A stretch of 64,000 nucleotides of DNA, from assembly GCA_903813345.2 (NCBI GenBank), contig CAIIXF020000003.1, positions 5,975,815 to 6,039,814 on the forward strand, read 5' to 3'. This document shows, in pieces, positions 1-64,000 of this stretch. A program made the position numbers and the translations under genes. Position 1 is the stretch's first letter; each line of letters opens with the position of its first letter. The notes below the pieces were generated by a model. That model was given only the letters and a program-made list of their open reading frames with translations. It did no database searches and was not told the origin of the DNA. Source of the DNA: Owenia fusiformis (taxonomy: Eukaryota; Annelida; Polychaeta; Sabellida; Oweniidae).

Positions 1-654
1 TTAAAGGAGAAGTCTCGGTGTAGAACGTGTACACACTAATGGGAACGGATTTTACTCATTTCTATTTAGGATTCGTTCATATACTAGCGGGGCTTTAGAG
101 CATTTACAAACGCACGAATTGTATTGTTTTAAGGCAACTTTTATGACATATAATGTATTTAAAGCTGATTAATTTTAGATTATATTCGGTTCAATTTTAC
201 AAATAATGAATAGTATTACAGTATATCGAAAAATATACAATGATTTACATTAAATTGCGCAGACTGCAAACAATGTACATGGTTGGCGAATTTGCATGCG
301 CGTTCTTGATAATAAGAATTAAAGGTTGAACTTAAAAATCAAACATTTTCTTTTTTAAACATAATAAATCTTTAAATCAAGAAAATAAAAATAAGATTGA
401 TGATTGAACTTTTCATAGTCAACTGCGACTGTGTCGACGCATGTTTATTTACTTAGCTAATTAGATATGTAAAATTGTTAATGGCCGCAACGGATAATAC
501 GTACATGTAAGCTGTTCGGATAAGACATTTCTATGTGATTAATAACAAATCCCGGGCAGGATGTTATTCAGCAGTAACAGATCTTATTAGTTATTATTCA
601 ATTTGGATAATAAATCTATTATCTCGTCGTATTGATGTTTATTATATAGTGTTT
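1..654. other. No feature seen
   Basis: AT-rich sequence with no exon, repeat or RNA gene that I can support. Confidence 0.5.
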
Positions 655-1003
655 CTCGTTGTGTACAAGATATGGATTGTACAAGATGTGGATTGTATAA
701 GATGTGGATTGTACAAGATGTGGATTGTATAAGATGTGAATTGTACAAGATGTGGATTGTATAAGATGTGGATTGTACAAGATATGGATTGTACAAGATG
801 TGGATTGTATAAGATGTGGATTGTACAAGATGTGGATTGTACAAGATGTGGATTGTACAAGATGTGGATTGTATAAGATGTGGATTGTACAAGATATGGA
901 TTGTATAAGATGTGAATTGTATACGATGAGGATTGTACAAGATATGGATTGTATAAGATGTGAATTGTATACGATGAGGATTGTATAAGATGTGGATTGT
1001 AGA
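655..1003. repeat. 16-bp minisatellite
   Basis: About 21 tandem units of a 16-bp motif such as GTACAAGATGTGGATT, with variants GTATAAGATGTGAATT and GTATACGATGAGGATT. The motif contains no stop in several frames, so both strands show spurious reading frames of 65-159 codons across it. Confidence 0.95.
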
Positions 1004-1148
1004 TGACTGTGATCAACACGGGGCAAAAATCCTGAAATAAAATGTCTCCAATAAATAACCGCTTTGTCACATCTTTTAGGATAAAAAGTAGTTTTCAAGA
1101 AAACATACTAAAAATATAATATAATATGAATTAGGCTCCCAGGCCAAA

Positions 1149-1313
1149 TCAGCACAGACGACTGGATTTGTTCTTTGCCATGGCACAGCACAATGGGTAA
1201 ATGCCGTTGCCATCAGGTATGGACCCTATACACTGGTATAACTCATCAAACTGGTTACCGAAACGGTATCCAGCAAAATTGGGGTATGTAGCACAAGACC
1301 ACAGACTACCATT
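1149..1313 (-). CDS. Candidate terminal exon of an unknown gene
   Basis: Minus-strand reading from acceptor TTAATACAG at 1314 gives 54 codons and TGA: NGSLWSCATYPNFAGYRFGN, then QFDELYQCIGSIPDGNGIYP and LCCAMAKNKSSRLC. Four or more cysteines and the compact length suggest the end of a secreted protein. I do not recognise the family and could not find an upstream exon in the next few kilobases, so it may be a true terminal exon, a stray pseudo-exon or a gene fragment. Confidence 0.35.
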   Translation of the reverse strand, partial: NGSLWSCATYPNFAGYRFGNQFDELYQCIGSIPDGNGIYPLCCAMAKNKSSRLC

Positions 1314-1639
1314 CTGTATTAATATAAACACATGTTAAATGTACTATTTTGTTAGTTTTACTTAATTTCAGACAAGAAACACTATTCCAAAAGTGAGATG
1401 ATAATTATGACCGTTGACGTGTATCCCAAGAAGTGTTGGACAAATCGTAGAAGGATCGAAGGTGCAAGACGAAGGTCGAAGGGTTTTTATAATATACTTC
1501 GAAAACAATTTGCTGGAAAAGAAAATACAGTTTTAGATAATTGATATATCATCAAACGACAGAGGGAAGCATTCAAAATGGTCGCCATTTTTCATGAAAA
1601 AAAAACTTTTTTGATAACTTTATAATAGTTGTAATTCGG

Positions 1640-2030
1640 ACAAGAGGAGGGAAAGCCCCAGAGTTTCAAGATGACAGACATAATTACCTCTCTTGCTTAC
1701 CACTTTCGTTCGTTCGAATTTTCATCGGCTAGTTATCAAATACTACACTTCGATGGGATGTTATAATTGATATAGGCATATTCCGTACACCTTTCTTTAT
1801 CTTGATGTGAAATGAGAAGCTATGATATTGGTTAACACGCCAGAAATGAACATAATATTATTCGAAGCGTATTTCGAAAATTTTGAAACCGCCATTGATG
1901 ACGTCATTTGTTTGCCGACTTTTGACCAATCAGCGACCGTGTCATCTCAATACAGATTTACATTATAAGCGTATGTCATCTTTGAACCCTGGTGTTTCTC
2001 CCCCTCTGAATTCGGACCTTGTTTTAATTA
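1640..2030. repeat. Dispersed repeat, copy 1
   Basis: Matches 3550-3965 in the same orientation over about 400 bp, for example GAAAGCCCCAGAG, GACATAATTAC, TACACCTTTCTTTATCT and TGAACATAATATTA. No terminal repeats or coding capacity seen. Confidence 0.75.
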
Positions 2031-2119
2031 ATACGCAATGTCCAAGGGATTCGATCTTAATTTTCAGCATAGATGCCCAAAATTTGAGCCCTGTGTTTTC
2101 TCTTGCTTGCAGTATCACA

Positions 2120-3110
2120 CTGCCCTACCACATGACCACGTTTAAAAGGGATACAGGGTACAGTTCAGTTCCAAATAGAGGACATAGAGGACACCAGACA
2201 TAAAATAGATTCATCAAGTAGTTTGTGAAATATTGTTAGCTAAACCCCCATATAGGCGAAGATAGAGAATAATGGGCGCAGTAAAGTAAAGATTGAAGGT
2301 AATACAAGATACATTTTAGTAAATTCATTAATGTACAGGGAGCGTGTAGTTTCACTTTCAATATGTTACTTCTTTTGACATTAATATGCAACAAAACCTC
2401 CAGTTAAATGTTATTTATACTGCGCGGCATTGTGTTATATGTAGATATGATTTCCAGTTTGTTATTCAACTGTAATTTTGTAAATCAATTGTTTTTATAA
2501 AATTTTAAGATGAATAAAAAGTGCCAGAAATGTTACAGTAAACCATACCCAGCCTAGTTATTTCACTGTTTTTGGCAAGCATTTTCACATATAGCATTTG
2601 AAATATTCTAATGACGTCCCCCTTGGTAAGCATTTGAGCATAAATGTTATTCAACGAAACGTATCATTCCTTCTATCATTCATTATATTCTGGTTTCGAA
2701 TGTCAAATACAGCTCCATGTACCACTGGATATTACGCGAATTAGAAATAATGATTTTGTACAGTCTGAAAATAAAGATTAGACCATTTACATTTAGCGGT
2801 TTGCAAATGTACCATCGCACCATTGTACCATCTTGGATTTCCAAGGTATATTTAGAGATATCAAATATTTGAAAATCTAAAATAATATTATTTATATGTT
2901 TCTTTGTACAGACATTAATTTTTGAACATGTACTTCACCAATCTACCATTGGAATTGAGTGAATAACAACGTTGACTAATCTCTTACTCGACACGTTCTA
3001 AGCTTTACGAGTTGCAGTCGGTTTCCTCAAAAACACCCTGGACGAAAATCAAAAATCTCACGCATGCGCGATCGAGGTAGTGTGGTGTAGGCTAGGTATA
3101 ACCATGGGCT
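2120..3110. repeat. Long dispersed repeat, copy 1
   Basis: Shares long blocks with 22385-23870 in the same orientation: the beginning GACCACGTTTAAAAGGG, the middle GATTCATCAAG and GTACAGGGAGC, and the end CGCATGCGC-ATCGAGGTAG. Copy 2 is longer because of internal insertions. Superfamily unknown. Confidence 0.75.
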
Positions 3111-3549
3111 CAACCATATTCTGATGGAGCCCATGGTATAACACAATAGACTTGGGCTCCACTTCATTGAATTTCAGGCTATCAGACATTTTCTGGAACC
3201 TTACAAATAAAGTCCGTTCGTCCGCTCCCACGAAACGTCGTTACGACTAATTTTTGAACCCCATATGTAGCAATTTTTCTGGTTCCAAGTTTTACAACTC
3301 CATATATTGATTATTTATACATTCATAAACAGTTTTAACGAATAGCATGTTTTGCTGTTCTCATTTTCTGATGTAAAACATATATTCAACTAATCTTATG
3401 ACTTGAATTAGATTAGTCTAATTATACAAAATCCTAATTGATTCGATTGTACAGAGATTTCGCTTTTGAATATTTCAAAATATTGACTTTTATTGACATA
3501 TTGTACTGCCATCTTTTAATATAGAATTAACTTTTATTACAAGTATTAC

Positions 3550-3965
3550 CCTAGGCAAGAGGAGAGAAAGCCCCAGAGCTTTAAAGCAGACATAATTACG
3601 TCTCTTGACTTGCTTATCACATTCGTTTGTTCGAATTTCACAGGGAAGTTTCCAAATACTACTCTTCGATGTGATGTAGGCACAAACGTAAACCCCACGC
3701 CCCACGCCTTTTTACCCAAACTCTAGGCATATTCTGTACACCTTTCTTTATCTGGATGTGAAATAAGAAGCTATTATATGATATTTGTTAACACGCCATA
3801 AATGAACATAATATTACTAAATAGTATTCGAAGCATATTTCGAAAGTTTTGAGGCCGCCATTTTGTTTGACAATCAATGATGATGTCATTCCAATACAGG
3901 TTTACATTATATATAAGGATGTGTCCTCTTTGAACTCTGGGGTAAAACCCCCCTGACCATAGTCT
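3550..3965. repeat. Dispersed repeat, copy 2
   Basis: Diverged direct copy of 1640-2030; it lies between that repeat cluster and the end of EXOC2. Confidence 0.75.
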
Positions 3966-4148
3966 TAGGTCGATAGAAACATTTTTAAATAAAGATCGCA
4001 AGGTTATCGATCAGTGCTTATACTTTTCTCAGGACCACAAATGGGCGCGGAAGAGGTACTTTTAAAATCCACAGGAGAAAATATACTAACTGTCGGCGCT
4101 ATCATCTTCTTATCGGCTCAAAACCTACGAGTATTAGAGCGAGTTGTC

Positions 4149-4154
4149 TTTATT
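4149..4154 (-). terminator. Possible EXOC2 polyadenylation signal (AATAAA)
   Basis: AATAAA on the minus strand about 515 bp beyond the EXOC2 stop codon. It is the first convincing hexamer I noticed downstream, but AT-rich sequence makes chance hits common. Confidence 0.3.
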
Positions 4155-4668
4155 TTTAAGCAATTTTATTTATAAAATATTATAGAATATGCTGCCTATC
4201 GCCAGTGGCATAATTATGGCTAGCATTTGTTAGTACATCGGCAATAAAGTTAACAAAAACATAGATTTTTGTCCTTTGAGTTACTTATTTATCCTAGTAT
4301 TTGTTACTGTTCAATCCAGACTGAAGCAGTTTATGTTTCCTGGTGACGTGTAAAATGAAATGCTTAGTCATTTTACTCAACCGGTATTATCGCCAGCACA
4401 CACTGACGGACGGATAGCTTTTCTATATCCCCTCAAACTCCGTTCGTTGGATATAATAAATGAGAAACATATTTTTGTTCATGATAGAATAATATATTGG
4501 TTCATATTATTATCAATAATTCCAAATTATTCCTGTTGTAATATTTGTTTGGATTCAATCTGCAGATAATTCTATACAAAATAGAAAGTAAAATGAAATA
4601 TTCATGCTGTGTATGGTTCTGGCAAAATGTTCGTTTCATATACAGTCACTTTCCAAGTTGTGCACAGA

Positions 4669-7600
4669 TCATAATGTCGGGGAGGAACTGCGTTTCTTAA
4701 CTGGGTCACTTTTGAAACAAAGCAGGTGAAACTTCATTTGACTTTGAAACCTATTCTGACAGTCTTCCATTAACCTGCAAGTAAAAAACAGCAAAGCATA
4801 AGTTACTGTTGAGTGTGAAATATTCATTTTATCAAATAATGTCAAATAATATTAAATATCAAATATTCAAACTGATTACTGACTATCAAATATTACTTTA
4901 CTATCAAATAATCCTTTTAGTAAAATATTACTTATAACTTTCATTTTGTAAAATATTATTTATTATGATTTTTCTATATATATCTATGTACACAGTCAAT
5001 TCACAACAGTACTATTTCAGCTTTGGTAGCTTATGACACTATAAAACTGTATGATACTGCGAAAATGTATGTCACCATGTGTAACCCCCAGTCAATATAC
5101 TCACTTTTTTCCTGCACCCTCATCCATTGGTGGCAAGCAACCGATAGCTTCCTTAATTGAGGTCCTAGAAAAGAAAAAACTCAGATCATAAGAAGATGTA
5201 CTTTTTGTTAAAATGTTAAAGGTTATTCAAACCAATTAATCATTCAAAAAACAATGTTAGAAGAATGGGAATAGATATGGAAGAAAAGAACAAATTGACC
5301 TATTTAAGATTCAAACATGACTGTATCTGCGCCTTCTATAAACTGTGAACAAAGTCACCATTTCACCAGGGGCATATTCGCGTGCAATACCCTTGGTAAT
5401 ACGAGTAATGTGTGACGTCATAACGGCGGACCGTAGTAATGGCGGACCATAATGAATATTCGTAACATTTTGGTGAGTTTTCATGTTCGAATCTTAAAGA
5501 TCTAATAGCAAAGGTTTTGCAAAAATGAATCAATGTAGTATAAAACAAATGTATGTATAATGAAGAAATAAATATATAATGAAAAAAATAGATACGTGCT
5601 TGTAATATTGGTATTAACTTATGATTAAAAAGTGTCACTATCTCTTTCATTTTTAAACAAATATAGGCTCACGTGACATGTGACGCGGGGCAGTCAATTT
5701 TGATCTATCGTAGACCATATCAGTATCAAATTGCCGATATTTCAACCTCGTCTTGCGAGGCCATTTTGATTTGAAACATCTTGAATGTGGTGTCAAAATA
5801 AAGCTGGTCACGCCCACTTTCATAGTTATCAATGAATCATTTACTACGACTACTATATTCATTTAGGAGGCGTGTAAAGTTAACCAATCAGAAAGACAAT
5901 TGTTCCATATATGGCAGTTCATTAACATATTCAGTTTACTACTGCTTTTCGCGTCATGACAACATGAGGGAACGTGAGTAGTAACCAATCAAGATGCCGT
6001 ATTTTATCACGTGAGTTCAGAGTGACAAGTACACGCGTACGACATGTAGTCTGAGCTGATCGTGATGTTGAACAATTTCTTCTCGGAATTTGCCATTTCT
6101 TCCTGTACAAGTTATAACTTATCTCTAATGAATACTAAAGTTTTGGATGAAGATATGAAGCATACGTTTAAATACGAAGCGATTAATTTGACGATCTGAT
6201 TTTGCAATTTGCAATGGCCAATTTACAGCAAGTCTGCGTGTATTTGACAAGAGATAGCCAAGTCTTGTATCTAAATGCTTGTTAAGCCTTACTCAAAAAC
6301 AAGATCCATATTTTCTAAAGTTGATAACTTAAGAAAACCTGTTTTCATAACCTGATTTCCCCGTCAAAAATTCAAACTGAGTAATAGGAATGGATCGGAT
6401 CCTCAGTCTCCTCGAGTCTTCATTCCAGAACTCACATTTTTAGTTGATTCTCCGACCGTCATAGTTAAGTACTTGTCTAAAGTATCCATAATTGCTCTCT
6501 TACTGGACTTGGACACATTTTCCCCTGTATTTTCCCCAGTCAAATTACACCCTCTCGCCGATTTATAATAGCCATTTCTCAGAACCCGGGAATCAGAATC
6601 GCTGATGTTTGCCATATTGAACATGTTGAAATATGTACTGTAATATCTGTATTGCCTGCTACGCGTAATGGTCACGTGACTAGCGTGATACAGGAAAAAT
6701 GGGGAATTTCTAAACAACAATTTTTGGGCACTTTTATTGCAAATTTCAGGTATCTATAAGTGTTTGTGGTATAAAATATCATCCCCAGACATAAATGAAC
6801 ATCCAAACTACATATTTTATTAAGTTTTGGAGCCTTTTTTACTCTTAAATTGACATCTTTAATATACACCTCAGAGCAGGTGTAATATCGTCGAATACAC
6901 CCCTTTGGGCTAGGCACAAAAGCTTTCAAACCCATCACTCCCTTCGGTCATTCGGGGTACAGAAAACGTTTGTGCCTAGCCCTGTGGGGTATATTCAACG
7001 ATATTACCCCTGCTCTTCCTGTCATTCGTATTAAAAATGTAATTCAAAAAATCAGTCTGGCAAAATATGCCCCTTTAAATCATCAAAAAAGGTTCATCAC
7101 AGATCATTTACATGTACATTTTTACTGTAAACCCCCGGTGTAAACCCCTCCTAAAGAGTGGATAGCAATAAATCTAATCTATGTTTATTTTCCTACACTA
7201 ATTTAGTTCTGTTGCTACATATTTTACTCCATACAGTCATACTCTACTTTACTATGACAGTTGTATCTAATATACTGTGTTTATACTGTACCTTATCTGA
7301 GATGTTTTATATATTCCAATGGCATTCTCTATTGCACTTAGATCAACCCTGGCCTGAAACACAAACATAATGCAATCTTTTATATATTCCAATGGCATTC
7401 TCTATTGCACTTAGATCAACCCTGGCTTGAAACACAAACATAATGCAATCTTTTATATATTCCAATGGCATTCTCTATTGCACTTAGATCAACCCTGGCC
7501 TGGAACACAAACATAATGCAATCTTTTATATATTCCGATAGCTTTCTCTATTGCACTTAGATCAACTCTGGCCTGAAACACAAACATAATGCAATCTTTT

Positions 7601-10600
7601 ATATATTCCAATGGCATTCTCTATTGCACTTAGATCAACCCTGGCCTGAAACACAAACATAATGCAATCTTTTATATATTCCGATGGCTTTCTCTATTGC
7701 ACTTAGATCAACCCTGGCCTGAAACACAAACATAATGCAATCTTTTATATATTCCAATGGCATTCTCTATTGCACTTAGATCAACCCTGGCCTGAAACAC
7801 AAACATAATGCAATCTTTTATATATTCCAATGGCATTCTCTATTGCACTTAGATCAACCCTGGCCTGAAACACAAACATAATGCAATCTTTTATATATTC
7901 CAATGGCATTCTCTATTGCACTTAGATCAACCCTGGCCTGAAACACAAACATAATGCAATCTTTTATATAATCCAATGGCATTCTCTATTGCACTTAGAT
8001 CAACTCTGGCCTGAAACACAAACATAATGCAATCTTTTATATATTCCAATGTCATTCTCTACTGCACTTAGATCAACCCTGGCCAAAAATGCAATCTTTT
8101 ATATATTCCAATGGCATTCTCTATTGCACTTAGATCAACCCTGGCCTGAAACAAACATAATGCAATCTTTTATATATTCTGATGGCTTTCTCTATTGCAC
8201 TTAGTTTAGTTTATTGCACTTAGTTTGCCTTTAAAGCCTTTGCCTTATGAGTTAAAGCATTCAATGTTTCAATAAAGAACTTGCCTGTAAAGCCCCATAT
8301 GAGTTAAAGCATTCAATGTTTCAATAAACAACTTGCCTGTAAAGCCCCATATGAGTTAAAGCATTCAATGTTTCAATAAACAACTTGCCTGTAAAGCCCC
8401 ATATGAGTTAAAGCCTGTCACACATTGTATGAGTCTGGAGACCTCCTCTACCACATGTTCACAGACTGTATGAAGAACTCTGGTGACTAGATGAGGTGAT
8501 ATGGCAAACACCTCTGAGTGGATCCCTATCAGACCCATGACCGCTTCCTTAACATAACTCCTGACACCTGAATAATACAAAAAATGTATATGGAGCAGAA
8601 AGGCGAACATATCACTTTTACACTCTGCTGTCAATTGAAGAGGAATTTTTATTCCAAGATATCATAAGTTTGATTCATGAAAGGTATGTATCTATAGGTT
8701 AGTCCATACAATATGACAACCACCTTAGGATAGTGTTTTAACTTCCATATAGCATGGTTGCCTCATATAAATATGCACAATACTCTACATTATCTGTTAT
8801 TTATTATGACAAGACAAACGGTGATATTTTATATCACTTGTCAAAAAAATTAAAAATGGCTGTCAAGTAATTTATCTAGAATGCCCAAAACTTCATCAGA
8901 GTTTGACACTAGTCTGATCTTGCATCTGTACAAACAAGTAGTTTTCCTGGAATTTTGATGACAAGATTTATGTGGATCCCAACTGCCCACGCAGACAGAC
9001 TGTCGCATGCATGCCCATCAGCACAAGATGACAACAAAATTGCATAAAGGTGGGATAAAAATAATTTGTACCTGATGGCCTCTGTGAGTCGTTCCAGTCA
9101 AACTTGCCAGCATACATATTCTGCTCTAGGTGACCAATGATAGCGTTAGACTTCTCCTCAACATACGCATCAAACAACACTTTGTCCAGTCTCCCATATG
9201 TCTCCTCAGCATCCTAGAAATATCATACAACATCTGGAAAACTTGATCTCTTGTGCCTTACTCTAAGGATTTCATTGCAGATTTTATGAGTTTTTTTAAG
9301 TTCCTTTGAACTTTGTTTGCCTATACTATCATAATCAAACATGTTTTATAAGGAATCATCTCATTGGTAGAATTTGTGAAAGTTGTTCAGCAATATACTT
9401 CAAAAACAACATAGAACAGTATGTGCTGACTATATAGAATAAAACATTTTACAGTTTTTACATTCAACCAATCAGAAAGCAGAGGGCTATTATAGACTCA
9501 TCAAGTTCAGAGGTTAACTGAGGATGTAAGAGTGAGAGAAGTTCATTACTTTTACAAAGGGTTGATGATTTGTTTTTACCTGCTGTACAGTTTCTGTTTC
9601 AGGGTATCCATGTTTCTCAAGATTCTCCACTAGGCGTGGTATCATAACATTGATGGTGTGACTACAGTTGCTTAAGACAATTATAAGACGTTTATCCTTG
9701 TTTGGGACTGGATCATCCTGTGTGCTGTCATCCATGTGTGACATTTTAGAAATGATAGAGCGGCGCCTGGAAATTTTGAAAAGTAATATTTGAATTATAT
9801 TTATATCAGTTATTATGCATGGGCTTTTAAGTGAAAGAAAGCTATTGTTATTGATGATCTGAAAGAATGAGCACATAAATGGTCAGTTATCTAAATATGC
9901 ATGTACATGTTTCTAATAACAAGATTCAAATTCCAAATTAATAATTACAAACTAGAAAATTCATCTCCAATTCAACATTTTGACTTTTAAAAATTCAGAA
10001 AAATGTAACCCTGTGATCAATTGAAACTAAAGAATTACAACATTTACTAACTGTTGTTTCTGTTTAGCTCTGTTAGGCAATGATGCATCTAAGTTCCCTT
10101 TCATAGCAAACTAAACAATTACAACATTTACTTACTGTTGTTTCTGTTTAGCTCTGTTAGGCAATGATGCATCTAGGTTCCCTTTCATAGCAAACTAAAC
10201 AATTACAACATTTACTTACTGTTGTTTCTGTTTAGCTCTGTTAGGCAATGAAGCATCTAGGTTCCCTTTCATAGCAAACTAAACAATTACAACATTTACT
10301 TACTGTTGTTTCTGTTTAGCTCTGTTAGGCAATGAAGCATCTAGGTTCCCTTTCATAGCAAACTAAACAATTACAACATTTACTTACTGTTGTTTCTGTT
10401 TAGCTCTGTTAGGCAATGATGCATCTAGGTTCCCTTTCATAGCAAACTAAACAATTACAACATTTACTTACTGTTGTTTCTGTTTAGCTCTGTTAGGCAA
10501 TGATGCATCTAGGTTCCCTTTCATAGCAAACTAAACAATTACAACATTTACTTACTGTTGTTTCTGTTTAGCTCTGTTAGGCAATGATGCATCTAGGTTC

Positions 10601-13600
10601 CCTTTCATAGCAAACTAAACAATTACAACATTTACTTACTGTTGTTTCTGTTTAGCTCTGTTAGGCAATGATGCATCTAGGTTCCCTTTCATCGCAAACT
10701 AAACAATTACAACATTTACTTACTATTGTTTCTGTTTAGCTTTGTTAGGCAATGATGCATCTAGGTTCCCTTTCATAGCAAACTAAACAATTACAACATT
10801 TACTTACTGTTGTTTCTGTTTAGCTCTGTTAGGCAATGATGCATCTAGGTTCCCTTTCATAGCAAACTAAACAATTACAACATTTACTTACTGTTGTTTC
10901 TGTTTAGCTCTGTTAGGCAATGATGCATCTAGGTTCCCTTTCATCGCAAACTAAACAATTACAACATTTACTTACTGTTGTTTCTGTTTAGCTCTGTTAG
11001 GCAATGATGCATCTAGGTTCCCTTTCATCGCAAACTAAACAATTACAACATTTACTTACTGTTGTTTCTGTTTAGCTCTGTTAGGCAATGATGCATCTAG
11101 GTTCCCTTTCATAGCAAGGTGGTGAAGAACTCGTGAGAATGCTTGCATTATGTTAGAACACATTAGCGTAGCTTCCTTTTGTATTGGCCTTTGTTCAAAT
11201 ATCTATAAACCAAATCTTGTGTAGCGTTAAACTTGTTATTCCTGTAGTGTTAAACATGTTGTCTCTTAAACATGTTGTGTCTCATACTTGAGTGGGTTTG
11301 GGGTAGATATCACCCAGAACATATATCATATCTAAGGAGCGGGCGGGACATATTGTATATGTTCCGCTCCAGACTAAATGCGGGCAGATATAATATATCC
11401 ATCCCGCCCCCAGGATTTTTCAAAAAATTTAAAAATTCAAATATTTTAAAAGTTTAAATTTATTTTAAAAGTTTAAAATTTTTAAAAAGTTCAAAAAATG
11501 TGCTAATTAAATTATATTGAACTAAAAGAATATGAGTATTACGGAAATGTTAATATAAATTGTGCTTTTACAGTAAAGACCTATCTTTTGAAAAATTTGG
11601 AATTGGAACGATAGCAAACTAGGTTCAATGACCATGTCAGTAATAGACCATGTATGCCCAATGACCATGTCAGTAATAGACCATGTATGCCCAATGATCA
11701 TGTAAGTCTAATGACCATGTTTAACAGGTATTCCTCTATTATGAAGATGATAAGTCTCACCTCAGCTTCCCCATCCTTGGTCTGCAGCACTACCTCATGT
11801 AAGTGCTGAACTGTCTCATTCACAATGTTCTCAAACAATAGAGGCTGAAATCATCAAAGTAAAGAGAAAGTTAAAGATAAGTTTATTTAGTTTTTATTAT
11901 TTTATATACATGTACTTTCTTTCTAGATTCTGATATTAATTCTTCCCAGTGAACTCCTCATGTCCCTATTGGCTAGCCCTGGATGACGATCAAAATATTC
12001 CCTGATTGGCCAGCCAAACTACCCTCTGATTGGCTAGCCAAACTAATTGCTGATTGGCTAGCCAAACTACCCAATAAATAGCTCTGAATAAAACGATTAA
12101 TTTACAGTTTCAATTTCACAAACTTATCTGACTTCATATTGTCAAGCTCTATTTTTTAAGGGAAGCAAAATTGCAATGTCCCTCATCAAGATGACCTTAA
12201 CTCACCAGTTGTGTCACTCCACCATTTTCATCATTTGTCGCAACTGCCCATGTTTCACAGCTGTTCAACCCATCAATATCTACAAATCCATACAAGCAAT
12301 TTCAGAAACATCATTTTATGGCAAGGAAAGAACCTTTACTGCTGTATATATCAAGTACTTCAAGTACTTGCATTAGTCTCTAATACTTTTTTAAGTTACC
12401 CGGCAGGCCCATAGCTAGCTTTTTCCAAGGGGGTTCAATTTTCAAAAAATTCCATGATCCAGGGGGTTCACATCCACATGTAACAACTTTGGTCCAAAAT
12501 CACTTGGTTTGGAAAGAATGTTTGGCCAGAGGGGGGTTGCTTTACTAACTCACTCAAATTGAATGTATTAATGCTTGTAGCCTGCATGGCTGAATGGTTG
12601 ACTTACCTTCTATAGCTTGGTTGAGAAGTACATTCACACAATTAGACCTCATGTCTAAGGCAAGCTCATGTAGACTTACCTTCTTTAGCCTGATTGAGAA
12701 GTACATTCATACAATTAGACCTCATGTCTAAGGCAAGCTCATGTAGACTTACCTTCTATAGCTTGGTTGAGAAGTACATTCATACAATTAGACCTCATGT
12801 CTAAGGCAAGCTCATGTAGACTTACCTTCTATAGCTTGGTTGAGAAGTACATTCATACAATTAGACCTCATGTCTAAGGCAAGCTCATGTAGACTTACCT
12901 TCTATAGCTTGGTTGAAAAGTACATTCATACAATTAGACCTCATGTCTAAGGCAAGCTCATGTAGACTTACTTTCTATAGCTTGGTTGAGAAGTACATTC
13001 ATACAATTAGACCTCATGTCTAAGGCAAGCTCATGTAGACTTACCTTCTATAGCCTGATTGAGAAGTACATTCATACAATTTGACCTCATGTCTAAGGCA
13101 AGCTCATGTAGACTTACCTTCTATAGCTTGGTTGAGAAGTACATTCATACAATTAGACCTCATGTCTAAGGCAAGCTCATGTAGACTTACCTTCTATAGC
13201 TTAGTTGAGAAGTACATTCATACAATAAGACCTCATGTCTAAGGCAAGCTCATGTAGACTTACCTTCTATAGCTTGGTTGAGAAGTACATTCATACAATT
13301 AGACCTCATGTCTAAGGCAAGCTCATGTAGACTTACCTTCTATAGCCTGATTGAGAAGTACATTCATACAATTTGACCGCATATCTAAGGCAAGCTCATG
13401 TAGACTTTCTATGGAATCAGAGGGAAGTTCCAGGCTGAGTAGAGAATTCACACACGACCTGCAGAGTAATAAATATGGTAAATAAATTGTATTTCCATTC
13501 ATGACGCAATGCATGTCCATTCATAGTCTCTAACATTGGTCTTTGACACTACTACTAAGTGGAAGACTATTTTATATACAGTATTTTATACATTTTCTAT

Positions 13601-16600
13601 ATATACATTATATTCAAATATATATTATATATGCACAGAGAGGAAAGCGTGTATTCACATATGAGATGATCAAAGTGAGCCATGGCAACTAAATATCATG
13701 GCACTTAATACCATAGTAGACTTAGTAGTGCTGGAGTTCATAAAACAAAAGCATAATTTATCAATTTTGAATGAAATAATGCCTTTAATATCATCTAAAC
13801 AGGCTTTTATGTTATGAAGTCAATGTAAACGACATTAATTCATGAAATGTTTTTTTCCAAGTGCTTAACAGATTGAGGATTTATAATTCATATATTCAGT
13901 AGTACCTGACACATCTGACACATTGAGGTAACCAAGCCCCAGGGGTGTGCCTCTCAGGCCAGATGCCAAACTTGTGCCTCTCATCTAGAGTGAGGTCTTC
14001 TGGGAGGTTTGTAGGGAGAAATGCTGCTCTTACAAGGTTGCTCAGTGTCTGGGTCACATCTAGGATCATTTTCTACAATATCAAGGAATTATTGCATGTA
14101 GAGATAACAAATGAATGGGAAATGCATGTACATTTGTACAAGTAATTATTAAGAGGAACACACAGTGCAGTTTTAGGATCTCAAAATCTAGAGTTCATTT
14201 ATCAAAAATCATTGTTTGGTCCTTGCTTCAAATTATTTGACAGCTCTCTAAGATAAACAATTCTCTGATAATCCAGTTTCACATGTGCCAAAATACTTTC
14301 CCATTTCGAAGAAAAGATTATTATTGATATTGCTCACAAACAATGAATTACCTTGAATTGCTGGTGTTTTACTGGATCAACTTTTGGGCCTTTTGCCATT
14401 GTTCCAGGCTTCACAAGTTTGCCACTTAGATACGCCTGACCTAATCTCCAGAGGTCAGGGAATGTATCAGTGAGTATTTTACATAAGTCTTCTATAAAGT
14501 GAACCTGCTGTGGCACTCTTGTAACTGCAAACAAGACACAAAATGATAAATAGAGCACTTTTTAATCAAATTAGCATACCCTATACCTAATCAGATCTTG
14601 GCACTAGCCTGCTCTTGCATGTGTTAAATTTCAAGTTGAATGGATAAGTGTTTTTTCTGAAATTTTGATGACAAGATTTATGCCCAATCAGATGTCTAAG
14701 CACGCATCATCACAAGACGATTACAATATAGCACTGCAATTAAAACAAGGCATTAAAGATATGTAGTACATACATGTAGTACTTCTATGACAGAATGAAT
14801 GACCAAATGAGCTTATATGTCTTCTCCACTGATTGCCTAACATTATTAGGCAATAGATCCTGATGAACCAACCTCAATCCATCTTAACAAGACCTACACT
14901 AGACCACCTCTTGGCAAAATCTTCCATTCAGTAGTGAACTGAGTCGAAAACTGAGAAAAATATGAATAACATGAATACCTGGCAAAACGAAAAGATTACA
15001 AAAACTGTTCCACTAAGCAGTGCAACATGACCTATCAGTGGCGTAGCTACGTGTACGCCAAGTACGCCCAGGCGTACTCTCAAATTTTAAGGAAAAATAA
15101 AATTTACCTGATTAATTGAAAAATAAATATTTTACCAAAAAAATCGCCTTGATAGACGGCTTCGAGCGCCGATGGCATGATTATATAGAATCTGTCTATT
15201 TTGTTTCCCGAATATTATCTGTTAATACAGTTAATTCAATCCCTTTAAAAAGCTATGTCAAAATGATCAAACAATACATATTTCCTTCATTGAATTAAGA
15301 GTGTTTAGTGTGTCCTGTTACGCGGTAAACACGATACAAAAATATGTCATATTCCGCAACGAATATGGCATATTCACTTGCGGTGTATGACAGTACGCAA
15401 TTGTCAATTGCATCGATTGAACGAACAAGTAAAACGTTATAAATTATCATAATGATTACTGAATCAACAGTACTGTGTATCGAATATATTAACTTAGCAG
15501 AAGTATCAGTCACCAATTTCGCGTAATAAACTTTCTCAATCAAACCAGGATTCATATATTAGTACTCGACGCACTAAGTATATTGGTAATCCAGCGTAGT
15601 TTTACATTTAGAGTCGATTCTCTCAACCAATCAAATCAAGGCTTTCTGTATCACGTTTTCACCTGCGGTATATGTCATATTCACCTGCGGTATATGGCAT
15701 ATTCTGCAAGTGAGTATGATATATTCCGCAGGTGAGTATCGGGTATTCACTGAAATCAATGTATCGCATATTCACTTCGGAATATCGCATACTTGCCTGC
15801 GGAATATGCCATATACCGCAGGTGAGTATGGCATATTCACCCGTATCACAAATACCGCGCAACCATGAATGTATGCCATATACCGCGTAACATGTCCCCT
15901 ATCTTCTGAACACCCGGGATCTTCCTATTTTATGGAACCATCGTTTTGTTAATTTTGATAAAACCGGGAAATCATACGGGCGTACACTCGCAAAATGGGC
16001 TAGCTACGCCTCTGCTATGATATACATACGTGAGCCTGTTTTTCCTTTAGTTTTCATGGGAGATGACTTCTTTTTCTTGGGTGACATAAGCTGAAGCTCC
16101 TTAGAAGCAGACTTGTCTTTCTCAATGTGTTCATCTTTACATCTAAGTAGCAGGTCTAATAACCATTTCTGTTGGTTGCTTATACACTCCCAGGCCGGGT
16201 CCCCTTCCATCTCCAAACTGATTAGATATCTGGAGGGGAAAAATTCATAAAACGATAATGTATTACAAGTCAGTCAATAAAACGATTATTTCAACTTTGA
16301 GTTTGAGTTTGGAAATTGAGTTGTGTTTTTATCCATAGCAGGCTGTCCATTTCTGACACCCAATGACATTTCTGGAAAATAATATCTTATTAATAAGTTA
16401 ACCTTTGATTAGGTTTGTTGGAGAATTTCTTATGATAATCTTACATAAAAAGATTAAAAGGATCTTAAATGTTTTAAGTGTTGAAGAAGCAAGACTGGAT
16501 TGCAAAGAATTTGATATACAAATATCTCTAGCATGTATCAACTAAATAAACAACTGAATCAAAAACAAATATTCCATCCAAGAATCATTTTAATTAACAA

Positions 16601-19600
16601 TGACAAATACCTAATAAGTTTTTTCTGTTCCTCTAAAGGAGTGGGTAGCTCCATTAACTTGGCATGGATGAATCTGCGGAAGTTTTGTATTCTTTCCTCA
16701 ACTTCTGCATCAACTAAAATGCAGAAAATTCTAGTGAGCTATTTGTGATTATCTAAAACTAGTTGTAATTCCAATAATAATCCCAAATACGTAGGTTTAC
16801 TGTGCATATTTTTCATTAATTCAGCATGACAAAAGGATTTTAGGATTTTACTGGAAACAAGAAAAATAAAACAAGTAAATTCATTCTGTGAAAAAATGGC
16901 AAGAAACAAAAAAAAGAGGCGATGTACAGGTACTAAGACCCCAGCCACTATTTGAGCTTTTAACAAGATGTAGGGGAATAACTAAAAGTGGTGAGAAAAA
17001 TCTACAATTCAAAACAGTTTTTCAACCATTTCACTAATATGTGCCACACACCAATGTTATCTCATTTCAAATATGTCCTTTGTAGTATTTAAGTAAATAT
17101 ATCCTTGGATAATTGAGGAATCCGCCAGAGATTAACCTTACAAAATATAATATGATGTCATATACGTCCGGGTTCTGGTCAAGTTTCAAAATAAACCCAG
17201 ATGAAGATCAATTTGAAACATAGCAGAAGAGAAGAAATCTGAAATTTTCTTTTTATTGCAATAAAATCCGATTTACCTTTTTTAAATACATTTACATCTG
17301 TTTTTCCATAGAGAGTCTTGGCTCTGGCATAATCTGATATGACAAGGTCATAATCACCCTGGAATATTCAAAACAAATATCTTTTAAGTACAGGGTGACA
17401 TAAAAAATGCAACCCTCTAATTTTGAAATAACTTCTATACTTTATATGACTAAAAAATAAAGAATATACAGTTGTAATAAAATAATACTATTAAAGACAA
17501 AGAAAAGCAATTGTAAATTACATTATTAAAGAATTTTATACAATAAACGTTATCAAAAACAGTACTATTAATATTAATTTGCATTGCACATATCTCTGAG
17601 TTCACTACTTCTTGTAATGTGAATTAGGTGTGTCAAATAAAAGAGAAATAAATACCGTTTTTATGTTTCTATCTATAGCACAAGGAAGGCTGAAGAAGAA
17701 CTTGAACCTCTGCAAGACTTGAAGAGCGTTCCTAGTGGCATCTGCCTTGTCCTTTCTTCCTAAGACATCTTTGAACAGATTGTCTGCACAGTCATTGCCC
17801 TCTAGAAAAAAAGTTACTCAAATAAGTGAAAGTATTGTATTCTCCCTAAAGACAGTACAGAGCACATTTAGCCAGAAAACTAATGAAATCTTTATAATAT
17901 TAAAACATATTAAGACATCACATTCAAATAATTTCCAAATATGTCGCAAAATAGGCAAAAATATGATAAATTGAACCACATTTAAACTTATGATTATCCA
18001 TATCTAATTTTTATTCGAACATGTTTCTGATACCTGCTAGTGCTCTGCCAAGACTCTCTGTCATGTTAGCTCCTCCCACAAGCTGTTTCTGGTCCTCGAC
18101 CAACTTCTCATGCATTGCTGGAAAAGTATACATGCAATTCAATGCTATTACTCTAAGACACATTCTCAGAATGCCATGTCCATTTTCTGGTAGCATTGTA
18201 GTTTACCTGATTGACAAATACAACAAACATTCTTTGCATGTTCTGGTCCATCCAAATATCTTTTCTAAGTTGGTTGAAAGATGGCAGTGTGGTCATTTAT
18301 CCATAACCCATTCTATTATAATCAATCAGACTGAGTATCTGAGGTCCTTCTCTTAGATACTGTTGTCAGATACTTGAGAGGAGATACATAACTTTTGGTT
18401 ACCTGATAATGTATCAAGACAAGCGATGAAGGCTGAAAGGTTTGTTTTAACAAATTCACGTGGACCTTCATTACTTTGTGAGGCCTTTCTTTTCAGGTAT
18501 GCTAGCCCTGCCTTTAAATCATCAAACCTGAAGTGACAAAACATGAACTGTAACTTTATTGCCTCAAAGATCTGTTCCATTTATAGAGGTTTATTCAACA
18601 TGACACAGTCAATCAAAGTGAATCATACATCTTTGAAATATTTTCCACTTATTGAGTTTTCCCAAAATTGAAGGTTTTTAGTTTTTACTCTCTTTAAACT
18701 ATTTGAAAAATTATTTTATGGCTTCAAACTAGATCTCAAAGAGGGTCAAGTGACATGTGACATTTAAAGATTTACTTAAAACCAGTAATCAATGTTTCAT
18801 TTTTATTCGAACAGGTCAGGAATAGTCGAAATTCAACTTTATTTCAGGTAAAAACATTGATATGTAACTTGGCAATCATAAAAACATCATATAGGGGGTT
18901 ATCTTACCCTGTACCATGGTGATTCTCCAGCAAGAACCAGGCAGGTACAAAATTATCTGCAGTTGTAGCTCCGCATCCTGAAATTGTACAATTGTTGGAC
19001 ATAATATCAAGGAAATCAAACTGAGGTGGCTACTATAGTAAAAATAGCCTCTGTTTGAACATGTTAGTAGCCTTCTACTTTGTATAAAATTTCAATATTT
19101 CAAAGTGCTAACTTAGCCACCTATTTTTATGTAAGAAGCAGGGTCTCTAGTTTGTCAATTAAGACTGCCCTGATATGTGCGAACCTACACAACTACACTG
19201 TAAACTCCACAGCATTAAAACAACTGGGCTCAGTATCTCCCATTGACTTACATATTTGAAATCAAATAGGCATTATGGATATGCATAAAATGAATGTGGA
19301 TATGACTCAATCCGAAAAGCAGTTTTAATTTGTGCGGCCAATGTCGATCCCATAGGCTCACTGTGTGAGCCAAAAACCTTGAAATGTGAACACCTGCTAA
19401 TTTGAACACTTTTGACCAGTCCCAATAGAGCTTGGATGACAGATTTAACTGTTATTAGTTAAGCTCCCGAGTGAAAGGAGATGACTTAATAGGGAAAGTT
19501 GAGTGCATGATTTGCCCATCTCTAATTAGTTACATCTAGCTAATGAAAGCCACTTACCTCCTGGAAACAGCTCCTGTAACTCTTCTTCAGGGAACTTGGA

Positions 19601-21366
19601 CCTGAAAATTAATTTAATAAATCAAAATACATGGATGTAAAATACTGGTTCCTTTGATTTTGAGTTAGAATATAAAACGATGCAGATTGTCGATTTTTAT
19701 GGCTAGATTACATCAATTGAAAATTTCACAATATTGATATGTTAAATCATCCATTTGTCACTTACATAAACAGGCCTGTCAACTTGGGAACACCTAACAT
19801 GAGTGACTTGGAAATGTTGAACACCTCCCCTCAAAATGTGGACACCTTGGTCCAAATCTGAACACCTTGATCCAAATTTTGAACACCTTGGTTTAAATCT
19901 TATTACATCTTGCCAAATTTTGAACACCTCAAATTTTTCGCGCTCGCTACGCTCGCACTTCAAATATCCATCACCGGTACGAAAAATTTCGAACGGAATG
20001 CGTGCCATATCCGTAATTCGCGTGAAAAGTCCTAACGAAATGCGTACGTATTTTTCCCGTCGTTCATACTTTTGCTGTGTAGACGATCTTTTTTAGAAAA
20101 TTTTCTACAGAAATATTTTTGCTTGACAATTACCAGGTAAAATGCGTATTTGCGTGACATTTTCCGTCACGCAAAAATAACTGGCGTGACTTCAAATTCT
20201 TCAGCAAATGCGTGACAAATACGCAAATTGCGGGACAGTTGACAGGCCTGCATAAAACTGATGACAAAAATTAACCATTTCACTAGATTTGAACCGCATT
20301 TAAATGCAGTTGAAATTATGAAAGTACATTGCAAATCTGACAACAACATTTCAATGTAATACAGCAAAACATAATAAAATGGAAACCATGTATTGAACTT
20401 ACTCGCTGCCTTCATCTGAGATGCCTAATGGGTTATCATGTTCTTTGAGTATTGGTGACTGTGGTCTATGTCGACCATCCACCATGGCATATCTTGCCGT
20501 CTCATCCACCCAGACAGCAGACTCTTGGAGGGGACCTGGCAATATGAGAAGAGAATTCTCAATTAAATACACATGTACATGTATTAGGTTATGTCTTCAC
20601 TTATATATTCAATAACAATGATGTGAAGTGTAACTTAGTTGATTGGAACGAATCTATATGAATGGCAAATTAAACTTAAAATAAACTTTCTTCTGCCAGG
20701 GAAATTCAATGGAAAAGTGTGTGGTTATTTTCTAATCAGTCCAGTAAGTCAACATAGCTGCAAATGACTAACCAGTCTGTACAAAGAAACCTCTAAAGCC
20801 GACAGTGCAGCTCCCGACTCCTCCAGATCTGGTCATTACTATGACATCACCTTTCCCCTTCCCAAGTCCTGTGCGTGCGATAATCTTGCTGGATGATTTC
20901 CATTCTGCAGCTAGGTGGCAATCTACACCACATATCTTCAGACCTAAATGAATATTAAAAACAACATTGTTATGTACTGGTACATGACCATTGCCTGCAA
21001 TTTCAATTCAAAAACAGAGTACATGTATGTGTATTCATGTACAGTATATTGTATGTTCTATCTTTAAATATTACATCTTTGTAGGCAGAACAAATGGCCG
21101 CCTCAAACAGATGGCAATATGCCTAAACCTAAGTAGATCTACTGCAAGAGGTGTTTTTGAGTGTCATGGAGATTATATGTGATATACTCAAGAGGTTTCC
21201 ATCATTCTGTTTAGATACATAAGGCTAGTACAATGTATTGTATGTCAGTACCTATAAGATCCCTAGCATCAACCCCAAGATTCTCTCCACGTATTGTTAC
21301 TTTTGTTCCTGGTGGGCCCTCCTTTGGCGATATTCCTGTGACGAGTGGTAATCTTTTCAATCCCAT
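4669..21366 (-). CDS. EXOC2: Exocyst complex component 2 (Sec5), 23 coding exons, 923 aa
   Basis: Sec5 is a subunit of the octameric exocyst, which tethers secretory vesicles to the plasma membrane; its N-terminal TIG/IPT domain is the RalA-binding region in vertebrates. Exons, in transcript order: 21366-21252, 20943-20773, 20535-20403, 19601-19558, 18977-18908, 18527-18403, 18117-18034, 17801-17656, 17358-17277, 16713-16611, 16229-16030, 14524-14352, 14072-13906, 13458-13337, 12279-12206, 11844-11761, 11202-11060, 9766-9580, 9213-9072, 8567-8389, 7353-7292, 5164-5105, 4774-4669. They sum to 2772 nt with unbroken phase, close to the 924 aa of the human protein. The start reads [20 protein letters not shown], followed by [11 protein letters not shown] and [14 protein letters not shown] (TIG domain, about residues 5-95). 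Later blocks typical of Sec5 include [56 protein letters not shown] and MYAGKFDW. All introns are GT-AG except intron 20, which has a GC donor (CAG|GCAAGT). Introns 14, 17 and 20 contain tandem copies of the adjoining exon edges. The call is firm; exact exon ends come from manual splice-site reading. Confidence 0.96.
6876..7014. repeat. Long hairpin (inverted repeat) in EXOC2 intron 21
   Basis: Arms of about 50 bp: AGCAGGTGTAATATCGTCGA and GGGCTAGGCACAAA on the left match their inverse (TTTGTGCCTAGCCC, TCAACGATATTACCCCTGCT) on the right, around a loop of about 40 bp. It would fold strongly in the pre-mRNA. It is probably a foldback element. Confidence 0.8.
7300..8215 (-). repeat. 73-bp tandem array of the EXOC2 exon 21 acceptor and 5' edge
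   Basis: On the minus strand each unit reads TTTGTGTTTCAG|GCCAGG followed by the first ~49 nt of exon 21 ([16 protein letters not shown]), then about 24 nt of intron-like spacer starting ATTGCATTATG. The acceptor GGCC (plus-strand coordinate) recurs at 7351 (the true exon), 7424, 7497, 7570, 7643, 7716, 7789, 7862, 7935, 8008, 8081 and 8143, with a fragment near 8186-8215. The unit at 7424 has CAA for CAG before GCC and the one at 8081 has lost its acceptor; the others keep an apparently usable site. No donor follows the copied exon piece, so only the true exon can be spliced on both sides. Confidence 0.95.
8230..8442 (-). repeat. 52-bp tandem array of the EXOC2 exon 20 donor edge
   Basis: The 3' end of exon 20 (minus strand TTTAACTCATATGGGGC through TTTACAG) plus the GC donor GCAAGT and about 20 nt of intron is repeated with exact 52-bp spacing (GAGTTAAAGC at 8249, 8301, 8353, 8405 on the plus strand). 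The exon's own donor is at 8389/8388. Two further copies, at 8337 and 8285, keep CAG|GCAAGT or nearly so; the outermost one near 8233 is degenerate. The array abuts the exon 21 acceptor array, so the two together fill most of intron 20. Confidence 0.92.
10030..11120 (-). repeat. 84-bp tandem array of the EXOC2 exon 17 donor edge
   Basis: Thirteen units at exact 84-bp spacing (CTGTTG on the plus strand at 10051, 10135 and so on to 11059). Each holds the last ~57 nt of exon 17 ([18 protein letters not shown]), the donor ACA|GTAAGT and about 27 nt of intron. Only the innermost copy at 11060 is attached to the rest of exon 17. Units are nearly identical; variants include GAAGC for GATGC, CATCGC for CATAGC, one CTATTG and a weakened donor (GTTAGT) in the last unit at 10051. 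The array makes up about four fifths of intron 17. Confidence 0.95.
12595..13410 (-). repeat. 73-bp tandem array of the EXOC2 exon 14 donor edge
   Basis: Donor copies (ACTTACC or a close variant on the plus strand) lie at 13331 (true exon), 13258, 13185, 13112, 13039, 12966, 12893, 12820, 12747, 12674 and 12601, giving ten decoys. Each unit carries the final ~62 nt of exon 14 ([20 protein letters not shown]) followed by GTAAGTC. The array majority differs from the true exon at five codons, all synonymous (GAC/GAT, AGG/CGG, TCT/TCA, AAC/AAT, CAA/CAG). The donor sequence GTAAGTC shares AAGTC with exon sequence AAAGTC at the other unit edge, which suggests the original slippage point. Confidence 0.95.
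15036..16014. mobile_element. hAT-like non-autonomous element in EXOC2 intron 11
   Basis: Ends are CAGTGGCGTAGCTAC and GTAGCTACGCCTCTG-like (GCTAGCTACGCCTCTG), matching inverted termini of a type common among hAT MITEs. The interior includes a palindrome-rich patch (15655-15890) of TATGGCATATTC and CACCTGCGGTAT blocks. The element ends only about 15 bp from the exon 11 donor at 16030. Flanks do not give a clean 8-bp duplication. Confidence 0.55.
19771..20250. mobile_element. MITE in EXOC2 intron 3, CAGGCCTGTCAACT termini
   Basis: Inverted ends CAGGCCTGTCAACT and AGTTGACAGGCCTG, each flanked by CATAAA (19765-19770 and 20251-20256), a clear direct duplication of at least 6 bp. The interior has short repeats of GAACACCTTGATCCAAAT. 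The termini resemble hAT elements. Confidence 0.75.
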
Positions 21367-21375
21367 TTTAGAGGT

Positions 21376-21408
21376 TTATCCAATGTATGTTTTCAAGCGA
21401 CACATCAT
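21376..21408 (-). other. Upstream ORF in EXOC2 5' leader (10 codons)
   Basis: Directly after the acceptor that opens the start-codon exon, the leader begins with ATGATG and runs MMCRLKTYIG before TAA. The stop lies 9 nt ahead of the EXOC2 start codon at 21366. If the leader is spliced as proposed, ribosomes would meet this ORF first and would need to reinitiate or leak past it, which could damp or regulate Sec5 translation. It is a sequence observation only; translation is not shown. Confidence 0.5.
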
Positions 21409-21864
21409 CTGAAAATATAATGTTAAATTATACAAACAATGTACAGAACAAGTTGTGTATACACTGTACATGTACAATGTATAAGATTGAGTGAGATGGT
21501 AGTCTAGTCTGCACCATGGGCTTTCAATTCTATGAATGCCCATGTCTGCACATACATGTACAGACCAAATGTACAGACACTTTGCACTCTTGTTCCCCAC
21601 TGAAGGGGCTGGAATTAATATACATTATTCTGCAAACAAACAAAGCTAAATTAATGAAGTAAGCTTACAAATCTGAAAGAAATAATTATCTGGAGATTTA
21701 TTAGAAATTGAGTCCTCTGTTTGAGCATGTGGAAATGCCATAATATGTAAACGTACTTTAGTTTTTTTTGATTGGAATAAATACTTATACATAGGCTTTA
21801 ACATATGAACAAGTCTCATGGTGCTCAATGACCAATAAACCACGAGAATAAGTAAATATCTTAC

Positions 21865-22000
21865 CAAATTTTTTTATAATTTTCAATTTTGTGTTTACTT
21901 CCGGTTTGCTTCCTGGTTGGCGTAATCCAGTAGCTGTTTTGACCGGGTAGGTGTGCACGGAGAGGCACCTCTTCTATCACTGTTAATGGCCACTCCAGAG
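21865..22000 (-). promoter_or_regulatory. EXOC2: EXOC2 5' non-coding exon and likely promoter
   Basis: Reading the minus strand, this stretch is richer in GC than its surroundings and contains an ETS-type motif, ACCGGAAGT (21905-21897), common in promoters and first exons of housekeeping genes. A good donor, TTTG|GTAAGATA, ends the putative exon at 21865. The matching acceptor is TTTTCAG at 21409, so a first intron of about 455 bp would separate it from the start-codon exon. The transcription start itself is not visible; the outer boundary is approximate. Confidence 0.5.
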
Positions 22001-22384
22001 GATCTCTGAAGTATATAATATGTTTATTATGTAGAAAAGATACCAATGGTTTTGAAGATGCATGAATAAAATGTATTACTTTTTGTAAAAGGGATATAAC
22101 GGTTCGCCTTTGTTGGAAAAAATGTTATTTAACATTTCCTGGTTTCAGTTTCGTTTCAGCCTGGCTTACGAACAAACAGTGTAAATTGAAACAATTTAGT
22201 TATAGTTCGTAACTTAACGCGTGCTTACATTAGTATCTGTTAAATGTATCAAATTACACAAATACGATTAGACTGCAATCAGACAATGTGATGCTTCTGT
22301 CACATGATGTACAATACAAACAGTATGAATAGATCTACATTCAATAAACTTATCACATGATGATCAGATGATTCTCATAAATAC

Positions 22385-23870
22385 ACACTACCCTACCACG
22401 TGACCACGTTTAAAAGGGAAACAGGGTACAGCTAAGTTGCAAATGGAGGACGTGGGTTTAATTCCATATTTTTGAACGTAAAATACATTTTACATTTATT
22501 TCTAGTGTTCTACCAGACATAGAATTGATTCATCAAGCAGTTTGTAGAATATTGTTGGCAAAAAACCACTATAGGCAAAGATAGATAATAGTCGGCGCAG
22601 TGAAGCAAAACTCAATGTAATACACGATACATTTCAGTAAATCTGTCAACGTACAGGGAGCATGTAAGTTTCCCTTCGAAAATGTTACATTGATATGTAA
22701 CAAAACCCCAGTAAACTGTTATTTAAACTGCGTGTCATCGTGTTATATGTGGATACGTTTTCCAGTATGTTATTCAACTGTACTTTTGTGAATTAATTGT
22801 TTTTCTAAAATCTTAAGATGCAAAAAAGCCGTCCCAGAAATGTATCTTTACTTTGCCGTAAGGCATAACATATTGTGAAACATTTTTCCTCTTGTCACAA
22901 GGAGGATAATGTTTGTTTCGAGGTGTCTCGTGATGAGCGTTTCATGATTAAATGCAAAATCACTGGAGCAGATACCATCCAAAAACATCTGACATTCAAC
23001 ACGTCATATAAGACTACATCGATCTGGTATTGGTTTTTTTACAATAATAGAGAAATACGACGTCATATCACCTCTACAGCAAATCATGAAGAACAAAATG
23101 TCGTGGCATGATGGTATTTTGAACAAACTATTTTAAATGATCGGTTTTTGAGGACGTTAGTTAATTTGACCATTCAAGGGGTTATATAGAAAGATTCTTT
23201 ACATGTAGTTCACGCAATTTTAATTATTCTGAATAGCGGATTGTCATTAATCCTGATAGCCGATAGTCATTTATCACTTACGTGTTTATATTTAATTTCG
23301 TTATTTTATTTCAATTTGATACCCTAGTAACACGTATAATCTAGCGTTCTTGTTAATTTAATGACTAAAATGCATATACGACCTGAAAGCCCGTGTTTAA
23401 ATCTACTAAATAATGTTTACTTTATTTGGATTAAATAACAATTGATGACACCTCAAAGCATCAACAGGCGGCCTTTTTAGCATTATTTTCACTGTTTGCA
23501 ACGTAAATATACATGAGATCGGGACATAGTATGTCTGTATAATCAGCTTACTGTCTCGCTCCCTGTACTATTGAACAATTTACATTCCTTGTACCCTGTA
23601 TTGATCAACTTTTGCAGCTGTGTACCTTGTACTATGACATATCAAATATTTTAAAATTTAAAACGATATTATTTACATTCTTTCTTCAACTATCATATAA
23701 CTTGGAACATGGACTTCACTATTGTACCACTGAAGTTCAGCGAATAGCAATATTGACTCACTCCGAGCACCAAACGTATTAACCTTTTCACTAAGCAGTC
23801 GATATACTCAAAAGCGACCTGATTGAAAGCCAAAAAATTCGCGCATGCGCTATCGAGGTAGGGTAGTGTG
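22385..23870. repeat. Long dispersed repeat, copy 2, between EXOC2 and cathepsin A
   Basis: Diverged direct copy of 2120-3110. It fills much of the space between the two divergent genes, starting about 400 bp upstream of the putative EXOC2 first exon. Confidence 0.75.
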
Positions 23871-23900
23871 AAATAACCAAATAGAAGCCATACAGTACTG

Positions 23901-25228
23901 CAGGGGCGTAGGAAGGTGTAAATTCAACACTACGCAAAAATCCCGCCAAAAAAATATGAAACAATTGTGTCAATATTCTATATCAAAACGCCTATGTTAT
24001 GTTCGTAAAACGTCATTTTATGGTAGAGATTTTAAGCTTGCAATATTCACAACCTAAATGTGAACGAAAATTTGTATTTGTATGGGCGATACGTATAGGT
24101 TGGCGTTTCGATTTCATATGCAAGCTTTAAATCCCCGATACCTTTTTAATGTGCTTTAAAATGTTCGAATGATTTTCAGCATTTAAAATCACCTTGGAAA
24201 GCCTATCTTTTAAATCTCGACACAAATCATTCTCACTTTGCTAATGTCTCGAACGATTGAGACGACCAATTTCCAAAAAACAATTAGAGATTTTTTAATC
24301 ATTTTCGAATAATTGAATTAAGATATATAGTATTGTCGGATTCCATCGTGTACCGTGCAATACAATACGTACAGATTAAAGAAACTAGTTTGATCAATTG
24401 ATATAACGAAACGCATTCGTGATCAATGAAACAAATAAACGCACCCACCACAAAGGTCAAATCGAGGTCAACGTGACTTAGGGGATGCCAAAAAATGTTA
24501 TAAAACAAGAATCTATTATTTTTCAAATGAAAAAAAACAGGTTATCGCTTTTCTAGAACTGAAATCAATGGAACGTGTAATTGAATAATCAGCATTTTAA
24601 GTTGTTTTTGTCTTTAACATCCATATTTCAAAAAGTACTACCAATAACAATTAGTGATTTAGTAAGAAAATAGATAATTGTTGACTTAACTATAATTTCG
24701 TGTCTATGATTTTGCATAGCAACGGAATATAAATCGATAGTGAAATTGAAAAATTGGGGTAGGGGAGAATAAAAAAATATACATCTAAATTTAAAGAGTT
24801 TCATCATTATAATTATATGATACCATAGTTAGCATAAGCATTACGGAAAATGCAGAAAAAATGTCAAAGGTATTCATCAAGTAGTTTTTGAAAAAAAACA
24901 GTTTTCCTCTCAAATTCGTAAAGAGAACGCGATTCACGAATATTTGGCGAAATTGTATTTATAAGACAGTCAATAGTGGCTCGATTTTCATGAAATAAAG
25001 CATGTTGGTAAGGGAATTCAATCTGTTAAATGATATTTGCCAGACAGACCAATAATGATACGGTATCCACAAAACATTTCTTTAGGCTAGTGTGCTCGAG
25101 ATTACTTTTACAATTTAAACAATGAGAAAATATGACTAAAGAACATAGGAAAGTTAAAAAGTCTTTTTTATTCTCACTTTTCAACACTACGCACTGGCGT
25201 TTTGGCGTACATTGTTCCTACGCCACTG
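23901..25228. mobile_element. Non-autonomous element upstream of cathepsin A, GGCGTAGGAA termini
   Basis: Starts CAGGGGCGTAGGAAGG and ends with its inverse TTCCTACGCCACTG, about 1.3 kb. It lies roughly 500 bp upstream of the cathepsin A start. No intact transposase is visible. Target duplication is imperfect (AGTACTG against AGTAGTA). hAT-like by end sequence. Confidence 0.55.
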
Positions 25229-25737
25229 AGTAGTATATCCTCTTCATAGTTATATGTTGTGGATGCATACCTAAACTACAGGTAAGCTAGTAAATCAGAA
25301 ATACATGGTATTGGATGAGTACATTATGTTCAGTATCATCTGAGACTCAGGTATCATTTAAACATACGTAGAGGTACATGTACTGTTGCATCAATTCCCT
25401 GGTCCCACCATTCGCTTGGGCTGGAACTGTGTTTGAAAGGGTTCGAAGGGACTTGATGATGTAACACTACATGCACATGTAGATGAATTTACAACATGTA
25501 GCACAGGCCCAGGAAGAAGATTTAAATCCCAACACCCACTGTATAATCGTAAGTCTTTTTTACCTAAGTAATACATAGTGAGTGGGAGGGGGATGAACTC
25601 TTATTCCCGTGTCTGTGACCTGTAGGTTTATGTAAAATTAAAAGTTGTGAATATTTAATTTACAATGTAAGCCTTAGTTCCATTTTGAAACAAAATAGTG
25701 ACATGTTATTCCATGTGATTTCCTAGCAACAGGTAAA

Positions 25738-28700
25738 ATGATGTCCTCAGTGCTTTGCCCTGTGTTGCTACTCCTGGCCCTAGCAGGTTGTCATGCTGCA
25801 GACATGGCTGATGAGGTGAAGACTCTACCAGGCCTCACAAAGCAACCATTCTTCAAACATTACTCGGGGTATCTCGCAGCTACAGATGGGAGAATGCTAC
25901 ATTACTGGTAAGTTTTAAACCATCCTGATATACAACTTTGGTATAATCTCAGAGATATAATATGTAGAGATGTCAAAGCATAACATTCTTGGAAGCCCAT
26001 GGTTATACTAGATAGAAATCTTATGATTTATGATATAATATCCCAGGTCAAATATTTGCCATTTTGCCACAAATCATAGAAATTGAAATGTTAGATGATT
26101 TCAATATGATAAAAGCAATGTTTAGTTCCCTTTTCTTTAGATTTAATCAGATCAGAATTTTTTTACATTTTCAATATATTTTTAAAGTCCCCATGTAAAG
26201 TTGGAAAATAGGCCTATCATTTTATTTTCCAAATATTATTTTTCATTTGTCATTAAATAATTCAGTTTGATTGGAGTGAACTGAAAATATTATAAAATGC
26301 ATTTTTCTCTGAATCACTTTTCCAAGTCTATGAGTTTTTATTAAAAAAATATACTGTTAGCCAAATAAAAGTGGTTTAAACTTTAACATTGGTCTTTTAA
26401 TAACAGTTTACATGTACATGCTGACATTAAAATCATACATATATTAAGTTGCATACATCGTACATGTGTGTTTTCAATGTCATGTTTTCCAGGTTTGTAG
26501 AGTCTCAAAGGGACCCTGCCAGTGATCCTCTAGTACTATGGTTGAATGGAGGCCCAGGTTGCAGCTCCTTAGATGGACTCCTAACGGAGAATGGACCATT
26601 CACAGTAAGTTTAACTTTATTGGAAATATTACAAGTTTTTTATAATAGGGCCATATTATATATTATGAACCATTCTGCCATTTATCGGAAGTATTTTCAA
26701 AATAATGCCCATGAGCTTTTATTTGGAGTGAAGTAGAGATTTTGGTATGAGTCATTTTTCTCAGTTGTGCAAGGTAATGAATCATTCAAAGGTTTAGGTT
26801 TAGACATCAAAGGCCTAGTAAATACTATTTTTTAAAAAGCAGCTCATGGAGCAATTCATGGGAAACATGGAAATATGAGTCAAAGAGTCAAGAATCGTAT
26901 CAAAAGGAAATCTGGAGTAATAATTTTTAGCATGTTTACTCTGTACATAGCAATTAGTGCTAAAATCCACGAAAATGTGTTTCTTTCAAGATTGCAGATG
27001 ATGGGGCAACAGTGAAATACAACCCCTACAGCTGGAATACTGTTGCTAATGTATTATATATTGAGGCACCAGCTGGAGTGGGATTCTCATACAAACCAGA
27101 CTCAAACTACACCACAAGTGATGACCAGGTAGAGTGGTACTTCTAGGGGGTTTTCATAATGTTCATCACCACCCCCACCTCCCCCCAGCCAAAAATATAA
27201 GTATGAAAATTAAGTTTTGGTGGAAAGTATTAAGCTTATGCTAGCTTAAATCATTTATCATTTGAAAGACATTCGGTTTGTTGCCGATTTTTTCGTTTTT
27301 TCTGGCTGGATTTAGTTTTTTAACCTTCTTTACAATGATCTAATGATTACCTTAAATGAATTTTGAACAATTTAAATTCCTATCCTCATTAGATCAGAAT
27401 TTATTAGTTTTCTTTCCATCATTTGTTTACTTCCGGTTTGCTGTTGAATAAATATTTCTTGTAAACATTGACGTAAGCACATCATAATAGTTGTTAGTTC
27501 AAAATGCAACCCGGAAAATAGCAAATGTTTATGATTATAACTATTACATACGATGCAGATCATGATTCACCCACTAGTTTCCCAGTTTATAACTGCCTGT
27601 TGTCCTGCCGATAATATGTGAAACTTTTACAAGATAATAGTATGCACGTCAATTGCCGTGCAAAATATTGCACGTAACTTGACGGACATGACGGCAACTG
27701 CCGTTATTATCTATTGACATGCGCACTTATGCTTCATAATTTCAAGTCAAATCTCTTGATTTTCTAAACATTGTGAAATAGTAATCAAAATCCACCCTCT
27801 TTTGAATTTAGCTCAGAGACTAACATATGAATAATCAAAGTAGCCATTAAATAATCTCTCCCTTTTTCATTGAGTACAGAAAAACCTGTCAAGTGGAACA
27901 CCTTTGATACCTCTCTATAAAGTGTTCCACTTGGGAGGTGTTTCATTTATAGAGGTTCATTTAACATGAGTCAGCTGGTCTTGGGGCTCTGAAAAGTGTT
28001 CCACTATCAGAGGTGGCCACTTCTACTTTTTAGGCTTCTCTGTATTTACATTAAGAAGGGAACCAAAACAAAAGAATATTTAGATTGCTTGATAGGGATG
28101 AGTCCCCTGTGTCTCAATAGAGTAATACTATTTACCTTGTAGCTCCTGATGAATTCAGCAAAATCCTGAATAAAATACATTTGATAAATTGTAGGTTTCT
28201 CTTGACAACCTTATGGCAATTAAAAGCTTCTTTAAGAAGTTTCCTGAATACAGCAAAACTGACTTCTATATCACTGGTGAAAGTTACGGAGGAATCTACG
28301 TCCCAACACTGTCAGCCAGGGTAGTGGATGAACCAGAAATTAACTTTAAGGTACATTTTTGAAATTAAGCTCTCAAACCCTAGTATTATTGCATACATGT
28401 ATGTATTATAATTTTATTGGTGAAGTATAAATCTGCAAGATGTTTTGGCCAAATCTTATTATAATGAAAAGCTCAGTCATGAAAGTGTTGAGTTCACCAA
28501 ATGAACATTTGACTTTGTTTCACTGTAGAAATTATCCGACCACATATATGTGTGAGATACTGTATGCAGATGTTGCTGAATTTTCTCATGTTATTTCATA
28601 ATACCCTAGTCAGCTAGTGGCATTTTAGGAATGATTCAAAATAATGTAGTCAAGTAATTGTACAATGTCAGTGAGTCTGTATCCGTATACTAGGCCTATA

Positions 28701-31700
28701 CTAGTAAATATAGTAAGTTTTGAGGTAAATTTTGAAATGAACAACCAGTGAGACTTTTATTTGAAAGTAGACTGAAAACATAAGTAAATATTAGTCTTTC
28801 ATGTGGTTGTGAGGAAATTGTGTATGTAATACTACAGCTTGGCCTAATTAGTTGCTTGTACTTCTACCAGGGGTTTGCAGTGGGTAATGGACTCAGCAGT
28901 GATGCAACCAATGACAACTCTATCATATACTTCTGGTACTACCATGGCCTCATTGGAACAACGTAAGATTTGTTTTTTTGCTTCTTCTATTTCAAAAAAT
29001 TCACATCTTTGTTATTGCACAATCGTAAGTACATGTATCTGGTATGACAATTTACACTTTTATAACTCTGTCACTTAACAATTGACACATCTTTTTAAAT
29101 TTAAAGGAAAATTGATTCTCAGAGCATGATGTATATTTGAACATGAACTTCTGCAGTGATGTTGTGAATTGAATCAAAATCCAAGAGGAACAATGATATT
29201 TTCATTCCAAATTAATAAAATAAATCTAATATTTGATATATTGTGGTGTTTTAATTTCTGTTTCACTATTCTGTAAATGCCACCATTAGAGTTAAGTAAG
29301 ATGTAGTGTAAAATACATTCTTTGTGCTGTTCCCGCATGGTTCAGGCAACATCCGAAATGGTATTCTGGGTAATCCCTCCTTTAAATATAAAGTCCAAAA
29401 TGCATGTTGTATTTCACACTAATGATTGTATCGTTTTCGTGTCAGGATTCTCAATGTTCCATGTCACATTACATTTGGGCCAGGATTGAATCCCAACTTC
29501 TCAATGTTCCATCTCACATTACATGTGGGCCATGATTGGATCCCAACTTCTCAATATTCCATCTCACATTACATTTGGGCCATGATTGAATCCCAACTTC
29601 TCAATGTTCCATCTCACATTACATTTGGGCCATGATTGAATCCCAACTTCTCAATGTTCCATCTCACATTACATTTGGGCCAGGATTGAATCCCAACTTC
29701 TCAATGTTCCATCTCACATTACATTTGGGCCATGATTGAATCCCAACTTCTCAATGTTCCATCTCACATTACATTTGGGCCATGATTGAATCCCAACTTC
29801 TCAATGTTCCATCTCACATTACATTTGGGCCATGATTGAATCCCAACTTCTCAATGTTCCATCTCACATTACATTTGGGCCATGATTGAATCCCAACTTC
29901 TCAATGTTCCATCTCACATTACATTTGGGCAATGATTGAATCCCAACTTCTCAATGTTCCATCTCACATTACATTTGGGCCATGATTGAATCCCAACTTC
30001 TCAATGTTCCATCTCACATTACATTTGGGCCATGATTGAATCCCAACTTCTCAATGTTCCATCTCACATTACATTTGGGCCATGATTGAATCCCAACTTC
30101 TCAATGTTCCATCTCACATTACATTTGGGCAATGATTGAATCCCAACTTCTCAATGTTCCATCTCACATTACATTTGGGCCATGATTGAATCCCAACTTC
30201 TCAATGTTCCATCTCACATTACATGTGGGCCATGATTGGATCCCAACTTCTCAATGTTCCATCTCACATTACATTTGGGCCATGATTGAATCCCAACTTC
30301 TCAATGTTCCATCTCACATTACATTTGGGCCATGATTGAATCCCAACTTCTCAATGTTCCATCTCACATTACATGTGGGCCATGATTGAATCCCAACTTC
30401 TCAATGTTCCATCTCACATTACATGTGGGCCATGATTGAATCCCAACTTCTCAATGTTCCATCTCACATTACATGTGGGCCATGATTGAATCCCAACTTC
30501 TCAATGTTCCATCTCACATTACATTTGCAGATTATATGAGGCATTGTCTGTCACTCAAGGATTGTTGTCAGGTTGTTGCTGTTGTTGTAGTTTGGCTGTC
30601 TGCCACCTGATCATGATCTTGACTTCACACCCGGTCTTCTTATTACATTCATACTGAAAGTGCAAGATATAGTTTTACTGTTAAGCTTAAAGAGCTCACT
30701 ATGAAACGGAAATGAAAAATAAGATATTTTCAAGCACACTTTAACAGTACATATCTGCAATACAAAATTATCAAAATATATGTAGTAATTTGAAGATTTT
30801 GATTTTATTGCAGCCTATGGAATGCCCTCCAGAAATATTGTTGCACAAATGGAGTCTGTAACTTCTTCAACCCAACATCTTCAGAGTGCAGGGAACAGGT
30901 AATATGGTGAAAAGTATTCACGCTTAAAGATATTCTAAGAGATTCCTATCCATTCTATTGTTCCAGCCCTCAAATGAATCTTAGACTGTTGATTTTGTCC
31001 CAGTCCCATCACCAAGAACGCAATTACACTGTACTATTGATCTATTTTATGACTTGAGTTTGGCAGATTGATAAAATCCGCCAATTAAAAATCTGCCAGA
31101 TCTATTTTGGAAAATCACAGGGAATCTGTGATTTCTTATGATTTCACTTGTGTACTGTACATGCTTTAAGTATTCCTGTATTTGGATGTCAGTGTTATTC
31201 TAACTCTATTACACCTGAATCCCAAAAGCTTATTTCCAGATCAATGATAAAACTTGAAGTCAGTCCTGAATCCGCCAGATTGAATCGCTGCCTATATTTG
31301 AAATTGAGCAATATCCATCAAATTAAGTTTCATTTCCCAAATAGGCTATAGGCCTAAAATCACCCCCTTTGCCCGAAATCAATGATTTGACCCACTTCAA
31401 TTACCAAACCCTAAAGCCAATGGAGCTATAGAAATGATAATACAAATGCATGAAAATAAAATGCTCAAAGACACGTCAAAATCCTTAACTGCCACATGTA
31501 ATAAAATCTGGAATGAATATATCTGGTATAATTGTTTCGTTCAGCAATGCCCACCTGAAACTATATTCATATATTTACCATCTCTAATAATAATTCTTTT
31601 TTAGGTGTCACTAGCAGGTTCTAAGACAGTGGGGATCAACGTATATGACATGTACCAGGATTGCTATGGAGGAGCTGGTAAATATGGCATCTACCATCCT

Positions 31701-34441
31701 CACTTTTCACATCTCTTCAGGAACAACCCTCAAATACAAGAGCAGAGAAAGGTGAGTGGAATTCATAATGATAAGTAGGCCCTATGTATAAATATCAGTC
31801 CAAAAAATGGGTACTGCCATATTGTTAGGGAGCATTTCAAAAGATCGATATCAGAAAAGTAACTGTATTTGTAGTTTGTTCTATTAGGGAGGGAGGGGGT
31901 CATTGGTCTTAAAAGTTAGCGTTCCGACATCATTCCCAGGAATTTTCTTAGCGTATTCTCTTTTTATGTAGTGCCCTTCTGGTACGAAAAATAAAAAAAC
32001 ATGTACACAACAAAAGGAAAATTATACAAAAAATGAGCGGCTTTTCATTTGTTTTCCACAGTGATGACAGTGATACTGAATTCACAAGTCACGACTTGTC
32101 CAGTATTAAACCTACTGCTGATCGTGTATAGAAATACAGATTTGAATAGTTATAGAAATGACTACATTACATGTTATGTTACATAAAGTGTGACTTCCAA
32201 AACAACGCATATCAACATTTCTCAAACTCAGTTATGAGGGGGAGGGAGGGGGTCACAGATTAACTCAGTGCAAATGGTGTTAATATTATCCTACATTGAA
32301 CTTTTGAGATGCTCCCTTATCATGTGGTACTTGCTTTTTGATAATATGGGCAATGTAAGGTACCAATCTGTCATTACATACTTCAAAGCAATTTCATTTC
32401 TTAAAGCATCTTATGATTTGTGAAAGAAAAATGTTTTTTTTCAAAAATATTTTCTTTTAAAAGTTCTCCAATTCAACTTTGATGCAACCACCAGACCCTG
32501 CGAATTTGATAATACATGTTGTACTGCTATTTTCTTTTGAGACTGCTCCCGTCCAACTCTTGACTGTGTGAGGTAATCCCCTGTGCAAATGTTAGTAGGG
32601 GTGAATTTCGTAATACAGGTTCTACTGCAATTTTATTCAGAGACTGCTCCAGTCCAACCCTGGACTAGGTGAGGTAATCCCCTGTGCAAATGTTAGTAGG
32701 GGTGAATTTGGTAATACATGTTCTACTGCAATTTTATTCAGAGACTGCTCCAGTCCAACCCTGGACTAGGTGAGGTACCCCCCTGTGTTAATGTTACAGC
32801 TGAGACAAACTGGTTGAACATTCCAGCAGTAAGGCAAGCTCTCCATATATCAGCCATGTCTCCTGCCACATGGGCAGTATGCAGGTAGGTGAACAATGAC
32901 AATATACAATGACAATAACTTACAACTTTTCGAATTTTCAAGAACAAAACACAGTTTTCAATCAATGATAATCTTAAGATGTCGAGATGCAGGAATCAAA
33001 AATGCTTAGCTGCCTTTAGTTTCCTTCCACATCAATTTTGAAATCTATATTAAACAAATACCAGATTGAATATTTTTAATACTGATGTAGTACTTAGTAA
33101 ACAAACCTGACCTCTTTTGTTACATAAAATTGCCATTTTCTGTTTCAGTGGAGATGTTGGTGAACACTATATAAGAAATTACAATAGTATGGTAGCTCAA
33201 TATAGAAAAGTATTAGCAAAAGGCGTAAGTCAGTTTATTATGTAGAAGCTATAAATTGATAACTGCACCATTTTCCAATATAATGTTAGAAATATGGAAA
33301 TCATTCCATTCCATGTCTTGTCGATTATTTAATATACAGATTATAAATATGATGAAAATCTAATGAACACCAAATCAATGTTCACCATTGAGATTCATGA
33401 TGTGTGAGTCTTGTGTGAAAAGGCAAAGAAAACTGTTAGAATATCTTCAAGGCTAAACCTTTCAATTCCATGTACAGTACATGCAGTACAGGCATGGTAT
33501 GATATCAGTCCTGAATCCATGTTTGGCAGATTTTATCTGCAATCAATTAATGGTTAATAACAGCGTTTATCCTGAATTTTCCAGAAGCGAATCATGGTGT
33601 ACAATGGAGATGTAGACATGGCTTGTAATTTCCTAGGAGACGAATGGTTTGTAGATGCTTTAAATCTGCCTGTGAAAGAGAAACGCAAGCAGTGGTTCTT
33701 CGATGATGGCTCTATGCAAGTAGCTGGCTTTGTGAAACAATATGAACAGCTTTCCTGTGTAACAGTAAAGGTGAGTGAATAAGATCTGTGAACCTCTCTC
33801 ATGTCTTTATAACATTCACAATGAAAGGTTTTTACTTTGATGAATTACCTTTTTCATATTCACCAATGTGCTGTAACCTTTTACCTCATCTGATTGTCTG
33901 TACAATATATTCAGACATTGGGGAGCATCTCAAAAGTTCTATGTAGGATAACCTAACTGTATTTGAACAGCTAATCTCTGACCCACATCCCTTCCCCTCA
34001 TAACTGTATTTGAAAAATGTTGATATGTGTCATTGTATTGAAGTCAAAATATATCTAACATAATATGTAATATACCGTAGTCAATTTTTTATAATTATTC
34101 CAATCTTTTTGTACAGTAATTTTCCAACATAGGTCTATTGAGATGATCCCTTATTTGTCCAAGTTCACCCGAGCCCAATAGGACTTGGGATGGCCTTAAT
34201 TTGTTTTGCAAATCCTCTTTATGCTGCCATAACTTATGGGATTGATTTGGACCTGGTCACTGGTCATCAGCTTTTATTTAGTGTGTGGAGTGTAGACCCC
34301 ACTTTGAGACTTGACTCCAGTTTACAGTATATTAAATTTTATCATATTTATTTTCAGGGCTCGGGTCACTTTGTTCCACATGATAACCCAATAGCAGCTC
34401 TGAAGATGATTTCAACATTTCTACAAAATAAACCATTCTAG
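25738..34441 (+). CDS. CTSA: Cathepsin A-like lysosomal serine carboxypeptidase, 11 exons, 462 aa
   Basis: Peptidase family S10. The vertebrate orthologue is a lysosomal carboxypeptidase that also protects beta-galactosidase and neuraminidase. Exons: 25738-25907, 26493-26604, 26991-27128, 28195-28350, 28871-28962, 30814-30898, 31605-31751, 32742-32884, 33149-33224, 33585-33770, 34358-34441; total 1389 nt in continuous phase. Residues 1-20 look like a signal peptide ending CHA. The oxyanion-hole block [14 protein letters not shown] is at about 72-85. The nucleophile motif GESYGG puts the serine at 170; the acid block [17 protein letters not shown] is at about 379-395; the histidine motif [11 protein letters not shown] puts His at 439. 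[20 protein letters not shown] and [20 protein letters not shown] also match the family closely. The enzyme looks intact. The first exon may begin after a leader intron (CTAG|CAACAGG just before ATGATG). Human CTSA is 480 aa. Which S10 subgroup member it is (CTSA rather than SCPEP1 or CPVL) rests on these motifs and overall similarity. Confidence 0.94.
27886..28048. mobile_element. Small MITE in cathepsin A intron 3
   Basis: About 165 bp between TACAGAAAAACCTGTCAAGT and its imperfect inverse ending GGCTTCTCTGTA. The interior contains further short palindromic blocks such as AAGTGGAACACC and AAGTGTTCCACTT. TA ends would fit a Tc1/mariner-type MITE. Assignment is tentative. Confidence 0.45.
29440..30530 (+). 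repeat. 50-bp minisatellite in cathepsin A intron 5
   Basis: About 21 head-to-tail units at 50-bp spacing; TCAATGTTCC recurs at 29451, 29501, 29551 and onward. Units are nearly identical with a few alternating variants (CATGATTGAAT, CAGGATTGAAT, ACATGTGGGC). Unlike the EXOC2 arrays, the unit does not resemble either flanking exon and carries no splice site, so it is an ordinary intronic minisatellite. Confidence 0.95.
31828..32316. mobile_element. Harbinger-like MITE in cathepsin A intron 7
   Basis: Termini GGGAGCATTTCAAAAG and CTTTTGAGATGCTCCC form inverted repeats, and the element is bounded on both sides by TTA, a 3-bp duplication fitting PIF/Harbinger elements. Internal sequence has no coding capacity. 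A shorter relative with the same ends occupies about 33921-34150 in intron 10, and one end recurs near 58011. Confidence 0.6.
32500..32810 (+). repeat. 101-bp triplication of the cathepsin A exon 8 acceptor region
   Basis: Three units of about 101 bp. Each carries a pyrimidine-rich tract, the acceptor and the start of exon 8. The true acceptor is CAG at 32739-32741 (reading [15 protein letters not shown]). A second, intact CAG lies at 32638-32640 followed by a near-identical coding start ([15 protein letters not shown]). In the first unit, near 32540, the CAG has been lost and the copied exon has an in-frame stop after RLLPSNS. The decoy copies break off within the exon and run on into GTTAGTAGGGGTGAATTT before the next unit. 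Confidence 0.88.
33921..34150. mobile_element. Short relative of the GGGAGCATCTC MITE in cathepsin A intron 10
   Basis: Begins GGGGAGCATCTCAAAAG and ends TTGAGATGATCCC. It shares internal blocks, in reverse orientation, with the element at 31828-32316, such as the segment around ATATCAACATTT and the CATAACTG/CAGTTATG block. The target duplication is not clear. Confidence 0.5.
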
Positions 34442-36117
34442 TTGGCTATCTTCACTGTAACAAAGGACAGTCATAAAGCTCAATAATTCTACCACCATGC
34501 CATATTGACTAAGTAACTTGAATACTCCTCTGGCAATTAGCCTCGGACTGATTTTAAAGCCAATTGAAGTACCGGCATGCATGTTTGAGCAAAATGCTAA
34601 GCAACAGTGTCCATTACTAGCAATCTAACATTCCAATTTCTTGAATACAGTTTGGCCAAAGGATTTTATTGAAGAAGCCCTGATCTACATATCTAGAGTG
34701 GCACTGCCTGTACTGTTTTAATATGTCTGAGCCAAATGAATACAGTATTAATATAGAACCTCCCTTTGATTCTCTTGAGAGGCTTCACTTCTCACAATTT
34801 TAAACCACAAACTCAAGTGAATACCTGAAGATATGTGTGCTAATGTTTGTTAACTGATTTAGAAGAAAACAATCTTATAGATCAAATTTATTTTAATACA
34901 TAGACATGAACTGGCTTTGTTTATAGCATACAGCACTTGAAGAAAATTTGAAAAGATCTCGTTACTACAGTAACTCATACATGATAGACATACAAATCCT
35001 TCATGTTTATAACATGTAAATTGTTTGCTACATCATCATTTGTTGTGTAGCTCTATGTATGTATTAGTAGCCATTGATTATAAAGTGAGTAAATCAGATT
35101 CCTTATCTTGTTTACACATATTCTTATTATGTCACCAACAAAAAGTGGTGACATATCGTTATGGTCTACTTTTTTGTGGTGGTTGGTAGTTGGCGGTCCC
35201 ATCTGTAACAAATTCTTACAAGTTCCAATAACTTAACAAACACTGGGACTTCTTTTTTCAAAATCATCTATAATTTTCTGAAGTTCAAATCCGATTTAAA
35301 ATTTAAGATTTGACCTTCAATGACCATCTTAAAATCAAAAATAGGTTTAAAAGGTCAAAAAGGTCTTTTTTCAACTTACTTTTGATTGACCAATGTTTTT
35401 TCAAATCTACAAGTTCTCAGAAGTTCAAAATTGACTTTAGATTTCAAAATTGACTTTAGATTTCAAAATCATCTACAATTTCTCAAAAGTCCAAATCTGA
35501 GTATAGATTTGAAATGTTACCATTAATATAATAACCTTCTCAGGGTAAAGAAATTCATAATATTGTGAGCAACTAGGTAGTGACATTTTGTCATGTTAAT
35601 GCTTTATTAAATCCATGACTGTAGCACCTGTTACACACAATACTCCTGTACGTACCAAATGAATTGAAAAAAACCAAAAACATTGTTAAAATGCATTAAT
35701 TTGTTTCCACATTTAATGATGATTTTTTTTATATATCTAACCATTACATTTTATCAGAAGACCTATTTAAAGTTGACAAAAACGCTCAAATTGCATCAAA
35801 TAACATCTTTGAAAACAAAATTCCTGGGGGAGCATACCCCAGGACTCCCAAAGATGGGTGGCATTCGGCCACACAATCAGACATCCACAACATGCGTACC
35901 AACTCAAAATATAGCCCTACGCCCATGAAATCTACACATCATTATTGGTCTGGAATCAGGGATAATTGGCATACCGGTTATCATATAAGTATCCAATCAA
36001 GAATATAATGAAGAATTCAGAGAGCTATTCATTATTTTCAAGTCCACTCTGTTCAAAAAGACTTACACAACTAAGGAATATTTTTTCAAAATATATTTTG
36101 AAACTACGACTGTAATA
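34442..36117. other. Cathepsin A 3' flank
   Basis: Holds the 3' UTR of cathepsin A, whose end I could not place because no convincing AATAAA follows closely. At about 35140-35170 TGTCACCA and TGGTGACA form a short palindrome typical of a dispersed repeat. The stretch 35645-35715 resembles part of 44280-44345. No coding sequence recognised. Confidence 0.5.
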
Positions 36118-36119
36118 TA

Positions 36120-36914
36120 TACTCCTCAAAAAAAGTTGAGGACCAGTGGTTTTCCTCATAGGTTTACATGTTAACCCCCATATTTGTTTGAACGACTATT
36201 TTCTAAGCGTAGAACAAAAGAAATCCCAATAAAGAAAATATATCTGTATCTTGATTCTATTCCCTATAAAGTCCGCAACATTTCAATGTTATATCTCCAT
36301 TACATTGGGTCAAAATTTGATGTCAAAATTGATGAATTTCATGAAATTTAACAAAAATGGCAGATCCCATGTTAAACAAATGGGGAATGGTTGGGTTGCC
36401 ATAAGTCATATGAGGAACGATCCATCCATCCCATTGCTCTCAAAATTGAAATTGTAAGAGATAATTAAATTTGCTAAATTGTCCAAGCGACAAAAATATG
36501 ATTTAATTGTCCAGGCTTTACAAAAGTTAATGGTTTCAAATTCAATAATTTTTTAATGATCCTCTTATTGAAATAACACAGGTGGTTCAGTGAGGGTCAA
36601 AATTACTTTAACGCTCCGTATCGCTAATTTTAACAACATAAGCGAGACATTTAGCATGTAAAATCATTCAAATTTCTACTTAGAAAGTATTTTTTATAAA
36701 TCTTTTACTGAATAGATATTCCAAAATCTGAGTTGCCCCTAAGCCACCATTCCCCATTTGTTTAACATGGGATCTGCCATTTTTGTTAAATTTCATGAAA
36801 TTCATCAATTTTGACCCAATGTAATGGAGATATAACATTGAAACGTTGCAGACTTTATAGGGAATATAATCAAGATCAAGAAAACCACTGGTCCTTAACT
36901 TTTTTTGAGGAGTA
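36120..36914. mobile_element. Foldback element with ~300-bp inverted repeats
   Basis: Starts TACTCCTCAAAAAAAGTTGA and ends with its inverse, with TA on both sides (36118-36119, 36915-36916). Inverted homology continues for much of each arm, including ATTTCATGAAATT and CAAATGGGGAATGG blocks around 36250-36400 and 36740-36870. It has no coding capacity. It lies between the convergent cathepsin A and RING/RRM genes. TA duplication suggests a Tc1/mariner-type MITE. Confidence 0.85.
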
Positions 36915-37600
36915 TAATATACAATGAATTTTTATGTACAATATTGTTATTCATAAGCATTGAAATACACCTTTTTCTTAATAAACGTGTCTTTTATTGC
37001 ATTTCATCGGATTTTTCATGTTTTACACTCATTTTTGAAGTTATAATCTGCAAATATTGTTACTATTTGAAAACTGTCTAAATCCCTAAATGTTTATTAC
37101 AATTGTACAGTTAATCATATGTGTCTGTCCTGACAGGTTAACAATTTATAAATTCAATTTGTAAATTCAAACATAACATAATTAATATATGACTTAAAAT
37201 AGAAAAATTATCTTGTTGATTGTTCTGTTTTTAAGTTCATTACAATATTTTCAACCCTTTCAAAGACACTATCTACCTGATCTAAAACAGTCAGATTTGT
37301 TACCTCATAGATCTTTACAACAAACATGTAGCTATGTATGACAAATAATATTTTTTGCTATGCAATTTTTATCAACCATTAAAAGCTGCCATGGATTTAT
37401 TAGGCCTTATGGCATCCAAACATGTTATTTTGGAAAACAAAAAATTAAGATTGCAGATTCCATGATTAAGTCATGTTCCAAAGTTACTTCAGTCAGATTG
37501 CCACATTAACATATTATACAACAGAATAAACTACATTGTTTTTATCAAGTTGATCCTTCAGTCCTTTGCTACTAATTTGAATCACTCTGTCAATAACATT

Positions 37601-37606
37601 TTTATT
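37601..37606 (-). terminator. Possible polyadenylation signal of the RING/RRM gene
   Basis: AATAAA on the minus strand about 200 bp past the stop codon at 37805. Position is plausible, but the surrounding sequence is AT-rich. Confidence 0.35.
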
Positions 37607-37804
37607 TAAACTCTGGAATATCAGCATCTGAAAAGGGTCACTTTTGGTAAGAGATAATGACTAATCTGACTGGTAATTTAAATAGGTTTGTTATAATGCA
37701 TACTGACAGACTCATAGATGTCGTACAGAAAAAAGGCCAACCCCACTAGGTCCATCTTTTGTCAAAGAAGTATTATGATTGAGGATCTTTAATAATCAAT
37801 TATA

Positions 37805-40800
37805 TCAATGCATGTCCATCAGACTTGGTACATTTGACGTATTGATCACAGATTTATTTTTCCTCCTTCTTTTCTTTTTACCGTTTGGTCTTCTTTCCTC
37901 ATTGTTCCTTATTTCTGACACATCTAAGTCAGAAAGTAATGGAGTGACAGAGGAGCCTGCCATATTCTGTATTCTCATACCAATATCATTCTTATTAGGT
38001 TTGTTACGCTCTGAAGGAGGCACCCAGCGTGCACGCTCATCCCCTAATCCCATTCCTCGTTCAGTGGGCTCAGGAGCGGAAGGTGGGTTTATTTTTTCAG
38101 GTATAGGGTTGTTACCTTTCTGTTGTTTTAACATATTCATCTGAAGTTCAGCCATCTTTGATATGTCTTGTTCAGCCATCAATTGGGGTTGAACTTCCAT
38201 TGTAGTATTACTCGGGCTTGTTGGCACTATACCTGGTTGCATTCCTTGTTGAGCACCTGGTGGCATCATCCCTGGTTGAGCACCTGGTGACATCATCCCT
38301 GGATGAGCACCTGGTGGCATCATCCCTGGATGAGCATCTGGTGGCATCATACCTGGTTGCATTCCAGGTTGAGCACCTGGTGGCATCATACCTGGTCGAG
38401 CACCTGGTGGCATCATACCTGGTCTAGCACCTGGTGGCATCATACCTGGTCGAGAACCTGGTGGCATCATCCCTGGTTGCATTCCTGGTTGAGCACCCGG
38501 TGGCATCATACCTGGTTGCATTCCTTGTTGAGCGCCTGGTGGCACCATCCCTGGTTGAGCACCTGGTGGTATCATTCCTGGTTGAACACTCGGTTGTGTC
38601 TGAAATGTGGCACCACCCATGCCTGGTGGCATCCCTGGAACATCATCAGGTAGGGTTTCAGGTGTTATGCCAGGAAAATTTTGACCATGTAGCCAGGTTT
38701 TAAACTGAGTGTATAAATCAGAAGGAAGTGGTTGATTTGCTGTCTGAGCCTGGTTTGCCATATAGTGATAAAAGTACCAGCCCATGTAACGATACCAATC
38801 TTCAAAACTCTGAGCCTGGCCAGGCTGACCGTTGTTGGCCTGGGCAGGTTGGCCATCGTATGAAACAGCCTGATTACCCTGATCATTCTGTTGGTGTTGA
38901 AATTTTGGTCCTCGATTACTCTGTCCTTTAAAAGGTTGCCTAGTCTCAAATTTCTCAACTTTTTGGCTTTGTTCCTCTAAGGCTGCAAACTGTTTTTGTC
39001 TCATCTGTTCATGTTTTATTCGTAGCAGAGCTTCAGCCTTCTTGGCAGCAAGTTTTGCACCTGCAACCAAGTCCTCCATCTGCTGCTTACTTACAATTTT
39101 CTTCTTCTTTGGCTTTGAAGCTTCTTTAAAGCTTGTTGTATTCTTGAACTTTGCCAATAAACTCTGAGCCTCTTCAGATATAGCTGGCTCTTCAATGTTT
39201 GGTGAGGCCACATTTGTGGATGATGGGACCACACCCTTGGATGATGAAGCATCAGACTCATTCGGAATTGGTTCCGACTTTGGTTTACTAGCACCGGGAA
39301 GATTTTTCAACTAAAAAAAACAAATACAACATTACATAACAAACTGACAGGTCTAGAAGTGAATCAGTGATTTTTTTTATTTAGAACCCCAACATTAAAC
39401 AAGTGAGTGATTGCCTACCCTTAAGAAAAAAGCCATGGTAGCCATGATATTCCATGGTGCGTCCATGGTTTTCCATGGAAATTCATGGTTTTTCATGGTA
39501 TTTTCCATGGAATTTCATGGACGTCCATGTTGATCTTCCATGGATATTTACCATGATCTTCCATGGTAATTAGTGGTTTGGTACAATTGGTTTTTCATGG
39601 ACATGCCATGTTTTTACCATTAAGTGACTTGGAGTAAAATCAACAATTATGGCAGGTTTTGTAATTACCAATTCTTCCAAATTGAATTAATGTTTTAATG
39701 AATGACTAATCATAGAGAGAATATGATGCCCCCTCAAATTTTTGAGAAAGTCAACCTCCTAGGCAAAAGCAGAGCGAAGAGACATGTTTACTTGGAGTTT
39801 TTAATCCTATTTGGTTTTATTTGATCAACAATGACACTAATTTGAGAGTTAAGAAACCTCATTAATTAACATAGAACAATGACAACCAAACATTTAAAAA
39901 TTATGCAAATGATCATATATTCCTATTCAAAGACAAATCAATTTTTGATTACTTAAGGGATATGTTTTATGTTTTAAGCCAAATGGTGCTGTTAACCCCC
40001 CTCCCTCCTTCATGACTTCACTTAGGCATTAGATTTCAGTTTGTAGCCATAGGCTTGTGTTTAATCCCCCACCTTAATTTCAAGTCAAAATTCTAAAAAG
40101 TATAATACTTTTCTATGGATTTTTCAGATAATGTGCTCATAAAGGTTAAATGAGACTTTATTTGGAAAAGTTCATTCTGCATTATTCTTTTTTCTGCATT
40201 ATTCTTTTTTCTGCATCCAAAAGACCAAACAAATAGCCATGTAAAACCATGGACTTTCAAAAGATCAAAAGAAAAACCATGGAAAACCATGGCTTTTGAT
40301 TGCACTTTCCAAAACATCAAGAAATATCCATGGAAAAGCATGGCTTTTGATTGCACTTTCCAAAACATCAAAGAAGTAACCATGGAAAAGCATGGCTTTC
40401 GATTGCAATCAACCGACTTCCATGGCTTTTGATTGTAGTTTCCTCAACTTCAAAGAAAGAAACCATGGTTTCTTATTGCATTCTAATGTAAGACATGTAA
40501 TTTAAGAAAAAGAGTTATTTATTTTTCAAATTATTTCACATTAATTTTCATAACTGAATATTAAAGAAAGAATAAGGAAGTATTGAAACAAAACGGAGGT
40601 AGGGCTAGTTTGACTTAATATTTTCCAAAAAGTGTTTGGCCTAAAAAAATCAAACTCTATCTAGTCTTGATCTACACAAAAGCCCTATACATATTTCTCT
40701 TTGAAATATTGTGGCCTAGTCTGTGCTGCATTAACTGCATTATCATATTTCTTTTTAGAAAAGTTACACAATTTTCACATATTTTCTCATTTGTAAGGAA

Positions 40801-43800
40801 GCTGAGTTTAATATTTGACAAATGTTCCTAAAAAACATGAAATGTCCACCCTTTTTTCTCACTGATAAGTCTCAGTCCAACTTGGATCTCCATGTGTTCT
40901 GGTAAAAACCATGACACGTCCATGAAAAAAAACAATTACCAAACCACTAATTACCATGGAAAATCATGATAAATATCCATGGAAGATTACCATGGGTGTC
41001 CATGAATTTCCATAAAAGATACCATGAAAAACCATGAATTTCCATGAAAAACCATGGATTACCATGGAAAACCATGGATGTGCCATGGAATACCATGGTT
41101 AGCATGGCTTTTTTCTTAAGGGCAATAAATGAGGAAAGAAATCTTTCTATTTCAAACATGGTGTCTTTGTTCAAAGCTTAATCTGAGGTTACATGTTGAA
41201 TAAAGCCTCATTGATTATATACATGTAAAGACGTTAGTTGATGTAAAATGATGCAGCCAGGACAACATTTTTGTTCAAATCTATTCTATGCTTCATTGCA
41301 GATTATAAAGGAACAATGACATTTTTGAAGTACCTTCTTCACTTCAATAATGTGACTATCCACCTCAGTGTTATTCAACTTTGCGACAGCCTTGGCTACC
41401 TCCTCAGAACTTCCAAATGTTACAAATGCAAAAACGCTATCTTTCTTCTTTGCTATCTTTACATTGAGAACCTAAAATCATAAAAGCTCAACATATTATA
41501 TATAGTCTGATAATATACAATCTCAACTCGCAGTACTGTCTAGTTGGTGTTTGACAAGGTACTTCGTAATGAGAGTAGTGACCTTAGTAATGTATATTCC
41601 CATTGATCAGAATTTTAACTATAGTTGACAAATTATTATTCCGCTTGGTTGTGCCCAGGGTAGAGAATTTGAGATCTCAATTTTATATTGTTAAAATCCC
41701 CATCCCTTCCTGCAAGGGGGTCTCACAAATCTTTGAATGGCACATTACAGTCACATTCTTCTACATTCGGAAACTCAACAAGAGAAATTCTGCATTCACT
41801 CAATGCATGCAAAAAGTGAAGTCAAGAAAGTGATTTATGTCATACATAAATATTGACCTTTTACATAAACTATTAAATGTCATTATCTATGGTAAATATA
41901 TTAATTATGTTATATTGATTAAACATACATGTCAAGTAAATAATGTAATGTAAAATCATAACATCACCTTTCCATACTGGCAAACCAGGATCTTTATGAA
42001 GGCAGCTGATATACTGCTAGGTAAGCCTGATATACATATGTGATACTCTTTCTTTGCTGAAAGCAAATATCAATTACAATCAAGTTAGTTCCAACAAATG
42101 ACGAAAGTGCAACTTTCAGGCAGATCATTTGCGTAGGTTATTGGCATAGCAGAAACACAATGTAGTTATTTTACTGGAATAATTCCTTACAGGGAAACCA
42201 TTTCTTGAATTGTTTTATGTCCCTCACAAATGATGCATAGTGGCATACAAAGGGTAATATTTGCCCAATCATTTTATTTGCTTAAATCAAGCATTTAAGA
42301 GACTTCCATGTTTAAAGAAAACATTTTAGAAATAATTGACTGCCTTAGTTTACAACACATGCAGATAATAAAGGGGAACGGCAACTATTTATTTTGGATT
42401 TCTGATACTTGGCAGCTTTATGATTTGTATATTTGGGCTAATATCCTTTCTTGTTCCCCTAAACTTTATGATAACCCGTACTTGGCATTATTGTGGTTTT
42501 CTCATGAAACTTACTAGAGACACAATTTTCAAAAATATTTCACATGAGGAAATGCTATTCGTGTTATTAGGAAGAGCATATTCCTGGCATTCCAGAAAAT
42601 GTGTGGGTTATTCAATTTATAATGTATATCATGGGATTTAAGTCAATAAAAAAGTTTCTATTAACCTTTTTGTGAATCTGTCTCATTATCTGCCTCAGCT
42701 TTTCTCTTCAGAATGCTCCTGGAATTACAAATAACATATATTATAAGGGGTTTAATAAATTCCAACATTTGTGACCCATTATTCCAACATTTGTACTGTA
42801 TGAAAGCTCAACTTTAGGCATACGATCTAGGATTGGTTTTAAGAATGAACGGTCATTATAAAGCACCCCGTGAAAATGCATTACCTTTGAGTGATCAAGC
42901 ATCACACTCAATTACATTAGTAGATATCACTCAAAGGTAGATCTCTATAATATTGGTCTGGACTATGTGAGTTGTAAAATGATCAGAGGAGTAATTTAAT
43001 TTGGTGGAATGGGTAAATTTTGAAATTTTGGTTGTTATTTAATTTGGCGGATTGAACATTATTGTATTACTACTTCACAGCTCGCCACCGATAACGCAAT
43101 TCTATCTCTCCTGCTATCAGATTGTTTTTCTAAAGGGTCTACAGACTGACAGAGAACCTGTAGATCTTCAGAAATAGTTTATCCGTGTTTTCCAGATTTT
43201 TCCCAAAGTTAACATTTCAGGTCCATGATTACACTTTTTACAATGTTGACCAAGAGAATAACACTGGTCAACAAATTATGGCAATTACCTTGGTTTAGCA
43301 GCGAATCCCGTCTTTATATCTGACTCTGGCACAGTTTCTGTAAGATATTTCAATAGTAAGAGAAGGTTAAGTATATTTATTACCTGTACAATTAAATGAT
43401 GAGTTATGTAATATTGAGTGATTTTTTCAGTATAATATTTTCACATGATTTTTTACTACTACTGGTTTCAAAAACCAATCAATCGAAAACCAATCAATTA
43501 TAAGATACGTGGAATATAAGTAATATGTTGTTTTTTTGTTTTGTTTTTTATTAAAATCAATGTAACATATTTACAGGTTGTAGTAGCTATGACCCCCAAG
43601 AGGGAGTATTAGGTGCCACAGTATTAGGTGCCACATAATGGTCTATGTGACAGGTATTGCCTAGAAATACCAATCTTTCAGAATTCATAATATTAAACAT
43701 GTATTCTTAACATAGTTATGCAAATAAAAAAAAACTGTTTATACATAGCCATTTTGAAGATGATTAATTCATAATACTCTACCTTTCTGCTTCATCACAC

Positions 43801-46800
43801 TCTTTGGTTGCTTCATGCATGATTTCTTAGGTGCTGGCGGAAGTATAATGTCAGGAACTTTCTCCTTCTTTCCAGCTGTAGCAGCCACTAACATGCGCCC
43901 TATAGACCTTCTGTAATGTAGCATTTTATGTTTTGTTATATACCACTGGTCAGTATCAAGCTAAAGTAACAGCTGTAACCTTCGCATCTAAAATGGGGGA
44001 CAGTAATGGTTGATTTCGATATTTTTAATTTCATTAAATTAAACTACTTTATAGTTAACATTATGCTTTGATATTTGAATTAAATCAGGCTAATATGGCA
44101 TGGGAACTATGGAGTATGATAATTTGTTCATGTATTGTAGATGGGCGCCACATTTCAATAATATCTCCCACCGCTTAGTGAAGGTAACTGGAAATTTATG
44201 ATACGGTAACGATCATGCCTTTATAAACTCTCATGACGTTACTGCATTATCGCCATGTGCGTAGCGCCTATTACCAAAATACGCACAGGCGTACCAAATG
44301 AATTTGAAAAAATTTAAAATGTGTTAAAATGCATTAATTTATTTGCGAATTTATTGATGCTTCCTACCGTATCTGTACCTTCCCTTAAGCGGAGGAAGAT
44401 ACCATCCAGAGTGTCCATTTCATTTAAGCCTGATATAGTTCAAATATCAAAGCATTGCCTCTAAAATGGTTAAATAAAACTATAAAATGGTTTAATCCAA
44501 TGAAAACAAAAAACATTGAAATCAAACTTACCATCCGCCATCTTAGATGCGAAGGTAACGGTCCTTACCTTCACTTGATACTGACCAGTGATACAAAAGG
44601 ACAGAATTTGTAATTTTTTCAAATGTGTCCTGTTGATGGTAATTGAGGTTACATAGTATCATATCATGGTATCATATTTGGCACAAATGAACCTTGTTCC
44701 ATGTTCTTTCATTTTACAAAGTCTAATAGGTCTTGTTTTAATTGCCAGGATTTTATGGCCATTTCAATAAAAATGATCCAAATGCATAAATTAAGTTGAT
44801 AGAATCCTGAAACTTTTATTTTTGGAGCTATTTCAGAGATATTGCCCACACTCAATCACTACATTCTCTGAGGTTAGGTCCGAAGCTTGATGAAGCAAGA
44901 TGTACAACTCTAGAAGCATTGAAACAGTGAGACTGGGTTCATGGGCCCAATGCCAACCCCCAATTAGCCTTGAAACCCCTTTATTTATCAAACAAACCCT
45001 CTGCTAGAACAACCCAATATTCTTAAAGATCAACAAACCAAAATCTGGGAATGAACCCAACTATAAAACGAACCCCCAGGCTGGGAAAAAATGAATCCCT
45101 TGTTGAATCCTGGCTGCACCCTAGGAGAAGCATTTGTGAGTTAAAAAAAGAGATAAGAAGGATGTTTAGAGATATTTATGAGCATTTAGTCAGAACAAAT
45201 TCACCTGGTGCATTCAAATTAGCCTTAACAGATGATAGAGGCATTTTGGGGATGTTTTGTAAAACAGCATTTGAAATAGACCAAGGGGAGGCATCAAAAG
45301 TTCAATGTCTGATAGGTAACTAAATAAATCTAGTTTTGAGTTGGACCCCCCCCCCCCTCCCCCTCAAAACTAAATACAATGAAAGTTGATCGCGGACTTT
45401 TCCCATGTTTTAGCGACTCAATTTGGACTTTCATGGGGCCAGTACTATAACTTATTTATGATTCTTAAAACATGTGCCAACAACAATAGGCATAATATTC
45501 CATGTTGCATGCATCTTGGTGAAGAAGGCATCTGGTAAAGTCTTTATTTTTAAACCATTCCAAGGCATTTCGAGACGAAATTGCGAAAAATTTAAATGTT
45601 GAAATTTGTTGGATAGCAAACTGAAATAGCTTTGACCACCTCCCCCCCAAACTAGATTTATTTAGTTTTCTATCAGACATTGATCTTTTGATGCCTCCCC
45701 CAATGAAACTAGGTAGAATGAAAGAAATGTGCCAAATATGATTTTAAACCGATGCTTGGTGACTGAGTTATTACCATTTGATGGCATAGACATAAAAATC
45801 TGACAATTGGAATTTGAATAATCAAATAAATAGTACCGTGGGTACTGGGCTCACATGGTGTTGCTCAAAAGTGAATGATGGCTAAAATGGCAGAAAATTA
45901 TAATCATGTCGACAGAAGTTTGAAAGCAAATGGTCCAAAAGTGAATTTTGCGAGACAAAAATGGCGCCCATTTTGAAAATAGGCGAGCTTTTGAGCCAGG
46001 AAGTCATAGGGAGGTTTCCTATATTGATGTTGAACAAAAATAACTTAAAACAGGAATCCTATTGACAGAAGTTTTAAAACAGGTCAATTGTTGACAGAAA
46101 GACAGATGGACAGACAGATGGACAAGTGAGTGATTGCATGTGAGCTAAAAATCAGGCCATTTAAATTCAGTATCTTGTACCTAAAGAATCGGCATATCAA
46201 ATTTGAACCAAATCTGTATTTGATTCAATTCAAATCTGCATACTGATATTCAAATTATCAAAGTTTATATTGTTTACACAAATTTTGGCCATTTTGAATG
46301 TAGTGGCCATATTGGAAATTCCTTCTTGAGTAATCTCATGTCTCAATGGCTTCGATCAGCTCAATATATAAAATTTGAACCAAATCCGTCAACTGGTATA
46401 AAAGTCATCAAAGATTCAACTTTTTAAGGAAAATGGTGTTTTTAGATCATATGGTGAGATATTGCAATCAATCACTTGTCCGTCTGTCTGTCTGTCCGTC
46501 AATCCATCCGTCCCTTTGTCTGTCCATCTGTCTGTCAACAATTGGCCCGTTTTAAAACCTCTGTCAAAAGGATTCCTTTATTTTTGTTAACATCACTAAC
46601 GAAAACCCCCGTATGACTGCAGCTTCAAAAGCTCGCCATTTCCTAGCTTTACAAATAATTTCAGGTGTCCCGCATTGTAAATAGCCATGTTACTGTAAAG
46701 AGTAGTTGTATAAAATAATTTTGTTACAAAAAATCGGCAAAAAATTATATCCATTTTTTCAGCCATTTTAGTTAAAGTAACTTTCAATGATTTCATCTAA

Positions 46801-49800
46801 AAATTAAACCCCTTGAAAATACTAAATATGGTTTAAGTGCCATATATTAAATTTATTTTAGAAGTATTGAGGATCAAAACAAAAAAATAAATAAATTAAG
46901 ACTAAAAACATATTCCACCAGTGGGATTTGAACCCAGATCTTTTGGAATAGCTATAACCACTACACCATGGAGCAAAAGCTTGCTGTAGGGAGAAATTCT
47001 TTATCTATATAATCATGGACGAAAAAAGTCTTATTTACATGCTTTCTTTAAAATGATCAGCATTACTACTAATAATAACATTATGCATGACTGAGTGAGT
47101 ATTTGATCTACATTTAGGATAAATGTTGTTTTATTCAGTTTTCATTTTGGGTATGACTTCCTGTCAAAACAGTGTAAAAATGCAGGGCTCAACAAAAATG
47201 TTCAATTAGATAAAATAGTACCGTGGGTACTGGGCTCACATGGTGTTGCTCAAAAGTGAAAGATGGCTAAAATGACAGAAAAAAAAACAATAGAATTTTT
47301 TGCTGATTTTTTGCAGCAAAACTATTTCAAGCCACTTGCCACTATTTGGACTGACTAAGAGACAGATGGACAAATCAACGTTAAGTAAAATGGCTGATAA
47401 AAACAGATATAATTTTTTTGCCAATTATTTGTTATAAAATTATTTCATACAACGACTCTATATAGTGACATGGCCTTTTGCAATGCAGGACACCTGAAAT
47501 TATTTGTAAAGCTAGGAAGTGGACCAAAATTGAATTTTGCGAGACAAAAATGGCAACCGTTTTGAAAATAGGCGAGCTTTTGCACCAGGAGTCATAGGGA
47601 AGTTTTTTGTATTGATGTTGAACAAAAATAACTTGAAACTGGAATCCTATCGACAGAGGTTTTAAGGCAAATGGTCCAAAAGAGGATTTCGCGAGACAGA
47701 TGGACAAATCAATGTTAACTAAAATGGCTGAAAAAAAACGGATATAATATTTTGCCGATTTTTTGTAACAAAATTATTTCATACAACTACTCTTTACAGT
47801 GACATAGCTTTTTACAATGCAGGACAGCTGATATAATTTGTAAAGCTAGGAAATGGGCCAAAAGTGAATTTCGCGAGACAAGAATGGAGACCATTTTGAA
47901 AATAGACGAGCTTTTTAACAAAGAGTCATAGGAGAGTGTTTTGTATTGATGTTGAACAAAATTAACTTAAAACGGCAGAGGGTTTAAGGCAAATGGTCCA
48001 AAAGTAGATTTTGCGAGACAGATGGACAAATCAATGTTAACTAAAATGGCTGAAAATAAAAAAAATGGATATAATTTTTTGCTGATTTTTCTTAACAAAA
48101 GTATTTCATACATCTACTCTTTACATTGACATGGATTTTTACAATGTAGGACACTTGAAATTATTTGTAAAGCTAGGAAATGGGTCAAAAATGAATTTCG
48201 CGAGACAAAAATGGCGGCCATTTTGAAAATAGGCGAGCTTTTGAACCAAGAGTCATAGGGGAGTTTTCTGTTTTGATGTTGAACAGAAATAACTTAAAAC
48301 AGGAATCCTATCGACAGAGGTTTTAAAACGTGCCACTGTAGTTGACGGAAAAGTGGATTTCGCAAGTCAGATGGACAAATCAATGTTAACTAAAATGGCT
48401 GAAAATAAAAAAATGGATATAATTTTTTGCTGATTTTTGTAACAAAATTATTTCATATATCTACTCTTTACATTGACATGGATTTTTACAATGTAGGACA
48501 CCTGAAATTATTTGTAAAGCTAGGAAATGGGTCAAAAGTGAATTTCGCGAGACAAAGATGGTGGCCATTTTGAAAATAGGCAACTTTTGAACGAGGAGTC
48601 ATAGGGGAGTTTTCTGTATTGATGCTGAATAGAAATAACTTAAAACAAGAATCCTATCGACAGAGGTTTTAAAACGTGCCACTATTGTTGACGGACGGAC
48701 GGACAGACGGATGGACAGACAGACAGACGGACAAGTGATTGATTGCAAAAGCTCACTATGTGAGCTAAAAATGATATACAGGGTGTTCCAAAAGTAACAG
48801 GACTGGTGCTGGCATTTTTTAAATATGCACCAATCGTCTTCAAAATTTTACATAATGTACCTTCATCTATCATTACTAAAACTGCAAAGTTTCGACAAAA
48901 AATATGTAAGTCGGGTAGAGTTATGGTTGCTATGGTAACATGACATCACAATACCTGGGGCAACATTCCACACAGAAAGTTACTTTAAGACAGAAAGAGA
49001 CATTAAGCATTTTGTACATCCCATATCAAAGTTGAAATACAACAACTGGTGGAAATTACATTTGTTTTACATAATTTGATATTCCTATGTATCCTATGTA
49101 CTTTGAAAAAAAAGGCTCCTCTTTGGTCAGTAGAACAGTAGCACTCTGTATCCATGACTCAAACACATGAGTGAATCCATTTGAGGACATGTCGCGCATG
49201 GTCGATTGAACAACTTGGAGAAGGTCATTCTCATCTTTAAAGATCTTACAGCACTGATTAGCATTACATTCTCCATGTAAGTAAAAATTGGATGTTGCAT
49301 GATCAGAAGAGTATGGTGCATGGTTTTAGAACTCAAGACCTAGCTCCTCTATAGCTGTATGGTCTTTAATGGTAACCTGCAGGCAGGCGTGTTATCAAGG
49401 TGGATGACTGGCTTCAAATTGGGTCTTTTCAAAAACTCAACCATAAATTGTTCAGACTGTAATTCATAGCGATATTCCAGGAAATTGAATAAATATTATT
49501 ATTATTACGAAATTATACTTGAATCTGAGTTTTATAGCAACACCTTTACAACAAAGCAACTAATAAAATAAACAAGAAATGTTGTATTATAATAGGTGAA
49601 TTAGATACTTTCTTCAGTAATACAAAAATGTTAGATATCACATTTTCAGAAAAAAGTTGCCCCGGGTACTGTGATGTCATGTTACTATAGTAACCACAAC
49701 TCTACCCACATTTCATCATATTTTCTGAAACTGTACAATTTTAGTTGCAATACTTCAAAGTACAATTTGTGAAAATTTGAAGACGCGCGGTGCAAAATTT

Positions 49801-52800
49801 ACAAAATGCCAGCACCAGTCCTGTTACTTTTGGAACACCCTGTATATCCTTTGATCAGCTGTTTTTGGCACATGAACTCATCCTACTAGAAAGGTAAGAC
49901 TATTTTCTTGAGACATATGGCTTGAAATCTCAAATTTCTCATTCTAAGTCTGAAAGACAGATAAACATTGATTTGTCCATCTGTCTCGCGAAATCCAGTT
50001 TTGGACCATTTGCCTTAAAACCTCTGTCGATAGGATTCCAGTTATTTTTGTTCAACACCAATATAGAAAACTCCCCTGTGACTCCTGGTTCAAAAGCTCG
50101 CCTATTTTCAAAATGGTCACCATTTTTGCCTCAACGAAATTCACCTTTGGCCCTTTTCCTAGCTTTACAAATAATTTCAGGTGTCCTGCATTGTAAAAAG
50201 CCATGTCACTATAAAGAGTAGTTGTATGAAATAATTTTGTTACAAAAGATTGGCAAAAAATTATATCCGTTTTTTTTTATTTTCTGCCATTTTAGCCATC
50301 ATTCACTTTTGAGCAACACCATGTTAACCTAGTACCCATGGTACTATTTTTTTTAATTGAGTGACCATTACTGAAAATGCATCTTTACCAGAGGTCCAAT
50401 GCCCATAATAAGGCATCGGCCTACAAAATTTGAACCAAATCTGTCATCCAGTATTAGTTATTGTCCAAACAAATGGTGATGGGAAAGATGAAGAAGGGAA
50501 GGATGCATGGCTTCTTTTTATCCCTCAAAAACTACATTCAGTGGAATAATGATGCTCTAACTAAACAAAGTGGACTCACAATCAACGAACCGTACATAAT
50601 TTTGTATTTTTAAATGTTTACCTTACAATTACAGGCTCATCATCAGAGTCAGAATCCGAAGATGACTCGCTTGGTGGTGGTGGAGGGGACTCATCACTCT
50701 CAGAAATATTGCTACTCTCATCAATAGCCTTGAGGGCCTTATCAGCAAGTTTAGCTCGCTTACTATAGTCTGAAGCTGTCTTTTCTTTATTTGGATTTTG
50801 TTTTTCTTTCATTTTATTTTCCGATTTATTTGTTTCCTCTTTGTGAGTACTTAATTCTTCAAATAGAGGTTTATTTGGTATCACAAACTTCTCTTGTCTC
50901 TTGTTTGGAACTGTTGGTCGTAACACTTTGTTAATGAGAGAATCAAGAGCATTTTCTTCTTTTGATGTTGACACTCCCCAGCTATTTGTAGCTGCTGCAG
51001 CAGCCATTGCAGCAGCTCTTGCCTTTTCCTCTTCAGATTGTTCTCCTTGGACTTCTACATCCTTAGCCACATCTTCAGGTTGTTGAGATGGATCAACTGG
51101 GAAACCAGGATTCATACCTGGCCCTATCCATGGCCCGCCTGGTCTAAATCCGCCAGGCCCCATAGGACCCATACCCATAAATCCTGGAGGACCCATTGGA
51201 CCCCAGTGGCCTGGAGGTGGACCCCTAGGACCCCATCCTCCTGGTGGAAATCCCCTAGGACCCCATGCTCCTGGTGGCGGCCCTCTTGGTCCCCATCCTC
51301 GAGGTGGAGGTCCTCTCGGGCCCCATTCTCCATGTGGGCCCCATGGATCTCCATATCCTGGGGGTCCTCTTGGACCCATGGAACCTGGAGGTCCTCCTGG
51401 TCCTAGTGGTTTACCTTCCGGAGGTAAAATTACAGGACCTAAACCTGGAGGAGTTGTTCCCAGAACTTCAGATTCCTTTGGAGTAACTGGGTCTGTGAGC
51501 TCATCCTTATGTGCTTCTTTCCAAGCTTTGGAAGCAGCTTCCATAGCCTTTTTCCTCAGAGCCTTCTTTTCGTCCTCCTGTAATTTAAATACAGCATTTT
51601 GTTTCTTTTTGCTCTTCCAATCAACTGTTGGATTCTCCTTTTTTACTTTTTCCACCTTTGCAGCTAAGTCCTCATCAACTTTATGTTTAGTAAGATTTTT
51701 CATGAAATGGCGCTTGTTGCATGTTGGACAATTTAATATTTTCCCAAACTTTTCATGCTTGAGGATGTTCATAGCACATTTGGTTTTACATAAGCTATGA
51801 TTACATGAAAGAGTAATTGGATCAGAGAAAAGGTCATCACACTCTGGACAAAATAGTTCAAGAATCTTGCTGTCTAACACGTTGTCATCAGGATTTTTCA
51901 TATCAGTGTCTTCTGTTTCCAATGTGTTTTCAATTTCTGAAATGGTGTCCTTCATTGCTTTAACTCTTGAAGCAAGATTAACATCAATTTTATAATCCAT
52001 TACATTGTTGTAGAAGAATTTTTCCTTGCATTCGGAGCACTTTAAAACTCGGTTAATTTCTATTATCTTTACCGCACACTTTGTTTTACATAGAGCATGA
52101 CTGCAAGGTAAAATAATTGGATCAGTGAAGAGCTCTTTGCATTCTGGGCAAATGAGAGAAAGCTCTTTGCTATTGTTGTCCTTTACATCTGATACATTCG
52201 TTTTCTCTTGAGACCTTTGTTCTACCTCATCATTTTTGTTGTCCTTTACATCTGATACATTAGTTTTCTCCTGAGCCCTTGGTACTTCCTTCTCATTTTT
52301 AGGTTCTTTCTTCTCTGACTTGGGTCTTTTCTTACCATCATGTATAAAAGTTGGGTTCTTTATTTCTTCCTCTACTCTGGCAGCAAGGGTTTGATCTACT
52401 TTACATTTTTCAAATTTGCTCAGGACTTGCCTTTTATCACATTGTGGACACACAAGAACATTTTTGTTTTTTCCATTCTCCAGTAAAACCTTTGCACATT
52501 TTGTTTTACACAGCACATGGCAGCATCTCAACAAAAGAGGATCTGTCACCAAATCATCACATTGTGGACATATCAATGAAATTGTTAATCTTGCTTCCTC
52601 CTTCTTAGATGGCTTATCAGTAGACTCATTATCAGCTTCACCTGGTTTGATCATGCTAACTTCTGCCTCATTTGATTTTCTTTCATCATTTTGCTGCACC
52701 TTATCAGTATTATTCTCATCAATCTCCTTAACTGGGTTTGTTTTCCCAGTTTCATTCTTATTCTCGGCCATTTCCTTTTTCTGGTTATCATCCTCTCCAA

Positions 52801-55028
52801 CCTCATCTAGTACCACAAACTCTTCACCCAATTCCATCCCTTCAAAGCCATTGCCAGCATCCTCTGTGCCTACAATGTGACAAAATCAAACTAGCACATA
52901 TATTATATTTTGAGATGAGTCTCCAGTCATTGATACAAACCATTTTGATAAATGTCAGCAATGAGACACATCCCTTCGTAAACTAAAGATTGGGTTACCA
53001 TTAGAAACACTTTTGGAATCATACCACCAAGATGGCAATCCAAAAGTTCATGAACTTTGACTTCCTGTCCCATGAGTACAAATTGGAAAAAAATCCAAGG
53101 AGCAGATTTTCCTGATATGTTCAATCACAAGATTTATCATACATTTTATATACCAGTACATGTATGTTATTTGAAGAAAATCTGACAAGCAATTTTTCTG
53201 GAATTGTGATGACAAGATCAAATAATGAAATGAGAAATTAAGAAACAAGATGACCACCCAAAAATCAATGAACAGTTATTGGTACTCTGTAACACTTTGA
53301 ATAGCATTGACAAAAGCCATGCCCAATTGCCCATCATTGTAAAGATTCCAATAATGATCCAAAAAATGGCGGCCTTAATGGCCACCTTGAAAATCTCCTC
53401 AGGCATCAGCATGTAATCTGGAAAAATGGACAGATGAATGGGCAGACATATGGACACGGATGGCTTTTCTTTATCCCCCTCAAAATTTGTTCAGTGGGAT
53501 GATAATACAATAATTACTAATAGCTACTATAGCACAATCAAGTTGCGTATAGTATTTTAATAAAAACAGAAGGTACTTTAATTTAAATCTTACCACCATG
53601 GCAGACTGTATCATCCTTTGAGCCAACCTCTGAAATTATTTAAAGCATAATATTAGTTTAACTATTAGTTGAGTTAGTTATAGTTATTGCTAGCGTTTAT
53701 TGTGACTGGATGTTGATCTTTCAACACTGTACAGATATTACAAAGGTGAACTTTGTTTTACTGTGCAACATGTAACAAAATACTGACTGTATTTTTTACT
53801 TATCTGATCTTGAATTATTACCGCCTTGCACAATCAAATGAATCCCCGCTGATATTATGATAAGTTATTCAGCGGTTTCGAGATTTCAATAATTCATACA
53901 CTGTCAGGGTTATCGCGAAATTTTCTTGAAATTTTGGATGATCTAATCTCGGGATCTGATAGAGTATTTCTTCACAGTTATAATCTATTATGTAATTAAA
54001 TGTACATTGCAATGTAAGCAGTCATTAATATAAATTAAATTATGCAATTCAATGTTGATTTAAAACTGAATTCGCAATGAAAATGCACAAAGACCTAGTC
54101 CATGTCCCGGGTCCATGTAGTCGTGATTGATCTGAATCTCAGCCTAGATCGAGCTATCATGTTTGATCATTTCTGCGAACTTTTCAACATTTCTTATTGA
54201 AATCTTCATAATGAATTTTCATGATGAATTTGTGCAAGATTTGTTCGCGAAAAGTGTTCTTGTTTTGACCATGCATAATAATGAGCTAACGCTGCAGGGC
54301 CGTCATTGATTGGTCAAATTTACTGACATAAACATTGAGTCGGTAAAGCACGTGGCTTTCTCATTGGTACACGGCGGTCATAATAGAAATCAAAATAAGT
54401 AAAAGAGACCGACTTGGGCAAGGCTATAAATTTTGACTCTGTTATAATTATAAATCTTGTTTCATCAAACTCAATGATAAAACGTAATGATTAGGCATGG
54501 GAACATATGATGACAATCCTGAATTCCTGATAATAGAATTAAGAGTGCTTTGAAAGAAACTAAATTGCAGGATCAGCCCCTCCCCCCCCCCCCCCCCCCT
54601 AATATGAGTCCATTACAATATGAGGACTTTTTAAAAGTTTGGGCAACCTTTCTAAAATAGGTCTCATATTAAAAAGGAGACTAATTCTGTAAAAAGTGGG
54701 TCCAAATTTAGGAAGAAAAGTCATATTCATTTGTCCCCCCCACATTGTCCATTTCGAATCCATGTATTTGGGTTTGGCCCTGCATACTTAAAACCATTTG
54801 CAACTTCTGAATATCTTCAGAATTTTTCTGATTAACATATCTAAGTTTTAAACTAAATTTTGAAGAAAAGAAGAATACGAAGAACCCTTTCTTAAGAATG
54901 ATAATCTATAATATTATCCATAAAAGTTAAAAATTAAAATGTTTTCCATACATCTCAGTTCAGATCAACATGTAAACACATGTGTCTGATCTCAAATGAA
55001 TACCTTCACTCTTTGCTGTATCTTCCAT
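37805..55028 (-). CDS. Unrecognised protein with three RING-like fingers, RRM and PGM repeats; 9 exons, 1423 aa
   Basis: Exons in transcript order: 55028-55004, 53629-53594, 52869-50622, 43910-43783, 43337-43289, 42718-42666, 42056-41968, 41471-41334, 39310-37805; 4272 nt with unbroken phase. Three RING-like fingers lie at about residues 121-164, 261-301 and 361-404. Each reads CPxC, then CxHxLCKTKC, then a CxxC pair, with C-x3-C where a classic RING has C-x2-C, followed by a short KxKVDxxLAxxVE segment like that after TRIM-type RINGs. A Gly/Pro/Trp-rich part with GPRGPPPG repeats spans about 493-613, an acidic Ser/Asp stretch follows, and an RRM spans about 848-922 (ICISGLP as RNP2-like, FAFVTF as RNP1-like). 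The tail has methionine-rich PGM repeats and ends in a basic KKKRRRKNK stretch, a likely nuclear localisation signal. It is probably a nuclear RNA-associated protein with possible ubiquitin-ligase activity; that is inference. The initiating exon is the least certain; Met32 (MELGEEF) is an alternative start. Confidence 0.85.
38230..38600 (-). repeat. Coding minisatellite, PGMMPPGA repeats
   Basis: Within the last exon of the RING/RRM gene, an 11- to 15-residue unit (PGMMPPGAQ, PGMQPGMMPPGA, PGARPGMMPPG) is repeated about a dozen times without breaking frame. The repetition also creates long open frames on the opposite strand that are only shadows. Length variation between alleles would be expected. 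Confidence 0.9.
39411..41126. mobile_element. CCATGG-rich foldback element in intron 8 of the RING/RRM gene
   Basis: Ends CCCTTAAGAAAAAAGCCATG (from 39418) and its inverse CATGGCTTTTTTCTTAAGGG (to 41122). Each arm of about 200 bp is packed with CCATGG and related CATGG/CCATG words, and another cluster of CCATGGAAAA words lies inside at 40230-40470. No reading frame of note. Superfamily not recognised. Confidence 0.8.
43944..44590. mobile_element. CACTGG-terminus MITE with ATAC duplication
   Basis: Inverted ends CACTGGTCAGTATCAAG and CTTGATACTGACCAGTG, plus an inner inverted block ACCTTCGCATCTAA, are flanked by ATAC on both sides (43940-43943, 44591-44594). A 4-bp duplication with CACTGG-type ends would fit Chapaev-like elements, but that assignment is from memory. 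It lies in intron 3 of the RING/RRM gene, 34 bp upstream of the exon 4 acceptor. Confidence 0.75.
45270..45710. repeat. Inverted repeat in intron 3 of the RING/RRM gene
   Basis: Left arm GGGGAGGCATCAAAAG through CTAAATAAATCTAGTTTTG matches, in reverse, the right arm CTAGATTTATTTAG through CTTTTGATGCCTCCCCC, about 80 bp each, with poly-C/poly-G at the inner ends. Probably a degraded foldback element. Confidence 0.7.
45834..46550. mobile_element. Partial copy of the TAGTACCGTGGGTACTGG element
   Basis: Begins with the same end, AGTACCGTGGGTACTGG, as the larger element at 47200. It shares its internal blocks (TGGTGTTGCTCAAAAGTGAA, TTGAAAATAGGCGAGC, GACAGATGGACA). The GTCTGTCCGTC tract at 46470-46540 is the inverse of that at 48690-48740. 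Confidence 0.6.
46912..46975 (-). pseudogene. tRNA-like sequence (tRNA pseudogene or SINE head)
   Basis: Minus-strand reading gives a box A-like TGGTGTAGTGG and a box B-like GGTTCAAATCC, with a TCCA/TGGA pairing at the outer ends and a normal T-arm (GGGTTCAAATCCC). The anticodon arm (AGCTATTCCAAAAGATC) does not form a proper five-base-pair stem. It lies inside the transposon-rich intron 3, so it is more likely a tRNA-derived repeat than a working tRNA gene. Confidence 0.5.
47200..50370. mobile_element. Large nested element with internal tandem copies
   Basis: Ends CAATTAGATAAAATAGTACC (about 47194) and the inverse of CAATTAAAAAAAATAGTACC (about 50365) are inverted repeats. The inner sequence holds four diverged tandem units of roughly 325-350 bp, marked by GAGTCATAGG at about 47588, 47925, 48250 and 48597, each containing TTCGCGAGACA and ATTTTGAAAATAGGCGAGC. 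A mariner-type element (48779-49842) is inserted within it. No intact transposase frame. It explains most of the 6.7-kb intron 3 of the RING/RRM gene. Confidence 0.7.
48779..49842 (-). mobile_element. Degraded Tc1/mariner-type transposon
   Basis: About 40-bp inverted ends beginning CAGGGTGTTCCAAAAGTAAC, flanked by TA on both sides (48777-48778, 49843-49844). The minus-strand interior (about 49400 to 49110) shows a decayed frame resembling the C-terminus of mariner/IS630 transposases: NFYLHGECNANQCC, then LLQVVQSTMRDM, then FTHVFESWIQ. Frameshifts and loss of the N-terminal part mean it is dead. Nested inside the larger element at 47200-50370. Confidence 0.75.
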
Positions 55029-57589
55029 CTGGAAATTCTGCCTCGTTCACAAGTGATTGTTTGTTAGTGTTATCAGTCACAGTTGGTTGAGTCTATGCCA
55101 TGAATCTGAAAGTATATGGTAATCATATGCATTAGGTTAGTATAAATATGAAGTTCTGCAGGTTTTCCCTCCAAAGAAAGATGGATTCAATCAATCCTTT
55201 CAAAAGTTCAGTTCATATGCCTTGATTTCATCTATGATTGTTGATATGTGATATAAGAATGTCTGAAGATTTTGCTTCCAATCAAGTTGGTCTCCTCGTT
55301 ATGTTCTCTCTGAAGGTTAGTCCACAGCTTGATGAAGCAAAATGTCTTCAAATTATCTTGTATTATCCAATGCCACATCAACATAACAACAAACAACTAT
55401 TCATAAAGTAAGAATTGGATACATGTTTGGAGAATGAATGAGGCATAACAAATTACAGCTATCCATTCATGGTCAGGGATAATTGTCGGGCCTTGGGGAT
55501 TTCTGGTCCTACTAAACCAGATGTTGAATGTAAACCTAGTTCATGTGTTGGTCTGGTGTAACTAGCTTTTTACTTTGGTCTGTTAAAACACACAACTTTC
55601 TGACTTGAGCATAGTCCAAGAAAGCTGGGACAATGACTAAAACTAATGTAAATGATGGAAAAAGCTTTGTATAAAGCATACTTACATGTACATGTTAAAT
55701 GGTCTCTGCAGATGAGAAGACCAAGCATGATACAGTAAGAAAATCACTAAATATTATTTGGATAACTGACTACAGGCATGGTGGAAAACAACAGGCAAAA
55801 TCATTAGAAATCAGCCATTCAGGCATATTCAACAAATCCCTGGATAACATTTATCCCATTTGAAACTAGGATAATCAGGAGTGTTGATCGATTCAACCCA
55901 GATGAAAATAATATTGAAATAAATATATCCCCCCTCCTATGCCTATTTGCTGCAGATAGTTTGAGTGAAAAGACATGAAAACCTGTGCCTTTCTGTTGAA
56001 TTCAGATTTTCAACTGATGTAACAGCTTACCTCTGTTACATACATGTAGAGTAAAATAAAATAAATATGACATGTTTATCATGGTAATCTTTATATAAAA
56101 TAATTTTTACCCTAGGTTTTACAAAAAAATAAAATAGAACAGGTTTTACTGTTCACTCGCACATTTCTATTTTGTAATACAGAAACAAATGCTGCTTCTG
56201 AATTACATTGATGAAAAAAGCACACGATAAAAATACACGTCTATTCTTTTCAATATCCTGTGAGACAATTTTCAAAATGAGAAAAATATTTTCACTGATA
56301 AAAACCCTGATACTAAGCGTACCTAGGAAGCTATTTTAATAAACCATATTTTAATATTCAAACACTCTTACCTATTGTATGTGATATCCGACACTTTACA
56401 AGTATTCAGTACTTGATTTCTGATGCGCTAATTGTAACAGTTACGTTATAAATGATCTACTACATTTATACTGCTTTTCATTTCCGACATATTTGATCAT
56501 AAACAAAAAATGTCTTAATCAACAAGTAAATTTTGGATAGTAATAGCGTATACCTGCGCAGACTATAATATAAGTTTTTGAAATCAACTTGAAATCAAAC
56601 TTTTAAAAGCGCAAAAATGATTGAAAGAACAATGACCATAGTGTGTTTGATCTGGTCATAGCATCCTGGGCCAGTTTTTACATGAGAAGAGAGAAAATGG
56701 ATGGAACTCAGGGGCTTGTTGAAAGATTATTTGCCATATGAAAATATGACAGTCATATGGAAGCGGAAATCAAGGACCTATTTCAAAGACAGAACTGCGG
56801 ATCACTTTTGTGAACTGAATCATGATGGAATTAAGGTGGAATTTCACGGTGGGTAAAAAGGACTTGTACTCATTAATGATTGATTGGTGGCTATACGACT
56901 GTACCTTGCAAAGGCAGCAGCTCATAAAACATGTAGTTCTGGTAATCTCAAAGGATTTCGGGAAAAAATCAGGGGTTCTGCAAAATGCTGAACTTTTTAT
57001 GAATTCTCTCCACGCTGCAGAATACGTTTTATTAAACCATTATTATATGGGGATGATAAATACATTATAGCACTGGACATATATGTCGACTTACAGTACA
57101 TGAATCAACATTTCAATTATAGAATCAATGGTGGGAAGAGAAGGGAATTATAGACTGAAGCTCCGTCTATTAGATGAGCTGAAACTGGCAGTAGATCACA
57201 AACAAAAACACAAAAAATCATTTTCCTTTCTGACTGTCAGCTAGCCAATTTTTCCTTAATCTCTTGAATCCCAGGTTCTAAAATCAGTTGAAACCAGAGA
57301 ATTTTTCATTTTTACTAACTTATGACATTTTACTACATAAACACACAACAGGTGAAATTATAATCAACATTTCTACACATTCCAAAAATTTCAAAAAATT
57401 TGTGACAGATTATCTTGTCACCCTTGGTTTCAAGGTCATTTATTAGGTGACCCGAAATCTCGTCACTCTGGGTAGTCAAGAGGTTAATTACAAACTCATG
57501 AACATATGGACATCGGGAGAGTTTATAGAATCATATCATCACATTCGTTTCCTTGATAAGAGGTAGTTGTGAAACTAGAAAGTAGAAAG
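55029..57589. other. No gene recognised; upstream flank of the RING/RRM gene
   Basis: Should contain the RING/RRM gene promoter and perhaps a leader exon, but no clear core signals stand out. Short reading frames here show no family resemblance and lack splice context. Confidence 0.4.
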
Positions 57590-57720
57590 CCAATATTACT
57601 ATGGGAGGGGGAAATGCCCCAGAATGCATAGATGATTTTAATTCCAAGTAAAGTTGAACCTATCTAGGTCCAATCATCAATGAATTCTGGGCTATTCCCC
57701 CTCTTACCACTAACTTATAT
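57590..57720. repeat. Short inverted repeat
   Basis: GGGAGGGGGAAATGCCCCAG and its inverse around CTGGGCTATTCCCCCTC form arms of about 30 bp around a loop of about 50 bp. Probably a small foldback element. Confidence 0.55.
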
Positions 57721-58277
57721 CTGTCCCAGATAGTTGCTCAAGTAATTTTTGAGTTGAATGATTTGAGTAGGTATGTTTTGTTATGTTCTGACAATCTGGA
57801 AATGTAAAACACAAAAGTGCCATGAATCGTGTATACAAACAGTTTTCTCTGTGAGGTTTTAATTTTCACAATTTCTCGCCTATTTTTGTGTCACTCGTTA
57901 ACGTAGATGCGACTAGGTAGTTACCAGTTTCACCACCAGGTGGCTGATTCAGGTTAATTAACAAGGCAGGTATATGAGAAAGTTACCTTTCAATAGCCTA
58001 TCAGTTCAAGGGAGCATTTCAAAAGAGAGGGAGTCATTAGCCTAAGCATTTTGACATCGTTCCCTGGGATTTTATTATTGCATGCTTTTTTGTTCAGTGC
58101 ACTTAAAACAAGGCATATGCTTATTTGCTTAGTTTCATTGACACCCAAGCCAACTGACTCGCACTTTAACATTTATAGTTGGAAACAGGACAAGAGATAG
58201 AAAAGAATTCCAGTTAGTTTGAGGGTCAAATTTTCCAAGTTTTGGTAGTGGCGTCTTTTTCTTGAAACCTCACGGTA

Positions 58278-58686
58278 GGGTAAAGGGGTGTAACGATAAC
58301 TGTTGGGGACTTGGGGTAATGTCTAGTGGTGGGACTCGTGAAAAAAATCACACTCCAGTTGGGAGGCCTTAACCTTCGATTCACTTGTGAGTTAATTGAG
58401 TTGATCATGGCCAAATTGATCCAACTCCAGTCCTGAGAGGAAAGTAAAACTAATTTTTATCCCCCAGCAAATTATGTATGTCCTCTTACTGTAGATATTC
58501 ATAAAATATACAGACGCTCCTTGTAGCGAAGGCATTGATTAGGTCAAGCCATTTTGGCAATTCCAATTGATTTGTTCATCAATCAGAAATTAGAGTAAAT
58601 AAACAACAAGGTGTCAAAGTTACTCTGTACATCTAAGTAAATTGAAACGAAAAACAAAATGGCTTCAACGTTCTACTCCTTCGGCC
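58278..58686. mobile_element. Diverged copy of the GGCGAAGGGGTGTAA MITE
   Basis: Ends GGGTAAAGGGGTGTAACG and ACTCCTTCGGCC, flanked by TA (58276-58277, 58687-58688). An internal block, AATAAACAACAAGGTGTC, is shared with the copy at 61797-62066. More decayed than that copy. Confidence 0.65.
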
Positions 58687-58889
58687 TAGTGTGCAACAAT
58701 TAACATGAGAGAGAAAAATGACGGAAACTTATAAAAAATACTCTCAGATATAATGACAAATTGAGAGTCTTTTATAAGGCTAGCATGTATACGCCATCTA
58801 GTAAGGGAAACATACAATTCAACCACCATAAGTCTCAACAGCAACAAAGAGCAGAATTTAAAAAAAGAAATAATAGAGAACAAGTCTAC

Positions 58890-59300
58890 TAATGTAAAGT
58901 GGGGAACTAAAATAAACCTCAACCATCAAAAGTTGTCACAATGAGCTAAATTCTAAGTTTCGTGTCTCAAACTCTCCCAAGCGGTAGAAAAATAATTCCT
59001 GTTCACTTTAAGTAGCACAATAAATGAATCCAAAGCTCCATACCTGCAAATGATAGATAAATCCCTACCAAATCAAACGAATGTTTTCATGAATTGCCAT
59101 GTTTGTGATCCAAGGAGGATTGACTCCCAGAATGCAACATCAGTTTACCTTATTTACTCGTGACAGGTTTCAAAATGGCGGAACAGCATTTTGGAAGCTG
59201 GCACATGTCATGTTGTATTCTGGGAGCCAATCCCCCTTGCGGCATAATCGGGCTCCAAAATCACCTCAATATTTGAAGAGTCGGCATTAACATGATCCAC
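58890..59300. repeat. Segmental duplication, copy A
   Basis: Matches 60150-60560 in the same orientation, including CTCCCAAGCGGT, AATGAATCCAAAGCT and GACTCCCAGAATGCAACATC. The inner part is itself palindromic: TCCCAGAATGCAACAT and ATGTTG-ATTCTGGGA. Confidence 0.8.
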
Positions 59301-59324
59301 TTCAAATTATTAGAATTGTTTTCA

Positions 59325-60140
59325 TGGACTGAGTTCGTCGCTAACATGCTAAATATAAGAGTTAGCTGACGTTAGGGAGTCTGACTTACCTTCTAAAGGT
59401 TAGAACCCGAATCTTAATGAAACCATATCACCTTTGGTCCGTCAACCATGGCGCATTTGCCACAACATCCAAGAGGTAAATCATGGACCGTGAAAATGAA
59501 TGATTTCCTTGTAAGTTCCGGAAGTTTCAATACGAAAAATTACCGAACATATGTGAAAACCGAATATTTGTTCGTTGTTTTCACGATTTACAGGTTCGTT
59601 TGTTCTCCAATGTTTTGGTCTAAATTATAAAGCATCACCAACAGGTCTTACTCTATTAATCGACTAATACAGCAGACGGCTCATATTTCTACGTAGCATT
59701 TCGTTCAGACCAATAGTGGGAGTGTAGATCACGCAGTTTCGTTCGTTGTGTACTTCACTTGAAATTGGTAATTTTAAATATTGGCTACTTCACTTAGCTT
59801 GGCGGATGTAGAACATTGCTTAATATTCTTTTAATTTTCACACCAGACATGCTTGGTTGACACGTCAACAAAGTAAAGTTCTAGGGTCAATGTGTTATTT
59901 CGTGATAACTACAACGCCTTCCCGGAAGTCAACATTGATGAAAAATGAAAAAGTCGGAAAAGCATTTACACTAATTTCTATCAAATGCTGTGTTTATGCA
60001 TCATCATCGACATCGGCAAAAAAGGTGATATGGTTTCATTAAGCTTCGGTTTCTAACCTTTAGAAGGTAAGTCAGACTCCAAAACGTCAGCTAACTCTTA
60101 TATTTAGCATGTTAGCGACGAAGTCAGGCCATGAAAAATA
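59325..60140. mobile_element. Foldback element between the two duplication copies
   Basis: Inverted arms of about 110 bp: CGCTAACATGCTAAATATAA, GTCTGACTTACCTTCTAAAG and ATGAAACCATATCACC on the left, with their inverses at 60030-60125. Both copies of the flanking 410-bp duplication sit just outside it, so the duplicated segments could be arms of a larger composite. Confidence 0.8.
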
Positions 60141-60149
60141 TTCTACAGT

Positions 60150-60560
60150 GGGGGACAAAAATAAAACTCAACGTTCACAAGTTGTCACAATGAGCTAATT
60201 TCCAAATTTCGTGTCTCAAACTCTCCCAAGCGGTGGAAAAATAATTCCCGTTCACTAAAGTAGCACAATAAATGAATCCAAAGCTTCCTACCTGCAAATA
60301 ATGGATAAATCCCTACCAAATCGAATGAATGTTTTCATGAATCGCCATGTTTGTTATCCAAGGACGGTTGACTCCCAGAATGCAACATCAGTTACAGTAT
60401 TTACTCATGACAGGTTTCAAAATGGCGGAACAGCATTTTGAAAGTTGACACGTGTCATGTTGCATTCTGGGAGCCAATCCTCCGTTCCGGCGCAATCGGG
60501 CGACAAAATCACCTCAACATTTGAAGAGTCGGCCTAACATGTGAATATCCACTTCAACTT
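60150..60560. repeat. Segmental duplication, copy B
   Basis: Direct copy of 58890-59300 at the far side of the foldback element. Confidence 0.8.
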
Positions 60561-60583
60561 TTGAAGTTCTTATTTGTCATTAG

Positions 60584-61053
60584 TAGTGTTGTCGCGATTA
60601 ATCGATACATCGCGATATACATCGCCAAAGCTGATTCAGGCGATGCATCGATGTCTGAAACAAAACATTGATGTTTTTAAAAAAATTTAATTTGCTAAAA
60701 ATCACCCTTTCTTATCTTATTTTGACGCAAATCGCTTACCTTTCTCATGTCTTATTTCATTTTCCAATGTTTTCTGATATTATTTCGCTTTAAAACTGTT
60801 TTAGCTAGTTGCAATGAACCATTAATCTAAAATAATTTACTTTACTTTCATTTCACCGTTACTAGAAGTTCCCGGATGTACCAGCGTACTCTTTTTGATT
60901 TGTTCTGTTCTGTATTTCAGTGCATTAGCGTTCGGTATTTCAGTGCATTTTTCTCGGACTTTTTCTCGATGTACATTGCGATGTGCATCGATGTTTACTA
61001 CTGAAAATTGCCGATGCATCGATCTACGATTATGGCACATCGCGACAACACTA
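60584..61053. mobile_element. hAT MITE with 8-bp duplication
   Basis: Inverted ends TAGTGTTGTCGCGATTAATCG and CATCGCGACAACACTA, flanked on both sides by the identical 8-bp GTCATTAG (60576-60583 and 61054-61061). TAGTGTTG ends with an 8-bp duplication are the mark of the hAT superfamily. Interior is rich in CGATGCATCG-type blocks and has no transposase. Confidence 0.9.
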
Positions 61054-61061
61054 GTCATTAG

Positions 61062-61175
61062 GGACACAAATTCCACTATATTTGGACTTACTCAGACGGA
61101 GAAAATAGAGCACTGAATACACTGAGGTAAGAATTTATTACATGTGCGACAGCATGTAATTTTCATAGCTTTTGC
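61062..61175. repeat. Direct duplication, copy A (pair at 62090-62205)
   Basis: About 115 bp beginning ACACAAATTCCACTATAT and running through ATTACATGTGCGACAGCATG recurs at 62090-62205 with few changes. The sequence GTTCCCCACTGTAAA/GATCCCCACTGTACA recurs farther on, so the original duplication may have been longer. Confidence 0.8.
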
Positions 61176-61796
61176 AATTCTTTATGATCCCCACTGTACA
61201 GTGCTGATATATAATAATTAAGGGTGCGTTTTCAAACTAAACAGAGTGCTCCTACCAAAATAAATTTGCCTACATACCCCTGAGACTCTTATCTGATAGA
61301 TAGAATGCACAAATAAAACAAAAGTTTTTCTCTTGAAATTACGAAGTGATTTTACCTGTTAATTCTGTTCATGATCCGCCATTTTTGCGGAAGTTACACT
61401 GAAACGCAAACTCCATGAAACGAAACGAAATCACTAGAAAGAACATGGCATACATTGTGCGCATGTGCAGCAAAGTTTTAACCAATCAGATTATTTGATT
61501 ATTTTGCGCACATGAATTATTTGCTTCTGAGCACTTACAAGCTTACCACAATAAACAAACCTGGCAGAGACTACCCTGAGCCTACTTCATTTTGGCGAAA
61601 TTTCAGCTCAAACTCGTGACAAATGAACTATGCATACGCTGGTGTGAAGCCTTGGAGACACTCATTTTGGTATATATGATTTATGGTGTATACTTTTCTG
61701 CAGTTTGTGTGAGTTTGGGACATTAAATGTTAAAATTCAAGAAAATATGGCAATAAAACGACTAGGCCTAATCAATTAATATATACCAGCACTGTA

Positions 61797-62066
61797 AGGC
61801 GAAGGGGTGTAATGTCGACGTGTGGGGTAATGTCGACATAATGGACGGGGTAACTTCGACACTTACGTATTAGAAGTAGAATTTCCATTTTCCGCCATGT
61901 TTGATTTCTGGAAAAATTAAAATCTCGCGAGATCTCGATCCATGCGAGAAAAAAAACATGGCTTCCCCCTAGATCGGAAATTAGAGCAAATAAACAACAA
62001 GGTGTCGAAGTTACCCCACATGTCGAAGTTACCCCAAAACGGTGTCGACGTTACACCCCTTCGCCC
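61797..62066. mobile_element. 270-bp MITE, GGCGAAGGGGTGTAA termini, TA duplication
   Basis: Inverted ends AGGCGAAGGGGTGTAATGTC and GACGTTACACCCCTTCGCCC, flanked by TA (61795-61796, 62067-62068). Inside, GGGGTAA-(T/C)-TTCGAC/GTCGAAGTTACCCC blocks repeat in both orientations. Non-coding. Confidence 0.8.
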
Positions 62067-62089
62067 TAGTTCTTATTCTTATTTGTCGT

Positions 62090-62205
62090 TATGGACACAA
62101 ATTCCACTATATCTGGACTTACTAGGACGGAGAATATAGAGCACTGAATACACTGAGGTAAGAATTTATTACATGTGCGACAGCATGTAATTTTCATAGC
62201 TATAG
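62090..62205. repeat. Direct duplication, copy B
   Basis: Second copy of 61062-61175, just after the MITE at 61797-62066. Confidence 0.8.
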
Positions 62206-64000
62206 TTATTCTTTATTACTTCGGTCCAAAGCCTTCTCTATATTCCGGCTTTGAGGAGATTGAGCTGCCTTAGTATTATAAATATTGTAAATCATTGTGT
62301 CACACGCACAGTAAATATGGCATAATAATATGAAATATACCTTTATGTATAGATTTGTAGAACATCAGCTCACATCCCCGTCTGAATCTATTGTTATATT
62401 TGATTTCTTTAAGCGAGAATAATTTCAAATGTTATTCACGTCCAGAACCGGAAGCCATTTTTAGCTACAGCGAGAAAATTTCACCATGTGTCAAAACTCC
62501 GAAATGAAATTTTGAAATATCTAAATCCAGACAAGCAACGCTTCATCCTAAATATGATTAATATTCTTAAAAATATTTATAAAATTTATTAAAAATGAGT
62601 TCTAGGTGCGTGTAGGTGCGTGTAGCACAGTACATACGAAATCAATGAAGTTTCGTCTAGCTGTAAGCTAGAGACTCGAGTAAATTCTTTATGTTCCCCA
62701 CTGTAAATCCAAGTTTAATGTGAGCGATAATACCGTGAATTTCATAATTTTAAAATTTCATTTTGCCATACGTATAGAATTACTCACCAAATGCTGCATA
62801 ACTTGTCACCTTACGCATCTTTAACATACGTTGAATCGTTCTGCAAGTTTAGCACTTGGTATAATAGGCTCATATAATTCAAATACTTGATAGAAATGAC
62901 AGAAATTTTCACAAAATATATTCACGGGAGCATTTCAACACGTCTTTTCAGAGACGCGTATTTTATTTTCACACTGCACGAAACAGTTGTTAATCCCGGG
63001 ACGCACTCCACCCCTGACAGTGAACAGAGACTTCTGACACGGCCACACGCACGGGAATGCATCATTCCAGCACAACCAAAGTTCGATAATACAATTCACT
63101 ATACTAAAGTTGGCTCCATCAAGACAAATCCTGATAGTGTAGGATCGGTTGTGCTTTAGTAGAATTTATAAAAGCTAAACTAATGTGTAGAATTGCATGA
63201 AATCCCTGCACCCCCCCCCCCACCCCCATTCTAGTTCATCTTGACTTGAACATACAAGACTACTCAATGACTTCTCACGGCCCCAACCCTGTTTTCTCAG
63301 AAGCAATTCTTGTACCAGGCAGTTAATGTTACAATCAGCCCTGTGGTTGCCACCAAGTGAAACCTGAAACAACAACAGAAACATGATACCATGAGGAACT
63401 GTACCCAAAATATGTGAACCACACGTACCAAGTGAACAACAGGGACTGATCATTTTCTTCAACATTTGTAAATATTGAATGATATAATTTTGTTAACCTT
63501 CTCCATAAATTTTTGATTTTCCATTGATGGAATGATAGGCATTAATTTATAAATATAATATTTATTTCATTTTGCTAAAAGCAATAGCTCAATAGCTAGC
63601 TGTTCTAGATTGATTGCGCAGTATAATACCAAAGTTTAAGTACAATTCGATCGACATAAATCCCACGATGATGACCTAAACAAACGCTTTCTGTTATTAG
63701 TAAAGTTGGGTTCAAATAGTGGGAATATTCGTAGAGAATTGTTTAGCATACAATGATAAGACTATCTTTACAACAATGAATTGTCATTGCGGCCAATCTC
63801 AATAACACACCACGCACTGGATCGATGATATGGAGTTCAACATATCTCAAGAATTATGTATACAACATTTAAAGTTGAAAAAGACAAAAACAGCAACATA
63901 TATGACTAAAGGTGAGTAGACATATTCAGTTTATAAAATGAATAGCGCATATAATATATTATCACTTATACAAGAAGTACATCCTATTTTTTATTAATAT
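62206..64000. other. No gene recognised
   Basis: AT-rich sequence with a poly-C run near 63215. A minus-strand piece at about 63290-63367, after an acceptor-like TTTCAG, reads VSLGGNHRADCNINCLVQEL but cannot be tied to a gene. Confidence 0.4.

Follow-up and report, generated by a model that had tools for sequence, protein, structure and literature searches.

How an intron that presents several near-identical splice sites at each of its ends could arise, and how its gene could still give rise to one correct protein, is the question raised by intron 20 of EXOC2 in the annelid Owenia fusiformis. The window analysed here is the whole stretch of 64,000 nucleotides in which this intron lies. Joined exon peptides of the gene match Pfam Sec5 (PF15469; 3.1e-69 and 8.6e-22) and TIG, and one joined exon peptide aligns with yeast Sec5 (PDB) at E 2.7e-6, the alignment running ungapped through the exon 20/21 junction. 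Exon 20 (8389-8567, minus strand, 179 nt), which lies in the Pfam Sec5 match, and exon 21 (7292-7353, minus strand, about 62 nt, ending at about 7292 with a GTACAG donor next) flank an intron of 1035 bp (minus strand, 8388-7354) that starts GCAAGT and ends TTTCAG. The boundaries read CAG/GCAAGT ... TTTCAG/GCC and the protein is continuous across the junction, as in a GC-AG spliceosomal intron.

The first-pass annotation had described this intron as built from copies of both of its own junctions with little unique sequence left, and this description stands: two tandem arrays, delimited with TRF, lie at its two ends and from their coordinates hold 994 of its 1035 bases (~96%). The donor-side array (8246-8414, minus strand) consists of 3.2 copies, at 99% match, of a 52-bp unit that includes 26 exon bp, the 3' edge of exon 20. 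AG/GCAAGT occurs in it three times, at the true site (8389/8388) and at two decoys (8337/8336 and 8285/8284), while a fourth copy has decayed. The acceptor-side array (7305-8204, minus strand) consists of 12.5 copies, at 94% match, of a 73-bp unit made up of 49 bp of exon 21 and 24 bp of the intron end. Counting the true acceptor (7354/7353) there are 12 copies, and AG stands at the expected place in 10 of them (9 of the 11 decoys), the copies at 8083 and 7426 lacking it; these tallies agree with the earlier estimate (some three donors and ten or so acceptors). Between the two arrays lies a 41-bp link (8205-8245, minus strand) that on visual inspection resembles decayed fragments of the two units. 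An Rfam scan of the window gave no match at gathering score. Among the 36 possible donor-acceptor pairs, one keeps the reading frame open, and read-through of the true donor meets a stop (AAA CAT TGA), both as claimed at first pass; that one pair would presumably be the pair used in the cell.

Several familiar sources of repeated intron or exon sequence can be set aside. Each unit is an unbroken piece of genomic sequence, exon and intron in genomic order, and so was not copied from spliced RNA. Introner-like or transposon-borne introns are repeated intron sequence, whereas the array here occupies a single place in the genome and its units include exon sequence. A genome-wide DNA search with the array, in which very common words were skipped, recovered only the array itself and, next to it, the end of the last copy (window 7302-7341); on this result both a mobile-element origin and an introner or transposon-borne intron, for which dispersed related copies would be expected, were rejected. 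Mutually exclusive exon clusters are tandem exon copies, whereas the intron 20 decoys of the exon 21 edge are partial exons, with 49 of 62 exon bases and without the GTACAG donor, and this candidate was rejected as well. The same incompleteness bears on the idea that such an array is an intermediate in intron gain, its decoy exon pieces being recruited as new exons and the array itself as new introns. This model was proposed for amphioxus globins (PMC3087553), and novel introns from boundary repeats have been reported in human paralogs (PMC2812944); however, intron 20 contains no complete decoy exon and just one open donor-acceptor pair, and we regard this origin as very unlikely.

The closest likeness is to the amphioxus 'mirages', tandem arrays over exon-intron boundaries, on the 5' as well as the 3' side (PMC3087553, PMC3902484). 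Both intron 20 arrays have a tandem unit that spans such a boundary and carry splice signals in their copies. The first-pass statement that no intron class of this form had been described is wrong, being contradicted both by these reports and by that of human boundary minisatellites (PMC2812944). Mirages have been reported in the globin genes BflGb6 and BflGb9, with units of 150-160 bp (PMC3087553), in PGBD5 and TnC (PMC3902484), and in Adh3, with units of 10-72 bp (Canestro 2002, through citations); as here, a boundary-spanning unit recurs in many copies with AG/GT signals. The Owenia arrays differ in that both ends of one intron are arrayed with little else left, in the GC donor, in the genes concerned (EXOC2, a carboxypeptidase, a Hox4-like gene, several myosins and kinesins) and in their spiralian host, the reported mirage host group being cephalochordates. 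Host group is no defining property of mirage structure. In human segmental-duplication genes, minisatellites at exon-intron boundaries have ~30-bp units in ~4 copies, and among 27 intron modifications in human paralogs alternative transcripts were reported for 66% (PMC2812944); these repeats, compared here by boundary position and not by unit content, are associated with primate paralogs of recent origin and with alternative splicing or new introns. Tandem duplication bearing splice signals is also common to the Rogers model of intron creation by tandem AG/GT duplication and to human introns from tandem arrays (Zhuo 2007; both as cited in PMC3087553), but in the present case the edges of an existing intron are multiplied and no new intron is shown. 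In our literature search, reports of boundary minisatellites came from lancelets and human paralogs, both chordates; the setting, mirages in a spiralian genome, looks new.

Intron 20 is not a solitary case. The window contains three further exon-edge arrays, two of them in EXOC2: in intron 17 (10024-11117, minus strand), 13 copies of an 84-bp unit carry an exon 3' edge with its GTAAGT donor, the exon peptide alone giving no match in a Pfam scan, and in intron 14 (12600-13407, minus strand), 11.1 copies of a 73-bp unit carry an exon 3' edge with G/GTAAGT, the true exon differing from the decoy consensus by five substitutions, all synonymous. The third is an acceptor-edge array (32502-32796, plus strand; 101 bp, 2.9 copies) in a serine carboxypeptidase gene (PF00450 at E 0.0043, below the curated cut-off) that we take to be cathepsin A-like. 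Similar arrays occur at loci of myosin, kinesin and Hox4-like genes that were chosen irrespective of their repeat content. The Hox4-like gene has an acceptor array of 13.4 copies of 76 bp. This genome also has a Hox gene of the spiralian Post2 type; some ten Hox genes are clustered on C1 and a Post1-like gene lies at a great distance from them, the arrangement published for Owenia fusiformis. No COX1 turned up in a search of the assembly, which leaves no mitochondrial identification of the host. In one myosin gene (L017), a single intron has donor copies arrayed at one end and acceptor copies at the other, and the gene carries a third array too; Pfam scans of two of its exons taken singly gave no myosin match, and its joined peptide matches myosin-Ic (E 0.0025) and myosin-XV (E 0.0047) in PDB in alignments that cross the junction. 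Further myosin-locus arrays on exon edges are those of L016, L021 (peptide match to myosin-Vc, PDB) and L029, the latter two reaching PF00063 only below its cut-off. Kinesin exon-edge arrays were found at L045 and L046, and L052, picked for its visible array, holds 18 copies at 158-159 bp.

Recurrence in several genes also speaks to whether copies were wrongly multiplied or expanded during assembly. Tandem arrays are hard to assemble, but the copies differ among themselves, the arrays (0.14 to 2.8 kb) are short relative to long reads, and the published Owenia assembly, which may not be the one analysed, is PacBio based (PMC9977687); an artefact of this kind is barely credible.

Whether exon edges are favoured places for such arrays depends on how arrays and edges are counted. 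Counting any row with a period of at least 25 and at least 2.8 copies, there were 11 arrays in the window, three in the Hox stretches (11 of 12, without L005, which overlaps L003), 13 in the myosin stretches, 11 in random stretches and two in ten kinesin stretches. An earlier count with one row per place gave 10, 1, 13 and 10 for window, Hox, myosin and random stretches, since it drops places whose best row has fewer than 2.8 copies (for example window 38222-38589 and two in L013); the recount leaves the 15 arrays of the placement test unchanged. Arrays are about as dense in myosin loci (13 in 112 kb) as in the random stretches (11 in 100 kb; L032-L041, a random draw with a fixed seed, limited to C1 to C3), which fits a general tendency to duplication. 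No array in the random stretches, judged by eye from reading frames without gene annotation and with L041:7531-7681 left out, was shown to lie on an exon edge, and three lie within long open frames (L040:2034-2677, L041:1172-1725 and L041:4979-6224). The 17 myosin stretches cover 80 of 92 listed matches, the 12 left out being scattered, and the ten kinesin loci follow a rule fixed before the arrays were read (at least four PF00225 matches within 4.5 kb), and L052 is not among the loci tested. Of the 15 arrays in these myosin and kinesin loci, 8 lie on an exon edge, where 2.7 would be expected (P 0.001). A tblastn search over the myosin loci found the straddling exon for three of the 13 arrays there (L016, L017:5327 and L029:5813), the other three myosin exon-edge assignments rest on the L017 and L021 peptide matches to PDB, and seven arrays carry no assignment (L020, three in L027, L028, L029:5696 and L031).

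This excess is not explained by tolerance alone, because plain duplications within introns should be no less well tolerated. Exon edges may be mutational hot spots at which tandem duplication is linked to transcription or splicing, mirages being the scars, a proposal that would add to an account by tolerated duplication and not replace it. The placement of 8 of 15 arrays points this way, as do a second intron with both edges arrayed (that of L017) and EXOC2 itself, where four of five arrays lie on exon edges (P 0.006), although that gene was chosen because of the finding. However, the exon annotation behind the test is homology-based and incomplete; with 1.5 times the edges, as if a third had been missed, 4.1 are expected and P becomes 0.015, and for myosin loci alone P ranges from 0.011 to 0.077. 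We consider such hot spots rather unlikely.

In 11 of the 12 arrays that were read for it (10/11 and 1/1), use of the neighbouring decoy would run into a stop inside the part translated; at L045 no stop follows in that part, but the frame would shift. At L046, which has a 42-bp unit and is outside those 12, a decoy would add an open, in-frame insert of 14 residues, so decoys are not always harmful. The signal of coding constraint is fragile: over 11 arrays, differences between true exon and decoy consensus were 14 synonymous and 2 non-synonymous, against 30 and 25 for decoy alleles (Fisher P 0.02), but with CTSA added the ratios became 16:9 and 31:29 (P 0.34), and an initial form of the test, extending beyond the array ends and counting cells, had given P 0.68. 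Decoy stacks might nevertheless regulate their genes, slowing splicing, giving alternative transcripts or diverting some to decay, with copy number as the tuning. The retention of splice signals by most decoys (10 of 12 acceptors and three donors, true ones included), several arrays within one gene, and the altered splicing reported at boundary minisatellites of human paralogs (PMC2812944) would suit such a role. On the other side, recent homogenised copies would retain their signals anyway, like arrays occur in unrelated genes, and amphioxus arrays are said to leave regular splicing undisturbed (PMC3087553, PMC3902484); regulation seems improbable.

We think it probable that intron 20 consists of two mirage-type minisatellites that arose by tandem duplication at the DNA level and are tolerated, with the outermost sites used and no selected function. 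A stretch straddling each exon-intron boundary would have been duplicated in tandem and the duplicates multiplied by unequal exchange or slippage; with a splice site of its own in each duplicate, the extra copies would come to lie in intronic sequence and carry no cost, provided that splicing keeps to the outermost donor and acceptor, those nearest the exons. Recognition by exon definition could secure this, exon 20 being recognised from its own acceptor to the first donor and exon 21 from the last acceptor to its own donor. Choice of a decoy would lead to a frameshift or stop, the RNA presumably being degraded, and the array would persist without selection for function. In favour of this account are the anatomy of the intron, its single open donor-acceptor pair and the like arrays in unrelated genes. 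Counted against it are the edge excess, the fragility of the coding test, the L046 insert and the splicing changes reported at human boundary minisatellites (PMC2812944), the last of which slightly lowered our confidence.

Recurrence in a spiralian genome suggests that boundary minisatellites are not a chordate oddity, and such arrays have a bearing on gene annotation and on how intron gain is modelled. They are natural constructs in which near-identical donors or acceptors compete, so that splice-site choice is testable from RNA data. Experiments with duplicated sites have shown a preference for the intron-proximal splice site. A bolder and less likely reading is that exon edges in this genome are duplication hot spots, with a few percent of edges arrayed and some introns consisting of little else, and that splicing reliably picks the outermost site even where a dozen or more near-identical ones compete; if true, this would provide a natural test of exon definition against intron-proximal preference.

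The EXOC2 (Sec5) gene lies on the minus strand from about 21375 to 4672 and was identified through Pfam and PDB matches of joined exon peptides (Pfam: Sec5, E 3.1e-69 and 8.6e-22; TIG, E 6.3e-9). It has 23 exons by our count, including a short one that was placed by inference, without defined limits, between 12600 and 11835. Yeast Sec5 (PDB) aligns with the joined peptide at E 2.7e-6, ungapped at the junction of exons 20 and 21. The 1035-bp intron between these exons (8388-7354, minus strand) opens with GCAAGT and closes with TTTCAG, and TRF reports two minus-strand arrays there: a donor-side array (8246-8414, 52 bp x 3.2), to each unit of which exon 20 contributes 26 bp, and an acceptor-side array (7305-8204, 73 bp x 12.5), whose unit joins 49 bp from exon 21 to the last 24 bp of the intron. 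From the TRF and intron coordinates, array accounts for 994 of the 1035 intron bases, bearing out the first-pass annotation in describing an intron built almost wholly from copies of its own junctions. Its estimate of some three donors and ten acceptors agrees with the three GCAAGT donors and the twelve acceptor copies, ten with AG in place, and a single one of the 36 possible pairs is both open and in frame, as expected if just one yields the correct protein.

The further claim that no such intron class had been described does not hold. Judged by its structure, the feature is a mirage, the term used for amphioxus minisatellites whose tandem unit spans an exon-intron boundary, as set out in PMC3902484. 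A literature search with limited reach into subscription papers found no annelid report of such arrays, which is not proof that none exists.

Eleven arrays with a period of at least 25 and at least 2.8 copies were recounted in the window (ten in an earlier count), and five of these, including both in intron 20, sit on exon edges. EXOC2 holds two of the others: 73-bp units pairing an exon edge with GGTAAGT in intron 14 (12600-13407, minus strand) and 84-bp units pairing one with GTAAGT in intron 17 (10024-11117, minus strand). The last (32502-32796, plus strand; 101 bp) lies at an acceptor in a serine carboxypeptidase gene, the exon peptide of which matches PF00450 at E 0.0043 only, under the curated cut-off. 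Two arrays lie within long open frames (38222-38589 and 51185-51331), and four, starting at 11626, 29448, 40253 and 47359, could be assigned to neither class; for 29448-30527 (50 bp x 21.6), within the carboxypeptidase-like gene stretch, an exon edge was sought and none could be demonstrated. Separately, a minisatellite at 662-1001 (16 bp x 21) has several frames open.

Elsewhere in the Owenia fusiformis assembly, 17 myosin stretches (112 kb, holding 80 of the 92 listed myosin-head matches) were picked by exon matches prior to any look at arrays. They contain 13 arrays, six of them on homology-supported exon edges: donor arrays at L017:2190-2781, L021:3356-3521 and L029:5813-6934, acceptor arrays at L017:2919-3989 and L017:5327-6423, and L016:4165-4300, whose unit includes just about four exon bases. 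The first two L017 arrays occupy opposite ends of a single intron: in PDB, myosin-Ic (E 0.0025) and myosin-XV (E 0.0047) both align with the joined peptide through its exon junction. Another myosin gene (L031 and G000:C9:37986009-37994334) shows about 12 tandem matches, with differing scores, of one exon piece (head positions ~27-81), a pattern that would suit a mutually exclusive exon cluster. Ten kinesin loci (32.7 kb) yielded two arrays, both on exon edges: a donor array in L045 that runs into the stretch end and an acceptor array of 42-bp units at L046:984-1124. A further kinesin gene (L052, G000:C2:23266100-23269400) carries an acceptor-edge array with a period of 158-159 bp and 18 copies, each with about 110 or more exon bases.

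In the myosin and kinesin samples combined, 8 of 15 arrays lie on an exon edge against 2.7 expected (P 0.001), or 4.1 (P 0.015) when the edge number is multiplied by 1.5, under a model in which one unit is dropped at random into collapsed loci; edge numbers are estimates (myosin 240, from 120 exons; kinesin 92, from 46 assumed exons, 44 matches being listed). Myosin alone (6/13) gives P 0.011 to 0.077, and EXOC2, a gene chosen by the finding itself, has four of five arrays on edges (P 0.006). The rate per edge, 6 of ~240 for myosin and 2 of ~92 for kinesin, is near 2.5%. Random stretches, which are without gene annotation, hold 11 arrays in 100 kb, and an exon-edge position was shown for none of them.

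An acceptor-edge array (L010:479-1497, 76 bp x 13.4) also stands just before a homeobox exon that we take to be Hox4-like. An Abd-B-type homeodomain peptide query matched homeobox sequence 11 times within C1:17.97-18.47 Mb; nine of the matches were translated, and Hox types are provisional. Two cluster matches sit only 350 bp apart, so about ten genes are represented. The same query placed a Post1-like gene away from the cluster, at C1:56.85 Mb. The searched assembly comprises 498.3 Mb in 525 contigs, the 12 large ones measuring 31.9 to 62.2 Mb each and together ~477 Mb. PMC9977687 describes Owenia fusiformis as having 505.8 Mb with 12 chromosome-scale scaffolds, and its 11 Hox genes as clustered on chromosome 1 save Post1, located downstream. 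In L003 (1138-1330 and 1490-1690), a Post2-type Hox gene is accompanied ~350 bp upstream by a second, diverged homeobox copy, its frame open and reading WYQNRRMK instead of WFQNRRMK.

In the intron 14 array, all five sites at which the true (outermost) exon copy differs from the consensus of the intronic decoys are synonymous, and the decoys themselves carry non-synonymous changes and one stop. Across 11 arrays, synonymous to non-synonymous differences number 14:2 between true exon and decoy consensus versus 30:25 among decoy alleles (P 0.02); adding the carboxypeptidase array, whose two decoys provide no real consensus, gives 16:9 versus 31:29 (P 0.34). A first version, in which cells were counted and array ends overrun, gave P 0.68. 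A coding appearance confined to the outer copy is thus suggestive only.

A duplication spanning a splice boundary would leave the outer copy attached to its exon and the remaining copies within the intron. Array ends inspected by eye share few bases only (e.g., AAGTC in intron 14, GT in L021), a pattern compatible with ordinary tandem duplication. Splicing would then have to prefer the outermost sites, most simply through exon definition. Of 12 arrays read with the neighbouring decoy in use, 11 would run into a stop and L045 would shift frame; L046, read separately, would gain 14 residues in frame with no stop. Duplication with outermost-site preference is, on this sequence evidence, the most likely account of how the arrays work. 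According to PMC2812944, variable minisatellites also occur where exons meet introns in human segmental-duplication genes. The intron modifications reported there number 27, and for 66% of the modifications an alternative transcript retains the repeat; on that account, the inertness of boundary arrays should not be presumed.
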